From positions 186,001-250,000 of the forward strand of contig NW_008805074.1 of NCBI RefSeq assembly GCF_000004825.1: a DNA stretch of 64,000 nt, given 5' to 3'. The notes under the pieces were generated by a model. The model ran no database searches and was not told the DNA's origin. It saw only the letters and a list, made by a program, of their open reading frames with translations. This document shows positions 1 through 64,000 of the stretch, piece by piece (position 1 is the stretch's first letter; every line of letters starts with the position of its first letter). The position numbers and the translations under genes were made by a program. This DNA comes from Heterostelium album PN500. Lineage: Eukaryota; Evosea; Eumycetozoa; Acytosteliales; Acytosteliaceae.

Positions 1-8
1 TATCATTC

Positions 9-3000
9 TTAATCGAAACCTTTAAACAACTTCTTCAAATCTTCAACACTCAGATTGTATTTTCTGATCTCTTTGCTTGGGTCATAGTTATCATCTAAAA
101 TAGCTTGAGTCATGACTTCTTTGGTTTCTTGTAGCTCTAGAATTCTTTCTTCAATTGATCTCTGTTGTTTTTGAATAGGAAATGAGTCAAAAATTAATTA
201 AAATTTGATTGAATGAATCAGGTTAGTTATGAGTACATACAGTGATAATTAGTTTTTTAACAGTAACAGGTTTGGTTTGACCGATTCTATGTAGACGATC
301 GATAGCTTGATTCTCTGCAGCGACATTCCACCAAGGATCAACCAAGAATACTTTGTTTGCCCTCGTTAAATTTATACCTACACCACCGGCTTTAAGTGAA
401 ATCAACATTACAACAGGTCCACCCTCCATTTGGAAATTCTCTAATGCAGCTTTCTTTTGTTTTGCTGACATTTTACCATCGAATCTCTCATATTTTCCTG
501 ATTCACTCCATCTATTCTCGACAAAGATCTCTTCGATTCTATCCAACATTGTTGTCCACTGTGAGAAAATTACAATCTTTGCTCCTTTTTCCTATAAATA
601 TATAATTGTATAATAATTGATATTGATATTAATATATGATATGAAATAAAATGTTTAAAATTTGTTTATAATTAACCAAACAAACCTTTGATAATGTTTC
701 ATTGATCTGTTCCATTAGTAATGTTAATTTAGTTGATGGAACCATAACGTCTGGTTGTTCTGATTTCACATTTCCAGCGGATTTCTTATTTCGTGCAACA
801 CGATTGGTACCAGTGTGTCTGGCGTCTTCTGCCTTCATTCCTTGTACTTCCATAAGCTCTTGGCTATTCAATTGAATATCACCATTGAAATCACAGTTTG
901 GACATTTAGGATGATCATTACCAAGTTCTATTAATTTTACAAAGCTATTAATGATCATATAATTTCAAATCTAAAATATTATTATTATTATTCTTACCTC
1001 TCTCTTGCTCAACAAGATTAGTGACACAATCATAACAGAATACATGTTCACATGTCTTATTTCTAATTGGATAAGCTGGAATATCTTCACATATCATACA
1101 CATTTCATAATTTTCATCAACTAAACATTTTGATAATAATAATAATAATTGTTAATAAATGTATTATAAATATAATATAATAATATAATCAACTTACGAT
1201 TCTCTTTTTTTTGAAATAATAAAGAACGATGATCACAACATTGACGTAATCTTAAAAGTTGTGCAAGTACACTAAATTTATAAAATCGAAAAAAGTTAGT
1301 TTTGAATGAATTGTTAAGATTATTTCACAATATTATACTTACCAACCATAATTTTTAAGTACAATTCCTTGTCTGAGGAGACGTGTGAACAGATCGGATG
1401 CCTCTTGGAAAACGATTTCATAGTATTCCTCTTCTTCTGGCGAGAAATTCAGTCTAACAATCTCGACGGTCTTTGGTGGCAGATCGATTCCAACGTTCTC
1501 TTTGGTACGACGAAGCAGGATCGGCTTGAGAGTGGATCTCAGTAGAGGAACATCTTTTGGTCGTTCAATGTATTTACGCCACGCTTTAATATCGGTGGCC
1601 ACAGGATGAACACCCAGGAAATTGAGATGTGGGAACATCTCCTCCACATAGTTCTGTACGGGTGTACCCGAGAGACACCAACGATTGATTGCTCTCAGTG
1701 TTTGAGTTGCCTTGAATATCAGTGTTTTCGTCTTACAAACCTGTGCTTCGTCGATAATGACTCTCCACCAATGTGATTGATTCAACGGTGCAGTTTTAGC
1801 ATTTCCTTTTTCAAATGCTTTGTAATCCAAACCGAAAATCTGATTGTGTGTAAATGAAATATGTTAGTTAAAGTTGATCAAAAATGATGGCGATGTTTCT
1901 TGATGATCAATTGATTGATTGATTGATTGATTACATACAACATGAGAAGTAATGACAATATCATAGTTCTCAAAATCAAGAATGTGTTTCTTTCTGTGGG
2001 GACCATTGTAGACGTACACTTTGAGTCTGGATTCTTTCTTGACAAACTTATTCAGTTCATTCTCCCAGTTGGAGATGATATTAGGTGGACAAATGACCAA
2101 TGTTGTTTTCGGTAGTATTCTCAGACCGTATTGTCGCTTGACAGCTCTACCGATTTCTTGGTGCTGTGGATGTGAACTGTATTTAGGATGATTCGCCATG
2201 ATCAGACAGATGCTAGTCAGTGTCTTTCCAAGTCCCATGTCATCGCAAAGCAAACCACCGGAAATACTATTCTCTGTTACCGGTGCGAACAGACTGATCT
2301 TATCGCTGTAGGTGTTGTAGTAGAACGGTGTGTTATCGAGGAACATGAATCGCTTCCAATAGGTATTGAGCGTGGCGTTGAACGTCACCTCTGGATTACG
2401 CTCACGATGCGTCATCCACCACAATCCCTCGCGCTGATGCGGCTTCAGCGTGGCATCGATGAATCGATGTGGATCCGCCGTTAGGAGATTGTCACGCACG
2501 AAATCCAAATCATTCAGAGTCTCTGGTTCTTTCAATGCCAGTGGATTCTCAGTGAGATTGCTCTCTTTGAAACCACAGACATGGAAGAAATCATACAGCA
2601 CATGAATACGTGCGGTAAACAAGAAATCTTCATCGGTCGTTGGAATCGTTCTGTCTTTGGTTGGATTGATCTGAGATCGATAGGAGAGATACGCTTCTAC
2701 CTCTGCCAAAGCAGCGACGGTATTCGATTGATAGCCAATCAGCTTCAACGTTCCAATCATTCTAATATATCCATTTCTCAACAACGGTAAAACAATTGGT
2801 CGCAATTCAGTACGTTCATCAATACCATTACCCATATTTAAATATCCAAGAAACTAAAAAAAATATTGTAATAATAATAATAATAATGTTAATATTGAAC
2901 AGTTATCATCCATGGATGATAATAAGTAATATATAATTATACATACAACATTATCTTTACGAGTAAACATTAAAATAGAATGAGGTGGATGATCATCGTA

Positions 3001-3484
3001 TAGTCCAGATTTAGTAAAGTAAACAGGTGTATCATTTAGTACGTTATTATGTGCAAGAGTCACTGGTTGATTGCTGAAAACCACTAGTCGTTTGTGCCAA
3101 TGTTTCGACTCGATGACACCATCGTGTACCTGTTCATGTTTTCTGTAGAGTTGAGGATCGTTGAACCATGTCTTTTCTTCTTTATCATTAGCAGTTTCCT
3201 CTGGTTTGACTTCAACTGCCTCTTCATTTCTTGTTGGTGAACTATTAATATTCTGAGAGGAACCTGGTTCTCTCTTTGGTTTTGTAGGTGTTGATCTCAC
3301 TTGTTCTATATATTCTTTACCCATTTTAATGGCAGCTGCAAGATCACCATTGGATTTGGAACGCAACGATTTAACTTTCCAAGTTGGCATATCCGGTACC
3401 ACTTTCTTTAAGGATTCCTCCCATTCTTCATTTGATAGACCACTTGTATTTATTTCTTGTTTTATCTTTCCTGTTGATATGTTA

Positions 3485-3579
<95 letters not shown>

Positions 3580-4995
3580 GTTATTGTTATTGTTGTTACT
3601 ATCATTATTATTATTATCACTGTTTGGTTCTATTTTCAAATTTGAATATGATGATCTAAAAGCTGCTTGTTTAGCGGCAATTCTTTTCATAATCTCTGAA
3701 CGAGTATCTACTTCCTCCACCTCATTGAAATCCAACTCGACACCAGTCGACGATACAATTCCCTCTAGTTCCTCTTCCTCTTGAGTTTGCTGTTGTTGTT
3801 CATAGTCCATTTCTCTTTTAATCTTTTTCTCTTTCTTCTCCTTCTTTACTTTTACTCTATCGTCTTTCTCTACTTTCTCTTTCTTCACCTTTTCTTTCTT
3901 TACATTGTTTGTAGATGCTGTGGTTGTGGTTGTGGTTGTAGTTGTAGAAGTTGCTGATTCTTCATCTTCATCATCGTCGAATACTCTCTTGTTTACAGAT
4001 GAAATCTCCAAGTGCTTGAGAGAGTTGACTGCCTGTTTGATAGTTTTACCCTCTGATTTGCATTTGTCACAAACATAACTCTCGATACTCTCTGCTTCAT
4101 TCTCTGATATACCAACACATTCACCATGAAACCATTCATCACAATGATCACAAGCAATCATGAAATCACTCTCTCCTTTTTTACATATACAATAAACTGA
4201 TTTAGGTTCCCTATCGTCATATTTATCTTCAATCTCTTCAACATCATTGCTATTATTATTATTTTTATTATTATTGTTATTATTATTATTATGCATTTCA
4301 CCACTATGATTATTATTATTATTATTGTTGTTGTTACTATTTTTGCTATTACTAACATGCACTTCATCGTCATCTATAATCTCTTCTTTAACCTTTTTAT
4401 TACCATTACCACTACCATTACTAATATGATGAGTATTACAATTATTATTATTATCAAGATCCTCTATTACATCATCCTCACCAATTAACATCGGTGAGTC
4501 TGGAATTGAATGAATTTCATTTGTTTGTGGCTGTTGTTGTTTCTCTACATTAATGCAATCGTCTTGATCTACAGAATAAACATTTGTATCTTTATTTTTT
4601 TTGTTGTTGTTGCCATTATTTAGCTTTTCTTTTTTTAAAGGAGTTGTGGTTTTAGGCGAAATGTCATTTGCTGCTGCTGTTGTTTTAGTTGTTATTGCTA
4701 TTGGTGTGTCCAAATTTGGTGATGGCTGTAATATATCATCATTTTCAATCTTAATAGGCTCTTGATGATCTAAACAAATGACTTTTCTCCTAGAAGAAAG
4801 TGATTTCCTGGGTGTTGTTTTCATTTGCTCAACTTTAACCTTTGAATTTGAATCATCATTGTTGTTGATGCTATTATTATTATTGTTATTATTTGTTGTA
4901 GATAAATCTACACTATTATTGCCATTATCGTCTAAATCTATTGAATTTGAATCATCAACAGACAATGAAACAGCAGTTGTTGTTGTTGGTTTCAT
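9..4995 (-). CDS. SNF2-family ATPase/E3 ligase with PHD, CUE-like and RING domains (RAD5/RAD16/SHPRH-like)
   Basis: Predicted eight exons: 4995-2947, 2853-1939, 1839-1343, 1271-1198, 1120-998, 927-686, 591-241, 161-9. All junctions are GT-AG and keep phase, giving 1,467 aa ending with TAA at 11-9. A long low-complexity Asn/Lys/Glu N-terminus holds a PHD finger (about residues 265-315, CICKKGESDFMIACDHCDEWFH) and, after a tract of roughly 35-40 Asn (3487-3590), a CUE-like helix bundle (about 520-565). The SNF2 core shows Walker A DDMGLGKT (about 889), a DEAQ box (about 1018), LSGTP and LLRRT. A RING (CMIC, CEHVFCYDC, then CPNC in the next exon) lies between the two helicase lobes, as in RAD5/RAD16/HLTF/SHPRH proteins. 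The C-lobe has FSQWT, AGGVGINLT and DRLHRIGQ. By family this is a nuclear DNA-dependent ATPase and ubiquitin ligase in chromatin or DNA-damage tolerance; the exact subfamily is not settled. Confidence 0.88.
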
Positions 4996-7900
4996 TTTAT
5001 TTTTTTATTTGATTGATCAAATAATAAAAAAATAAAAATATTATTAACAATAATGATAATATAGTAATAATTATTATTTGAAAAAAAAAAAAAAAATAGA
5101 GATTTTTGTTAACAAATCAAAAAAAAAAAAAAAAAAAAGAGTTCTAGGAAATGATATTATATATCTTAATTATTTTTTTATATTTATTTAAAAATAATTT
5201 TTGGCTCTCATACACACGCTCACTAACTAACACACACAAGCAATGAACAATAATAAATAAACATCAATTAATTTAATTTTTAATTTTTTAAATATATAAA
5301 AAAAAAAGAACAAAAAAAAATAACTTATTTCTTTTAAAAGTATGTTGCGCTTTAATTTTTATCGTTATTTGTTTTGGGTGTGGGACCTTGATATTTTCAA
5401 AAAAATAATAATAATAATTTTTTTTTTTTTTTTTTTTCTTTATGCAAAATAACGTCATTCAATTTCAAAATTATTGAGAGATCCATTAAAGGAAATAATT
5501 TGAAATTATTTAAATAAAGCAAAAAAAAAAGGTGTTCAATCTTTAACACCAATATTTAATCAGATAATAGTTTAGTCAATAATAATCGTAAGTAAATTTA
5601 TTAAATAAAAACAGAGAATGTTCAAACAAAAAGGGGAACCTGGGTGTGAACTATTTATTTATTATTAATAATATTTATCGTAATCAACAAAACACACACA
5701 TTTGTTCGAGATGCAACTGTGATTTTTCTAGCCCAATAAAAGATTAAACCTTCATCAAAATGCATGCTAACAAAATAATGAAATTGAACAACTTAAAACA
5801 ACAACAAGTTGATATTCTTAAATCAACTTCACACTTTTGCAAAAACAATAAACAAACCATTTTCTTATTTATTTGTGAAATTTTATTTAGTTAGTCTATT
5901 TTATAATTATCTATTATAGATTCCAACTAAAAAATCAACAATTAATATCATAATTTTTAATATTTAATATTTATATAAATGTAATATATACTTTTTCATT
6001 TTTCACTTAAATTCTTTTTTTTTTTTTTTGATGTTTATGTTTATATGTGTATGGAACAAATGTGATTACTTTTTTTTTTTATTGGTTTTAATTTTAATTT
6101 TAAAAAAAACAAACATGTGATGTCAATCCAAATTTATTTATAATATTCAAAGTTGTCACAGCCAATTTTAAAATCACAAAGTTCCATCCATACAACGAAA
6201 TTAACCATCATGATTTTTTGGTGATACTTTATTCAGCTGAATGAACATACATATCAAGCAAACTATTTATTTATTTATTTATCTATTTAAAATTTTATAC
6301 ACCTCCAGTTATATACTATCACCTCATTACACAATTGTGTGTTCAGTTCAGCTCAGCTCCAGTGTTCAATACAAAAAAAACAAATATAAAATTCTGTAAA
6401 TAATAATTGAGTTACTTTTTTTTTAATTTGTTTTATTTTGTCTCATCTCTTGGGAATCGACAAATAAAAAGTAGTCGTAGTAATAATTACTTATTTTTTA
6501 ATAATATCTTTTCTACACCCACCATAGTGCTTATTATAATATAATATTCAGAATTGTTCTGACTGGAATTTCCCACATCATTTGAAAAAAAAAAAAAAAA
6601 AAAAAAAAGAAATAAAAAACAAGGATATAATACTCTATCCTATCACACCACTTAATAGCAATAGCAAAACTAAACTAATCTTATCTTCATCGCTCTTCTC
6701 TCTCTTTGACAATTGTGTTGAAAAATGTGATATTTGGGAGGTAAACACAATTTTTCAACAAACAAATATGAATTCATAACTTTGACAATGGTCAATGTTG
6801 ATTGTAGTAGTGGTTGTGTGTGTGTGTGTGTGTAAAATTATTCTAAATCTCTTTCTTGCTTTCTTCATCACTCCTAATTATATTATATTATATTTTAACA
6901 TAACAATCACCACAGTAAACAAGCAATCAATCAATCAATCAATCGAGCAAGTAAATTAAAATTTGTTTATTGCCACACACATCACAATGGTCAAACAACA
7001 AAAATAAAATAAATCAGTGCAAAACAAAGCAAAACAAAATAAAATAAAATTAAGAAGAAACAAAACAAAACCAAAAAATAAAACTAATTTGAAGTATTAT
7101 TATTTGTTTCTCAAACAAAAAATCAATTAAAATAAAAAAAACTACATAATTAAAAAATAAAAAATAAAAAGTTTGTATCAATCAATTGCGAAAATCGACA
7201 AGAAAAATACTTTAATGTCTCCATCGCATTTAATTTTTTTCTCACACACACTGGTTCTACTTTTTTCCCAAATTAAAAAATCATTTAAATTTTATTAAAT
7301 ATATTTTTTTGTTTGCAATTGTTTTGTTTTTTTTTTTTTTTTTTAGAAAACAAACAATCCTTAAATTTTAATCGAATAAACAAAAAAAAACAACACACAC
7401 TATTAAATTTTTAATATAAAATCGACATCAAATCAAATAGAAATATTCAAAGTCAGAATCAGAAACTATAAAATCAAATCAAAACAAACAAATAAAATAA
7501 ATTAGATTAATTTAATCTTTTAAAAACTGATATCTTAACTAATTATAATAATTGTAATAATCAAAAATCAATCAAATAATCATAATAATAATAAATCTAT
7601 GCAACATCAATAAAATTGAACAAATTTAGATAAATAGATAACAGATAAACAACTTTCATCAAAAATAATAATAATTAAACAGTAAGATATTATCCAAAAA
7701 ATAACATTTTTCAAACTTTACACTCGCTATTCAAGAAATTGGAGCTTCAAATATCAGATTCTGTATTATTTGATGATAAATCATAAACCCTTTTTATTTT
7801 ATCTTTTTTTAAAAAAAAAAAACAAATCTTACTTCGCAACACACACAAATATCCAATCTGATTACCAATTGCATTTTAAACGAATCAAAACCAATCATTT

Positions 7901-8768
7901 TAGTTCATAATTTGGATATATCTAAAAATTACCTACTTTCTCCTGTTGGATGTAATATTGTAATGGTTGTGTGTTGTGTTGTGGTAACCATCATCAAAAT
8001 TATCATCATCAAACAACAACAACAATAGGAGCAGTATTTAATATGTTATAACAAACCACCATCATCACCACTATCATCACCACCTCTACCATCACCATTA
8101 CCACCACTTTTTTTTTTATTCATATCAAATGTATATTTTTCTCAAACTTCATAATAGTCTATTTTACCACCACACTCACACTCTCTTCCCACACACACAT
8201 ATCCTAAATTTATACATAATTGAAATTTACAGACACACTCAAATTTAATAAAATAAACTATATTATATATATTGATAGCATTCTCTATGATCAAAAAAAT
8301 CCTCAAATCAAAATTTCATGCCTGAAAAATAAATAACATATATATATTCACACGAACAATTTATCTACTTTTATGATATATGGTATCAACAAGCAAAGCA
8401 AACTGAATTTATTCATTTCTCCAAGTTTATTATATTTTGTTGTTTTTTATTGTTATTGTTTTTGTCATCAAATAAACATATTTATATGCTAATTTAAACT
8501 AATAAATCAAAAAACATCTACTTTTAAAAAAATATAGAAACAAACAAACAACAACAACAAGCACAACAATAATATAATAGATAATAAATAAAATAAATAA
8601 TAATAATAATAATAGTAATAATAAATATATAATAATAATATTTAAATATCTTTTTTTCAAAGATTTTTTTTGTTATAATATTACAAAAAATATAAAAAAA
8701 AACAAAAAAACACAACCGATTAATAACCAACTCAATGCCAAACAGTTTTTATTTCTCATTGTAGAATA
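4996..8768. other. long gene-free AT-rich intergenic region (shared upstream region)
   Basis: About 3.8 kb between the divergent SNF2-type gene and the eIF2alpha kinase. I see no convincing coding exon, tRNA or other RNA on either strand. It contains many poly(A)/poly(T) runs, a (TG)n microsatellite near 6814-6833, and a CAAT tetramer run near 6924-6944. It presumably holds both promoters and 5' leaders. The length is notable beside most other gaps here, which are under 1.5 kb. Confidence 0.6.
6814..6833. repeat. (TG)n microsatellite
   Basis: Perfect alternating TG dinucleotides of about 20 bases inside the long intergenic region. A CAAT tetramer array lies about 100 bases further on (6924-6944). 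Confidence 0.85.
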
Positions 8769-10930
8769 ATGATCCATAACCAACCAAATTTGCAGAATCA
8801 ACAATCGAATATCAATGACAATGTATCTACACCTGTAGATTCATCATCGCCAATTTATATTTCTTCTGATGAAATAACAACAAGATATACTCCACCTCCA
8901 GTGTAGGTAGCAACTATATTTATATATTTAGTATAATTAGATTGAAAGTGTTACTAATTTTTAAAAGATCAATTCGAAGATCAAGATATGAAGAGGATTT
9001 CTTTGAACTTGAGAGAATAGGAAAGGGTGGATATGGATCTGTATATAAGGTACAAAATCGTTTGGATGGACTGTTCTACGCGCTCAAAAAGATACCATTT
9101 AAGAATACCTCACAGACCTACCTCGAAAAGGTTCTACGTGAGGTAAAAACACTGGCATCTTTGAATCATGTAAATATTGTTAGATATCATTCCGCTTGGT
9201 TGGAGACCGACGATCTTAGTATTCCAATCAATCATTCTGGATCAAAATTTGAATTTTCACCATCCATACAACAACAACAACAACAACAGCAACAACAGCA
9301 TGTAAAACAAAACGGTATTTTAAATTTTATCGATGGCAATTGGGGAACATCCGAAACGTTTGATGACGACGACGATGACGAGTATGAAGACCAAACCATT
9401 GAAATCGACACAGCGAAACCATTCAAAGCTCAGCAGAATACGGTAGCATTGGAACAGCAACAACAAGCTATTTTCGATGAGGAATCAGACCATGACAACA
9501 GTTTGAATCGTTTGCAATTCCCTCCAGAGATGGAGGAGTTACAGCTCTTCCAGAAGCAGACCAAAGCAGAGCCAATGTTTTATGATGACGACGATGAGAG
9601 TTCGGCTGGCACAGCAACCGGTGGTCACCACAGTCTCTTCCGTCAACCAAAGAAGCACTTTACAAGCTTTAGTTTGGATGAGGAAGACGATGACAACCTT
9701 TCGTCGTTCAACAGTTCATCTTCATCATCATCATCAAACTCATCGAATTTTGACGATTCCGATGCCTATCTCTATCAACACCATCAAGCTACACTCATAC
9801 CAAATCCACCACAGAAATCAACCACTCCGCCTATTTCAATGCCATCAAGAAACAACAACAACAACCACGCGAACAACAACAACAAACAATCACCACCAAA
9901 ATCACTATCGTCCCTCTCATCCTCATCTTTTCGTATTACTACACTCTTTATTGTAATGCAGTTGTACAGTCAGACATTGGCACAGTGGCTAGAGAATCGT
10001 GCACCCGACCAAATCAACTCTGAGGAGAATCTACGTATCTTCAAACAGATTTGTGTTGGTCTGCGTTATATCCACTCAAAGGGTATTATTCATCGCGATC
10101 TCAAGCCTGGCAATATCTTCCTTGGACGAATCGATACTCCTTCACCGGGAGGGTGCTCAGATCATCCACTAGATGACGACATCTCTGGTGATCTGCTGGT
10201 TTCTCTTGGTGATTACGGATTGGCAACACACCACAATCCTTCTTCAACATCGCCCACTCCATCGCCAACACCAACCTCCACACCTTCACTGCTACCAGTG
10301 AATACACATTCACTGTTGAACTCTATTGTAAGCGCACCACTTGACCAGTCATCCAACTCTACTACCACTACACCTACTCAACAACAGCCACAGCTACCAC
10401 CACTCAGCTCAACACCATCGTCTTCGCTCACCTCGTCTCTGAGTCGCTCCTCAGAGCACTGTAAACATACTAGCGCCGTTGGAACGCTGACCTATAGCAG
10501 TCCCGAGCAAAAGAAGGGCTTGTACAATGAAAAGACCGACATCTACAGTCTGGGAATCATCCTGTTTGAACTCTACTACCCATTCTCAACAAAGATGGAA
10601 AAGGCAAGAGTACTCTCCGAGCTCAGAGCTGGCATCCTGCCAAAGCAATTTGCCAAGACCTACCCAAAGGAGTCTGCACTCATTCTATCGATGATGCGAA
10701 CCAACCCCGATGAGAGACCTGCAGCCAGCGACGTCTTGAAGAGTGAAATCTTTGGTCAAGTACTCTCGGTCTCTGAGATGGAAGTGCTCATCAAGCAACA
10801 ACAGAATATCATTGAAAAGCTCAAGCAAGAGATCTATCAGTTAAAGTCGCCATCGATCAATGCTCACACAAATTCGCCACCTGTATTTCATCATGCACCC
10901 AATAACGACCATATCTTAATGGCTGAGTAG
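8769..10930 (+). CDS. HRI-like eIF2alpha kinase (PEK/GCN2 family)
   Basis: Two exons, 8769-8902 and 8968-10930 (intron 65 nt, donor GTAGGT, acceptor AAAAG), joining in phase to give 698 aa. The first exon is not an obvious open frame by itself; it supplies the start and joins as PPPV-SIRRSRYEEDF. The SRYxxDF start of the kinase domain, glycine loop IGKGGYGSVYKV (about residue 63), ALKKI, HRDLKPGNIF (about 419), VGTLTYSSPEQ and YPFSTKMEK are signatures of the eIF2alpha kinase family. The magnesium motif is DYG, not DFG. A large Gln/Asp/Ser/Asn-rich insert splits the N-lobe, as in this family, and another lies before the activation segment. There is no HisRS-like domain and no membrane segment; a short C-terminal coiled coil (IKQQQNIIEKLKQEI) resembles HRI. 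Predicted role: phosphorylation of eIF2alpha to lower translation under stress. Confidence 0.85.
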
Positions 10931-11199
10931 GATATCAATACTACTATACTATACAGAGCAACATTATCTTAAAATAGTAATGTTGTTTTTATCATCAACC
11001 AACCAACAACAATACTATTACTTTTTTTTTTTTTTTTTTCTTTTTTTTCTAAATTTTTTTCCTACTTTTTTTTATTTATTTATTTGTTTGATATTTAATT
11101 AAAAATAAAGGAATAAATATCATAACTTTTACAATAATAATAATAATTTAGTTATTCTTTAGTTATTTAGTAATTAATACTCAATCTTTATTATCTTTT

Positions 11200-12860
11200 T
11201 TAAATAGATTTTAATTTATAAAGATTTAAAATTGATTTCATTTTTTCAAAGTTTTCAAAGAATGAATCACTTATGAATGCACCACTTGATGAATGATCAC
11301 TCATGATAATAAAAGATGTTTGACCAATTCTTTTAAGATTGAATCTGACATCTTCTTCCAATTTCAATATGATGGTATTGATGGTGAGAGGTATTATCTT
11401 TAGTTTGTTAAACTTGAAAAACTCTATTGAAATGGTAAGAGTTTCAACCGATAACGGAATAACACCTTCTTTGATTCTCTGATTGTTTAATTCCATTGAT
11501 TTGACGGTCGTTGGAATGATACCAGGTTTTTGCAAGAGACAATTGTCGGCTTTGAAAGTCAGATGACGAACGCTTGCAGGTAGAATATCTGCTTTAATAG
11601 AACAAGAATAAAACCCATTAAAAGTGATCGACTCGACAGATTCCGGTATGCTTTTCGGTTGAAGTGTACGATTGAAAAATGGTGAGAATATCAATTCTTT
11701 GAGTGATTTCGGTAGTACATTTGGTTTGATCGATACATTGAAACTCTCTCCCAAGTAGAGTTTCTCTACTGATCTAGGGATGAGATCTACAGTGATATTC
11801 TGATTAAAGTATTGACCGAGTTTAAGTTTGACAGTAGATTGTGGTAGTGCTCCTGGCATTAGATAACGTGAGATATTCTTGATGTCAATCGAGGTGAAGT
11901 TTGATGAGAGATCACCGGGTTGTGGTTCGAACGGTGTATCGCTCAGCTGAGAAAAGCTAATGGTTTTGGTTGAGCTTGGTAAAAGCGCTCTTGAGGGATA
12001 TGGAAAGTTCCTTACTTTCAACAGTCCTTGCGGTAGAACATCGTCTCTAACTGTTTCCTCGTAGAATTTTCCAAACTTTAAAACTCGAAGGTCTGGTGGT
12101 AATGGCACTTCTAGGGTTTCATGAAAGCAATCACCAAACGATAGATATTCAAGTGATGGTGGCAGAACATCTGCTCTTATCTTGTGATGAAAACTATATC
12201 CAAACTTTATCTTTTTCAAGGTTTGTGGTAGTGAGTTTCTCGCCAGGTTCTGTCGAAAGTCGCTTCCAAATACAATGGTTTCTACATTGAGTAAAGAACC
12301 GGGTTGAATCGCCACATTGAAATGCTTTCCAAAATGAAGTTCTTTGACATTTGAATTTTCAAACAATGATTTATAATGAGCTATACATTGATTGAAATCA
12401 TTTGAAAAGTAGATTCGTACAATTGTTTCTGGGAATCTTAATATTTCTTTACCAATAGATTCTAAATATAAAACAATGATTAGTATTTGATAGATAAAGT
12501 ATTTGAAATAATCTATATAGACCTACTATGATTTAAATAGTAATCATATTCATAGGATTGATTGATTAAATCATCATCCAAAGTAGAGATATAGAGAGAA
12601 CAGTTTGATTTGCATTCTCTAGCGCTATCAATTTGATAATTATAAGAATTTAAACCAAAAAGTTTGTTATATGCTATACTTTTGCTCTTGGTAATATTGT
12701 TGCTGTTGAATAATAAATATTTATCCTTCTCATTAAACCATCTCTTACAAACTAAACTAAAACAGATCTTGTCTAAGTTCTCTGTAAGATAGTTGATTAT
12801 TTTTTTTAATAATAGAAATGAAAAATTGTGAAGTATATTTTCATTGTTCATTTTGAACAA
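11200..12860 (-). CDS. F-box and FNIP-repeat protein, copy 1
   Basis: Two exons, 12860-12527 and 12461-11200 (intron 65 nt), giving 531 aa; the start could equally be the second Met at 12851. The N-terminus has an F-box-like helix set (FSFLLLKKIINYLTENLDKICFSLVCKRW). The rest is a run of about 22-residue FNIP repeats with the pattern LPxSLxxLxFGxxFNxxI. FNIP proteins are a large, dictyostelid-expanded family of leucine-rich-repeat-like solenoids, often with an F-box, so a role as SCF ubiquitin-ligase substrate receptor is a family-level guess. It is paralogous to the gene at 13550-15213, in the same orientation and with the same two-exon layout, and lies tail to tail with the eIF2alpha kinase gene. 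Confidence 0.85.
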
Positions 12861-13549
12861 TCTGTTTTAATGTGATTCATACAAACAACAGTGTACAAGT
12901 TAATTTAAACTTTTCTCTTTTCTGACTATCATTAGAGAAATAAGAAGGACATTAAGGAAGTCAGAGGAAACAATCTATTATATTGTTAAGCAAAATAAAA
13001 AATTGTTATCTTTATAACCAGTACTTGAACAAATTATTAAGAAAGAAATTAAATTTTTTTTAAAAATTAATTCACCTTGTAAAGCAAGCTTAGGAAAGTG
13101 GTTAAATCCGCTAGACTCAAGTTCTAGTCCGCAAGGTTCGGGAGTTCGAATCTCCCAGCTTGCACAACATTTTTACACTGTTCTTACCGCATGCGGACGG
13201 AAGTTTCAACTAAAACTGTAAAGTTTTTGTTCCCTTTTAATTGGAACCTCCTCTTTTTTTTTTTAAATAAAAAACTAAAGTTTCTATAACTTAGATTACA
13301 ACTAAATACAATTGTAAAACCAAATTGGATGTATAAGTTATATTTCACGATAAAATGTAGTTGTTTATTTATTTTTACACAGACTAATATTAACTCTTGA
13401 GAATTTTTAATTAACTCAGCTCAATGGGTCATTTTTGTTTTTTGTCATTTTTAAATACAAATTTCAATTTCTTCTTCGCCATCCTTTGACTACCCACAAC
13501 TTTTTTTACTTAAATTTATAATTGTCTTTTAAAGACTCTTTTTAAAGTT
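12861..13549. other. intergenic between FNIP genes, holds a tRNA
   Basis: Apart from the tRNA at 13084-13164 I see no gene in this AT-rich spacer. No retrotransposon end is visible on either side of the tRNA, although tRNA flanks are common insertion sites in dictyostelids. Confidence 0.6.
13084..13164 (+). tRNA. tRNA-Leu (anticodon CAA)
   Basis: The 81-nt gene folds as a class II tRNA. The 7-bp acceptor stem is GCAAGCT/AGCTTGC with discriminator A. The anticodon stem is CTAGA/TCTAG around the loop CTCAAGT, giving anticodon CAA. There is a short extra arm, and the T-stem is GGGAG/CTCCC around TTCGAAT. Internal A-box (TAGGAAAGTGG) and B-box (GAGTTCGAATC) sequences for RNA polymerase III are present, and a T5 run ends the unit at about 13170. 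No intron and no encoded CCA. It decodes UUG. Confidence 0.95.
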
Positions 13550-15213
13550 TTATTTTAATTTAATTAAAAACTTATTTAAAAGTTGTGATTGGTTGATGAA
13601 TGCTCCAATGAATCGATTGTTTGATTGACCAAAGACTAGATAGTTGGAGCTATCAAGTTTTCTTACAAAGATTCGATCATTTATCTGTTTGAAACAGATG
13701 TTTGAAAGATCTCTGGGAATTAATATATCGGTTGTTGGAATTGTAAGAGGATTTACTAGCTCTGGAAGACTGCAAAAGGATGTTCCAATGTCATCTCTAA
13801 TTACTAGCGATTCAAGTGTATTTGGTATAAAGTCAAAGCGGTTATACTTTGTATTGTTTTCGATTTTAACAACTTTAACTGAAGCTGGTATCTCACTTTG
13901 AATTAATATCTCGGCCATACAATAGTCAAAGCTTAGAACTTTAATAGCATTTGGTATATCTCTTAATAACTCTTGACCTTCGTATTCATCTCTAAATGCA
14001 AGATGTAAGTGATCGACCTTGATATTCTCAAGAGAATCCAGTATGAATCCACCGATTTTGAGAGTTTCGAAATGATAGATCGATCGATCATTGAATATCT
14101 CATCGATATCATATTGTGCACAGGTAATATCGAGATATTTGATTGTTGGAGGCATCGTTGATTTCAAATGAATGTCATCAAAGATAATTAACTTTGTTAC
14201 GGAGGCAGGGATGACTTGTAAATCTAAAATAGATTGATGGTTACTTGGTGAGTGACGAACAGTCAATGATTTTAGATTGCAATATGATTTGAACAATGGT
14301 GAGGTAATCCATGAGAATGGTACACCCATAAATGTATGAACGGTAGTAGGTAGTATACCTTCGATGAACTCTGAGGAATGTCCAGTGTAACGGAACACTT
14401 CAAGAGCTGGAGGTAACGATCCAACTTTTAGATCCTGTTTGTCGAACCAAGAGGTACCAGTCATTTTAAGAACTTTCAATGACGTTGGTAATACACCTGG
14501 TTCAAGTGGTTGATTATACACCTGTCCAAGTGTTAGTTTCTCCAGTTTATTTGGTAGGATACCATGCTTGATTATTTGGTTAAACTTGAATCCAAATCTA
14601 AGTTTCCTTAGATTTGGAGGAAGAAAACCTGGCTCCAGTGGTTCATTAAATTGTGGATCGAATTCTAGCGATATTAAATTCGATGGCAGTTGATATCTCA
14701 GTGTTTGACACGCTACCAGTTTGACTACATTGGAATTAGCTATCAATTGATAGAGTTTCTCTGAAATCGATTGATTAACTTCTAGTTTTCCTGAAAAGTC
14801 GGAATCATAGTCTACTTGAATTACATTTGAATCTATTTTATCAATATTCATTTGTTTATCTAAAAAAAATAATAATTATTATACTAATTGATCATTGTAT
14901 TCTATTTCTTTTATTTACCATATAATAATGTACAATTTGTTTTTTGATTGAAGGAGTTGATTAAAATTGATTTGTATGAATTTAAATAGATTTCCTTTGT
15001 ATTATCTTTATGGATAGAGTTGATAAATCTTGTATTAAATGTAAGATATTTATTTCTTTCATTGTATAATCTTTTACAAACTAAACTTAAACAAATTCTA
15101 TCTATGTTATCACGCAATCTATCAGTAATCTTTGTCAATAACAGGTGAGATAGATTTACAAATAAATTTGCATCATTATCGTTTTTATTATTATTATTAT
15201 TATTATTATTCAT
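13550..15213 (-). CDS. F-box and FNIP-repeat protein, copy 2
   Basis: Two exons, 15213-14919 and 14859-13550 (intron 59 nt), giving 534 aa. It starts with an Asn tract, followed by an F-box-like segment (LSHLLLTKITDRLRDNIDRI, then SLVCKRLY) and FNIP repeats (for example LPPNLRKLRFGFKFNQIIKH, repeated at about 22-residue spacing). The repeats are clear from about residue 155 to 250 and become divergent towards the C-terminus. Paralogue of the copy at 11200-12860: both end in a matching tail (GAFIsxS motif, then Lys/Leu-rich) and both have one intron directly after the F-box. Family-level role as an SCF adaptor is an inference. Confidence 0.85.
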
Positions 15214-15831
15214 ATTCTATTTCTGCCTATCTAAAGATAGTTTTTGTTTATAAACATATCAAAGGATTTCAAATAAAATCTACAATCTTGTTTGGTTTTT
15301 TTTTTTACATTTGATTTAAATTTTGAAATGAATGAAATAAAATATCTTTACAAGAAATGTTGTTATTATAATTATCAAGCAATTCTTAAGTGTACACTTT
15401 GCTTATTGTAAAGATTTAGTTGAAAAATTCGTGACAATGATCGGTTTCAGAAAGAGTTAAGAATTTGGAACAAAGTCCAGAATTTTAAGATTTGATAGTA
15501 ATTTTTTGATCTTTGCACTCATAATTTAATATTTATATTTCTTTTTATCTATTTTCAATTTTAAATAGAAAAGTTTTGATTAGTCAAATTATTAAATAAT
15601 TGTAGTCTTCCAACACTAAAACTATCGAGAAGACTAGGTTGTAACGTCCCCGCAAACACTATTTTTATGATCTTCTCATTCATTTAGACCAGTAATTACT
15701 TAATAGAGAACTACCAAATTTTATTTCATGCTAACCTATAAAAAAATAAAATAAATAAAACAAAATAATAGATACACTTCACTTTTGGAAAATCGCATTC
15801 TACTATTTTATTACAAGATTCTATAATTTAT
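15214..15831. other. intergenic, no gene seen
   Basis: AT-rich spacer between the start of the second FNIP gene and the stop of the exosome gene. I see no coding exon or structured RNA. Confidence 0.5.
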
Positions 15832-16775
15832 TCATTGATTTAATGATTGATCCATTGATTTTATAATCTGAAGTCCAACTTGTTTTGCAACGTTTATCAT
15901 TTGATTAACTGTATTTGCATCTAAACCATTCATTCCACCTTTTTGAATACTACATATATTACTCTTCTTGTTTATACCTATAGTTAATCTTGCTTCCATA
16001 CATAACTCCTCCTCTAAAGTACTATCTATTAAAAATTGTGTTCCAACCTTTTTTATGTTGTTGTTTAAACAAAGTATTGTTTTTGGATTAGTTAAATTGA
16101 ACATAAACTTATATATTTATATATTATAGTTAATATTAATTGATTGATTCATACCTTTGTTAATGTTACACATATTGGTACATTCTCAATTGATAAAGAT
16201 TGATAGGTATCGGAATCTTCCGAAACTTCGAATTCAATTTGTTCATGTTCACCCTGTACCACTTTGATGGTTGGTAGTCTTGTATTAAAAAGTGCCGCTC
16301 TAGTTACAATCGAGAGCGCGTCAAACAGATTACCATCGCTATCCAAAACCGTTGCATCTATATGAAGATTCCAACAGTATCGACCGGGTACGATAACCAA
16401 TGACTCTAAATCCAGCGAGTTTTCCAACATTCTCTCCAGCTGCTTGGCCAACTCTATATTCAATTGCTCTGCACCCTTACCTTCAAACTCTGGCGATGCA
16501 GAAGGGCAGCATTCCACCGAGTAATTTAAAACACCGCTGTTTGGTTTGTCGGTAGTTGGTGCACCTATATCCGCTTTGATACCAACGAGTACATGTGTAT
16601 TCGACAGTAGTATTCTTGCAGAACCACAAGCATGTGCAATCTCACCGACATCCAACTCAAAGTGTCTGTAATCCAATCGAGATCTCCCATCTGATCTAAC
16701 ACCACATTCTACACCTTGTTTAATAAAATATATTTCACTAGGTGATATCTTTTGAATAATATTTATTTGATTCAT
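15832..16775 (-). CDS. exosc7: Exosome complex subunit RRP42/EXOSC7 (RNase PH-like)
   Basis: Two exons, 16775-16155 and 16107-15832 (intron 47 nt), giving 298 aa, close to the human EXOSC7 length. It opens with the typical SDGRSRLDYRHFEL, then GSARILLSNTHVLVGIKADI, SPEFEGKG, and a GNLFDALSIVTRAALFNTRLP block characteristic of the Rrp42 branch. The second exon carries the second half of the C-terminal RNase PH subdomain (TILCLNNN and GGMNGLDANTVNQM). In eukaryotes this subunit is a catalytically inactive part of the six-membered ring of the RNA exosome, in nucleus and cytoplasm, for 3'-5' RNA processing and decay. The gene is followed closely by the start-distal end of the DhkG-like gene on the same strand. 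Confidence 0.9.
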
Positions 16776-16944
16776 CTATATATATATATTGATATAATTA
16801 TATATGATTATCATATAATTAAATTAAATGATTTGAATTAAAAATGATCAAATCTTCATTCGACTATTTTTGTCGTTTTTTTTTTGTTTGTAATTTTTTT
16901 TTAATTTTTATTTGTTTTTTTTTTTTTTTTTGCGTGCAATAGTA

Positions 16945-19900
16945 TTATTTGATATAAAGGTTTTGTAGATACTTTCTAACCATTCCTTCTAAATCCTTTT
17001 GTTTGAGTGGTTTACAGAAATAATCATCACAACCAGCTTGTAGACATGCCTCTCGCTGTCCTCCCATGGCATTGGCGGTCATTGCTACGATTGGGGTATG
17101 CTTGAATGTTCCTTCTGATTTACGTATTCTGCTTGTTGCTTCGTAGCCATCCATGATTGGCATTTGTATGTCCATCAGTATCAGATCGTAGTCAATGTTT
17201 GATGCTTTCTCTACACCTTCGGCACCGTTCGATGCCAGATCCAAACTGGTGATACCCATCTTTTGTAGCATCTTAAAGAGTATATTGGAATTGACTTCGT
17301 TGTCCTCTATCACCAGTATCTGTGGTGCTCGACGATGTGGTGAAATAGTAGGTGATCTCCTAAAGGGTGGAGAGATGACACCGTTTTTCGTTGGTGATAG
17401 ATTCTTTGATTGCGTTGGTGGGAATGATTTCTCTTTCTCTTGATATTGTTTCATCACCACAGCTGATTGTTGTTGATGTTGTTGCTGTTGTTGCTGTTGT
17501 TGTTGGAGGTCTAACCACAGACTTTTCATCTCGTTATAGTCGTCGGCGTTAATACTTCGAATGAGTTGTGGTGATTTCATCAATCTCTTAGTATACTTGA
17601 GTGTCGATGGTGATGTTATTTGATAGCTTTCGATAATCTTGATAATATTATTGAGTAGACTGTCTCTCTTGATGGGTCTGTTCACCAGTAGAATACCGGA
17701 TTCCTGGAGTATTGAACGTGAGCTGGTCAAAGCCAATTGCGTGATCACAATGAAATCGAATCGATTTCTATTTCCTCCACCTATTTCCACTACCTTGTGG
17801 TACTTCTCTTTGATTTGCTGGATACTTTCAATCAAACTCAACACCTGATCTTCGTTGTAGTTGAGCGGAAGTCCAATGATAACGATGTTGTTGTTCTTGA
17901 TAAGTATTTCATCCATTGAGAGATACTGTGAGAGATTGGTGTTTGTAAAAGTACTACTTCCAGAGATGACACCGAACGATTCAATGATTTGTTCTATTTG
18001 ATTACGTATCATAGTGTTGTCTTCGAGAATGATAACATTGGTATCTTCCTGGTGGAGAAGCAATTCCTTATTGGGTATGACTTCTTCTCTCGGGGGTTTC
18101 GACAGATCGATAGTAAAGTGGAATATCGAACCTTCACCGATCTTACTTCTTATTCCGATGTGTCCACCCATCAGTTCGACGAGCTGCTTGCAAATGCTGA
18201 GTCCAAGTCCACTTCCATCGTATGCTCTATTCACTCCGGTATCGAGTTGAGAGAATCGCTGGAACAGCTTATCGAAATCCTTTGGTTTAATGCCAATGCC
18301 AGAGTCGGTCACTTCGATCTGAGTAGAGTATGAAGTATTGTTGAGATTCGGTGAAACTGATACCTTGATAAACACTTCACCTTTACTGGTAAACTTGATG
18401 GCGTTCGAGAGTAGATTCACTAGAATCTGACGGAGCAGATTGACGTCGCCAATCACTGGGATAGACGACGAGCATGGAGTACTGTAGAGACCAACCATCA
18501 AACCTTTTTGGTGTGCATTTGGAGCGATGGCACCAATTGAATCCTCCAAGAATGAAACTAAATTGAATATCGATAGATTGAGTACTGTTTTACCTTGTTC
18601 CACCTTGGAGAGATCCAGAATGTTATTAACCATAAACAAGAGCGACTCTGATGATTGTTGACTGATGTTTAACAGTTCCTTTTGGTCGGTTGTCAACGGG
18701 AATTCCTTTAGAAGTTCCAATGATCCAATGATATGGTTGAGTGGAGTTCTCATTTCATGCGACATATTTGAAATGAAGTCGGATTTCGCTTTGTTTGCCT
18801 TTTCCGCTTCTTCTTTGGCGAGGAATGCCTGATTTGCCAAGTGGTTAGACTGGAGGAATAGCCGAGCATTCTGGAATGACACTGCAATCTGAGTGGACAG
18901 TAGATTGAGAACCTCAAGACGATTCGCTGTAAATGCTCCGGTGGTGAAATTATTCTCCAGATAGAGCATCGATACCAATTTACCTTGATGGACAATCGGT
19001 AACACCAAAATGGATTTCGGGTTCTGTAGTTTCACATAGTTGTCGTCACAGAATGTCTTTTCCTCGGATGCATTTGCAATGAGCAGCGGACACTGTGTTC
19101 TTCTGACATAGTTTATCATTGAAACACAGAGGTTCCATGTTCCATCGTCACGAATCGCTTTGTTGAAACTCTCGTTTTGTGAGCAACTCTTCAAGATTGG
19201 CGATATAATGGCTGGACTGTTTTCAGCCATCACCGAGTTTTGTTGAACCAGTGTATTGTCGTCGGAACTCCTATTGCTGTTGATGTAGACCTCCACTGCT
19301 ACCTTCTCACCGGTGACACAGGCCGATGCAGCAACATTCAGCTCACCAAACATATTGTTGTTGTTTGGGAACAGCTCTTTGTTACTGTCCTCCAGCAACA
19401 GCAGAAATCCTCTGGATGCACCGGCATTTCTTATTACCACTTTCATCAAGCGCTTTAGTAGTCGGTCGTAATAGATTTCCTCTGCCAGAGAATGAGAAAC
19501 AGTGATGACTGAACATAGATCGAAAGCATCGACCTGTGGATATTTAATGATGTTTTTGTTGCTGGTGCCATGAATTGAACTTCCACCGACATCTTGTGAT
19601 CTTCTTCGAATGGAGAGTCGTGGTTCGATGTTGGTTGGACAGCTGTCATTCTGTAGGAAGTGTTTGGTGCCTTGTGAGATTGGTGCCCTACCAGAGATGG
19701 GATTAAGAATCGATGGGAATTCGATTTCCAGTAGGGTCGACTTGACGTTGGCACCCCACATTGAATAGCAGTGTTGCGCCTCCAGGAGATAGGCACGCGC
19801 CACCGCCATCTTCTTCAGCGACACATACATTCTGCCGGCCAACTCATTCGCCAGCGCTTCAAACTGTACGTACTTGTGAGTTTGAGCAGCGGATACCGCT

Positions 19901-22900
19901 TCATTAAACAACTCCATCGCATCGATATATCGCTTGGAAACTCTTGCCAACTCTGCCTTGACAATGTAGACCATCAAACCAAAGTTCTCAAAGCTGTGTG
20001 CAGCGAATATCTCCAGCCGCTCCAGACAATGCGATACAATGTCGAGTTTTTCTATTCTCTCTGCTTCGTCGTAACCCTCAAACAATGCCATTATCGTCAA
20101 ACACTTGAAACAATAGTAAGATGCCATTGGACTGTGCGCATAGATACCCATTATGTATCGCTCGGTCATTAGTGCAGCGCGCCAAGCACGATCGTATTGT
20201 CCGAGGATATAGAATCCCTGCAGTCTGAAAACATAGTGAAATCCCTTTGGACATTCGATTTCAATGGTGTCGAGATCGGCTTCGAACGATGCCTCGTCCC
20301 ACTCCTTGACGGATTCATCCTCCAGACTCTCTTGTCCAACGAATTCCAGCAGCAGTTGCTGCAGCGATTGTGCGATTCTCAACATTGGCACAAAGTTGTA
20401 TTGCTCAATGAAAGCTTTGTATTTTTTGCAGAGTGCATAGATCTCCACAAGTGGATGTCCAGCCAGAATGCTTTGGAACAGCAAGTGTACACTGCTGTAG
20501 CAACCGTATCCCATATCACCGGATTCTATTGCTTCGAGGAATGCCTGCTTAATCAGCGTACCATTGGTAGACATGTGTGCTTTCCAGTGATTAATAAAGT
20601 TACCAAACAACAATGTAACTTTGCCTTTGGTCGACGGTTCGTTGTGGATTTCCTTGAGCTCCATTGCTAGTTTGCCAACTTCATAGCCGACTTGAAAATC
20701 ATCGAATCTTCCCACACAAACCATGATGCCAAACATAACTAAACCAACTGAACTCCACGAGGAACATCCATCAGTGATGGAAATATCAGCGAGTTTGAGC
20801 AGAATTGAACTGAGAAGTGCAATATTAGTGAAGAAAAGCGGAGCTATCATGATACCAATCACCTTTACACAGACACAAGTTGTTGGAGGTGGTACAGTTT
20901 TGACATTCAACAAATCGAGGAATGATCTTCCACCCAACTTTAGCTTGATCTCTTCGTATTCCCTGCGTAGTGATGCTTCGGTGGGTTTTCTTTCGATTAG
21001 GATGTCTTGTGAATTCAAGTATTCCAATCCTTTCTCAACGCAGTCGTTGAACTTTGATAGCAGGGTGTATTGTTGAATCTTCAGTGCTATCGCTTCACCT
21101 TTATCTTCGGAATTGGTTGATCTCTCGATGACCATTTCCAGTATTCTCTCTGATTCATCGATATTTCCACACATAAACTCACACTCTGATTTCTCAAAGA
21201 AAATTTCATAGGTCGTGCGATAGTGTTCCGTCCAACAACTCTCCAGATTCATTGTTTTCACAGCGCAATCCAAATAGCAATTGGCAATAGAATAGGCGGC
21301 AGACAACTTTGCTTTCTTACCGGCTTGATAATTTAGTTTCGATAAAGATAGTTTTCACTACTTTCAACAACCACTAAAAAGAAAAGATAATAAGAAACAA
21401 AGGAATTAGATTGATTGATGTTGCTTTTGTTTTTAAGTAATCTATTGTATACATACAATCTATTCCAACATTATATTGATTTACAATATCGAATATGTTT
21501 GAAGTTTGTTGATCTTTCAATGCTGATTGATATAGTAATCTACCGATATTCAAGTGTATCTCTTTCTTGTCTTTACCCAAGAACACAAGTGAATAGGCAG
21601 CCTGTTGAACTCTGTCGTGAACAAATCTATACTTTTTGTCCTCGGTATTCATAATGAGATCTTGTGCTATGATTGGTGTAAGTAGCTTCAAAGTCTCTTC
21701 GGGTGAACACTCTGCTACGATCGATAGCATATCCAATTCAAATATATTACCAATACAAGATGCCAATTGTAATACTCTTTGTGATTCTAAACCTAATTGT
21801 TGTAAATTACTAAATAATAATAATAATTAGTATATATATGAATGAATGAATGAATAGATATAGTTATAACTATTGATATTTACCCAACCATAAACTCAAC
21901 AACATTATCAGTAAATTGTCTTTTTTGTATTTTAGTGATATCCCATTTCCAACTATCGACATTGACATCGAAATAGAGTAGATCTTCATTGAACAGTGTC
22001 TTTAGGAACTGAATGGTGAAGAAAGGATTACCATGGGTCTTTGAGAGTACCACCTCTGACAGTGAAACAGTTTCTTTCGGTAATTTGTGTAGTGATGTCG
22101 ATACCATCAGATTGACATCGCTCAAATCGAGTGCTTTCAAATTGATCTTTGTTATAGGTATTCTAATAGAGTCATCGTTGATCAACAATTCAATAGATTT
22201 CGCACTGATCGGTTCATTCTCTCTGAAAGCACCAATGATCAACAAGTATTTCAAATTATTATTATCCAACAACAACCTAATTAATCTACAAGATGCTTCA
22301 TCTGCACGCTAAGTAAATGATAATAATAATATTAGTTTCATTTGTGTTTATGGATATGCTATTGGTTATTGATTATAATAATTCTACATACTTGTAAATC
22401 ATCTAAAAATAGAATTAAAGGATGTCCTTCCTCTGAGAAGACACGTAGAAAATCTTTGAATACCAGATCGAATCTGTTTTGTGATTCGGAGGGTGGAAGT
22501 GATGGCACCGGTGGATAGGATCCAACGATTAGCTCGAGTGCTGGCATGACGTCGACGATAACACCGATGTTGGGACCGAGTGCTCGGTGAAGTTTCTCTT
22601 TGTAGAATGCCAACTCCATCGGACTCAATACCAACACTAGATGTATCAGTTCATTCAACGCTTCGATGATTGCACTATAAGGAACACCTCTATTGTATTG
22701 ATCAAATTTACCAGAGATAAACCTGGGACCTGGTGGTGACTTTTTCTTTGCTGCGTTGATTAACGATGTTTTTCCTACACCTGAATGACCCGATACCAAT
22801 ATCAACTCTTTATTACCTTTACAAACTCTACCAATTGATACAAACTGTTTTGTTTTTTAACAAAAGCAATGTAAATATATAATCAAACCATAAAGTAATA

Positions 22901-24623
22901 GCTATTGTTTAAACTTACTATTGAATTTAATTCATTCTTTCTTGAATAGAGATCTGTTGGAATATGAGGACGATGCAATACGTCATATACACCCAATACA
23001 AAATCCTCAGTATTATAATTGGAACTAAGTTGAAATTTACATATCTCCAAATCTCTCTTTAGACCATATGCACTGTTATATCTCTCATCTGGTGATTTCT
23101 TTAATAATTTATCTACAATATTTGATATAACTAAATAAAATAAACAATAAAATTAGAATTGGTTGAAATAAACCCAAAAAAAAAAAACAACTTGCAACTT
23201 ACTAAATGGAACGTTTGGATTGATATCAGATACAAATGGTGCTTTCTTTGCGAAATGTGCATGTATCAATTCAGAGAGATCATTGGTTTGAAATGGTAAT
23301 CTACCTGTTAATAATTCGTAAAATGTAACTCCCAGAGAATATAGATCTATAATCAAGTTAGTTTGTTAGTTAGCTAGTTTGTTAAACAGTTGTTGTTGAT
23401 TATTAAATTGCTTACCTGCTCTACAATCAACATTATGTTGAGTTCTACCGGTTTCCTCTGGTGGTGAATAATAATAGGAGGTGGTGTTGTATCGTCCGAT
23501 TTCCGGATAGTTTTTGAGGTAGAGTAGTGAACTGTCGATCGATTGACTGTTCGGTACTTTCAATACTGAATACTGAAAGTTTGCCAGTCGAACACTGTTG
23601 TTGGAGTTGATGTAGATATTTGATGGTCGAACATCTCTGTGGATACATCCTCTGAGGTGTATTTCCTCGAGGATCGATGCCAGTTGAATGGCAATCGAGA
23701 TGAATGTGTTGAAATCGATATCTTGATACTTCAAATTCGATGAAAACAATGGACTTGCCGATTGTGGTGTCGCCTGTTTGATTGCCGGCGAGGAGTTGGG
23801 TGTGTGCGGTGAGAGTGAGAAAGTCTGCGGAATCTGGCTGCTGAGTGTCGCGGCCGCAGCAGCCGCAGCAGCAGCGACAGAAGTTGAGGAGGACGACGAT
23901 GACGAAGTCGATGAATTGGAGGAGGTGGAGGACGTTGAAAAATTGGAGGAGATCGCCGAGACAAAGTTTGGATTGTTGGCGGCGAGCGAAGTCGGTGTCG
24001 ACGGCCCGAGCGTCGAGTACACCGAGGTGAGCGGTTTGTATCCCTGATCCTCGAGGATGAATGCAAATATGTTGCCGAGCTCGGTTTGTGCGCGTATCAC
24101 TCGCATGACACCGTCGATGTTGCTGAGATACGAGAGTATTGCATACTCACGTTGGAAGAGCGATACCACCTCGACCGATGGATACTTGATGTTGATGATC
24201 TTCAAGAGTACTTTCTGATTGGAAAACAATGCTTCATTCGGTTTCAGTAGACTGTTGGGTGAAGACAGTGAAATCGGTTGCACAAATGACGTCGAGCCAA
24301 TCGAAGAGAATGACGATGACAATGACGAACTCGATGAGTGATTAGAATGAGTCGATCCAACACTCGATGCTCTTTCCTCTGGTATTGATTCAATCGATAG
24401 TTTCGCTGGAGTTGGACTACTATTATTACTACTATTACTACTTGTTGATAATATATTTACTACATTATTTATTTTATTTGATTCTATTACTATATTATTA
24501 TTATTATTGTTTGTATTGCTATTATCATTACTTTCAATTGTTATTGTTTTTATATTATCTCTAGGTGAAATGATTGAATTTGATACATTTGTATTTGAAG
24601 ATAGAGAACTACTACTACTACTA

Positions 24624-24663
<40 letters not shown>

Positions 24664-25231
24664 TGATATTAAAATTATTGTTATTTGATTTAACACCAGG
24701 ATGATTATAGTTATAGTTATAATTATAATTATAGTTATGGATGTTTACACTTGTTGAATGATCTAGTTTGAATGGTGTTTTAATTGGATTTGTAAATATA
24801 TTGGTTGTCACTGTAGAGCTGGAGGATGAGGTTGTAGAGGTTGAAGGTACTGTTGTTGTTACTATAGATGTTGCGGTTGCTGATGTTGTTGGTGCTGCTA
24901 TTGATGATGTGGATGTTGGTGTTGACGTTGAAGATGATAATGAAGTTGTTGATAAATTGTTGGTAGTCGACGATGTTGTTGTTGTCGCAGCAACTGATGT
25001 AGATGATGAAGAACTACTAGAACTACTACTACTGCTACTGCTACTACTATTTATACTACTTTCAACTCTGTTATTACTGCTGTTGCTATGACTATTGATA
25101 GTATTATTCCAATTACCAAAAACATAACTCTGTTGGTTGAAATAGGTTGCGCTAAAAATAGAAAATATCTTTTCGTCCTGCAGTTTTTCGCCCAAGAAGA
25201 AATCCTGTAACCAACTTGCTGAATTATTCAT
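16945..25231 (-). CDS. dhkG: Hybrid histidine kinase with N-terminal pseudokinase, AAA ATPase, GAF, HK and receiver domains (DhkG-like)
   Basis: Predicted exons: 25231-23416, 23346-23203, 23130-22919, 22844-22392, 22308-21884, 21809-21457, and about 21373-16945; about 2,600 aa. Order: Ser/Thr/Asn-rich N-terminus; Ser/Thr kinase-like domain (CIHRDVRPSN, then ANFQ where DFG is expected, DLYSLGVTFYELLTGRLPF); P-loop ATPase (GHSGVGKTS, LFLDDLQ); helical TPR-like region; GAF domain; HisKA (MSHEMRTPLNH, His codon 18759-18757); HATPase (NLLSNAIKFT, DSGIGI, GSGLGL); a degenerate receiver (IIGLPLN lacks the Asp); and a canonical receiver (LMDIQMP, Asp codon 17172-17170). This is the layout of group X fungal kinases (Mak/Phk type) and of Dictyostelium DhkG. 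Predicted role: phosphorelay sensor. The junction at 21350-21340 has a reading-frame problem (see findings). The symbol is a homology guess. Confidence 0.82.
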
Positions 25232-26222
25232 CTTAAAATTGTTGTTATTGTTATTGTTTTCTTGTTATTTACAACAATTAAACAAACTATATATATATTT
25301 ATATAAAATAGGATTTGATTATACTCTATCTATAAATCTCATAAAATAGAACTACTACGATTACTATTGAAAATTATTAATAATAATAATAATAGTTTGA
25401 TATAGATATAAATGTAAATGTAAATGTAATGTAAATAATATAAATGTAATATAAGATTTGACAAGACAATCAAATCAATTTCAAACAATTCAAACAATTA
25501 AAATAAACAAAATACAAATATATTAACAATAACAAAAAATTGTTGTTGTTGTTGTTCTATTATTATATTAAAGTAATAAAATAATTTTAATATTAATAAA
25601 CAATACAAAACAAAAGCAAAACAAAACAAAAAAAGAAATAGACATGATATTATTTAACACTATATATAGTGAGAGTAGTAACAACCAGAGAGAAAGAAGT
25701 GTTAAAAATAAACCATGTTTTATTATTTATATGTGCACTATTGTTTTTATTCTATTTTTCTAAAGTTTTCTTTCAAACTATATTAATATGATGATAATAC
25801 ATCACATTTTTCTGATTTTGAAAAGTAAATAGTTCTGTGTGAGTGTATGTGTTGTTGTGTTGTTTGTGAAATGTGTGTGTGTTGTATGGGAGTATGTAGT
25901 AACACACCTACAAACAAAAAACTATTTTGGTGTGTGCTGACAACAACAATAACAATAACAACAACAACAACACCATATGTATCACTCTGTCTATATTAGT
26001 CAGTTTAAAAAAAAAACAACAATAAAAATAAAAACAAAATATATTAAATGATAAAGTTACAAACAATTAGGAGTCTTATGAATCTATCTACGTCCAAGAT
26101 AGATATTGTATAATGTATTCATTCATTTCATACAAATGAAAATAAGATGATAGATTGGGTGAGTGTCTATATAAACCTGTGTTTGTGTGTGTGATTTCAG
26201 ATTTATTTATTTAAAAAATGCG
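25232..26222. other. intergenic upstream of the hybrid kinase
   Basis: AT-rich, with TTG/CAA-type triplet runs near 25540 and 25950 and TG-rich stretches at 25840-25900. Nothing gene-like was found; it probably contains the promoter and leader of the hybrid kinase gene. Confidence 0.5.
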
Positions 26223-27295
26223 TCACTCTAGTGTTGGAGATGTGAATAAACTATCACCCAAGTAATGAATATTGATAACTCCAATATCATTGTTAATGGT
26301 ACGACTATGTATAGTAAAAGATGAATAACAATATTGTTAGTAAATGTAAAAATGATTCGAATTCGACTGTTGTTTTGCTTCAATACAATATAATACAATA
26401 CAATATATATATGTATTGTATATAGATGTATAGTAGTATAGCATTATTATCATTATCAAACTTACATATCTTGTGTTGACATTTTTGTTAATCCAATTGC
26501 ACATGCATGTTTCTTTCCTTCTGCCATAATTGCCTAATGAGTATGAGTAATAATGAGATTAATTGATTGGTCGATATCGACTGACTGATTCATAGTAATA
26601 AAAACTTACGACAATAGATGCCTCTGGTACATCGACATCCATTCTAGCACCTGGTGATGTCAGACCACGACACATGATATTTGCACCCTGTAAAACAAAC
26701 TTGATTGCACCTCTATCTACTTGAAGTTGGGGCATAATGTTTGGATCTATATAGGTAGATAGATGATGTTGTTGTTGTTGTTGTTGGTTTAGTGTAAATA
26801 AGTAAATGCTCTAATAGTGTTCTGCTTAAATTGTAAAGCTTTACTTACATTTGTGTAAGAAACGCAAAGTTGGATAGTATGGTCCATCTTTTTCATTAAA
26901 AAATATTACTTCATTATTAATTAAAATTAAATTGATATTTCCTTGACTAGTCAATAGTAGTAGTAAATATATATCATAAAATAAGTAAAAAGAAAGTTTT
27001 AAATGATCAAAAACCTAATGATAGTTACCATTTAACTTGAACAATTGGTACTTTTTTTGGGAATATTTCATCTTGAATCTCTGTAAGTGATGGGTATTCT
27101 GTAAGAATCGAGTTTTTTATACTTCTCTGTAAAGAGGATTTAATCTGTGCACTCGAGGAAGAGTTTCCTTTAATAGATAACCTATTGTTATGACCACATT
27201 TATTAATACTATGTTATCTAACAATCGATTTGAGATGATCGATAATACTTTATATCTATCTATTTCGATAAACTATAAACATACTTTTTAAACAT
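26223..27295 (-). CDS. mcts1: MCTS1 translation factor (DUF1947 + PUA)
   Basis: Six short exons, all GT-AG and in phase: 27295-27285, 27181-27029, 26946-26849, 26746-26610, 26533-26466, 26304-26223, giving 182 aa (human MCTS1 is 181). The first exon is only 11 nt (MFKK). Conserved blocks: [38 protein letters not shown], then the PUA domain with [47 protein letters not shown] and the C-terminal [17 protein letters not shown]1 pairs with DENR to recycle 40S subunits and promote re-initiation. No exon is long enough to stand out as an open frame, so this gene is easily missed. TGA stop at 26225-26223. Confidence 0.93.
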
Positions 27296-27493
27296 GGTTT
27301 TGGTGAAATGATAATTAATTTTCAACAAAAACTGTGTTTTTGTTTTTTTTCACTAACTCACTCAAAAAATTAATGATCATGATTATTGATCTGACATTCA
27401 TTTTTTTTATTTAAATAATAAATTAATTATTATTTTTTATTTATATTTGTATTTTTTATTTTTTATTTTTGACTATATTTTATTATATTAATT

Positions 27494-28807
27494 TTAAACA
27501 ATTGCATATCCACCTAAAAATCCTTTTACGAAACAATTATCATTATTGTTTGTCAGTCTGAAATAACCTGATTCACCCCAGCCTGATCCCCAGGTATTTT
27601 TAATGATCCAGTAGTTTTGTGCGGAGTTGTAACCGACGATCAGTACGGCATGGTTCTGTGAGTTGTATTGCGATTGGCAAGAATAGATTCCACCACTGTA
27701 GCCATACAATGGTCCATCGGCCATCATTCCAACGGATACAGGTCCATTCTGGAGTTGTGCAACAATAGTCGCTGTCTGAGTATCTCTCAAAAAGTTGTAA
27801 CCTTTCCATTTGAAGGTGTTTCCACTTGGTTGACGACACTGTCCAACGAATCCAGTGTATGGAACATCATTCTCGTAGTTGACACCGGATCCTTGGAAAC
27901 TTTGCCAAACGGTACCGAACCAACCACCGACACAGCCTGGTGATAGACAATTTACACACTGTTGCTCTGAGAGATTGATTGTGTCCTTATTGGCACCGCC
28001 GTTGATGACGGCATACGCTTCGACGTTACCAAGCGCAGAGAATGACCAACAACTTCCACAAGAACCTTGTTGTCTGACTGGTGTCATCCACGATGTCCAA
28101 TCGACAGTACCACCTGGTCCTCTAACAGGCTGAACACCTCCAGATCCTGGGCTGGTTGTTGGCTGTGGTGTAGCAGTAGTTGGCTTTGGTGTTGGTGGAG
28201 CAGTAGTTGGTTGTGGTGACGCAGTGGTAGTAGCGATTTCATATGGTGTAACACCTTTGTATCCACCGGCTGGATAATAGTCACAGAAGAAATTATAAGT
28301 ATTTCCACACTTTGACAGAGCACATCCGTATTGTTGACTCTTTGACCACATTGAAACAGCATAGAGACATGACTTTCCAGCTTTACAGGACTTGCTATTC
28401 CAGTCATAATCTCGATAACTATTATATACATTATTCATTGTCTATAGAATTATTTTATATTAATATAATTTTATTTCGAATTTGTTAATTTTTAAAAAAG
28501 ATTTAATTCTTACATCCTCTAAATTGAAATTATACATTGAAGAAACCAACCACTCTGAATTAACACTGTGTAATGCGTTTGGACTAAACTGTCCATTGCA
28601 TTTATCTGCGTGTTGTTGCAGAGTGGCAGCGATGGTAGGACTCCATTGAAGTTGGGGAACGGAACTTTTGGCAGCTGGATTCGGGTTGGATCTCCATTGG
28701 TTGTGAATTTGTTGAATTCTATTTATTTGATTATTATCAAGTCCAGCATTGACTTGTAAAGAGTATAATAATACAAATATAGAAAAAATAAAAAATTTAT
28801 AATACAT
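27494..28807 (-). CDS. Secreted CAP (SCP/PR-1) - papain fusion cysteine protease
   Basis: Two exons, 28807-28514 and 28441-27494 (intron 72 nt), giving 413 aa. Signal peptide at residues 1-21. Residues about 25-165 form a CAP/SCP domain (RIQQIHNQWR, LQWSPTIAATLQQHADKC, then MWSKSQQYGCALSKCGNTYNFFCDYYP in two parts), interrupted by the intron. A Pro/Thr linker of TTAxPQPTTA type follows. A C1A papain domain (about 205-413) carries the full catalytic set: QGSCGSCWSF (Gln and Cys), NHAVLIVGY (His) and IIKNTWGSGW (Asn). There is no I29 (ERFNIN) propeptide in front of the protease domain, which is unusual for papain-like enzymes; the CAP domain occupies that place. Likely secreted or lysosomal. 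Head to head with the I29-domain membrane protein at 29681-30669. Confidence 0.88.
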
Positions 28808-29680
28808 TGTATAATTTTAAAAATAAATTTATAATAATAAATAAAAAAAAGATAATTTATAAGATTTATAAGTAGTAAAAACAAAAAAACCTAACTTAAA
28901 TATATTCGATTATATAATTAACTGGATGTCCTGAATAGACAGTTTATAAAATTAATTTTAATTAAAATTTCTTTTTCTTCAAATAATAACCATGGATTTA
29001 GACAACATGATTTTAATAACTTGAACTTGTGGTTTTTGTGAGTTTAACAAAAAAAAAACAAGGACCAACTTTTTTGTTTTTCTTTGTTTTTTTCTATATT
29101 CATTATATTAGTTGGACCTTCTGGAAAACCAATATATTCAAAAAAGATTGAAATTCAAATTGGTAATAAACGGTCTTGGATAGGGTATGAAGATCTTATA
29201 AAACCAAAACATTTGGGTATGACAAAAAAAAAAAACAAAACCAAAAAATTAATTTCCAACCGATTTGGGAGTTTTGATTTTTTTTTTCAACTTATTTTTG
29301 GAAACACCATTTCTTTTTTTTTTTTTTTTTTGAGATCCATCACCTATTTTGATTGGATTAAATTTCCAATACCAATTCATATTATTATAGGAAATTCGAA
29401 CAAAGTTCCTTCCAGTTCAAATAATTTTTAATTTATTATAAATGGTATTATTGTACCACCTTTAAACGGTTTTTTCACCAACTAATTCTATCGACATTGT
29501 TATCGTGAAGATAAAACGTTAAAGTTTAATTTTGAATATTATTTTTTGTTTACTTTAAAAAATATAAAAATATATTTGTTAAACTAGTTTAAATAGTCCA
29601 CCACATATTTAATCAATCTAATTTTTTTAATATATATATATTATACTTTTACACAAAACACAAAAACACAATTTTATAAA
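28808..29680. promoter_or_regulatory. bidirectional intergenic region between protease and I29 protein
   Basis: About 870 bp separate the start codons of two divergent genes, so it must hold both promoters. AT-rich with T-runs. A 115-codon open frame at 29084-29431 is probably chance (see rejected). No specific promoter element can be named with confidence. Confidence 0.4.
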
Positions 29681-30669
29681 ATGAAATTATTTCTAAAATC
29701 TATATTTTTATTCATTGTACTATTAAACTTCTCCAAAGGATCTCTGTCTCAAGAAGTTCCTTCAGATGAAGTCTTATTCGAAGCATTCAATAATTGGATG
29801 ATAAACTATGATATTCATTTTACATCTGGTGATATGCAAAGTAAATTTCAATCGTGGAAGGTATATATTTAAAAATTTAATAAAGTTTTTTTAAAATATT
29901 ATTTTATTAACAAATTAAATTTAGGAAAATGCAATTGATATTGCCAAAAGAAATGAAGCTATTTCAGGAGGTGATATGCTTTTAACTTATGATGAAGGAG
30001 CTGGTGGAGTTCAAAGAACTCTTCTTGATGCTGCTCCAGTTGTATCCTATCCAAATGCAGACACATTAAAATGTAAGAAAAAACAAATAAATAATTTGAT
30101 TAAAAATATTTATTAATAATTTTTTTTTTAATAATTTAGTTTCTTTAAATCAATTTTCGGATATCCCATCTTCTGAATTCCTTTCACAATATACTGGACA
30201 TATTCCAAATCCAAGTCATGCAGTTATTCCAGCTGTTGCTGCCGCTTCTGGTCTTTCAGCAGGTGCCATTGCAGGTATTGCAGTTGGTGGAGCTGCAGCA
30301 GTTGGTTTAATAATTGGAGGTGGAATCTTCGGATTGAAGAAAGCTAAAATCATTGGAAAGAAGGATACTGAAGAGAAAAGATCTATTCCATCACCAATTG
30401 AAATGCAAACAAGAGCTTCCAACGTTATACCAAACGAACCAGAACCTGTTCCATTCAGTAGCACTACTCAAGAGGTGAAGATTATCGATCCATCGGAAGA
30501 CCCCAGCTCCCCGGTGAAAGGAGGTATCAATGTATTCGATCACAGTAAGAATCCAAGACATTCAATCACTGCCAGAGACATCAGAAACTGGGAATCAACC
30601 GATATCAATGATAACCAGCAAGAAGATGAGAAAGAGAATGAGAAACATGAATACGAAGATAAACTTTAG
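29681..30669 (+). CDS. Single-pass membrane protein with I29 cathepsin-propeptide domain and no protease domain
   Basis: Three exons, 29681-29860, 29925-30072 and 30140-30669, all GT-AG and in phase, giving 285 aa. Signal peptide at 1-23. The ectodomain reads like the inhibitory propeptide of papain-family proteases: FEAFNNWMINYDIHF, FQSWKENAIDIAKRNEA (ERFNIN-like helix), then LNQFSDIPSSEFLSQYTG, the conserved NxFxD/EF segment. Where a protease would follow, there is instead a Gly/Ala-rich membrane helix (about residues 150-175, IAGIAVGGAAAVGLIIGGG) and a charged cytoplasmic tail ending EKENEKHEYEDKL. Stand-alone I29 domains are known as cysteine-protease inhibitors in other eukaryotes, so a surface or endosomal inhibitor or receptor role is plausible but inferred. 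The stop is only 51 bp from the convergent RED gene. Confidence 0.8.
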
Positions 30670-30720
30670 ATTTAATAAAATTTATAAATATTTACAAAAC
30701 GATGATGATCATTTCATTTT

Positions 30721-32523
30721 TTATTGTTTTCTTTTTTGTTTTCTTTTTTGTTTTCTTTTTTCCAGAACATTAAAATATTTTGCACCTTCTTTCTTTGCAT
30801 TCTCTTTCATAACCTTATCGATTTGAAACAATTGTTTCTGGATTTTACCATCAATATTTTTTGTTTTTTGTTTCTTTGAAGGTCTAAATAAAAACAATAA
30901 TAATTATTAGTTTATAACTAGTTAAATCAACTGAGTGTGTGTATAAATATAAACATACTTTTCTTCTTTTAATGAATCTTTAAGTAAATCCAATTCTTTT
31001 GATTTCTCACCGATTTTGTTTTGGAAACCTTCATATGATCTATTGTAATGTGTGAAATTGATTAACAAATAAATAGATTAGTACACAGTTTATCTATATT
31101 ATATTAAATTTTCAAATACATACTGATAAACATCAGAATATCCATCATCCATTTTTCTTTTAAATGATTCTGGTAATTCAAACTCTGGTTCTGAATCCGA
31201 ATCCGATGATGATGAATGTACTGGTGAACGATTATCTTGGTAGTTATGATCGGTATCAGGATATGTTTCTTCATCTTCATCATCATTATAGTTATTATCA
31301 TAATTCTGGTCTGTATTAGGGTATGCTTCTTCATCGTCATCATCATTATTATTATTATTATCATAGTTTCTATCAGTATCTGGATATGCTTCTTCATCAT
31401 CTTCATCGTAGTGACCTTTGTAACTTGACGGACCTTGTACATCATTTGATTTATCATCATCATCATCTCTATCTCTTTTATCAGCATCCTCTTCTTCATT
31501 GCTAAACATTGGATACAACGATTCACTCTTTTCACTCTTAAAATAGTTTTCTCTCTTACTTTCCGCTGTGTTGGTTGTAGTTGAACTAGTACTTTTCTCA
31601 CAAATATACTCTTCTGCATCTGAAAAGATACTATTTTTAAAAGTTTGTTAATAAACTTGTTCAACTAATCATTATTACCTATTTAAAGTTATAATTATAC
31701 TTACTCATCATCTGATTCATACTTCTCTGTCTGTTTTGTTGTTTTATTATTATTCTCATTATTGCTACTATTATTATTATTATTATTATCATTATCATTT
31801 TGATGTTCATTTGGTGATAATAACTTTGAAAGTTTCTTTGTAATAGATGTATCTATTTTACATGATATATATTCCTGTAATTATAAAAGAGATTGTTAGT
31901 ATGTATAAAGATGATGATATATTTGTTTATTGTAACCAACTTACTCCCTGTGGAGGACAATCATCTTTACTAAAGATTGATGTATTTGGTAGATATTGTG
32001 AGAAATGAGAATCTAGATCAAAGACGTACGACATTCTGCCAGGCAGAAAGTTCTCTGTTTTCTTTAACGACTGTTTGCTCTTCACTTGATTCGACTTTAC
32101 CATTTCGACATACTGAATAGTCTTGTATATATTTTGAGCAAGCTGTGAGTTTAACTTTAGTTGTTTCTTTGTAGTTGAATCGACGTCATCATGTCTATCA
32201 TTACTATTTCTCTGTTTTACACTGTTATTATTACTTTTAGTTTGTGATTCATTATTTGTTTCTTCTTCTTGTTGTTGTTGTTGTTGATTTTGTTTTAAAA
32301 CTTCACGATCTTTTGCAAGCTGTTTGAAATCTAAACCGATAGGTTTATGTTGATCTTCATTTCCCTTTCTACGTTCCTGTGCACGATCTCTGTAGTTTGG
32401 ATCGTTTTGTCTCCAATTGCTACTGCTACTATCTACAAACTGATTCCTTGAAGGAACCCACTTTCTCTTTGACTTTTTAGAATCATTCTCTGTAGATTTA
32501 GTTGATCCTCCTGGTGTTATCAT
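30721..32523 (-). CDS. red: Spliceosomal protein RED (IK) homologue
   Basis: Five exons: 32523-31945, 31874-31705, 31630-31124, 31039-30959, 30883-30721; 499 aa, all junctions GT-AG and in phase. The N-terminal RED signature is present: DPNYRDRAQERRKG, IGLDFKQLA and NFLPGRMSYVFDLDSHF, followed by KDDCPP. The middle has an Asn run and three tandem acidic units of the type DEEAYPDTDxNYDNN (about 31240-31420) where animal RED has RE/RD repeats. The C-terminal part has SYEGFQNKIGEKSKELD and KIQKQLFQIDKVM, and ends in a triplicated KRKQ. By family it is a spliceosome B-complex protein that binds SMU1, acting in pre-mRNA splicing in the nucleus. Confidence 0.85.
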
Positions 32524-33054
32524 ACTTAAAAGTTATAGTAGTTATTACTTTTCTTTTCTTTAAAATAAATATATTTTGATTAAGAAAAAAAAAAAACAAA
32601 ATTCATAAAAGTTGTTTGTTGGATTAATCTTTTGTAAAACTTGCTAGCAAATAAATAAGAACACCGTAGACAAGTTTATTGATATCAATAACAATTGATT
32701 ATTGCTCTAAAATTCAGTATTCAATTGAACATTGTTACTTTTTTCAATAAATCAAATATGTTTATAATTTTTAAGTGATTATCCAAACACATCTAAATAA
32801 TCATAACGACAATAACTCTTTAATTCTGTTCCTGCTTCATGTTAATAATATTCAATTCAAAAAGACAATTTTAATATCGACCTGACTAGACCTATAATAC
32901 TATCCACTATTATTTTAAAATCACAATTTGTAATATGAAGCTGTTGAATCGAACATCTATTTGAAAAGATTTATAAAAAGCAATAGATTGCTGTCTTTGA
33001 TATAAAAATAGTTGGAGGATAGAATTAATTACTATTATTATTATTATTCTTTAT
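32524..33054. other. intergenic, no gene seen
   Basis: AT-rich spacer upstream of the RED gene and downstream of the Hsp70-like gene. I see no exon or RNA gene. Confidence 0.5.
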
Positions 33055-34796
33055 TTAATTATCAAATTTTATTTGATAAGTCTGTTCACCTGAAGTAACA
33101 ATCTATAATAAATAGTAATTTAGTTAGTTAGGTTAGTTATTTTTTTGTAGAATTGAATGTTTTTTTTGTTTACTTACTAAAACACCTGAAGGTTCAAGTT
33201 CGAATTTAATTTGAATTTTAGATTGTCCTTTAGGAGCTGGTGTAATATCGAAAATAAATCTGGCAATCAATTTACATTGGGCTGTTGTTGGTGCATTTCC
33301 TTGATAAACAGAGAGATGAATGTGTTTCTGTTGGTCTTGATCGTTGACCAATGAAAATACTCTCTTTGCTGGTACTCTGGTCTGTTCCGCTATGATAGGG
33401 ATCATGTTGCCAGAGGCATCTTCAATACCGATGGTAGACTCGATCACATCGATCGGGAGTGGCAAACCGGTGGCCACCTTCTTGTCGGGCAGCGATGAAC
33501 CGTGTTGTTGCAAGAGCGCTGCCTGAATCGCAGCACCATAGCAAACCACTTCCTCCGGTGAAATCGAACGCAGCAACTCGACCTTTGCGCCAAAGTAGCT
33601 GGTAACCACCGATTGTACCGAAGGGATCGACGATCCTCCACCCACCAGAATGATACGATCGATCTGTTCTTTGGCGACGCGCGACTGCTGCAGTGCCGAC
33701 TCGATGGTGCGCTTGCATCCACGAATCAAGTCGCCAGCCAAATCCTCGAATCTGGCACGACTCACACTCGTGAAAAAGTCACGTCCGTCGTACAGACTGT
33801 CCATTTCAATCGATGCCTGTGTCATATTCGAGAGATTCTTTTTGGCGCGCTCGGATGCACTCTTCAACTTTGAGACGGAACGCGCACTCTCTGTCAAATC
33901 CAAACCTCTGTATTTACGCGAGAACTCCGACGACAAATGACGCAGCAGTACCTGGTCGAATGCCTCGCCCGACAACGAGTGATCGTCGACATTGGAGAGA
34001 GTGGAGATAGTACGATTGGCTACGGACAGTACCGACACCGACAGACCCGTTCCACCGAGATCGAAAATCATCACTTTCAGCGGTTGATCCTGTTGGTCGA
34101 GTTGATAGGCCAGTGCGACCGCCGAGTGATCACTGATCAAACGCACCACTGTCAGACCGGCCATCTGCGCGGCTTCCTTAATGGCACGACGCTGTGCCTC
34201 TGAGAACTCTGACGGCACCGTAATAACGACACGCTTCACCGGCAAACCAACATAGTTTTCAGCGGTAATCTTTATCTGTGAGAGAATCAGCGAAGCTACT
34301 TCGACCGGTGTCACCAAAGTTGTTTTTCCACGAAATTGTACTTCCACTGAAACCGGTTTATCTTCACCCCCATCCAATACTTTAAATGGTAATTTTTTAA
34401 TTTCTTTCTATACAGATTGTATTTTTTTTTTTTTGAAAATTTAGGGGTAGGATGATGTTAACATTTGTTTGTATGTATCCATCTATCTATTGTTTGTGTT
34501 GTTGTTTCACTTACCTGTAAAAGTGAATCGTTATATGATAAACCTAAAAGTTTTTTTATATCGAAAATAGTGTTTTGTGGATTTCTGTCGATTTGACCTT
34601 TGGCTTCCTCACCGACGAGTCTGTCTTCGTTGACGTATGCCACCACTGATGGAGTAGTTCTGTTACCCTGATGATTTGGACATATTTCAACTCTGTCATT
34701 CTTCATAACACCAACACATGTATTGTGTGCTCCGAAATCGATAGCAACAATTGGTGCTGTACTTGATTCTTTTTCTTTTGAGTCTTTAGGTGGCAT
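33055..34796 (-). CDS. HSPA14/Ssz1-like Hsp70
   Basis: Three exons, 34796-34515, 34407-33178 and 33102-33055, giving 519 aa. The short last exon (IVTSGEQTYQIKFDN) completes the last strand. The nucleotide-binding domain is clear: AIDFGAHNTCVGV, NHQGNRTTPSVVAY, VVITVPSEFSEAQRRAI, FDLGGTGLSVSVLSV, ILVGGGSSIPSVQ and SPEEVVCYGAAIQAALL. The phosphate-2 loop reads DLGGTG rather than DLGGGT, and the protein stops after a shortened beta-domain without the helical lid or EEVD. That size and form match the atypical Hsp70s HSPA14 and Ssz1, which sit with an Hsp40 in the ribosome-associated complex to help nascent chains. Divergent from the Oca4-like gene. Confidence 0.82.
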
Positions 34797-35189
34797 CTTC
34801 TTATCTTCTAAAAAAAATATATAATAATATTAAATAATAATAATAATAGAAAAAAACAATAAATAACCTATCAAAAAAAAAACGATTATAATTGATAGTT
34901 TCGCAGCAGTGAATACTTTTAAATAATATTAATAATGATAATAATTATTAAACAAAACCATAGGTTTTTCGCCAATATTTTTTCGTCTTTTTTCAGTGTA
35001 TCGCTAAAAAAAAAATTAAAAATTAAAATAAAAAACAAATTGTTTTTATTAATATTAAATGAAAAACATCAACAAAAACTTATTAATAATTTTTTTGCAT
35101 AAAATCAACTTAAATTTATCATTATCATTTTCATCACATCTACATTTAATATTTCAACATTAATATTAAATCACTATTAAAAAAACAAA
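34797..35189. promoter_or_regulatory. bidirectional intergenic region, Hsp70-like / Oca4-like
   Basis: 393 bp separate two divergent start codons. AT-rich with A-runs. I looked for perfect heat-shock elements (nGAAnnTTCn arrays) and saw no clear array. No other gene. Confidence 0.4.
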
Positions 35190-36872
35190 ATGAGTAATGA
35201 AAATAAACAATTGATCCCACCATTCAGATTCGCTATTATTGAAGAAGGTCTATATAGAGGATCATATCCGACAGAAAAGAATCTAAGATTCCTAAAAAGG
35301 TATATATTTCCTATATATGTGCTAGCTATTTATTTATATTTGATCATTTTTATTCATAAATCATCATTTTTTTCTTTTTCATTTATAAAATTATATTATT
35401 ATTTTATTACATAATAGATTGAAATTAAAGACAATAGTTTCTCTAACACCAAAACCACCACTTAAGCCATTTCTAAACTTTTGTGAAAGATACAACACCA
35501 CCAGCAAACACTTTCCAGTCTCGAAATTCAAAGATGATGTTACCATTGATGCATCTCAAGTCGTTCAGTTACTTGAGGTAATTACAATTCAGATAATCAA
35601 TATAGATTTCCAAATTGTACAACTGTATTGATTAATTAACTAATTACAATTTAAAACTTTATTTTTTTATTTTATTTTTTTTTTTGATAGCTTATGATTG
35701 ATCCAGCTAATCTTCCGTTGTATTGTCACTGTTTAGATGGTGCCAATGTGACCGGTACTATATTTATGTGTCTTAGGAAAGTACAGAATTGGAACTTGTC
35801 GGCGATCATATCAGAGTTTACCAGATTCACCCGTGGCACTTGTATATCTTCGTCAGAGTCAGAGTTTGTAGAGACATTCAAGGCTGAACTCGATATTCCA
35901 CTTACCATTCCCACGTGGCTATGGCAAGGTGTTAGAATGACAAAGCATCCAACACTTAAACTACGTTTAATTGGTCCGTCACCAACACAACATCAACAAC
36001 AACAACACCATAGTCAACATCATCATCATCAACAGCAACATCAACAACAACAACAGATAGGTGGCAGTGCATTTGCATTGATAAACAACGGTGGTGGTAA
36101 TTCACCAGCTATAAACAGTCCAACCAATTCATCACTACAAACACAACAGACATTACAATCAACAACAACAATATCTCCACTTGTAACAGGTGTAAATAGC
36201 AATACAAATATATATTCGAACCAGCAGTCAACACTGACGTCGACTACTACTTCTATCGAGAAGAATAGTAATAGTAATCAACTAACAATACAAATTAATA
36301 ATAATAACAATAGTAATAATAATAATAATCAAACAACGACAACAACAACAAAGACACCAATATTAAATTCAATAGGTGTTCAATCATCATCTTTAAATCC
36401 ATCGACACCATCAGGTAGTAATGTCATTCCAAGTATATCTACTCTGATAGCTAGTGGTGGTATTAGTGGAGGTGCAATTGGATCGAGTGCTGGTAATAAT
36501 CCATCGTCGTCATCTTCATCATCATCATCAACATCACACACCAAAGACAAAGACAAAAAGAAAAAGATTGAAGATATCAAATTACAGTTTGATGCCGGTA
36601 AGTTCAATCAAGTGGTCGACTCAAAGTCACTCGATGCACTCTCACTCGAGCGTCTACCAATAATTCAACAGCAACAACAAAGTTCAACAATGAGCACATC
36701 GACAGTGTCCAACAGTACTACTACTACTAGCACAAGCACAGCAGCGACACCAACCACCAACCGAACACTACTACAAACTTCATCGGAAGTTGCATTCACC
36801 AATATCAATTTACTTCAAAACCTAAACATTGCAAAACAACAACAGCAACAGCAACAAAATAATGAAAATTAA
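35190..36872 (+). CDS. Oca4-like tyrosine-phosphatase-family protein, catalytically degenerate
   Basis: Three exons, 35190-35299, 35418-35577 and 35691-36872, all in phase, giving 483 aa. The N-terminal 140 residues match the Siw14/Oca (PFA-DSP) phosphatase fold: PPFRFAIIEEGLYRGSYPTEKNLRFLKRLKLKTIVSLTP, then LPLYCHCLDGANVTGTIFMCLRK. The signature Cys is present (HCLDGAN), but the Arg of CX5R is Val, so hydrolysis is unlikely; fungal Oca4 proteins have similarly altered loops. The EFxRF segment after it and a PTWLWQ motif belong to this branch. The rest is Gln/His, Asn and Ser-rich low complexity. Predicted cytoplasmic; in yeast the Oca proteins form a complex tied to inositol pyrophosphate and stress signalling (family knowledge). 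Confidence 0.8.
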
Positions 36873-37162
36873 CATATTCTTATGGTTGTACACTATTATA
36901 ATATAACTTATTACACATCCCATCAAAAATGAATGAATAAATAAAAAATTAATAATATCATAATATTTTTGATGTGAACATGTCATTATCATGATGTCGA
37001 TTTGTTGGAAAAATAACCCTGGGAATTTTCGATTTTTTATTTTATTTTCGATTTAGTTTTTTTTTTTTGGTAAAGATTGAGTATTCTGTTTCACTTTATT
37101 GATTAGATTAATCAAAATAAAAGAATAATCAAATAATTAAGTAATCTCATATTGTTTAGAAA

Positions 37163-38273
37163 ATGGCAAAGAAAAAGAAGTCTACTTCAAAATCAACTAC
37201 AGAGAATAAAGTTGAAACCAATATAAATGAAAATAATAATAATAATACAGATACTCCCAAACCATTCGACCCATTTGAGAATTTAGATGATAAACAATTG
37301 GATATATTTAAACAATTTAAAGAGAAATTAAATGAATTAGAACTATCTGATAAAGAAGTAGGTTTAAAGAAGGATGTTCTTCCATTATTATATTCATTCC
37401 TTTAAAAAATATTAATCAACTATTATTATTTATTTATCTTTGATCTAGAAATTATGGGTAGATGATATGATGATTCTACGTTATTTACGTGCAAGAGAAT
37501 ACGATTTACAAGCTTCATTCAATCTTTTAAAGAAAACATTAGAATGGAGGAAACAATATAAACCAGATGAAATAACTGGTATGTTTTTTAAATTATAATT
37601 ATAATTTGTTCTTTTGTCATCAATTGTTTTTAATATTAATTAACTGGTGGAAAATATTTATTCAGCTGAACATTTAAGTTATGAAGCATCAACAGGCAAA
37701 CAATATTGTAATGGTAAAACAAAGGATGGAAAACCAGCTATTTATATGCGTCCCGTTAGGGAGAATACAAAGAACTATGAAAGACAGATTCAGTTGCTTG
37801 TTTACACTTTGGAGCGTGCCATTCAGCATATTGATAGAAGTACAGAGACCGGAGTCGAACAGCTAGCTATCGTTATAGATTTCAATGGATATTCATTGTT
37901 TAATGCACCACCGATGTCCGTTGCCAGACAAACTCTAGAGATTCTCTCGGATCATTATCCAGAGCGATTGGGTACCGCTTTCGTTGTGGACCCTCCCATG
38001 ATTTTTAACATTCTATATAACGCAATCATGCCTTTTGTCAATCCCAACACCGCCAAGAAGATAGTATTCGTTAAAGGTGAAAAGGCAAAGCTGAAGACCA
38101 TGCATGAGCATTTCGATATCGAACATATCGAGCGTCCTCACACTGGAACATCGGAATTCGAGTATGATCACATGACTTTTTGGCGTAATGAAATCATTTT
38201 AGATAGAGAAAAGCGTCAGTTACCACCACTTTCAAACGAAGAACTAGATGTAATATTGAAAAGAAAAGATTAA
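37163..38273 (+). CDS. Sec14-like CRAL-TRIO lipid-transfer protein
   Basis: Three exons, 37163-37357, 37449-37578 and 37666-38273, giving 310 aa. A Lys- and Asn-rich N-terminus precedes a CRAL-TRIO-N segment (WVDDMMILRYLRAREYDLQA, LKKTLEWRKQY). The CRAL-TRIO lipid-binding domain follows (GKPAIYMRPVRENTKN, AIVIDFNGYSLFNAPPMSV, ILSDHYPERLGTAFVVDPP, FNILYNAIMPFVNPNTAKKI). The core motif normally seen as HYPERLG is intact. Family role: exchange or presentation of phosphatidylinositol or related lipids at membranes. No signal peptide or membrane segment. Single-domain protein, so it is nearer Sec14/PATL-type small members than the GOLD- or RhoGAP-fused ones. Confidence 0.9.
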
Positions 38274-38940
38274 TAATTAAAGTATTATATTATTATATTC
38301 ATGCTGTTTAATAATTGAAAAGTCAGTAAAACTTCCAATTTACCCCATTTATGATCTCTAATTTATAAAGAACAATTTCGTGACATTGTTCACCATTTTG
38401 TGAGCTATAAAATTAATTAATAATGCACTAACTTTTTTATCCCTCTAAGTATAGATGATAATTATAATCTATTTTGTTTAAACTTGTTTTTTTAAAAGAA
38501 AAATAAAACTAATTTGCAGAACCTATTATATCAACCTGGATTGATATTTGGATTTACATTTTTTAAAAAGACAGATCATATTATTATAAATATTACAAAA
38601 TGAACTTTCAGACCTCAAATTCATTTTGTTTTTTGAAGACAATCATAATATTAATTGTTATCGACTGCAAAAACAAAATGGGGTAAAACAAGTTCACAGA
38701 ATTTTTATTCATTATTTGAATTTAATATTATTATTTTTTAATTTTTTTCTCAGACAAACCCCCACTGTTCACACTCTTGACACATTTAGCTAACTAGAAT
38801 ATAAACTATTTTTATTTATTATTTTTGACACACTATTTTTTGCAAAGAAAGAATATATTATTTAGAACTTGTTCTTTTGTATTTTTTTTTTTATTATCTT
38901 TTGTATTTCTACACATAAATTAAATATTATTAACAAAAAA
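38274..38940. other. intergenic, no gene seen
   Basis: AT-rich DNA between the Sec14-like and C2 genes, both on the plus strand. It holds the 3' flank of one and the promoter of the other; nothing gene-like was found. Confidence 0.5.
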
Positions 38941-40252
38941 ATGAGTAATCCTCCTCCTCCAATACCACCAAAGCCAACAGCAACAGCAACATCACCTCCA
39001 AATCAGCCACCTGGAAACTACCCACCTCCACAGCAACAAGGTTATCCTCCACAACAACAACAAGGTTATCCTCCACAACAAGGTTATCCACCACCTCAAC
39101 ATCAACAAGGTTATCCTCCACAAGGTTATCCTCCACAACCTGGTTATCCACCACAACAAGGTTATCCACCACCACAACACGGTTATCCACCTCCACAACA
39201 AGGCTATCCACCACAACAAGGCTATCCACCACCACAACATGGTTATCCACCTCCACAACAACAACAAGGTTATCCACCACAGCAAGGTTATCCTCAACAA
39301 CCGGGTTACCCACCTCCACAACAACAAGGTTATCCACCATCCCAGCAACCCGGCTATCCTCCACAACCTGGTTATCCACCACAGCCAGGCTATCCAGCAC
39401 AGCCACAACCAGGAACAGCAAAACCAGGTACAAAACTGATGGCTCCAGTCGGAAGCAAGTTTGTTACCGCACCACTGTCACATCTGAATGTCCGCATCAT
39501 TTCGGCTAGGAATCTAATGGCAGCGGATGTAAATGGTAAGAGCGATCCCTATTGCCGTATCAAAGTACCAACATTATCAAAGTCCTACTCTACCAAAGTT
39601 ATTCAAAAGAATCTAAATCCTACTTGGAATGGTATGTGACTAATTCCATCCAGCGACAGTGAAAAACAATTATTCTTTCAGTTTTCAATGGAATTTACAT
39701 GTTATAAATCTGATATCTCATACATTTACTAATTTATCTGAAAAAACTATAGAATCATTCCAAATAGATATCTCCAATTCAATGTATGATGCAATAGTTA
39801 TTGAAGTGTATGATAAGGATGCTGTTGGTTCGGATGACTTGATAGGATATGTTGCATTCGATCCATCGCTTCTACCGAAGGGCATAGAGGTTTGCACATG
39901 GGAGAAGCTAAGCTTTGTTCCACATGGTGAAATTCAAATAGCACTGACTGCAATCAATTTCGGTCTAGAGATGATTCCACCAACCTACGCACAAGAGTAT
40001 ATCAACTATAGACAATCGCTGCCATCGGTCAGCAAGAAAGGTATGGAAAAGGCAAAATCAAAGAGTCACACTAAGAAATCGAAATCAGGCAAGAAAGTCA
40101 AAGAAGCTGGACCGTATGCAGGAAAAGCACCACCCACCGGTTACAGCATTGCCAACGGTTGGGTTAAGAAGAATCCATCGATCGGCGAACAAACCACAAA
40201 AGCAATCGGTAGCGGACTTAAATCTTTCAAGAAATTCGTTGATAAACTATAG
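38941..40252 (+). CDS. C2-domain protein with GYPPQQ repeats
   Basis: Two exons, 38941-39631 and 39753-40252 (intron 121 nt), giving 396 aa. The junction restores the C2 motif NPTWN-ESFQID. The first 160 residues are about 20 tandem [12 protein letters not shown] units, a low-complexity tail common in amoebal membrane-associated and phase-separating proteins. The C2 domain (about 175-300) has the Ca2+-binding Asp positions ([10 protein letters not shown] and [11 protein letters not shown]), so calcium-dependent phospholipid binding is likely. After it comes a Lys/Ser-rich segment and a [16 protein letters not shown] tail with a final amphipathic helix. The upstream Met at 38869 gives a hydrophobic leader, but MSNPPPP at 38941 suits this family better. 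Confidence 0.88.
39020..39410 (+). repeat. coding minisatellite encoding GYPPQQ units
   Basis: Imperfect tandem units of 15-24 bases (GGTTATCCWCCACAACAA type) code for the repeat tail of the C2 protein. It is long enough to be open in several frames on both strands, so the antisense frames here are not genes. Confidence 0.9.
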
Positions 40253-40365
40253 TTTTTATAATTACTACAAAGTATTATTGGAAATTATTATAATAATAAA
40301 GTTGTATATGTATATATATTTAAATAATTTATTGTTATTAGATTAATTAAAATTTAATAATCAAA

Positions 40366-40433
40366 ATTGATTTGATTTGATTGATTTGATTTGATTTGAT
40401 TTGATTTGATTTGATTTGGATTTGATTTGATTT
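40366..40433. repeat. (TTTGA)n pentanucleotide satellite
   Basis: About a dozen units of TTTGA with a few 4- or 6-base variants, lying between the convergent stops of the C2 gene and the endonuclease-dUTPase gene, 23 bases from the latter's stop. Confidence 0.9.
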
Positions 40434-40456
40434 CAATCCACTCTACTGAAGAGTGG

Positions 40457-41791
40457 TTAATTGGTAGCATTTGGTGGAGTGAATACTCCGTTATTCTTGG
40501 CTCTTTCCTCGGTGGAACCAAAACCACCTGCACCTCTACCGGTATCTTCGAGCATATCAGCGGTGACTTCGACAACTTGGAAGTGAATGATTGGTCTTGG
40601 AATCATTTGGAATCCACAGAATGGAAGTTGGATATCTGGTGCGTTTGGATCAACCTTGGTGAGTGCGATCATGATTGATCCGACGTAGGCTCTATCGATG
40701 ATACCAACACTGTTGGCTAACATGTATCCACTCTTGCTCAGCGAGGATCTTGGCACGACGTCCATATAGAAACCTGGGGGTGGACGTACTTTGATACAGG
40801 TATCGTAGAGGGTGGTCACCGAGTTGAATGCTCTCACCGTTTTGATTACGGTCAGATCGTAACCACTGTCACTTGCTCTCGACTTTGAAGGGATGACAGC
40901 ATCCGGTGAGGTTCTGCTGACTGTGAACATTGGATCGTCACGAACACCCAATGTGTTGTTGTTGGCCGCTGGACACCAAACACACAAATCCATATATTTA
41001 TTGTATTTCGATTGGTGATGATACTTACTGCCATCGTAGATCTTTCCAAGGAAATCGAGTGCGTTCACTCCACTCCATTGCATGGTTGACAAGTCCTCTC
41101 CGACGGTGTGTGGAACGTCGACAAGTTCCGCCATCGACTTGAGCATCTGACTGGATTTGCATGACAACGAAACGATGGGCGAGCAAGATTCACGCTGAAC
41201 GAGCGATCCTTCGCCATCAAAGAATCCACGAACGAAAGCGAGCGCCACTGTCTTTGTGCTGAATTGTGGGAGCACCATGCTCGACGACTTTGAAGCAACG
41301 TCTTTCAATTGCAAGTGAGCACAAACATCGGAAGTCATCTGCTTCGAGGTGAAAGTGACACTGAGTAGTTCGTCGTTGCTCGATTTATGAATGACTGGAA
41401 TCTCTGGACAAACGATATCTCTCAACTGCTGGATACAAGCTTCCTCTGTTCTGTTGGTTTCAATGGTGATCGATTGACCGTCGTCTCCAATCACACCGAC
41501 ACTTGCAAACCAACCGAGAAGATAGGCCTTCGCTTCGGAATCAAGGGTGCTCAATAGACTCTCATCAAAGCTGCAATTTGGATTGACCACCGCTTGCTTG
41601 GTGCCGACAGATGCTCTAGAACAGTGGATACAAATGATCTTTCCCGAGTGATTGGCACGGAAAAGAACAGTATCCTTATGTGGCATCTCGTATTGATTAC
41701 GACATTTGTCAGAGACCTTTGAATCACATTCTACACGCACCTTGATATGTGAACCAATTGAAAGTCCTGTTGTATTACTTAGAATTGTCAT
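40457..41791 (-). CDS. LAGLIDADG endonuclease-like / dUTPase fusion protein
   Basis: One uninterrupted exon, 444 aa. The N-terminus has a Cys-rich zinc-ribbon-like part (CDSKVSDKC, then CIHC). Next are two LAGLIDADG-type helices: LLGWFASVG (about residue 91) and FVRGFFDGEGS (about 186). The second keeps the acidic residue; in the first it is Val, so nuclease activity is doubtful. The C-terminal 140 residues are a complete trimeric-type dUTPase: motif 1 ASDSGYDL, motif 2 VPRSSLS, motif 3 VGIIDRAYVG, motif 4 near PRPIIHFQVVEV, and motif 5 DTGRGAGGFGST. The dUTPase part should hydrolyse dUTP to dUMP. A fusion of these two is atypical for a cellular gene; giant-virus origin or a captured homing endonuclease are possibilities. 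Base use resembles its neighbours. Confidence 0.85.
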   Translation of the reverse strand: MTILSNTTGLSIGSHIKVRVECDSKVSDKCRNQYEMPHKDTVLFRANHSGKIICIHCSRASVGTKQAVVNPNCSFDESLLSTLDSEAKAYLLGWFASVGVIGDDGQSITIETNRTEEACIQQLRDIVCPEIPVIHKSSNDELLSVTFTSKQMTSDVCAHLQLKDVASKSSSMVLPQFSTKTVALAFVRGFFDGEGSLVQRESCSPIVSLSCKSSQMLKSMAELVDVPHTVGEDLSTMQWSGVNALDFLGKIYDGSKYHHQSKYNKYMDLCVWCPAANNNTLGVRDDPMFTVSRTSPDAVIPSKSRASDSGYDLTVIKTVRAFNSVTTLYDTCIKVRPPPGFYMDVVPRSSLSKSGYMLANSVGIIDRAYVGSIMIALTKVDPNAPDIQLPFCGFQMIPRPIIHFQVVEVTADMLEDTGRGAGGFGSTEERAKNNGVFTPPNATN

Positions 41792-42255
41792 TTATTATTA
41801 TTATATTATTATATCGAAAGAAAAAATGTATCTATTAATTCAAACAATATGTGTCTATAATATGACATCTGTTGAAAAAACGACCAGTTTTTATTTTTGA
41901 AAAAGGCGCCATTCCTAGAAAAAATTTAAATTTAAAATTCAAACAACCAAAAAAATTCAAAAATAAAAAAAATTATCTTTCAAAAATATTTAGTCATAAT
42001 TGTATATAATTGAATAATAATTGTTCTTCAAATAGTTTAAAAGAATGATTCAAAAACATAAAGTAATGAATTAAAAAAAAAAAAAAAAAAGATAATAATG
42101 GTGTTCACAAAAAAAAAATAAAAAAAATAAAAAAAATAAAAAAAAACAAAAAAATAATTTATTTATTAAATTAGAGTGTAGAGATAAAGTTGTTTTAATA
42201 AATATATTTATTTTAGAAAAAATAATAATAATAATTATTTATTTGATTCAATAAA
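41792..42255. promoter_or_regulatory. bidirectional intergenic region, dUTPase fusion / DnaJ
   Basis: 464 bp between two divergent start codons. Very A-rich, with repeated AAAAAATA units near 42110-42155. No gene seen. Confidence 0.4.
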
Positions 42256-43967
42256 ATGTCTAAACTACCAGATTATTATAAGATATTAGAAATAGAGATA
42301 AATGCTGATTCTGAATCTATAAAGAAAGCATATAAAAGAATGGTAAAGTATCAATCAGTCAATCAATCATCTAATCACACCTTTTTTTAAAGATAAACAA
42401 CTACTTATTGTTATTATTATTGTTATTATGATGATGATTCATAAAATAGGCATTAAAATATCACCCCGATAGAAATAGAGGTGGTACAAAAGAGAAAGAT
42501 TCAGAGGAAACATTCAAATTGGTATCGGAAGCATATGCTGTTCTGTCGGATACCGACAAGCGGCGAGAGTATGACGCTGCTATTCGTGGCGGTAGTTTTA
42601 ATGTTGGTGTAGGAGGTGGTGTTGGTGGTATGGGTGGTTTCGATGAAATGAGATTCCACAGACACCCAATGAATCCCGATGAAGTATTCAGTATGTTCAA
42701 TCAATTCTTTAGTAAACCATTCTCTGCGCATCATCATCATCATCACACACCGTTCTCCTCTTTCCATGGCGCAGGCGGACCTCCACCACCACCTCAACAG
42801 GTCGATCCTTTCGCTTCGCCATTCTTTGATAGTTTCTTTAATGGCGGACCGTCTTCGCGCTCACCGTTCTCTGCGCATCACAACAGTCATCACAACAGTC
42901 AACATCATCACAATCATCAGAATTTTCATAACAACAATCTCAACAACAGCCGACATAACATACATGTTGACGATGAAGACGACATTGAGAATCTCACTGG
43001 AAGTCCGGGCGGTGGTAGCAGCAGCAGCAGCAGCAGCAATGGTAATCACTCAATGAATGGACTTCCAACAAGAATCTATCATAAACTATCGTTGTTTCTC
43101 TCGTTCAAAGAGACAGTGTATGGCACTGAACGACAGATTCACTTTCCCATCAAGATTGAATGTGGACATTGTCTAGGCACAGGATCATCCACGAAACAAC
43201 GCGAATTTACAACATGTCAGCGATGCAACGGCAATGGAAGAGTCACCAACTTCCTACTGGCATTTGCATGTGATGTATGCAACGGTCAAGGTGTAATCTT
43301 GAAAAATACATGCAACTATTGTCATGGCGATGGTCTAATATCACAACAATACGAAGATTCTATATTGATACCCGCTGGAATTTCAAATGGTTCAACGTAA
43401 GTTATTTAAAAACAACCCGATCAATTTACATTTACTAAACTTATAGATGAATCTTCTTCTTCTTCTTCTTCTATGTCTAGACAAACAACAACATTTAAAA
43501 TAAAGAGAGCGAAATCATTGACTTTTGATGAACACGATGTACAAATAAAGTTCTCTGTGGAACAACACCCTTTCTTTCAGAGAGAAGGAAACAACGTTGT
43601 TATTTCAGTGCCACTGTCGACGACACAGGCAATGTTTGGTTGTAAGATCGACGTGCCAACTATCTATGGAAAGAATATTCAGATCAACGTACCGCCTTAC
43701 GAATCGCAATCGAAATACGGGTTGGTTGTACATCGACACGGCTTCAAGGATCCCGACGGTCAAAAGGTGGGCGATATGATTTGCAATTTCAAACCAGAGT
43801 TTCCAACACTCAGCAATCTGACACCCAGAGAAAAAGAACTGTACAAAGAGATAGCGCAAATCGAACAGACTCGACTAACAAAGAACCAATCTCAATACTA
43901 TGATTTTATGATTCAATGGAATGGAGAGCAATCACCTCTAAATAACCAAAAACACAGTAAGATTTAA
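42256..43967 (+). CDS. DnaJ type A (class I Hsp40) co-chaperone
   Basis: Three exons, 42256-42342, 42450-43396 and 43481-43967, giving 506 aa. The J-domain starts in the first exon (DYYKILEI) and its HPD (KYHPDRN) is in the second. A His/Gly/Ser-rich G/F-like region follows, then the zinc finger with all four CxxCxGxG repeats ([32 protein letters not shown]). The C-terminal client-binding part has [20 protein letters not shown] and KIDVPTIYG. The acceptor of intron 2 at 43480 lies right after a CTT-repeat pyrimidine tract. The protein binds Hsp70 through HPD and hands over unfolded clients. The layout is like bacterial/mitochondrial DnaJ, but I see no clear targeting peptide. Confidence 0.9.
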
Positions 43968-44927
43968 ACAAACAACAACAAATATGCAACAAAAAAACAA
44001 TAACAATAACAGATCATAATTTAAATTAAATTGAAAACCAAACTCTTCATGCTAGTTGGGTTTTTCACACCCCCTTTCCATCTTGCCTTTGAAATTTATA
44101 TATGTATAGAATAAAAGGTAAAAATTTGTATATACCATTCTCAATCGATATTCATTCACTCTTTAATTTTTATTGAACTGTCTTTACAGATTAAATTTTT
44201 GATTTCCTCAGGGTGAAATTTATTTTGAGGAATTTAAGTGTTGAAACCTGTTTCCAAGAGAATAAATCATTTATTCCTTTTTACATTTTGTAAAAATGGA
44301 AAATCTGTTTCGCTTAAACTTCACTCCGACAAACCAGATTCCTATAAAATTAAAGGCAAACTACATTTAAATAAATTATAAATTGATTTTATTATCACCA
44401 AAAAGTTAATAGAAATAAATGGTTCAGTTCAATCAACGCCCATCACACCCAATACTACGCAACACGCACCTTTATTTTTATTTCTTTTTATTTGTAAATC
44501 GATATTCAGTTTAAAAAATGTGTAATTTCATTTTATTCCTCCCCAAAAAAATGAAAAGAATTTTGAACAGCTTTTGTGCATTTTACAAAAATAATGCGAG
44601 ATTACAAAAAAAGCTATGCGAAAAAAAACCCAACCTATAAAATGAAATAACACAAATCTTAAATAATTAGATAAAGATTTTTGTCTAACCTCTCTAACTA
44701 ATCAGTTAGGAATTCAATCAATTTATGAATTAAAGACCAAAATGTTGAAATTAATTAATTAAACTTTACAAAAATCCAATAGTTAAAAATCTCTACAATC
44801 TCAATTTACATTATTTAATTAATTAATTTATGTTTATTTCAACTGAATCCTAAACCTTTTCCTTGGAAAGCTATTTAAAAAGAAAATTTTGAACTATTAT
44901 TATCATTTATATTCTTTATAAACAAAT
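43968..44927. other. intergenic, no gene seen
   Basis: AT-rich DNA between DnaJ and discoidin genes, both on the plus strand. No exon, RNA gene or mobile-element end was recognised. Confidence 0.5.
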
Positions 44928-45674
44928 ATGTCTTACAATCCAGGTGTTTCCACAGGTCAACTCAACGTTAGCCATTCTTCGGCCATTACCTCCAACTTTA
45001 CTATCAATGGTGCAACTATTAATGCAAACAAGTGTTGGCATCCAGCTGCGAGTGATACCAATCCTTCTGTTACTGCTTCTATCTCTACAGGAATAGCTGA
45101 AATTGGTTCAATCCAACTCCAAGGTCGTCCAGATGCCGATCAATGGGTAACCTCTTTCACCTTAAAGTATACTCTTGATGGTGTTAATTGGAAGGATTAT
45201 AACAATGGTACTGCCATTCTAACTGGTCTAAATGATAGAAACACTCCACAAACCCTCACCCTTGCTCCACCACTCAGAGCCCAATCTGTAACTCTCTATC
45301 CATCTACATTTAACGGCTCGAGAGCTCTTAGATGGGAGATAAACTACAAACCTATTCCAAGACAAACCATTACCAATTTTGAGTATGGATTGTTTTCGAC
45401 TCGTGATGGAAATTTCCCCAAACTCTACGATGGTTCCAATGGCGATAAGAGATACGAAATTCAAGTTAAATTCCAAACTGGTTTTATCAGACCTCCTTTT
45501 GTGTCTAGTTCTCTCCATAACATCAATATGAGTAAGACTGGTCAAAGTTTCAAATATAGCTTTATTCCACATGATATCACCGAAGATGGTTTCACAATGC
45601 TCATCAGAACATGGGATGAAAATCAATTAGAAGAAATCTCTTTCAATTGGCTTGCTTTTGAAATTAGTCAATAG
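44928..45674 (+). CDS. Discoidin-family lectin
   Basis: Single exon, 248 aa, near the usual 250-260 of discoidin I/II. The N-terminal half is an F5/8-type C (discoidin) domain: CWHPAASDTN, GSIQLQGRPDADQWVTSF, YTLDGVNWKDYNNG and ALRWEINY. The C-terminal half is an H-type lectin domain (FQTGFIRPPFVSSSL, SFKYSFIPHDITEDGF, WLAFEI). No signal peptide, in line with the unconventional secretion of discoidins. The RGD of D. discoideum discoidin I is absent: the matching region reads GRPDAD. Known role of the family: galactose/GalNAc-binding lectins induced on starvation that help cell-substrate attachment and aggregation. Confidence 0.93.
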   Translation: MSYNPGVSTGQLNVSHSSAITSNFTINGATINANKCWHPAASDTNPSVTASISTGIAEIGSIQLQGRPDADQWVTSFTLKYTLDGVNWKDYNNGTAILTGLNDRNTPQTLTLAPPLRAQSVTLYPSTFNGSRALRWEINYKPIPRQTITNFEYGLFSTRDGNFPKLYDGSNGDKRYEIQVKFQTGFIRPPFVSSSLHNINMSKTGQSFKYSFIPHDITEDGFTMLIRTWDENQLEEISFNWLAFEISQ

Positions 45675-47172
45675 ACTTTCAACATATGAGTTCATTTCTA
45701 AAAACTAAATAAATTATTTAAATATTAATATTCTTATTATTATTAATCATTATTTTAAGTCTTTTTTGACCAACAAGAAAAATAAATTGGCACAAACTAA
45801 TAAAAAGATCTTAAAAACCGAATTCGACAGTCCAAGATACTTCCTTTCACTTTACTCTTTCAAACTTTTGAAATAATATCTTTGGTTATAAGTTTTTTCT
45901 GGTTCATAAACATTAATATTTGCAACAAAAATTTTACTTTTCAAAGTAGAGAAAATTTTAAAGGAATTGGTGCTATGCAACACAAACTTATTTTTGATCA
46001 AAAATGAATGTATCAAAAAGAAAAAAAAAATCTTTGCAAAATAAAAAAAATCAAAAAATTTAAAAAAAGATTCTTTTTTGCTTTTGCTTTAATTAGAGAT
46101 CTCGATGATTTCTGTTGGTGGTTTATGTTTTTTGATATTTTGTTTGAAAAACTATTAAATACATAGAAGTTAATTAATAAAATAGAATAGAATAGAAAAA
46201 GTAACAAAGTTAAGATTAAGATTTTAGATTTAGCAATAGTTTAGTTTGTATGTGTATCTTAATTATATCTATATTTAATAATTTTCCAAAAAAAAAAAAA
46301 AAAAAACAACAATTATTCGTCTCAAAAAGTTTGTATGGACGACAAACAAACACAAAAAAAAAAACACCACTTCCTTTCCTGCATGGACCATTCATTTTCC
46401 ATTACAAAATGTTTATTAGTTTATAATTCTCTTATTTCACATTCACTCCTCAAGAACAATAGTAAACAGTTATTAAAACTCCCAAAAATAAAAAAATGAT
46501 GGTGATTTTCTTTTTGCAAATCCAATCCAATTTAAATTTAGGAAGCTTAACGGATACAAATTCTGTTTACACAAAAAGATAGTAATCACATATATTTAAC
46601 AGTAAACCAATTTAATTTTCAATTGAAATTAGATTTGATGATGATAAACCAAAAGTCATTCCAACATCTCGGCAACAATCACCTTTATAAATAAGAAAAT
46701 CTCAACATTTTGTAAGAAACTTTCAAAAAAAAAAAAAAAAAACACTCAATCAAAATCTTTCAATGAAACAATATGATTTTTATTTTTGATGTTGATCTTC
46801 TTAAAAGTAGAAAATGGGTGTTCTAAATTAGTTTCTATCCTTTTAAACATCTTTCTCTCTCCATACCATACAAACTCCTATCATAACAATTGTTTTATTT
46901 TTTTTAATTAATTAAAAAAACAATAACAATGAGTTATTTATTTAGCAATTAACTAGTTAATAATACCAAAAAAAAAAAACTAACTTTTATTTATTATTAT
47001 TATTATTACTTTTAGTACTATTACAACTCAACTTTTTCTAACTTGTTTTTTTATTTTAGTTTTTTTATATTATTAATAGATTTCTTTGTATAATAGTCAA
47101 AATCATAACAATTATAATATATATATATATTTTGTACAAACAATATTATATAAAGTGTAATAACATTGAATC
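45675..47172. other. intergenic, no gene seen
   Basis: 1.5 kb of AT-rich DNA with long A-runs (for example 46285-46310 and 46725-46742). No coding exon or structured RNA recognised. Confidence 0.5.
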
Positions 47173-49850
47173 ATGCATGGAGAAACAACAACATCATCGT
47201 TGTCGTCGTCATCTTCAACATGTGGAGTTGTTGAAACCAATGAGCTAGATTCTGGATTGACGACACCAATTACATCACCTGCACTGACAATGGAGAGTGG
47301 ATCATTCTCTGACAGTGATATCCTCACCACAAGTAACACCAACAATACAACACCGATTCTCACTGGAAACAGTGTGAGTTGTTGCTCCAATGGCAAATGC
47401 ACAGGAGGAGGCACAAGTGTTGGCCAACAGGATGGTGCCGGTCAAGACACCAAGAGCACAATCACCATAAACGAAACTGGCAGTAATAACAGTATCGGTG
47501 ATTTACTATCGTCACTTGCAACACCACCACCAACAACAGTTATACCAACAACACCCGATCTATCCAGCGGCAATCCAATGACACTGGATGAGTTACTACA
47601 AGCCAATTGTCGTGAAATACACTCCTACCTCTATGTCGGTGATCTCAACGCAATCCTCACACTCACAAACCTTCAACTTAAAGATACTCAACAAATTCGT
47701 TGTATCGGATTTGATAGTTCAATTGAACCACAATCAAAAACACAAAGAGTATATATAAATATAAATATATTATTTTCTATTTCTAAAAAGTCATATACTA
47801 ATTATACATAACCATTTCAAAAGCATTTCCAATATCAAATTATAGAGTTTGAATCAGAAACAGATATTTTATCGATTACAAAACAATTTGATGACCTTTC
47901 TCAATTAATTCTCGGTAGAGGTAGAGATACACCGTGCCTAATTCATGAGTAATTATTACAACAACAACATTATTTTTTAATATCTAAATTACAACTTGTT
48001 AATAATATTCTTTTTAAAGATGTTGTTTTGGTTTAATATTAGCTTCAATCTATTTGATAAAGTATGAATTATTTTCATTACCACAGGCAAACGATTTGAT
48101 TGGATACAATGATATGTATGGAACTTCACAGAAACACTCTCACTATCAAAAAGTTGATTCCTGTACTTTGATTGGTGATATCACAAGTTACTACTATCGA
48201 AATATGACAAAGAGAAGAATCACTTCACAACAGAAAGAACAACAACCACAACAACCAACACCACCAGTAACCCCAACCAAAAAGAAAACATCACTACTCA
48301 AAAAGATATTTTCTAGTGGTGGCAGTGGTGGTAGTGGTAATACTGCTGGTAATGCCAAGACCAACACTGGTGGTTCAACTTCTAATACACCATCCAAATC
48401 AACCAAACCAAACGATAACAACGATAACGATAACAATCAACAACAACATTCACCAGAGGTATCAGAGGAGGCAGAGTTACCCAAGTTTGAACGTGACAAG
48501 AAGACGCAACCCGATATTGTAGCGGTAGACTATCTCAGTTTGCCAGACCAATATAAAGATATTATTAAGAAATGGAATGTTAAACACGAAGATATAGTAG
48601 CACACTGGGAGGTTACCTTGTCACTTCTCTACTTCCAGACTAAAGTTAAGTTCTTCCCGTCGGAGCATCAGCAGCGTGAGATTCTAACGAGAAAGAGCAC
48701 CAAAAAGTCATTGAAAACCGTCACCAAAAAAGATAGTGGTAGCAATATTCCTTCATCTTCGTCACCACCACTGATGTCGGCTGGTTCGCCACAACAACAG
48801 TCGGCACCACAGTTATCTTCACAACTTCAAACATCAACTACATCTACGAGCAGTGCAAGTTCATTGTCATCGTCGGACAAAGAACAAACTGCAAAAGAGA
48901 AGGAAAAGAAAGACAAGACCATTCCTCTCGATAAACGTATTGCATCGGTCACCTACACCGCCTACTCCAAGAAATCACATGACCAACTGGTGAAGCGATC
49001 CAGTTCCGACTTTAAGAAGAACTACAGTATCAAAGAGCGTGTTGGTAAAGGTGGTTTTGGTAGTGTTTACGCTGCTCGTAGCAATAGTGCCAAGGGCAAA
49101 GTTGCACTGAAAAAGCTGGATCATGCCACCTCCAAAGACAAGAAGTTCAATTTCAAGGAGATTCGTGTACTCGATTTCTGTAAACATCCAAACATTATAA
49201 CCTACCATGAGTCGTATGTACTCGGCGACAAAGCATATATATCGATGGAGTTTATGGAGGGAGGAACACTCTCAGAGGCATCCTATCAATATCCATTCCA
49301 AGAATCCAACATTGCCTACGTGGCACAAGAGATCCTCTTGGGAATCCACTATCTACATACCAACCAGTTTGTTCACCGTGATCTCAAGTCACAGAACATC
49401 ATGATGACAACCGGAGGTGATATTAAGATCATCGATTTCGGTTTATGTACACCGCTGATCAAACATTCTGAGCGCACAAGAATGTGTGGATCACCACTTT
49501 GGATGCCTCCAGAAATGATATTGCAACGTCCACACAGCTACACCGCTGACATATGGAGTCTTGCCGTTTGTCTTTTGGAGCTGGCCAATCGTAATCACAA
49601 GCTAAGAAAGGACCCAATAAAGACAATGTTTATGGTGGGAACAGAGGGTATCAAAGAGCCCTTCGAAGATCCAAACCGTTGGTCTGACAACTTCCAAGAT
49701 TTCATTTCAAAATGTCTGAGATTCACTCCATCCGAACGTCCAACAGCACTGGAACTGCTGAATCACCCTTTCATCCAACAAGCAGATACCAAGAAGAAGA
49801 TGGGTAAAATCTTATCATCTATTTTCTTAAAGAACATCGTTGGAATTTAA
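47173..49850 (+). CDS. MKC-type STE kinase with phosphatase-like N-terminus
   Basis: Three exons, 47173-47748, 47848-47948 and 48020-49850, all in phase, giving 835 aa. After a Ser/Thr-rich lead, residues about 145-250 look like a dual-specificity phosphatase fold: [39 protein letters not shown], then [24 protein letters not shown]. In the loop the Arg of CX5R is Leu, so it should be inactive. A low-complexity linker leads to the kinase domain (about 560-820): [48 protein letters not shown] and [13 protein letters not shown], all catalytic residues intact. The kinase resembles PAK/STE20-like enzymes and the dictyostelid MKC (MAP kinase cascade) set; no symbol is assigned. Tail to tail with the Myb-like gene. 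Confidence 0.82.
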
Positions 49851-49988
49851 TTAAAACAATAATGATTCATCATCTTATTCTTTTTTTTTATTTATTCTTT
49901 TATTTATTTCTTGATATTTTTATATATATTTATTCAAAATTATACAATTTATTACATAATTAAAAAAAAAAAAAAAACGAGTTAGAAT

Positions 49989-50663
49989 TTATTGAAAAGT
50001 AGTTAGATGTTCAAAAAAAGGTGATGATGATCTTGAAGATTGTGGATGTGGTAACTCTTGGTTATCAATGTCAGCTGTCAATTCATTGTAGAAATTGTCT
50101 TGGTATTGTTGATTCAAATGCTTCTGACTTTGAGAGATATAAATTGGTTGGGAAATTTGCTTCATTTGAGTAGCATTGGTAGTATTTGTACAATTGTTAA
50201 AGGTAGAGGCTTGATTTGAAAGTAACACTGATGGATATTCAGTGAATACTGAAGCTTGGTGCTTGTTTCCCAACTTTCTGTAGTTGTTTGACTTTATTTT
50301 CAATTTTCTGTTGAGATGTGTGAGACTCTCTCTGCTGCTCTTTGGAAGTAGGATTCCACTCTGTATGAGTTTGTAGTATTTCTTCTGGATGGCGATGACA
50401 GTACGATCTAGACGGTCTGCAACATTGTGCCATAGAGTTTCCTTCTCATTGGGAGCCAAAAATTCCAGGATGTCAGGAGTGATCTTATTCAGAAGGTACT
50501 CAATGTCTTTCTCAGACCATAATCTATTGGAGTCCTTTGACTTGGTAGATCTCTTTGGTGAAGCTGGCTTGTTTCTAGGGATAGCTTGATGTCTTTGTGT
50601 AGGAATAGGGTCTTCGTCATTAACTAAAAATCCGATAGAGTATCTTTTATCACAAATTGCCAT
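49989..50663 (-). CDS. Myb/SANT-like DNA-binding protein
   Basis: Single exon, 224 aa from the Met at 50663; an in-frame Met at 50711 would add 16 residues (a Lys/Pro-rich lead), but the later start has a better A-rich context. Residues about 45-105 form one Myb/SANT-like helix-turn-helix: RLWSEKDIEYLLNKI, then LWHNVADRLDRTVIAIQKKYY, with the spaced aromatic residues of that fold. A basic segment follows (KLKIKSNNYRKLGNKH). The C-terminal half is rich in Asn, Gln and Ser. Probably a nuclear DNA-binding factor with unknown targets. A single repeat is atypical for classical Myb factors and nearer to SANT/trihelix or Myb-like proteins. Confidence 0.7.
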   Translation of the reverse strand: MAICDKRYSIGFLVNDEDPIPTQRHQAIPRNKPASPKRSTKSKDSNRLWSEKDIEYLLNKITPDILEFLAPNEKETLWHNVADRLDRTVIAIQKKYYKLIQSGILLPKSSRESLTHLNRKLKIKSNNYRKLGNKHQASVFTEYPSVLLSNQASTFNNCTNTTNATQMKQISQPIYISQSQKHLNQQYQDNFYNELTADIDNQELPHPQSSRSSSPFFEHLTTFQ

Positions 50664-50711
50664 TTTTATTAAATTTGATGTTGGTTTGGAAGGTTTGAAA
50701 AAAAAAATCAA

Positions 50712-52852
50712 AAAAAGGTTTGGAAATTTGATGTTGTTTGGGGTGTTTTTACAATAATGGTGTGGTTTACTTTAAGTATTGTTATAAAAATGTAATAGTA
50801 TACTATATTGATGGTGTTTGTTGATAAATAAATAAAATTTTATATAGAAGCGTTAAATTAGAAAAAAAAATAATTATAAATTATTTACAAAAGTATATAG
50901 AGATATATGAATAGAAACCAAAGACTCGAGCAATGAGATATATAGATAAAGATATTTTTAATGAGTTTTTGGATATTAAATAGATGATCAACTACTATAT
51001 AAATGTTGAACAATTTTTAAATAGAGATATACAAGAATAATAAAAATAGTATAAATAAATATTATTATATAAATATATATATTTTATTGGATAGTTTGAT
51101 AAATAAGAGTGACCAAAAGCATTTATATTTATAATGAAACAAGCTTGAAAAGGAAAATACTAAATAATTAAAAGTGTGGTTGATCTTAAAACATCCCTAT
51201 TTCTATATAAAACTATTCATGTTCATAAGCTCAATACCCACCCACCACACCGACTTCAATATACAAATATTGTCATATTGGACTTTTTCAACACGATGGT
51301 GGTGGTTCAAAAATAAAATAAACATACATCTCCTTGGGTGCTCAATTTTTAAATCCAAGAATGGAGCAACCACAAATCACTAAAACAACAAGAAGAGGGG
51401 GGGGTGACTCTTTGACTCTAAAAGATCAATGATTTATTTTATTGATAAAAGAAACACCCTCAAAATCGTCATCAACCCAAAGTGAAAAAAAAAACACCAA
51501 AATAACACAAATGACCGAGGTATTTGGTTTAGTTTTTGATTGAATTGAATTTTTAGTGTGTTGTAGATAAACAAAGACTGTGGTGTTTTACAACTTGTGG
51601 GTCCCTGATTGTATGAGTGATGAAACTAGTGGTAAATCAGGTTTTTTTAGATTTGTCACTCAATTTTTTCCAAATGTTTTTTTTAACTTCACCCAATGAT
51701 TAGCGGGGTTTTTTAGAATTTATTGAAAAAAATGGTGGGTAACTGAGCACTTCATTGTTAAAAATTACCATTTGCAGTAAAATTTATTGTTCCTTCGGGT
51801 GTGTCTTATTGAAAAGACAAAAAAAAATACTCTAATTTTACACTCCACTTTGTCCTCAAGTAAAATTGTGGTGTTTATAATTAGCATATTAGTTTAATAT
51901 ATAATCGAAGTTACTATTATTAGAGTGACTCTAATAATAATAGCAATACGGTCCACCATGTCTTTTTTTGTTTATTCTCGACCACATACAATTAAATCGA
52001 CCAATAATAATTTAATTCCAATGTCCATACATTTTGTTCATTCCTACATCATCATCAATCAACACACTCCACTCACTACTACTAATAGTTATCTCATTAA
52101 ACCCTTTTTCTTTTAATATTTACTTTTAATATTTTTTATTCAATATTAAAAGAACGGTAACTATGTGAATATAATACTATTAATTATAATTAATTAATAA
52201 TAATAAATCAAGAGGTTTTTTTTTTTGTTTGTGGTCAAAACAACCTGACTTTTTATCTCAAAATTTCTTCAATTTTGCAAATTTAACTAATACCTAGATA
52301 ATAGACGTCAATGTTCTTTGTATATATATATGTATGTCACTAGAACAAACAACTCACTTTTTGGGTTTGATTAACCACCTTATCACAATCACCACTCGGT
52401 TTAATTCTATCATGCGTTGTAAAAATGTCATCAAAAATTGAACACCTGTTAGGACCACTTTTATTTTACGATGTACATATTCACACAATATAATAAACAA
52501 CAAAACACCACAGTCTCATGCAAGTGTCTGTTTAGATTGCCAAACATATAATAACCATAAAAGGTTAGGTATATTCTCGATCTTTTCATCTGTAACTATT
52601 CCTTAAAAACAACAAACATAAATTATTATTTGAATTATCAATTGTTAGTAAAGCTAATTAACATATTAAAGAGTTTGGAAAGTTTGTTATATTTTAAATA
52701 TTTTATAAATATATATTTGCTTTTTAAATGATAATAAATGTTGCAACATTTGGTAATTAATCGAATTGTTATTGTTGTTGTTGTTGTTGTTGTTATTAGT
52801 AAGTGATTTATTATCAAACATTTTTGAACTTTTATTTTTGAGGTAGCAATTC
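50712..52852. other. 2.1-kb gene-free region
   Basis: AT-rich with no convincing exon on either strand. Notable bits are a run of eight G at 51397-51404 and several short inverted AT stretches. It holds the promoter of the Myb-like gene and the 3' flank of the LPA1-like gene. Confidence 0.5.
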
Positions 52853-54662
52853 TTAAGATTCATATTCAAAACCTTTGACATGTCCAGAGTATGCATCATT
52901 GATTCTCTTTAGTACGGCAGTGTGTAGGACGTCGAGTGTCTCTAGAAGATTGTGAGCGTTGACCTCTACCAGTTGGAATGGTGGCACACCTTGACAGAGA
53001 TACGACTGAATGGTCTGGAGATTCTCTACGATTTTAATACTCTGTGTTCTAGGATCATTACCGAATGCCTTTCGTGCATAGTCGGCATCGACAGGGCTAC
53101 ACGATAACCAGTTCTCAACAAGTAGACTATGATCACTCTCCTTCAATGACAACACAAAAGGTATAATAATACCCTTGGTTTTTGGTTTCAGCTTTGCTGC
53201 CAAACTTGTAGTTGTTGGTGATGATGTTGTATTATTACTATTATTACTATTATTCTGTACAGTTGTTGATGCTTCATTATTACTATTATTATTACTATTA
53301 TCTACAGTTATATGACTATTGTTGTTGTTATTATTATTATTATTATTTTGTATATTATTTTGTGTATTATTATTATCTTCTATATTATTACTACTACTAT
53401 TACTATTATTATCACTACTATTATTATTATTATTAATATTATTTAAATTTGGAACAGACATTGTTCTTTCCGCTATTAACTCTTTGAATAGAGATGGATC
53501 GATGTGTGGACCTTCGATGATGATTGCTTTACCTTCGTCAAAGCACTTTTCAATGTCAGTGTCGACACCATGTCTTATCATTGCACACTCTTTCTTAAAG
53601 TCTGCCACTAGCTCCTCTTTGGAGTTGTAGTTCTTAAAGATGATGGGTGGATCCGATGGCATACCAAACATCGATCCTTTACCACTGGGATTAGGGAACT
53701 CCTTGATGATGGCATCCATCAAATCCTGAACGAGCGTAGTCTGTAGCACCGTCGAAAGATTGAGTCTCTCTGCCAGCTGTGTAGCCAACCACGACTTTCC
53801 AATGCATTTCGGTCCGGATATCAAGATAATCAATGGTACTCTTTGATGATGAAATCTTTATATTAACAATAATAATAATATTATTAATCACAACGGTTAG
53901 TAACTAAGAAAAGGTAGGTTTGTTTTTGTTTTTTTTGTTTATGTTTTTACTTACTGAGTTGTTCATTCTATATCTTTCAATATATTCAGCACCATATCCA
54001 TAGGATTGTAGTAGTGTGAATAGTTCGTTTTCCAGTTCGGATTGGGTGAGTGTCAGTCTGCCTTGGTCGACTAGACGCTTCTTAAGTTCCAGTGATATCT
54101 TTACAGAGTCGGCTGCATCTACTTGGGTTACGTTGAGTACACGCGATATCAAAAAACGAGACAGCACATAGTAGTGATCTTCGAGACGAACTTTAACCTT
54201 GACGAAATCGTACTTTGAACTTGGACCGGGATGCACCGAAGAGTCTTGTGGATCATACTTTATCAGATCCATCTTGTCTTTGGTGGTGGTCGCTTGATTC
54301 TTTATGGTGATAACCGAGGGTAGTTCCTCTTTCACCGAGTTACTGCCATGAGATGGTAGATTCTGTAGAGACGATGCACGAATCAATGTTCTTAATGGCG
54401 ATCCAAAGTGTGTTTTCATTCCAGCGATCAAGTTGTTGTTATTGTTGTTAGTAGTATTATTAGCCATTCCATTGGTATTTAAATGTAAATTCTGGTTGAT
54501 ACCATTGTTTAGCTCATCAACAGATTGAATATTACTACCACCACTACCAATATTAGTAGTACTATTATTATTATTTCTTTGTATATTCATAGATGCACTG
54601 TTGTTATTGCTATTGCTATTGTTGTTGGTATTGTTATTAGTTGTTCGATTTAAATCGCTCAT
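52853..54662 (-). CDS. LPA1 / 2-phosphoglycerate-kinase-like P-loop protein
   Basis: Two exons: 54662-53955 and about 53854-52853, giving about 570 aa. The N-terminus is Asn-rich. A conserved domain (DFVKVKVRLEDHYYVLSRFL, SELENELFTLL, YGYGAEYIERYRM) then leads through FHHQRVPLIILISG to a P-loop (GPKCIGKSWLATQLAERLNL) with a GKAIIIEGPHIDPSLF motif. This order matches plant LOW PHYTIC ACID 1 and archaeal 2-phosphoglycerate kinase-like proteins, linked to phytate or glycerate metabolism; activity here is inferred. A 65-residue Asn/Ser insert sits inside the kinase domain. The splice junction does not work with GT-AG in frame: exon 1 ends in phase 0 at TCA|GTAAGT, but the only acceptor (AAAG) leaves one extra A before TTT CAT CAT (see findings). 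Confidence 0.78.
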
Positions 54663-54938
54663 TTTGGCATCACTATCTAATCTCGTGGGTGTGTATGGAA
54701 GTAAAATAATGAATGGTAATACAAAATAAAAATATTTAGAAAAAGATTAATTTTTTTTGCCTTTATTAATATTGCAAAAAAAAAATTATTTATTTTGTAA
54801 TAATTATTATTGAAATGATGAACCAAAAAAAAAACCAAATTTTTATTCGTTGAACTTGTTATCATTCCACAAGGATATTTTTTGTTTTATAATTGTTGTG
54901 AATAAAAAATTAAATTAAATTAAAAAAATTACAAAAAA
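54663..54938. promoter_or_regulatory. bidirectional intergenic region, LPA1-like / GYF-like
   Basis: 276 bp between two divergent start codons; AT-rich, nothing else recognised. Confidence 0.35.
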
Positions 54939-55899
54939 ATGGTGGACACTAATAAAGATGTATGCAATTCTATTTTTATCATTAATTATTATTATTTTTC
55001 GTCAATATTTATTAACAAATCTTAATTTGTGATCATTTTAAAAAAAAAAATATAAAAAAAAAAAAAAAAAAAAGGTTATAGATGAAACTAAAAATGATTA
55101 TGTCAAAGATAATGATGATAAAAAGATAAAAGAAAATGATGTTGTTGTCTCTAAAGAAGAAGAAGATGATGATGATGATAATCCAAATGATAAAAAGGAA
55201 AACAATGAAAATGTAGAAATAGAGTCGTTTGAATATCTTCTGGAGAACGATGACCAAAATGAAACAGTTTGGTATTATTTAGATGAAGAAGATACTGAAG
55301 AAGGACCATACACAGACAATAAGATCCTCTATTGGTTGAAAACCAAAAAGTTTAATAATAATCTACAGTTGCGACATAAATCACAGTTTAAATATCATCC
55401 AATAGTCTCACATCCCTTGTTTATTTATGTTATACAACAACATTCTGAAAAAGATAAGAAAAACACTGAAGAAAATGCCAATGACAATAACCAACAACAA
55501 TCAGAGACAACAACTACACAGCAACAAACATTTAGTTACGAGAGTCCTTATAGTGCATCTACTAGATATCATCCTTATACAAAACAACAAACAACAACAA
55601 CAAATTCGACTTCAACAATAACAAATTTTACAACTACTACTATAGATCCAACTTCAAATAGTTATCAAAACTATGAAATTAGTGGTGTTTTCAATAGAAA
55701 AACAGGTAGATTCGACACAACTGGAAAGGGTGCTTGGACATCCAGTGAAGAGCGACAGATGGCACACTATTTCGATCTTGATCATTATCAAGAATCAATG
55801 AATCAGATGCGAAGAGTACAAGATCAGCTACCAAAACAACAACAGCAACTACTACAAAAACAACAAAACAAAAAAAATCAAGAAAAAAGGAAAAAATAA
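54939..55899 (+). CDS. GYF-like domain protein of unknown function
   Basis: Predicted two exons, 54939-54959 (MVDTNKD) and 55075-55899, with a 115-nt intron whose acceptor follows a poly(A) run; 281 aa. The first exon is a weak call. An acidic N-terminus precedes a GYF-like domain: VWYYLDEEDTEEGPYTDNKI, YWLKTKKFNNNLQLRHKSQ, with the W-Y-Y and G-P-Y core that in GYF domains binds proline-rich ligands. A Gln/Thr-rich linker is followed by a second conserved-looking stretch, ISGVFNRKTGRFDTTGKGAW, then RQMAHYFDLDHY, and a Gln/Lys-rich C-terminal helix. I do not recognise the second part. It may belong to RNA-processing adaptors, but this is a guess. Confidence 0.6.
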
Positions 55900-57038
55900 A
55901 TAAATAAATATAAATTTTGTGATATTTCTATGTTTAGATCTAAATTTGACAGTGAAGTGAACTTGCAGTTCTACCAGTTTTGAAAGAATCATTCATTGCT
56001 GTTGCTTATTTTCGCCAGAAATAACAATGTTTGCAACAAAAAAATTCTCAATGTTGATTTTGATTTTTATTTTCAAAAAAAAAAAAAAGATTTTTAACTT
56101 TTTGTGGATTAAAAAAAATGTCTGTGCCCCCCTCCCTGCATAATTGAGAAAAAGAAAGTCGTATCGTATCCCTGATAAACTTATTATTATTTATTTTAGT
56201 TAGTCAACAATTAATTAAATCTTGATAGATGTATTATTATTATTATTATAGTTATCATTAATAAAAATAATAGTATTAGTAGTATTAGATTAGTTGATCA
56301 AATAGAGTACTCAAACAGTTTGTTACTAAATTAGAAAGGTAGGCACTTCATTTTAATGAACAATCATTTTCACTCTCTCTCAAGTAGTCAAAGTGAAAAA
56401 GACAGTTTTAATATTATTGTTTGACATTCATTCATAATAATCATTTATTTTCAACAGGCACAATTGTGTGTGTGTTGTGTCAATTATACAAACTCTACCA
56501 AATAAAAGTTGAATGAAATATTATTTGAGTTTACTGTGTGTGTATGCAAAAGTCAATTGAAAATTCACTTTTTGTAGTATAATAATGTTATTATTTTACT
56601 ATTGTTGTGTTGTGTTAATGTCATTATTAATAATAACCCGAGCATCACCTGCAAACTTTTGAAAATAAGTTTAAATGTTTGTTTTTGTTTTTTTTTTTGT
56701 TAATTAATTACTGCAAAACAAAAGAGCAAACATATTTCTTTAGATACATTTTCACTTTCCATTTATATATAGTTTAGATACATCAACATTTTCACTTTTA
56801 CACTAATATTCATTTTTATAAAGATGATAAATAGTAGTAGTAATTAATTATTAAATAAATTTACTAATAAATTGTTGTTTATGATTTTTATATAAAATAT
56901 AGTTTACCTAGATATATATTTATTTATTAAAAATCATCATTAATAATAATAATAATAATAATAATCATTATTTAGATAGATACTAAAAAAACTCAACATA
57001 AATTTATATATATAATAATATTTAGATATTTTTTATAG
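55900..57038. other. intergenic, no gene seen
   Basis: 1.1 kb of AT-rich DNA containing TAA/TTA triplet runs (near 56945-56965) and TG-rich bits. No gene recognised. Confidence 0.5.
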
Positions 57039-57314
57039 ATGATGAAAACAAAATCATCTTGGCAAAATAATAATTTTATAGCTTGTAGAAAGAGTAGTGG
57101 ACTTCTCTTGTTTATTGCTGTTGTTTTGTTTCTTCTGACAGTTGGTGATGGTACTAGTTCATTTGTAAATGCAGAGAAGATCCGAATTATAGAGGACAGA
57201 GATGGACATCATCTGTCTACACCTGCAATCATAAAGGATGCCAATTATTACGAACAATTCATGGCTGACGATTCAACGGCGACTTCTACAAACAACCCTG
57301 CAACAAGCAGTGGT

Positions 57315-57346
<32 letters not shown>

Positions 57347-58565
57347 CAGTGGAACAGGTGGTGGTTCATCATCAGCTCCCAGCAGCAGTAGTAGTAGTAG
57401 CAGTAGTGGAACAGGAGAAACAGATGGTGCTACAACCACTAAAAACATAACAACAACAGCAACAACTGGTGGTGTAACAACAGATGACCCTACAACAACA
57501 AAAAATAGCACAACCACTACTGCAACAACCGATAATTCTACCACTGGAACCGGTGTATCTAGCAGTACCACTGGTGGTGGATCTACCTCGGATGACTCTA
57601 CAACATCAACAGCAACCACTGAGACAACAACAGGAACAGGTACTGCAGATACTACAGGAACAGCAGACTCTACCTCTACCGCATCAACCACTGGATCAGG
57701 AACATCAACAACTGGTACAACAACAGGTACAACTACTGGACCAACACCACCTCCAACCAGAACACCTACACCAACACCCAATCCACCTTGCCAAGCTTGT
57801 CTAGAAGGAACCTACTACAATAACAATACAATCGATTCAAATTGTACATTGTGTGACGATGGATACTGTAGCAATGCTGCTTGGTGTGTTCAATGTGCAG
57901 CGGGAACCTATAACAACGAAGAGGGTGCTGCCAACTGTATGGCTTGTCCACCGGGTAAGATCTCTGCACTCGAAGGACAAACCAGCTGTAATCCATGCGA
58001 ACCCGGTATGACAAGCAATGCTGACAACACAATTTGTATAAGTTGTCCAGCCGGTACATCATCGCAAAGCGGTGAGATTTGCCAAGATTGTCCAGCAGGT
58101 CAGTACAGTGGCAAAGGAGCATCGCTTTGTACTCAATGTCAAGAGGGTACCTACAACAGTGTGCCAGGTTCCGCTGCATGCTCTGATTGTGGCGTTGGTT
58201 ATTACAACCCATTGATCGGTCAGAAATCAAGAAACAACTGTGTGGTTTGTCCCGCCGGTAAATACTGTCCCAGTCAAGCCACTCAACTCCCTCTGGATTG
58301 TCCTGACGGACACTATTGTCCATCGGGTAGCTCCAGCCCATCTCAGTGTGGAACATTGTTCCAGGCAGGTCCAATGTCATCGCGTTGCTCACCAAACAAG
58401 TGGCTCTATATCATTGTCATCGGTGTAGTACTTGTGTTATTGATCGTATCATTCTCGATCTGGCGTGTCAAGCAAAGTCAGAAACAAAAACAATTACAAC
58501 TCACCAAAGAAGTAGAGAGATTAATTCCCAAACCAATGGATGGACCAGAATATGGTGGTTTCTAA
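57039..58565 (+). CDS. Cys-rich single-pass membrane protein with GCC2/GCC3-type repeats
   Basis: Single exon, 508 aa; two adjacent start Mets at 57039 and 57042. A signal/anchor helix (LLLFIAVVLFLLTVG, about residues 22-37) is followed by a Ser/Gly/Thr-rich stalk of about 170 residues that is probably O-glycosylated. The next 200 residues hold about eight Cys-pair modules of the GCC2/GCC3 (ephrin-receptor-like) type: CPAGTYNN, CPPGKISALEGQTSC, CPAGQYSGKGASLC, CQEGTYNSVPGSAAC, CPDGHYCPSGSSSPSQC. A membrane helix (WLYIIVIGVVLVLLIVSFSIW) and a short basic tail with KEVERLIPKP come last. Likely a cell-surface adhesion or receptor-like protein. Similar multi-Cys surface proteins are common in dictyostelids; the ligand is unknown. 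Confidence 0.88.
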
Positions 58566-59141
58566 AATAATAACAAGATAATAATAATAAGATAAAAATA
58601 ATAATAATAATAATAATAATATTTAAAAAGATTATGATCCCTAATAGGATCATCAACTCCAAACTCCCTTCCCGTTAATCAATAGCTTTATCAACAAACA
58701 TACAAACTATAATCAAACAATGCAAATAATCATTCACCTTTTTTTGTTGTAAAATAACCAATGCATTCAAATCAAATACTAAACATGAAAAAAAAACATT
58801 ATAACTATCAACTATTATAATAGTTAATTTAATAAAATACGATCTAGAGAAATATGAGATTGGTCAACTTTTAGTATTGTTGATTCATCTTATATATTTA
58901 TATTCTCGATTCTATAATAACAAATTAAATTACTGTACATTTATATAAATGTTTTTCTATTGATTAATTGATTGAATTCAAATAAATTGATAAGTTATAT
59001 TCTTTGCGATTAATGTGTTTTTGATATTTTTAAAAAATTTTACAAAAGTTTAATTGATTGTTTATATATATTGATTGTTGTTGTGTATATATTTGTCGAT
59101 CGTGCATCTATTTGTTTTCCTCTTTGTTTTATATAGTAATT
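58566..59141. other. intergenic, convergent 3' flanks
   Basis: AT-rich spacer between two convergent genes, with an ATA triplet run at 58595-58622. Nothing else seen. Confidence 0.5.
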
Positions 59142-59342
59142 CTATGCAAATGAAACTTTCTTGATTCCTTCTAAAGCAACTGATTGCGTCAGTGGTATAT
59201 TTAAATAGGTGAATACTATCTTTCTAACATATTTGTGCCATATTATCGATGTGAATGCCAAACCAACACCATAAGCTATACCTTGAATGAATCCCTCTGT
59301 AAAGTTTGTTTTGTACTTTTTGAAAAACTTTTCGAAATCCAT
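59142..59342 (-). CDS. 66-aa predicted membrane protein, unknown
   Basis: Short single exon with an A-rich start context and TAG stop. The sequence has a charged N-terminus (MDFEKFFKKYKTNF) and a Gly-spaced hydrophobic segment (FIQGIAYGVGLAFTSIIWHK), then a second weaker apolar part. The Gly-x3/x5 spacing hints at helix packing, as in small mitochondrial or ER membrane proteins. I do not recognise a family. It lies in the same orientation as the UBR ligase, 229 bp beyond the ligase's stop. Confidence 0.5.
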   Translation of the reverse strand: MDFEKFFKKYKTNFTEGFIQGIAYGVGLAFTSIIWHKYVRKIVFTYLNIPLTQSVALEGIKKVSFA

Positions 59343-59571
59343 TTCTATCTGATGTGATTTTGTTGTGAATTTATTATTCTTTTATGAATCCACACAAATA
59401 GATAGATAGATATAATATAAATAATTGATCAGAAGATGACTAAATCAATTTTCAAAAAAAAAAATTAATCTAACTTTTTTTTTTTTTTAAATTTTTTATG
59501 CAAAACCAAAAACTATTAATAAAATGTAATAATTACATCAACCAAACGAATCGAATAATATCTCTTTTATT

Positions 59572-61199
59572 TTATTGACGGAATGTACTAGTTATATTTT
59601 GAAGTGTCATCGATAGTATCTCCGATTTAAGTCGTGTTAGACGTTCTTCGTTTAGATAGAGTGGATTACCTCGTTGGAATCCAAAGTCTTCTGAACCATG
59701 TTGATCTAGATAGATACTGTGACACCATAGTTTAACAGTCGACTTGTTGATGATAAGTACAACGATTTTGGCGAAAACAAAGATTACACCATATCCACCG
59801 CCACCTCCACACTTTTGAGCATGTCCTACGTATTCGTCAACTTCGCAGAGATAGGCGCCACATAACAAACAGAGCGATGAGTTCAATCCAATCGGTTTCT
59901 TCTTACAGCAATCACAAGATTTCTTTGTAGACTCCAAGTAGAAATGATGATAGTCACGCTCCAACTTGGCTAGCTGGAACTCACAATATCTCCAGATTGT
60001 AGGTGACAACGGTAGTTTCGATTCCGAAATATCTTGACCAATCCACAAATTATAACAGTACTCCAATAGCTTATAGTCATCTCTCTTTAGTTCGTTCAGT
60101 ACATTTGAGAGTTGAAGTGAGTTGACGATCGAGTGATATTGGACATCTATTGGTAAATTGAATTGCAAATCAAATTTGGTGCCATCAACCAATCCACTAG
60201 TATCTCTTCCTTGATAATTAACTATAGTTACAAATAGATATAGCTTTCTTAGGAATGGCATAACTAAAAGCATAACATCTTCTTCTATTGAATCAATAGA
60301 TTGTTTTAATTCAATAAGATTATTACATCTCTATAATTAATATAGAGTTATTTGTATTATTAGTATAAACTGTATAATATTATTTAATAAACTTTTACTT
60401 ACATTTAATATTAATAATGATTGTAAAATTGAAGCTGTAAAGTGTAGTTTAATGATGTCTATGAATTGAGACTTGAGATGATCGTGTGGTATCTTCTCAT
60501 TAAGTAGATACATTCTTACCAGCATACCAAACATATCTAGGTTTAAAAACTCTGATATTCTTTCTTTGGTCGAGAATATACTGCTTAGTATCATGTGTAA
60601 TGATCTATTATCGATTACATGTTGACTATTATATTGTTCATGAGCTGTAAACTTTAGTAATGATTGCAAAGAAAATAACTCTTGTTGTGATAATGAATCT
60701 AATGATTGACCTTTGTTATTCCTCTTACTTAATTCTAATATTGTAATAGATGATATAACCTAGGTAGGTAGATAGATATGAATAATGTGGTATGTTATTA
60801 GTAAAATTATTATTATTATATTTAAAATATTTAAAAAAACATTAAACATACCATTGATAATAGTTTATGAGGTTGTATTTCTTCTTGTGTTTGATTCATA
60901 TTGAATTCCTCTTGTTTAGAACTGAATGAATCGAACCATTCTTGAAGCGTTGAAGATGAGCTATTCTTTGACAATGGTGTTAGTGTTTGCTGCTCTACGA
61001 ATGGAATCTGTGTATTAACCAATCTTCTACATGCTGGACAATTGTATTTTTGATCTTTCAACTTCTTTAGACATTCCAAATGCATCGAGTGTGAACAAAA
61101 TGTAATAAATAAATTATCATTTCTATGTGTATCTTTAAATAATTCATAATCAACAGTGGTACTATTATCATTATTATTAATATTATTGTTATTGTTATC

Positions 61200-61232
<33 letters not shown>

Positions 61233-64000
61233 AATCGATTGTAAATGTGAAAGTAATGAATTCTTTTGAAGATAAGCAAGTAGAGCAAATGGTGATTTCT
61301 TTGGTATCAGATCTGCCTTACAGAGTACACAACATCCATAGTTTTGAGTTTCTTCTTCCTCTTCATAGTCATCATCGCCCATATCTTCGAGAAATGTTGC
61401 TTGTTGTTTTGCAAACTTTGACATAATCTCCATTTGTCTTTTCTTTGCCAATTCTTTAGCATGTTCAGAAGCATTACTATGATTATGATTATTATTATTA
61501 TTATTATTATTGTTGTTGTTGTTGTTATTATTATTAATATTTATATTTCCATCGATACTATTATTATTATTATTATTGTTATTATCAATGTTTATAAATT
61601 GTTGAATAGTAGGATGATTTAAACATTCTTTAATGTTTTGATGATGTGTTTCAAAGTTATTAGTTTGTAACATTAGATGAAGTAAAGTATACAGTGAATG
61701 GCTGGTAGTATTGGTGAGTGTGTAGGTGTTTGGTTTGATATGATGGAATAGATTATACATGAAATCGGTGGGGTTGTAACCGAAATCAAAGTTCTTTTGT
61801 ACGGTTGTTGGTTTGGATTTAGTGGAGCTGGCAACGAGTGTAGCTGTGTTGGCATTTGGTGTGTAGATTCTCAGTATCAACTTGATTAGATATATACAGT
61901 TGGTTATTAGTAGATCCGATGATCTAGCACTTCCACACAAACTATTGAATAGCACCGAATAGATAATGGCATGCAGTATATCACAATTGAGTAGTTGGTC
62001 TATGTTACTATAACATGGAAGAGTAGGACGAATCGATTCAAGATATCGCGAATGCTCTGGATACAGATGTTTCTCTCCACGCTTGGTTGCATCACGCACG
62101 AGATTCTGGTAGCGTTCCGTTGCCATTTGTACTTCCTGTCTTGTGTAGTGAGGATAGAACGGTGTCCATTCCTCCCAAGACTTTGGCTTGAGTTCATACT
62201 TGCCGGAATCGGTAGGAGTAGGTGGATGAAAGTCGGCCACTCCACTGAGAATACTATCGAATGCACCACCTACTTTTTCAAAGAGCTCGACATGTCGTTG
62301 GAATATGTCACCGTGTCTCATACGCCCGGCAACCGCTAGATGATGAATAATCTCAACGCGCACTGCATCCTCAAAGGTCATAGACGCCAAACGAGTACGG
62401 TCTGTTACCATTCCAATGACGAGTGAAGTCATATCCTCTGCTACAATGACATTGGCTTTATCTGTGTCCGATTGTTTAACTTGAGAGCTAGATCGATCCA
62501 ATGTGTGTTTGGTTATCGTTCCGTCCAGTGTAAACCAAGTCGCCAGTTCACTGCGATCCAGCAGCTGTGCATAGAATTCCACTGGCAACATACAGCTAGC
62601 TACATACTGCAGCAGAAAGAAGTCGTTATGAGATAACTCATAGGTGTGTAGATAGGTGTAGGATTGGAGTTTGACGGATTGACCGTTTCTCACCCATAGA
62701 CCAGCCTGTATCTGTGCTACCAATACACGCACGCGAATAAGAGGGTCGATCAACATTGACGGTTTGATAATACCGTTGGAAGATGATAGTACAACCGATG
62801 GATGCACTCCAAATTTCGATGACATCTGTAGGAGTATCGTAGTGAGTGATCGATGCATCGGTAGATGGAAAGATACTGGCTGTCTGGACAATCGGTAGTC
62901 CGGTATGACAATGTCACGCGTACCTTTCTTCCAGACGGCAGTCGGTGAGTAGAATCTACCGATCATATTATAGAGGTTATCTACGTAGATCTGGATGTGT
63001 TGCTGACCGTGAGCAACCTCACGGAAATGTTTACCGAGCGGTGAGAATATACACTTCCTATAGTAATATTCAATGTAGAATCGGTTGTGCCATGTTTCAT
63101 CGTCGTACTCTTGAGAGGTCGACTTTATCGTGATGGCACCCATCTCCTGTGTCAAATACAACGCTCTCTGAAGTAAAAGAATCTGACTTGGATTCTCCAA
63201 CAACCAAAGAAAACTAGATTTATTTCTAATAATACAACTTTTAAGTTTGCTATATTAATACTCCTTTATCATGATTTTAGTTAGTTAATATATTAATAAC
63301 TTACCAAATATCAGATAATGGTCTAAAATATTGTTTATCCTTCATTATCTTTTGTTTGAAATCGATTTGACCATCTACCATTGCTGATTCAAATGTTTTT
63401 AATAAGTTATTAATAATTGGTGTCATATCTATAGATAGATAGTTAGAGAAAGAAAAAGAAACATTTTGAATAATTTATGTTAATGTTTATGATTATGATT
63501 TAGTAAACAAGTTTGTTCATATATAATGCATGACTAACTAACTTACTGTTGGTGGATACAATTTTATAGGCAACGGAATCAACAGAGAATAGTTGGATCG
63601 TTAAATTAAATACAGTGTTTCTTTGATGTTTGATTGTTAGTTTTCTGATGTGTTCGTAATTCTCTGCTAGATAAATTGCTAGATCATCACGCAACTCCAA
63701 ACATATAAAGAGCGATACGATGACACGTTCCAACTGTTCACTTCCCAATGTCATCAACTGTAACAAATTCGAGTATATTCGTCTACGAATTGGTTTGTCA
63801 AAGCGCATCAACACTTCACCTATACACAACGATATCTTGTCTCCAAAGACATCGATCATCTTTCCTATCAAGTCAACCAAACAATCGATAAACTCTTGAT
63901 CTCTATTAAATGAAGATTGACCAATAGTTGTTGTTGTTGTTGTTGCAGATGCAGTTACAGTTGCAGTTGCAGTTACAGTTGTTGTCATATTACTATTATT
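59572..64000 (-). CDS. UBR1/UBR2-type N-recognin E3 ubiquitin ligase, C-terminal part (5' end outside window)
   Basis: Exons visible: >64000-63547, 63428-63305, 63213-60852, 60759-60403, 60330-59572, all GT-AG and in phase; about 1,350 C-terminal residues. The UBR box that would read N-degrons is expected upstream, beyond the window. Present are the central helical domain (PLxHFREVA-like, IGRFYSPTAVWKK, FHLPMHRSLTTILLQMSSKFG, FLLQYVASCMLP); a RING-like module split by Asn-rich tracts (CCVLCKADLIPKKSPFALL, then FCSHSMHLECL and NCPACRRLVNTQIPF); and the UBR cap (CLLCGAYLCEVD, GHAQKC, a Gly run, then SIYLDQHGSEDFGFQRGNPL). The last motif is diagnostic. Cytosolic and nuclear N-end-rule ligase by family. 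The first exon is open to the right edge with an Asn/Thr-rich start, probably internal. Confidence 0.88.

Follow-up and report, generated by a model that had tools for sequence, protein, structure and literature searches.

How a homing endonuclease domain comes to be joined to an enzyme of nucleotide metabolism, and what becomes of it thereafter, are the questions posed by a single gene of the slime mould Heterostelium album PN500. Homing endonucleases are usually thought to persist in introns, inteins, or intergenic gaps. In this gene, located on the reverse strand at 40457..41791 of the window (the whole 64-kb stretch of DNA that was analyzed, positions 186001-250000 of one contig), a LAGLIDADG domain precedes a dUTPase within one intronless open frame of 444 amino acids plus a stop codon. 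What is computed directly comprises the fusion itself, the set of relatives and the order of their genes, the losses of the endonuclease acids, and the detection of no other dUTPase. On these grounds the protein is probably a cellular dUTPase of viral ancestry that has retained a homing endonuclease domain.

A LAGLIDADG Domain and a dUTPase in One Chain

The open reading frame of 444 residues was found where the first-pass annotation had placed it, and the fusion in one frame that had been read from its translation is borne out by Pfam, PHROGs, and comparisons made with an AlphaFold model of the protein (26-row alignment, pLDDT 85.1). The chain begins with a predicted Cys4 zinc-ribbon-like head (residues 16-60; 41612..41746, on the reverse strand as are all features of the gene), the cysteines of which (residues 22, 30, 54, and 57) are shared, spacing included, by 8 of 16 viral fusions that bear the endonuclease acids; the remaining fusions mostly have another Cys-rich head, and one (L219) is headless.

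After the head, a LAGLIDADG domain with two motifs in one chain occupies residues 82-276 (40964..41548), as delimited by profiles, alignment, and the model. Pfam LAGLIDADG_3 matches residues 182-223 (E 5.4e-5; 23.8 bits, with a cut-off of 22.5) and the PHROGs endonuclease family phrog_4645 matches residues 69-268 (E 1.6e-15), so that profile searches place LAGLIDADG matches on the stretch, residues 85-270, for which this fold had been proposed. In structure comparison (VIA rows), model residues ~82-277 match I-Tsp061I, I-DmoI, and WhiA, and model comparison, Pfam, and PHROGs agree on a LAGLIDADG fold whose two motif helices lie in a single chain. For the whole 444-residue model, Foldseek returned dUTPases alone among the 50 matches listed, and phmmer with residues 1-285 found no LAGLIDADG chain in the PDB. 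The protein does not have the organization of an intein: no Hint splicing domain appears among Pfam matches up to E 10, and no piece of dUTPase lies ahead of the endonuclease in the alignment.

An active homing endonuclease of this type would carry acids at the ends of both LAGLIDADG helices. Motif 2 (residues 186-195; 41207..41236) retains its acid as Glu194, but alignments place Val98 at the catalytic acid position of motif 1 (residues 90-99; 41495..41524), where Asp is found in all 11 of the phage LAGLIDADG proteins aligned; the one acid replaced by Val and the other kept had both been noticed at first pass. With Val98 in motif 1, the domain is classed as derived rather than as an active endonuclease, and double-strand cutting by the slime mould protein would be improbable because this acid has been lost; the suggestion made at first pass was that the domain may by now do no more than bind DNA or nick a single strand.

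The dUTPase domain (residues 287-428; 40508..40933) is matched by Pfam dUTPase at residues 298-427 (E 1.6e-12) and by PHROGs dUTPase phrog_135 at residues 291-433 (E 4e-23), and the dUTPase fold is present in the model, of which residues 286-422 match dUTPases in structure comparison. Alignments show motifs I, II, III, and V to be kept; motif IV reads LPFCGFQ, with Gln395 kept but without the Arg or Lys that most fused relatives carry at or beside the Cys. The earlier statement that all five dUTPase motifs are present is thus true only loosely, and the altered motif IV could reduce dUTPase activity. In the alignment, a C-terminal tail (residues 429-444; 40460..40507), modelled with low confidence, is absent from the viral fusions L019 and L020.

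The gene lies between a convergent C2-domain gene downstream, the last ORF of which ends at 40252, and a divergent DnaJ gene upstream, in a window that also holds HSP70, kinase, and phosphatase genes. An assembly artefact or contaminating phage DNA might be suspected from the viral relatives and the lack of introns, but is scarcely credible given these neighbors, a base composition within the range of the window (GC3 of 0.48, with 0.23-0.51 in 15 other window ORFs of at least 250 aa), and the finding that none of the aligned relatives exceeds 43% identity to the protein. Short tandem repeats with a TTTGA-like unit lie just past the stop codon of the fusion gene (40365-40435), and a tRNA-Leu (CAA) gene was recognized at 13084-13165 of the window.

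The Only dUTPase Found in the Slime Mould Genome

Searched with PF00692, the 32.9-Mb genome gave one match, the fusion gene itself; the Arabidopsis dUTPase likewise matched only the fusion gene (35%), and the all-alpha dUTPase family PF08761 matched nothing. The fusion looks like the sole dUTPase found in the slime mould, in an assembly of 39 contigs that may be incomplete. For Dictyostelium discoideum, one report describes a single ordinary dUTPase that is 73% identical to the Arabidopsis enzyme over 138 residues (PMC6947831), so that an orthologue of this kind in the present assembly should have turned up. A foreign gene in the dUTP pathway would have a precedent, as social amoebae are reported to have prokaryote-like dCTP deaminases and ThyX (PMC10733785).

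Fused Relatives in Viral and Bacterial DNA

A viral scan with the slime mould protein as single query returned nothing. With an endonuclease alignment as query, a first scan of IMG/VR (best 80 of at least 317 relatives) returned as its top matches two full-length fusions, L019 (420 aa, 40% identical) and L020 (414 aa, 36%). A second scan, in which the dUTPase parts of six fusions served as query, gave 51 loci, including contigs seen before and near copies. Of these loci, 38 carry at least 100 residues ahead of the dUTPase domain (23 with both LAGLIDADG acids, 15 without), a count that is not a frequency because the search patterns were built from six fused proteins, and 13 have no such extension; among the 13 is L210, a fusion gene whose frame is broken. 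Scanning with three fused proteins gave three loci (on the contigs of L019 and L020 and on one further contig), scanning with 12 (best 80 of at least 478 relatives) gave fused loci L233-L236 on contigs already seen, and in a scan of a genome collection (best 80 of 137 relatives) fused dUTPases were recognized solely in Desulfurobacteriaceae loci. All loci together comprise 36 fused ORFs with distinct C-terminal parts, of which Desulfurobacteriaceae contribute 8.

Full-length co-linear fusions in virus contigs are 36-42% identical to the slime mould protein, which belongs to the same family, being co-linear, in one frame, and with its dUTPase inside the fused group of the trees described below. 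In phage records, no match covers 80% of the query in one place, whether the query is the slime mould protein (306 matching records) or L019 (929 matching records); residues 1-285 gave 18 weak matches. Among 34 fused relatives, the motif-1 acid is Asp in 16 and lost in 18 (10 viral, 8 from Desulfurobacteriaceae), and the N-terminal domain is shorter in L181, L198, and the Desulfurobacteriaceae. One viral fusion, L231 (2380-3429), looks decayed in both halves, having neither LAGLIDADG acid and showing changes in dUTPase motifs II, III, and V. A LAGLIDADG domain of the fused-protein type also lies in frame inside what appears by eye to be a TnpB-like protein of a Thaumarchaeota record (L143, 1437-3407).

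The bacterial form is a dUTPase of ~285 aa in which the first 140 residues show the skeleton of both LAGLIDADG motifs, the acids and the head being absent. In profile comparison with acid-bearing viral domains, this N-terminal part matches over 132 columns (Prob 74, E 2.7e-5), and the L188-type N-terminal domain gives a weaker match (Prob 46, E 2e-4). For a model of one bacterial protein, L106, dUTPases were the only matches listed by Foldseek and VIA, and it is through profile comparison and the motif skeleton alone that its N-terminal domain is putatively linked to LAGLIDADG. The fused protein is matched in 21 of 22 Desulfurobacteriaceae genomes (over essentially the full length in 19, over residues 1-225 in another, and over residues 170-285 in the last), and PF00692 in 20 of the 22, as a single match in 16 of those 20 and with further dUTPase-family ORFs in four.

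A large DNA virus of amoebae had been offered at first pass as one source of the gene. Of the 24 virus records tested (22 that carry a fusion and 2 in which a free-standing endonuclease adjoins a dUTPase), 9 match the phage terminase phrog_2 (8 of the 22 and 1 of the 2), and a weak match to phrog_9 (E 2.2e-4) in one further record of the 22 brings the terminase total to 10 of 24; the other 14 gave no terminase match, and a tenth record matching phrog_2 is a bacterial genome outside the virus count. Giant-virus capsid was found in 0 of the 24 records, which are possibly fragments, with no positive control for it among the control genomes. Photolyase is a gene often seen in giant viruses, and L242 (1537-4438), an unfused dUTPase bordering the fused group, lies near an ORF that appears photolyase-like by eye, in what may be a eukaryotic virus. 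Set against the terminase and capsid counts, this leaves only a slim chance that the slime mould gene came from a giant virus of amoebae, and the suggestion is not upheld. A separate feature of the phage record of L183 is an apparent in-frame intein in its terminase large subunit, again recognized by eye (L313, 806-3754).

Phylogeny of the Two Parts

Phylogenies of each part, proposed at first pass, place the dUTPase among fusions and the endonuclease in a group of fused and free-standing domains. Dropped before tree building were rows of at least 92% identity for dUTPases and at least 70% for endonuclease domains, segments shorter than 110 residues (dUTPase) or 150 residues (endonuclease), and endonuclease matches below 60 bits. 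In dUTPase trees of 113 rows and then, under a mixture model, of 62 rows (fused L231 and L109 and 49 unfused rows being omitted from the latter), the slime mould dUTPase falls among the fusions and apart from two eukaryotic sequences. The smallest starred set that holds it comprises 27 rows (support 98/94), 26 of them fused and the 27th the frame-broken L210. A grouping of the slime mould, Arabidopsis, and yeast dUTPases is rejected (AU test, p 3.1e-17).

The unfused L241 and L242 sit at the edge of the fused group. A single clade of all fused rows is rejected (p 6e-7) when L210 is counted as unfused; without L210 and the long-branch L021, a branch with support of 44/0 separates 29 fused rows from the rest, which makes one fusion event plausible, not proven. 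Among the fused rows, the best tree requires six or more changes of acid state, with the slime mould counted as acid-less. The acid-less viral L198 is sister to the Desulfurobacteriaceae (99/95), and the acid-less L181 is sister to the acid-bearing L183 (98/97). As a single clade of all acid-less rows is also rejected (p 0.025, or 0.027 without the slime mould), several separate losses of the acids are supported.

The endonuclease tree, built from 116 rows by a quick method, has no starred branch near the slime mould, and acid-less domains are mostly absent from it because of the 60-bit limit. The slime mould and all 15 fused domains fall in a 21-row group (SH-aLRT 89) that also holds five free-standing genes, L021, L022, L023, L025, and L045.

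Free-Standing Endonucleases beside dUTPase Genes

Three of these five free-standing genes adjoin dUTPase genes. In L021, L022, and L023, a dUTPase ORF lies immediately upstream on the same strand, the gaps from the listed start codons being 43 nt in L021, 26 nt in L022, and 73 nt in L024, a near copy of L023; none occurs near L025 or L045 in the available flanking DNA. More broadly, a dUTPase ORF is present in eight loci among the best 80 of at least 317 endonuclease relatives, two of these being fusions, four having it adjacent, and two having it at a distance of over 2 kb. In L183 and L020, two of the 36 fused loci examined, the fused gene is directly preceded by a dUTPase-like ORF without the motif II, III, and V residues, and the contig of L185 carries another dUTPase-like ORF ~2.5 kb upstream (L233). 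In L183, a TnpB-like ORF recognized by eye (154-1242) precedes both the decayed dUTPase ORF and the fusion.

These arrangements suggest an order in which a free neighbor would have given way to a fusion beside a decaying resident dUTPase, then to the fusion alone, and then to a cellular fusion. The free endonucleases lie downstream of the dUTPase and the fused domain lies upstream, so that fusion needs a rearrangement, of which none was seen. The first-pass proposal that a homing endonuclease resided in or beside a dUTPase gene and was then captured gains support from the adjacent genes and from the persistence of the fusion in many lineages. Its setting changes, however, since both-acid fusions in many virus contigs indicate that capture probably took place outside the slime mould gene or host, and that the slime mould may have received the fusion ready-made.

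Divergence and Possible Roles of the N-Terminal Domain

At positions conserved in at least 14 of the 16 acid-bearing viral fusions, the slime mould protein retains 44 of 50 in the dUTPase, 34 of 43 in the endonuclease, and 5 of 5 in the head, changes in the endonuclease part including Asp98 to Val and Arg261 to Ser. At a given dUTPase distance, its endonuclease part is the most diverged of 17 (z of -1.15, with -0.82 to 1.35 in the others), a divergence modest enough that relaxation is not strong. Acid-less domains (nine viral and one bacterial) lie beyond the slime mould (z of -2.3 to -4.4), with endonuclease identity to acid-bearing forms of 15-28% and dUTPase identity of 47-59%.

Retention of Glu194, of the fold, and of the Cys4 head is what might be expected if the slime mould protein had remained a selfish nuclease that cuts or nicks by means of a single acid. 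That reading is nevertheless very improbable in view of Val98 in motif 1, of Ser261 in place of a conserved Arg, and of its single copy, with no second match to PF14528 (LAGLIDADG_3) or phrog_4645 in the genome.

About equal weight is given to two other views of the domain, as relic or as recruited part. It is conceivable that the domain is a neutral relic and that the dUTPase alone matters, in which case it would stay because it could be removed only by a precise deletion that preserves a start codon. The several acid-state changes on the tree and the shortened domains of L181, L198, and the Desulfurobacteriaceae fit such a relic, but the ~140-aa Desulfurobacteriaceae domain keeps 31 invariant columns in nine aligned sequences, and no clean loss of the domain is seen within the 27-row starred set, although L241 and L242, at the edge of the wider group, are unfused. 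It is about as conceivable that the domain has been recruited, somewhat by analogy with WhiA, as a DNA-binding or regulatory module that would either carry the dUTPase to DNA or regulate the gene encoding it; against this, the low endonuclease identity at much higher dUTPase identity makes a conserved DNA surface doubtful in the acid-less domains measured.

A Proposed History of the Fusion

In the preferred reading, that of a cellular dUTPase which descends from viruses and has kept a homing endonuclease domain, the history would have begun with a phage LAGLIDADG homing endonuclease lineage residing as a free gene next to dUTPase genes. In phages, in-frame joining to the N terminus of the dUTPase would have allowed the endonuclease to travel with a copy of its locus's enzyme. 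The fusion would then have spread among phages, the endonuclease acids being lost several times and the dUTPase conserved, and would finally have entered cellular genomes, those of the Desulfurobacteriaceae with both acids lost and that of the slime mould with the motif-1 acid lost. We infer homing, the order of these steps, the direction of transfer, and enzyme activity. The present function would most likely be that of a dUTPase, trimeric as in its relatives, and the N-terminal domain is predicted from the model to fold but should not make double-strand breaks, acting at most in DNA binding or as a scaffold.

More speculatively, the viral protein could be a self-sufficient homing cassette that carries a whole, working replacement for the gene it attacks, spreads by gene replacement, is hard to delete, and needs no intron or intein splicing. 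Such a cassette might have displaced ordinary dUTPases in phages, in one bacterial family, and in a slime mould, the endonuclease fold being kept and put to new use as a non-cutting part of the enzyme where homing ceased.

Relation to Known Systems and Implications

Domesticated LAGLIDADG proteins are already known, as are free-standing phage endonucleases, from earlier reports (HO/WHO, PMC7282813; WhiA, PMC3781837; phage genes, PMC2988022). In the open-access literature searched, no description was found of an endonuclease-dUTPase fusion family with repeated acid loss and cellular presence. As described in PMC7282813, the WHO elements and HO of yeasts have a LAGLIDADG-type endonuclease (an intein-zinc finger fusion) beside a metabolic gene, part of which is replaced on homing, and WHO elements build clusters of genes and pseudogenes, one member having been domesticated. 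The likeness lies in the endonuclease beside a metabolic gene; the dUTPase adjacency of L021-L024 and the decayed dUTPases of L183 and L020 would be candidates for the fixed site and the relics of a WHO-type element, with none noted at the slime mould locus. According to the same text, WHO homes into the aldolase gene FBA1 and replaces its 3' end (PMC7282813), whereas the dUTPase fusion has a phage-type endonuclease without an intein splicing domain, in frame with a whole dUTPase, and its homing is putative. WhiA (PMC3781837) is an HTH-bearing transcription factor, whereas the slime mould protein has no C-terminal HTH, its C terminus being the dUTPase, and the partner of its LAGLIDADG domain is an enzyme of nucleotide metabolism.

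L021-L024 and the fusions are LAGLIDADG proteins, the fused forms being joined to an enzyme. T4 Seg proteins, by comparison, are GIY-YIG. The T4 Mob proteins are HNH enzymes in an account of free-standing phage endonucleases and intronless homing (PMC2988022); the likeness to that system is in the free phage genes, which in L021-L024 adjoin a dUTPase. With the D. discoideum dUTPase (PDB 5F9K; PMC6947831), the slime mould protein shares a trimeric dUTPase family and apparent single-gene status in a social amoeba, but it matches 5F9K with only 44 bits, groups with viral fusions, and has an extra domain.

One endonuclease lineage has thus apparently been fused to an enzyme of nucleotide metabolism, has lost its cutting residues several times, and has been adopted as a dUTPase in one bacterial family and in a slime mould. 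The latter is presumably related to D. discoideum, whose own dUTPase is of the ordinary eukaryotic kind. The series from an endonuclease free beside the gene, through fusions with and without the acids, to cellular forms makes the domestication of a selfish nuclease testable. For the slime mould itself, the gene is a candidate for phage-to-eukaryote transfer of what is apparently its sole dUTPase.
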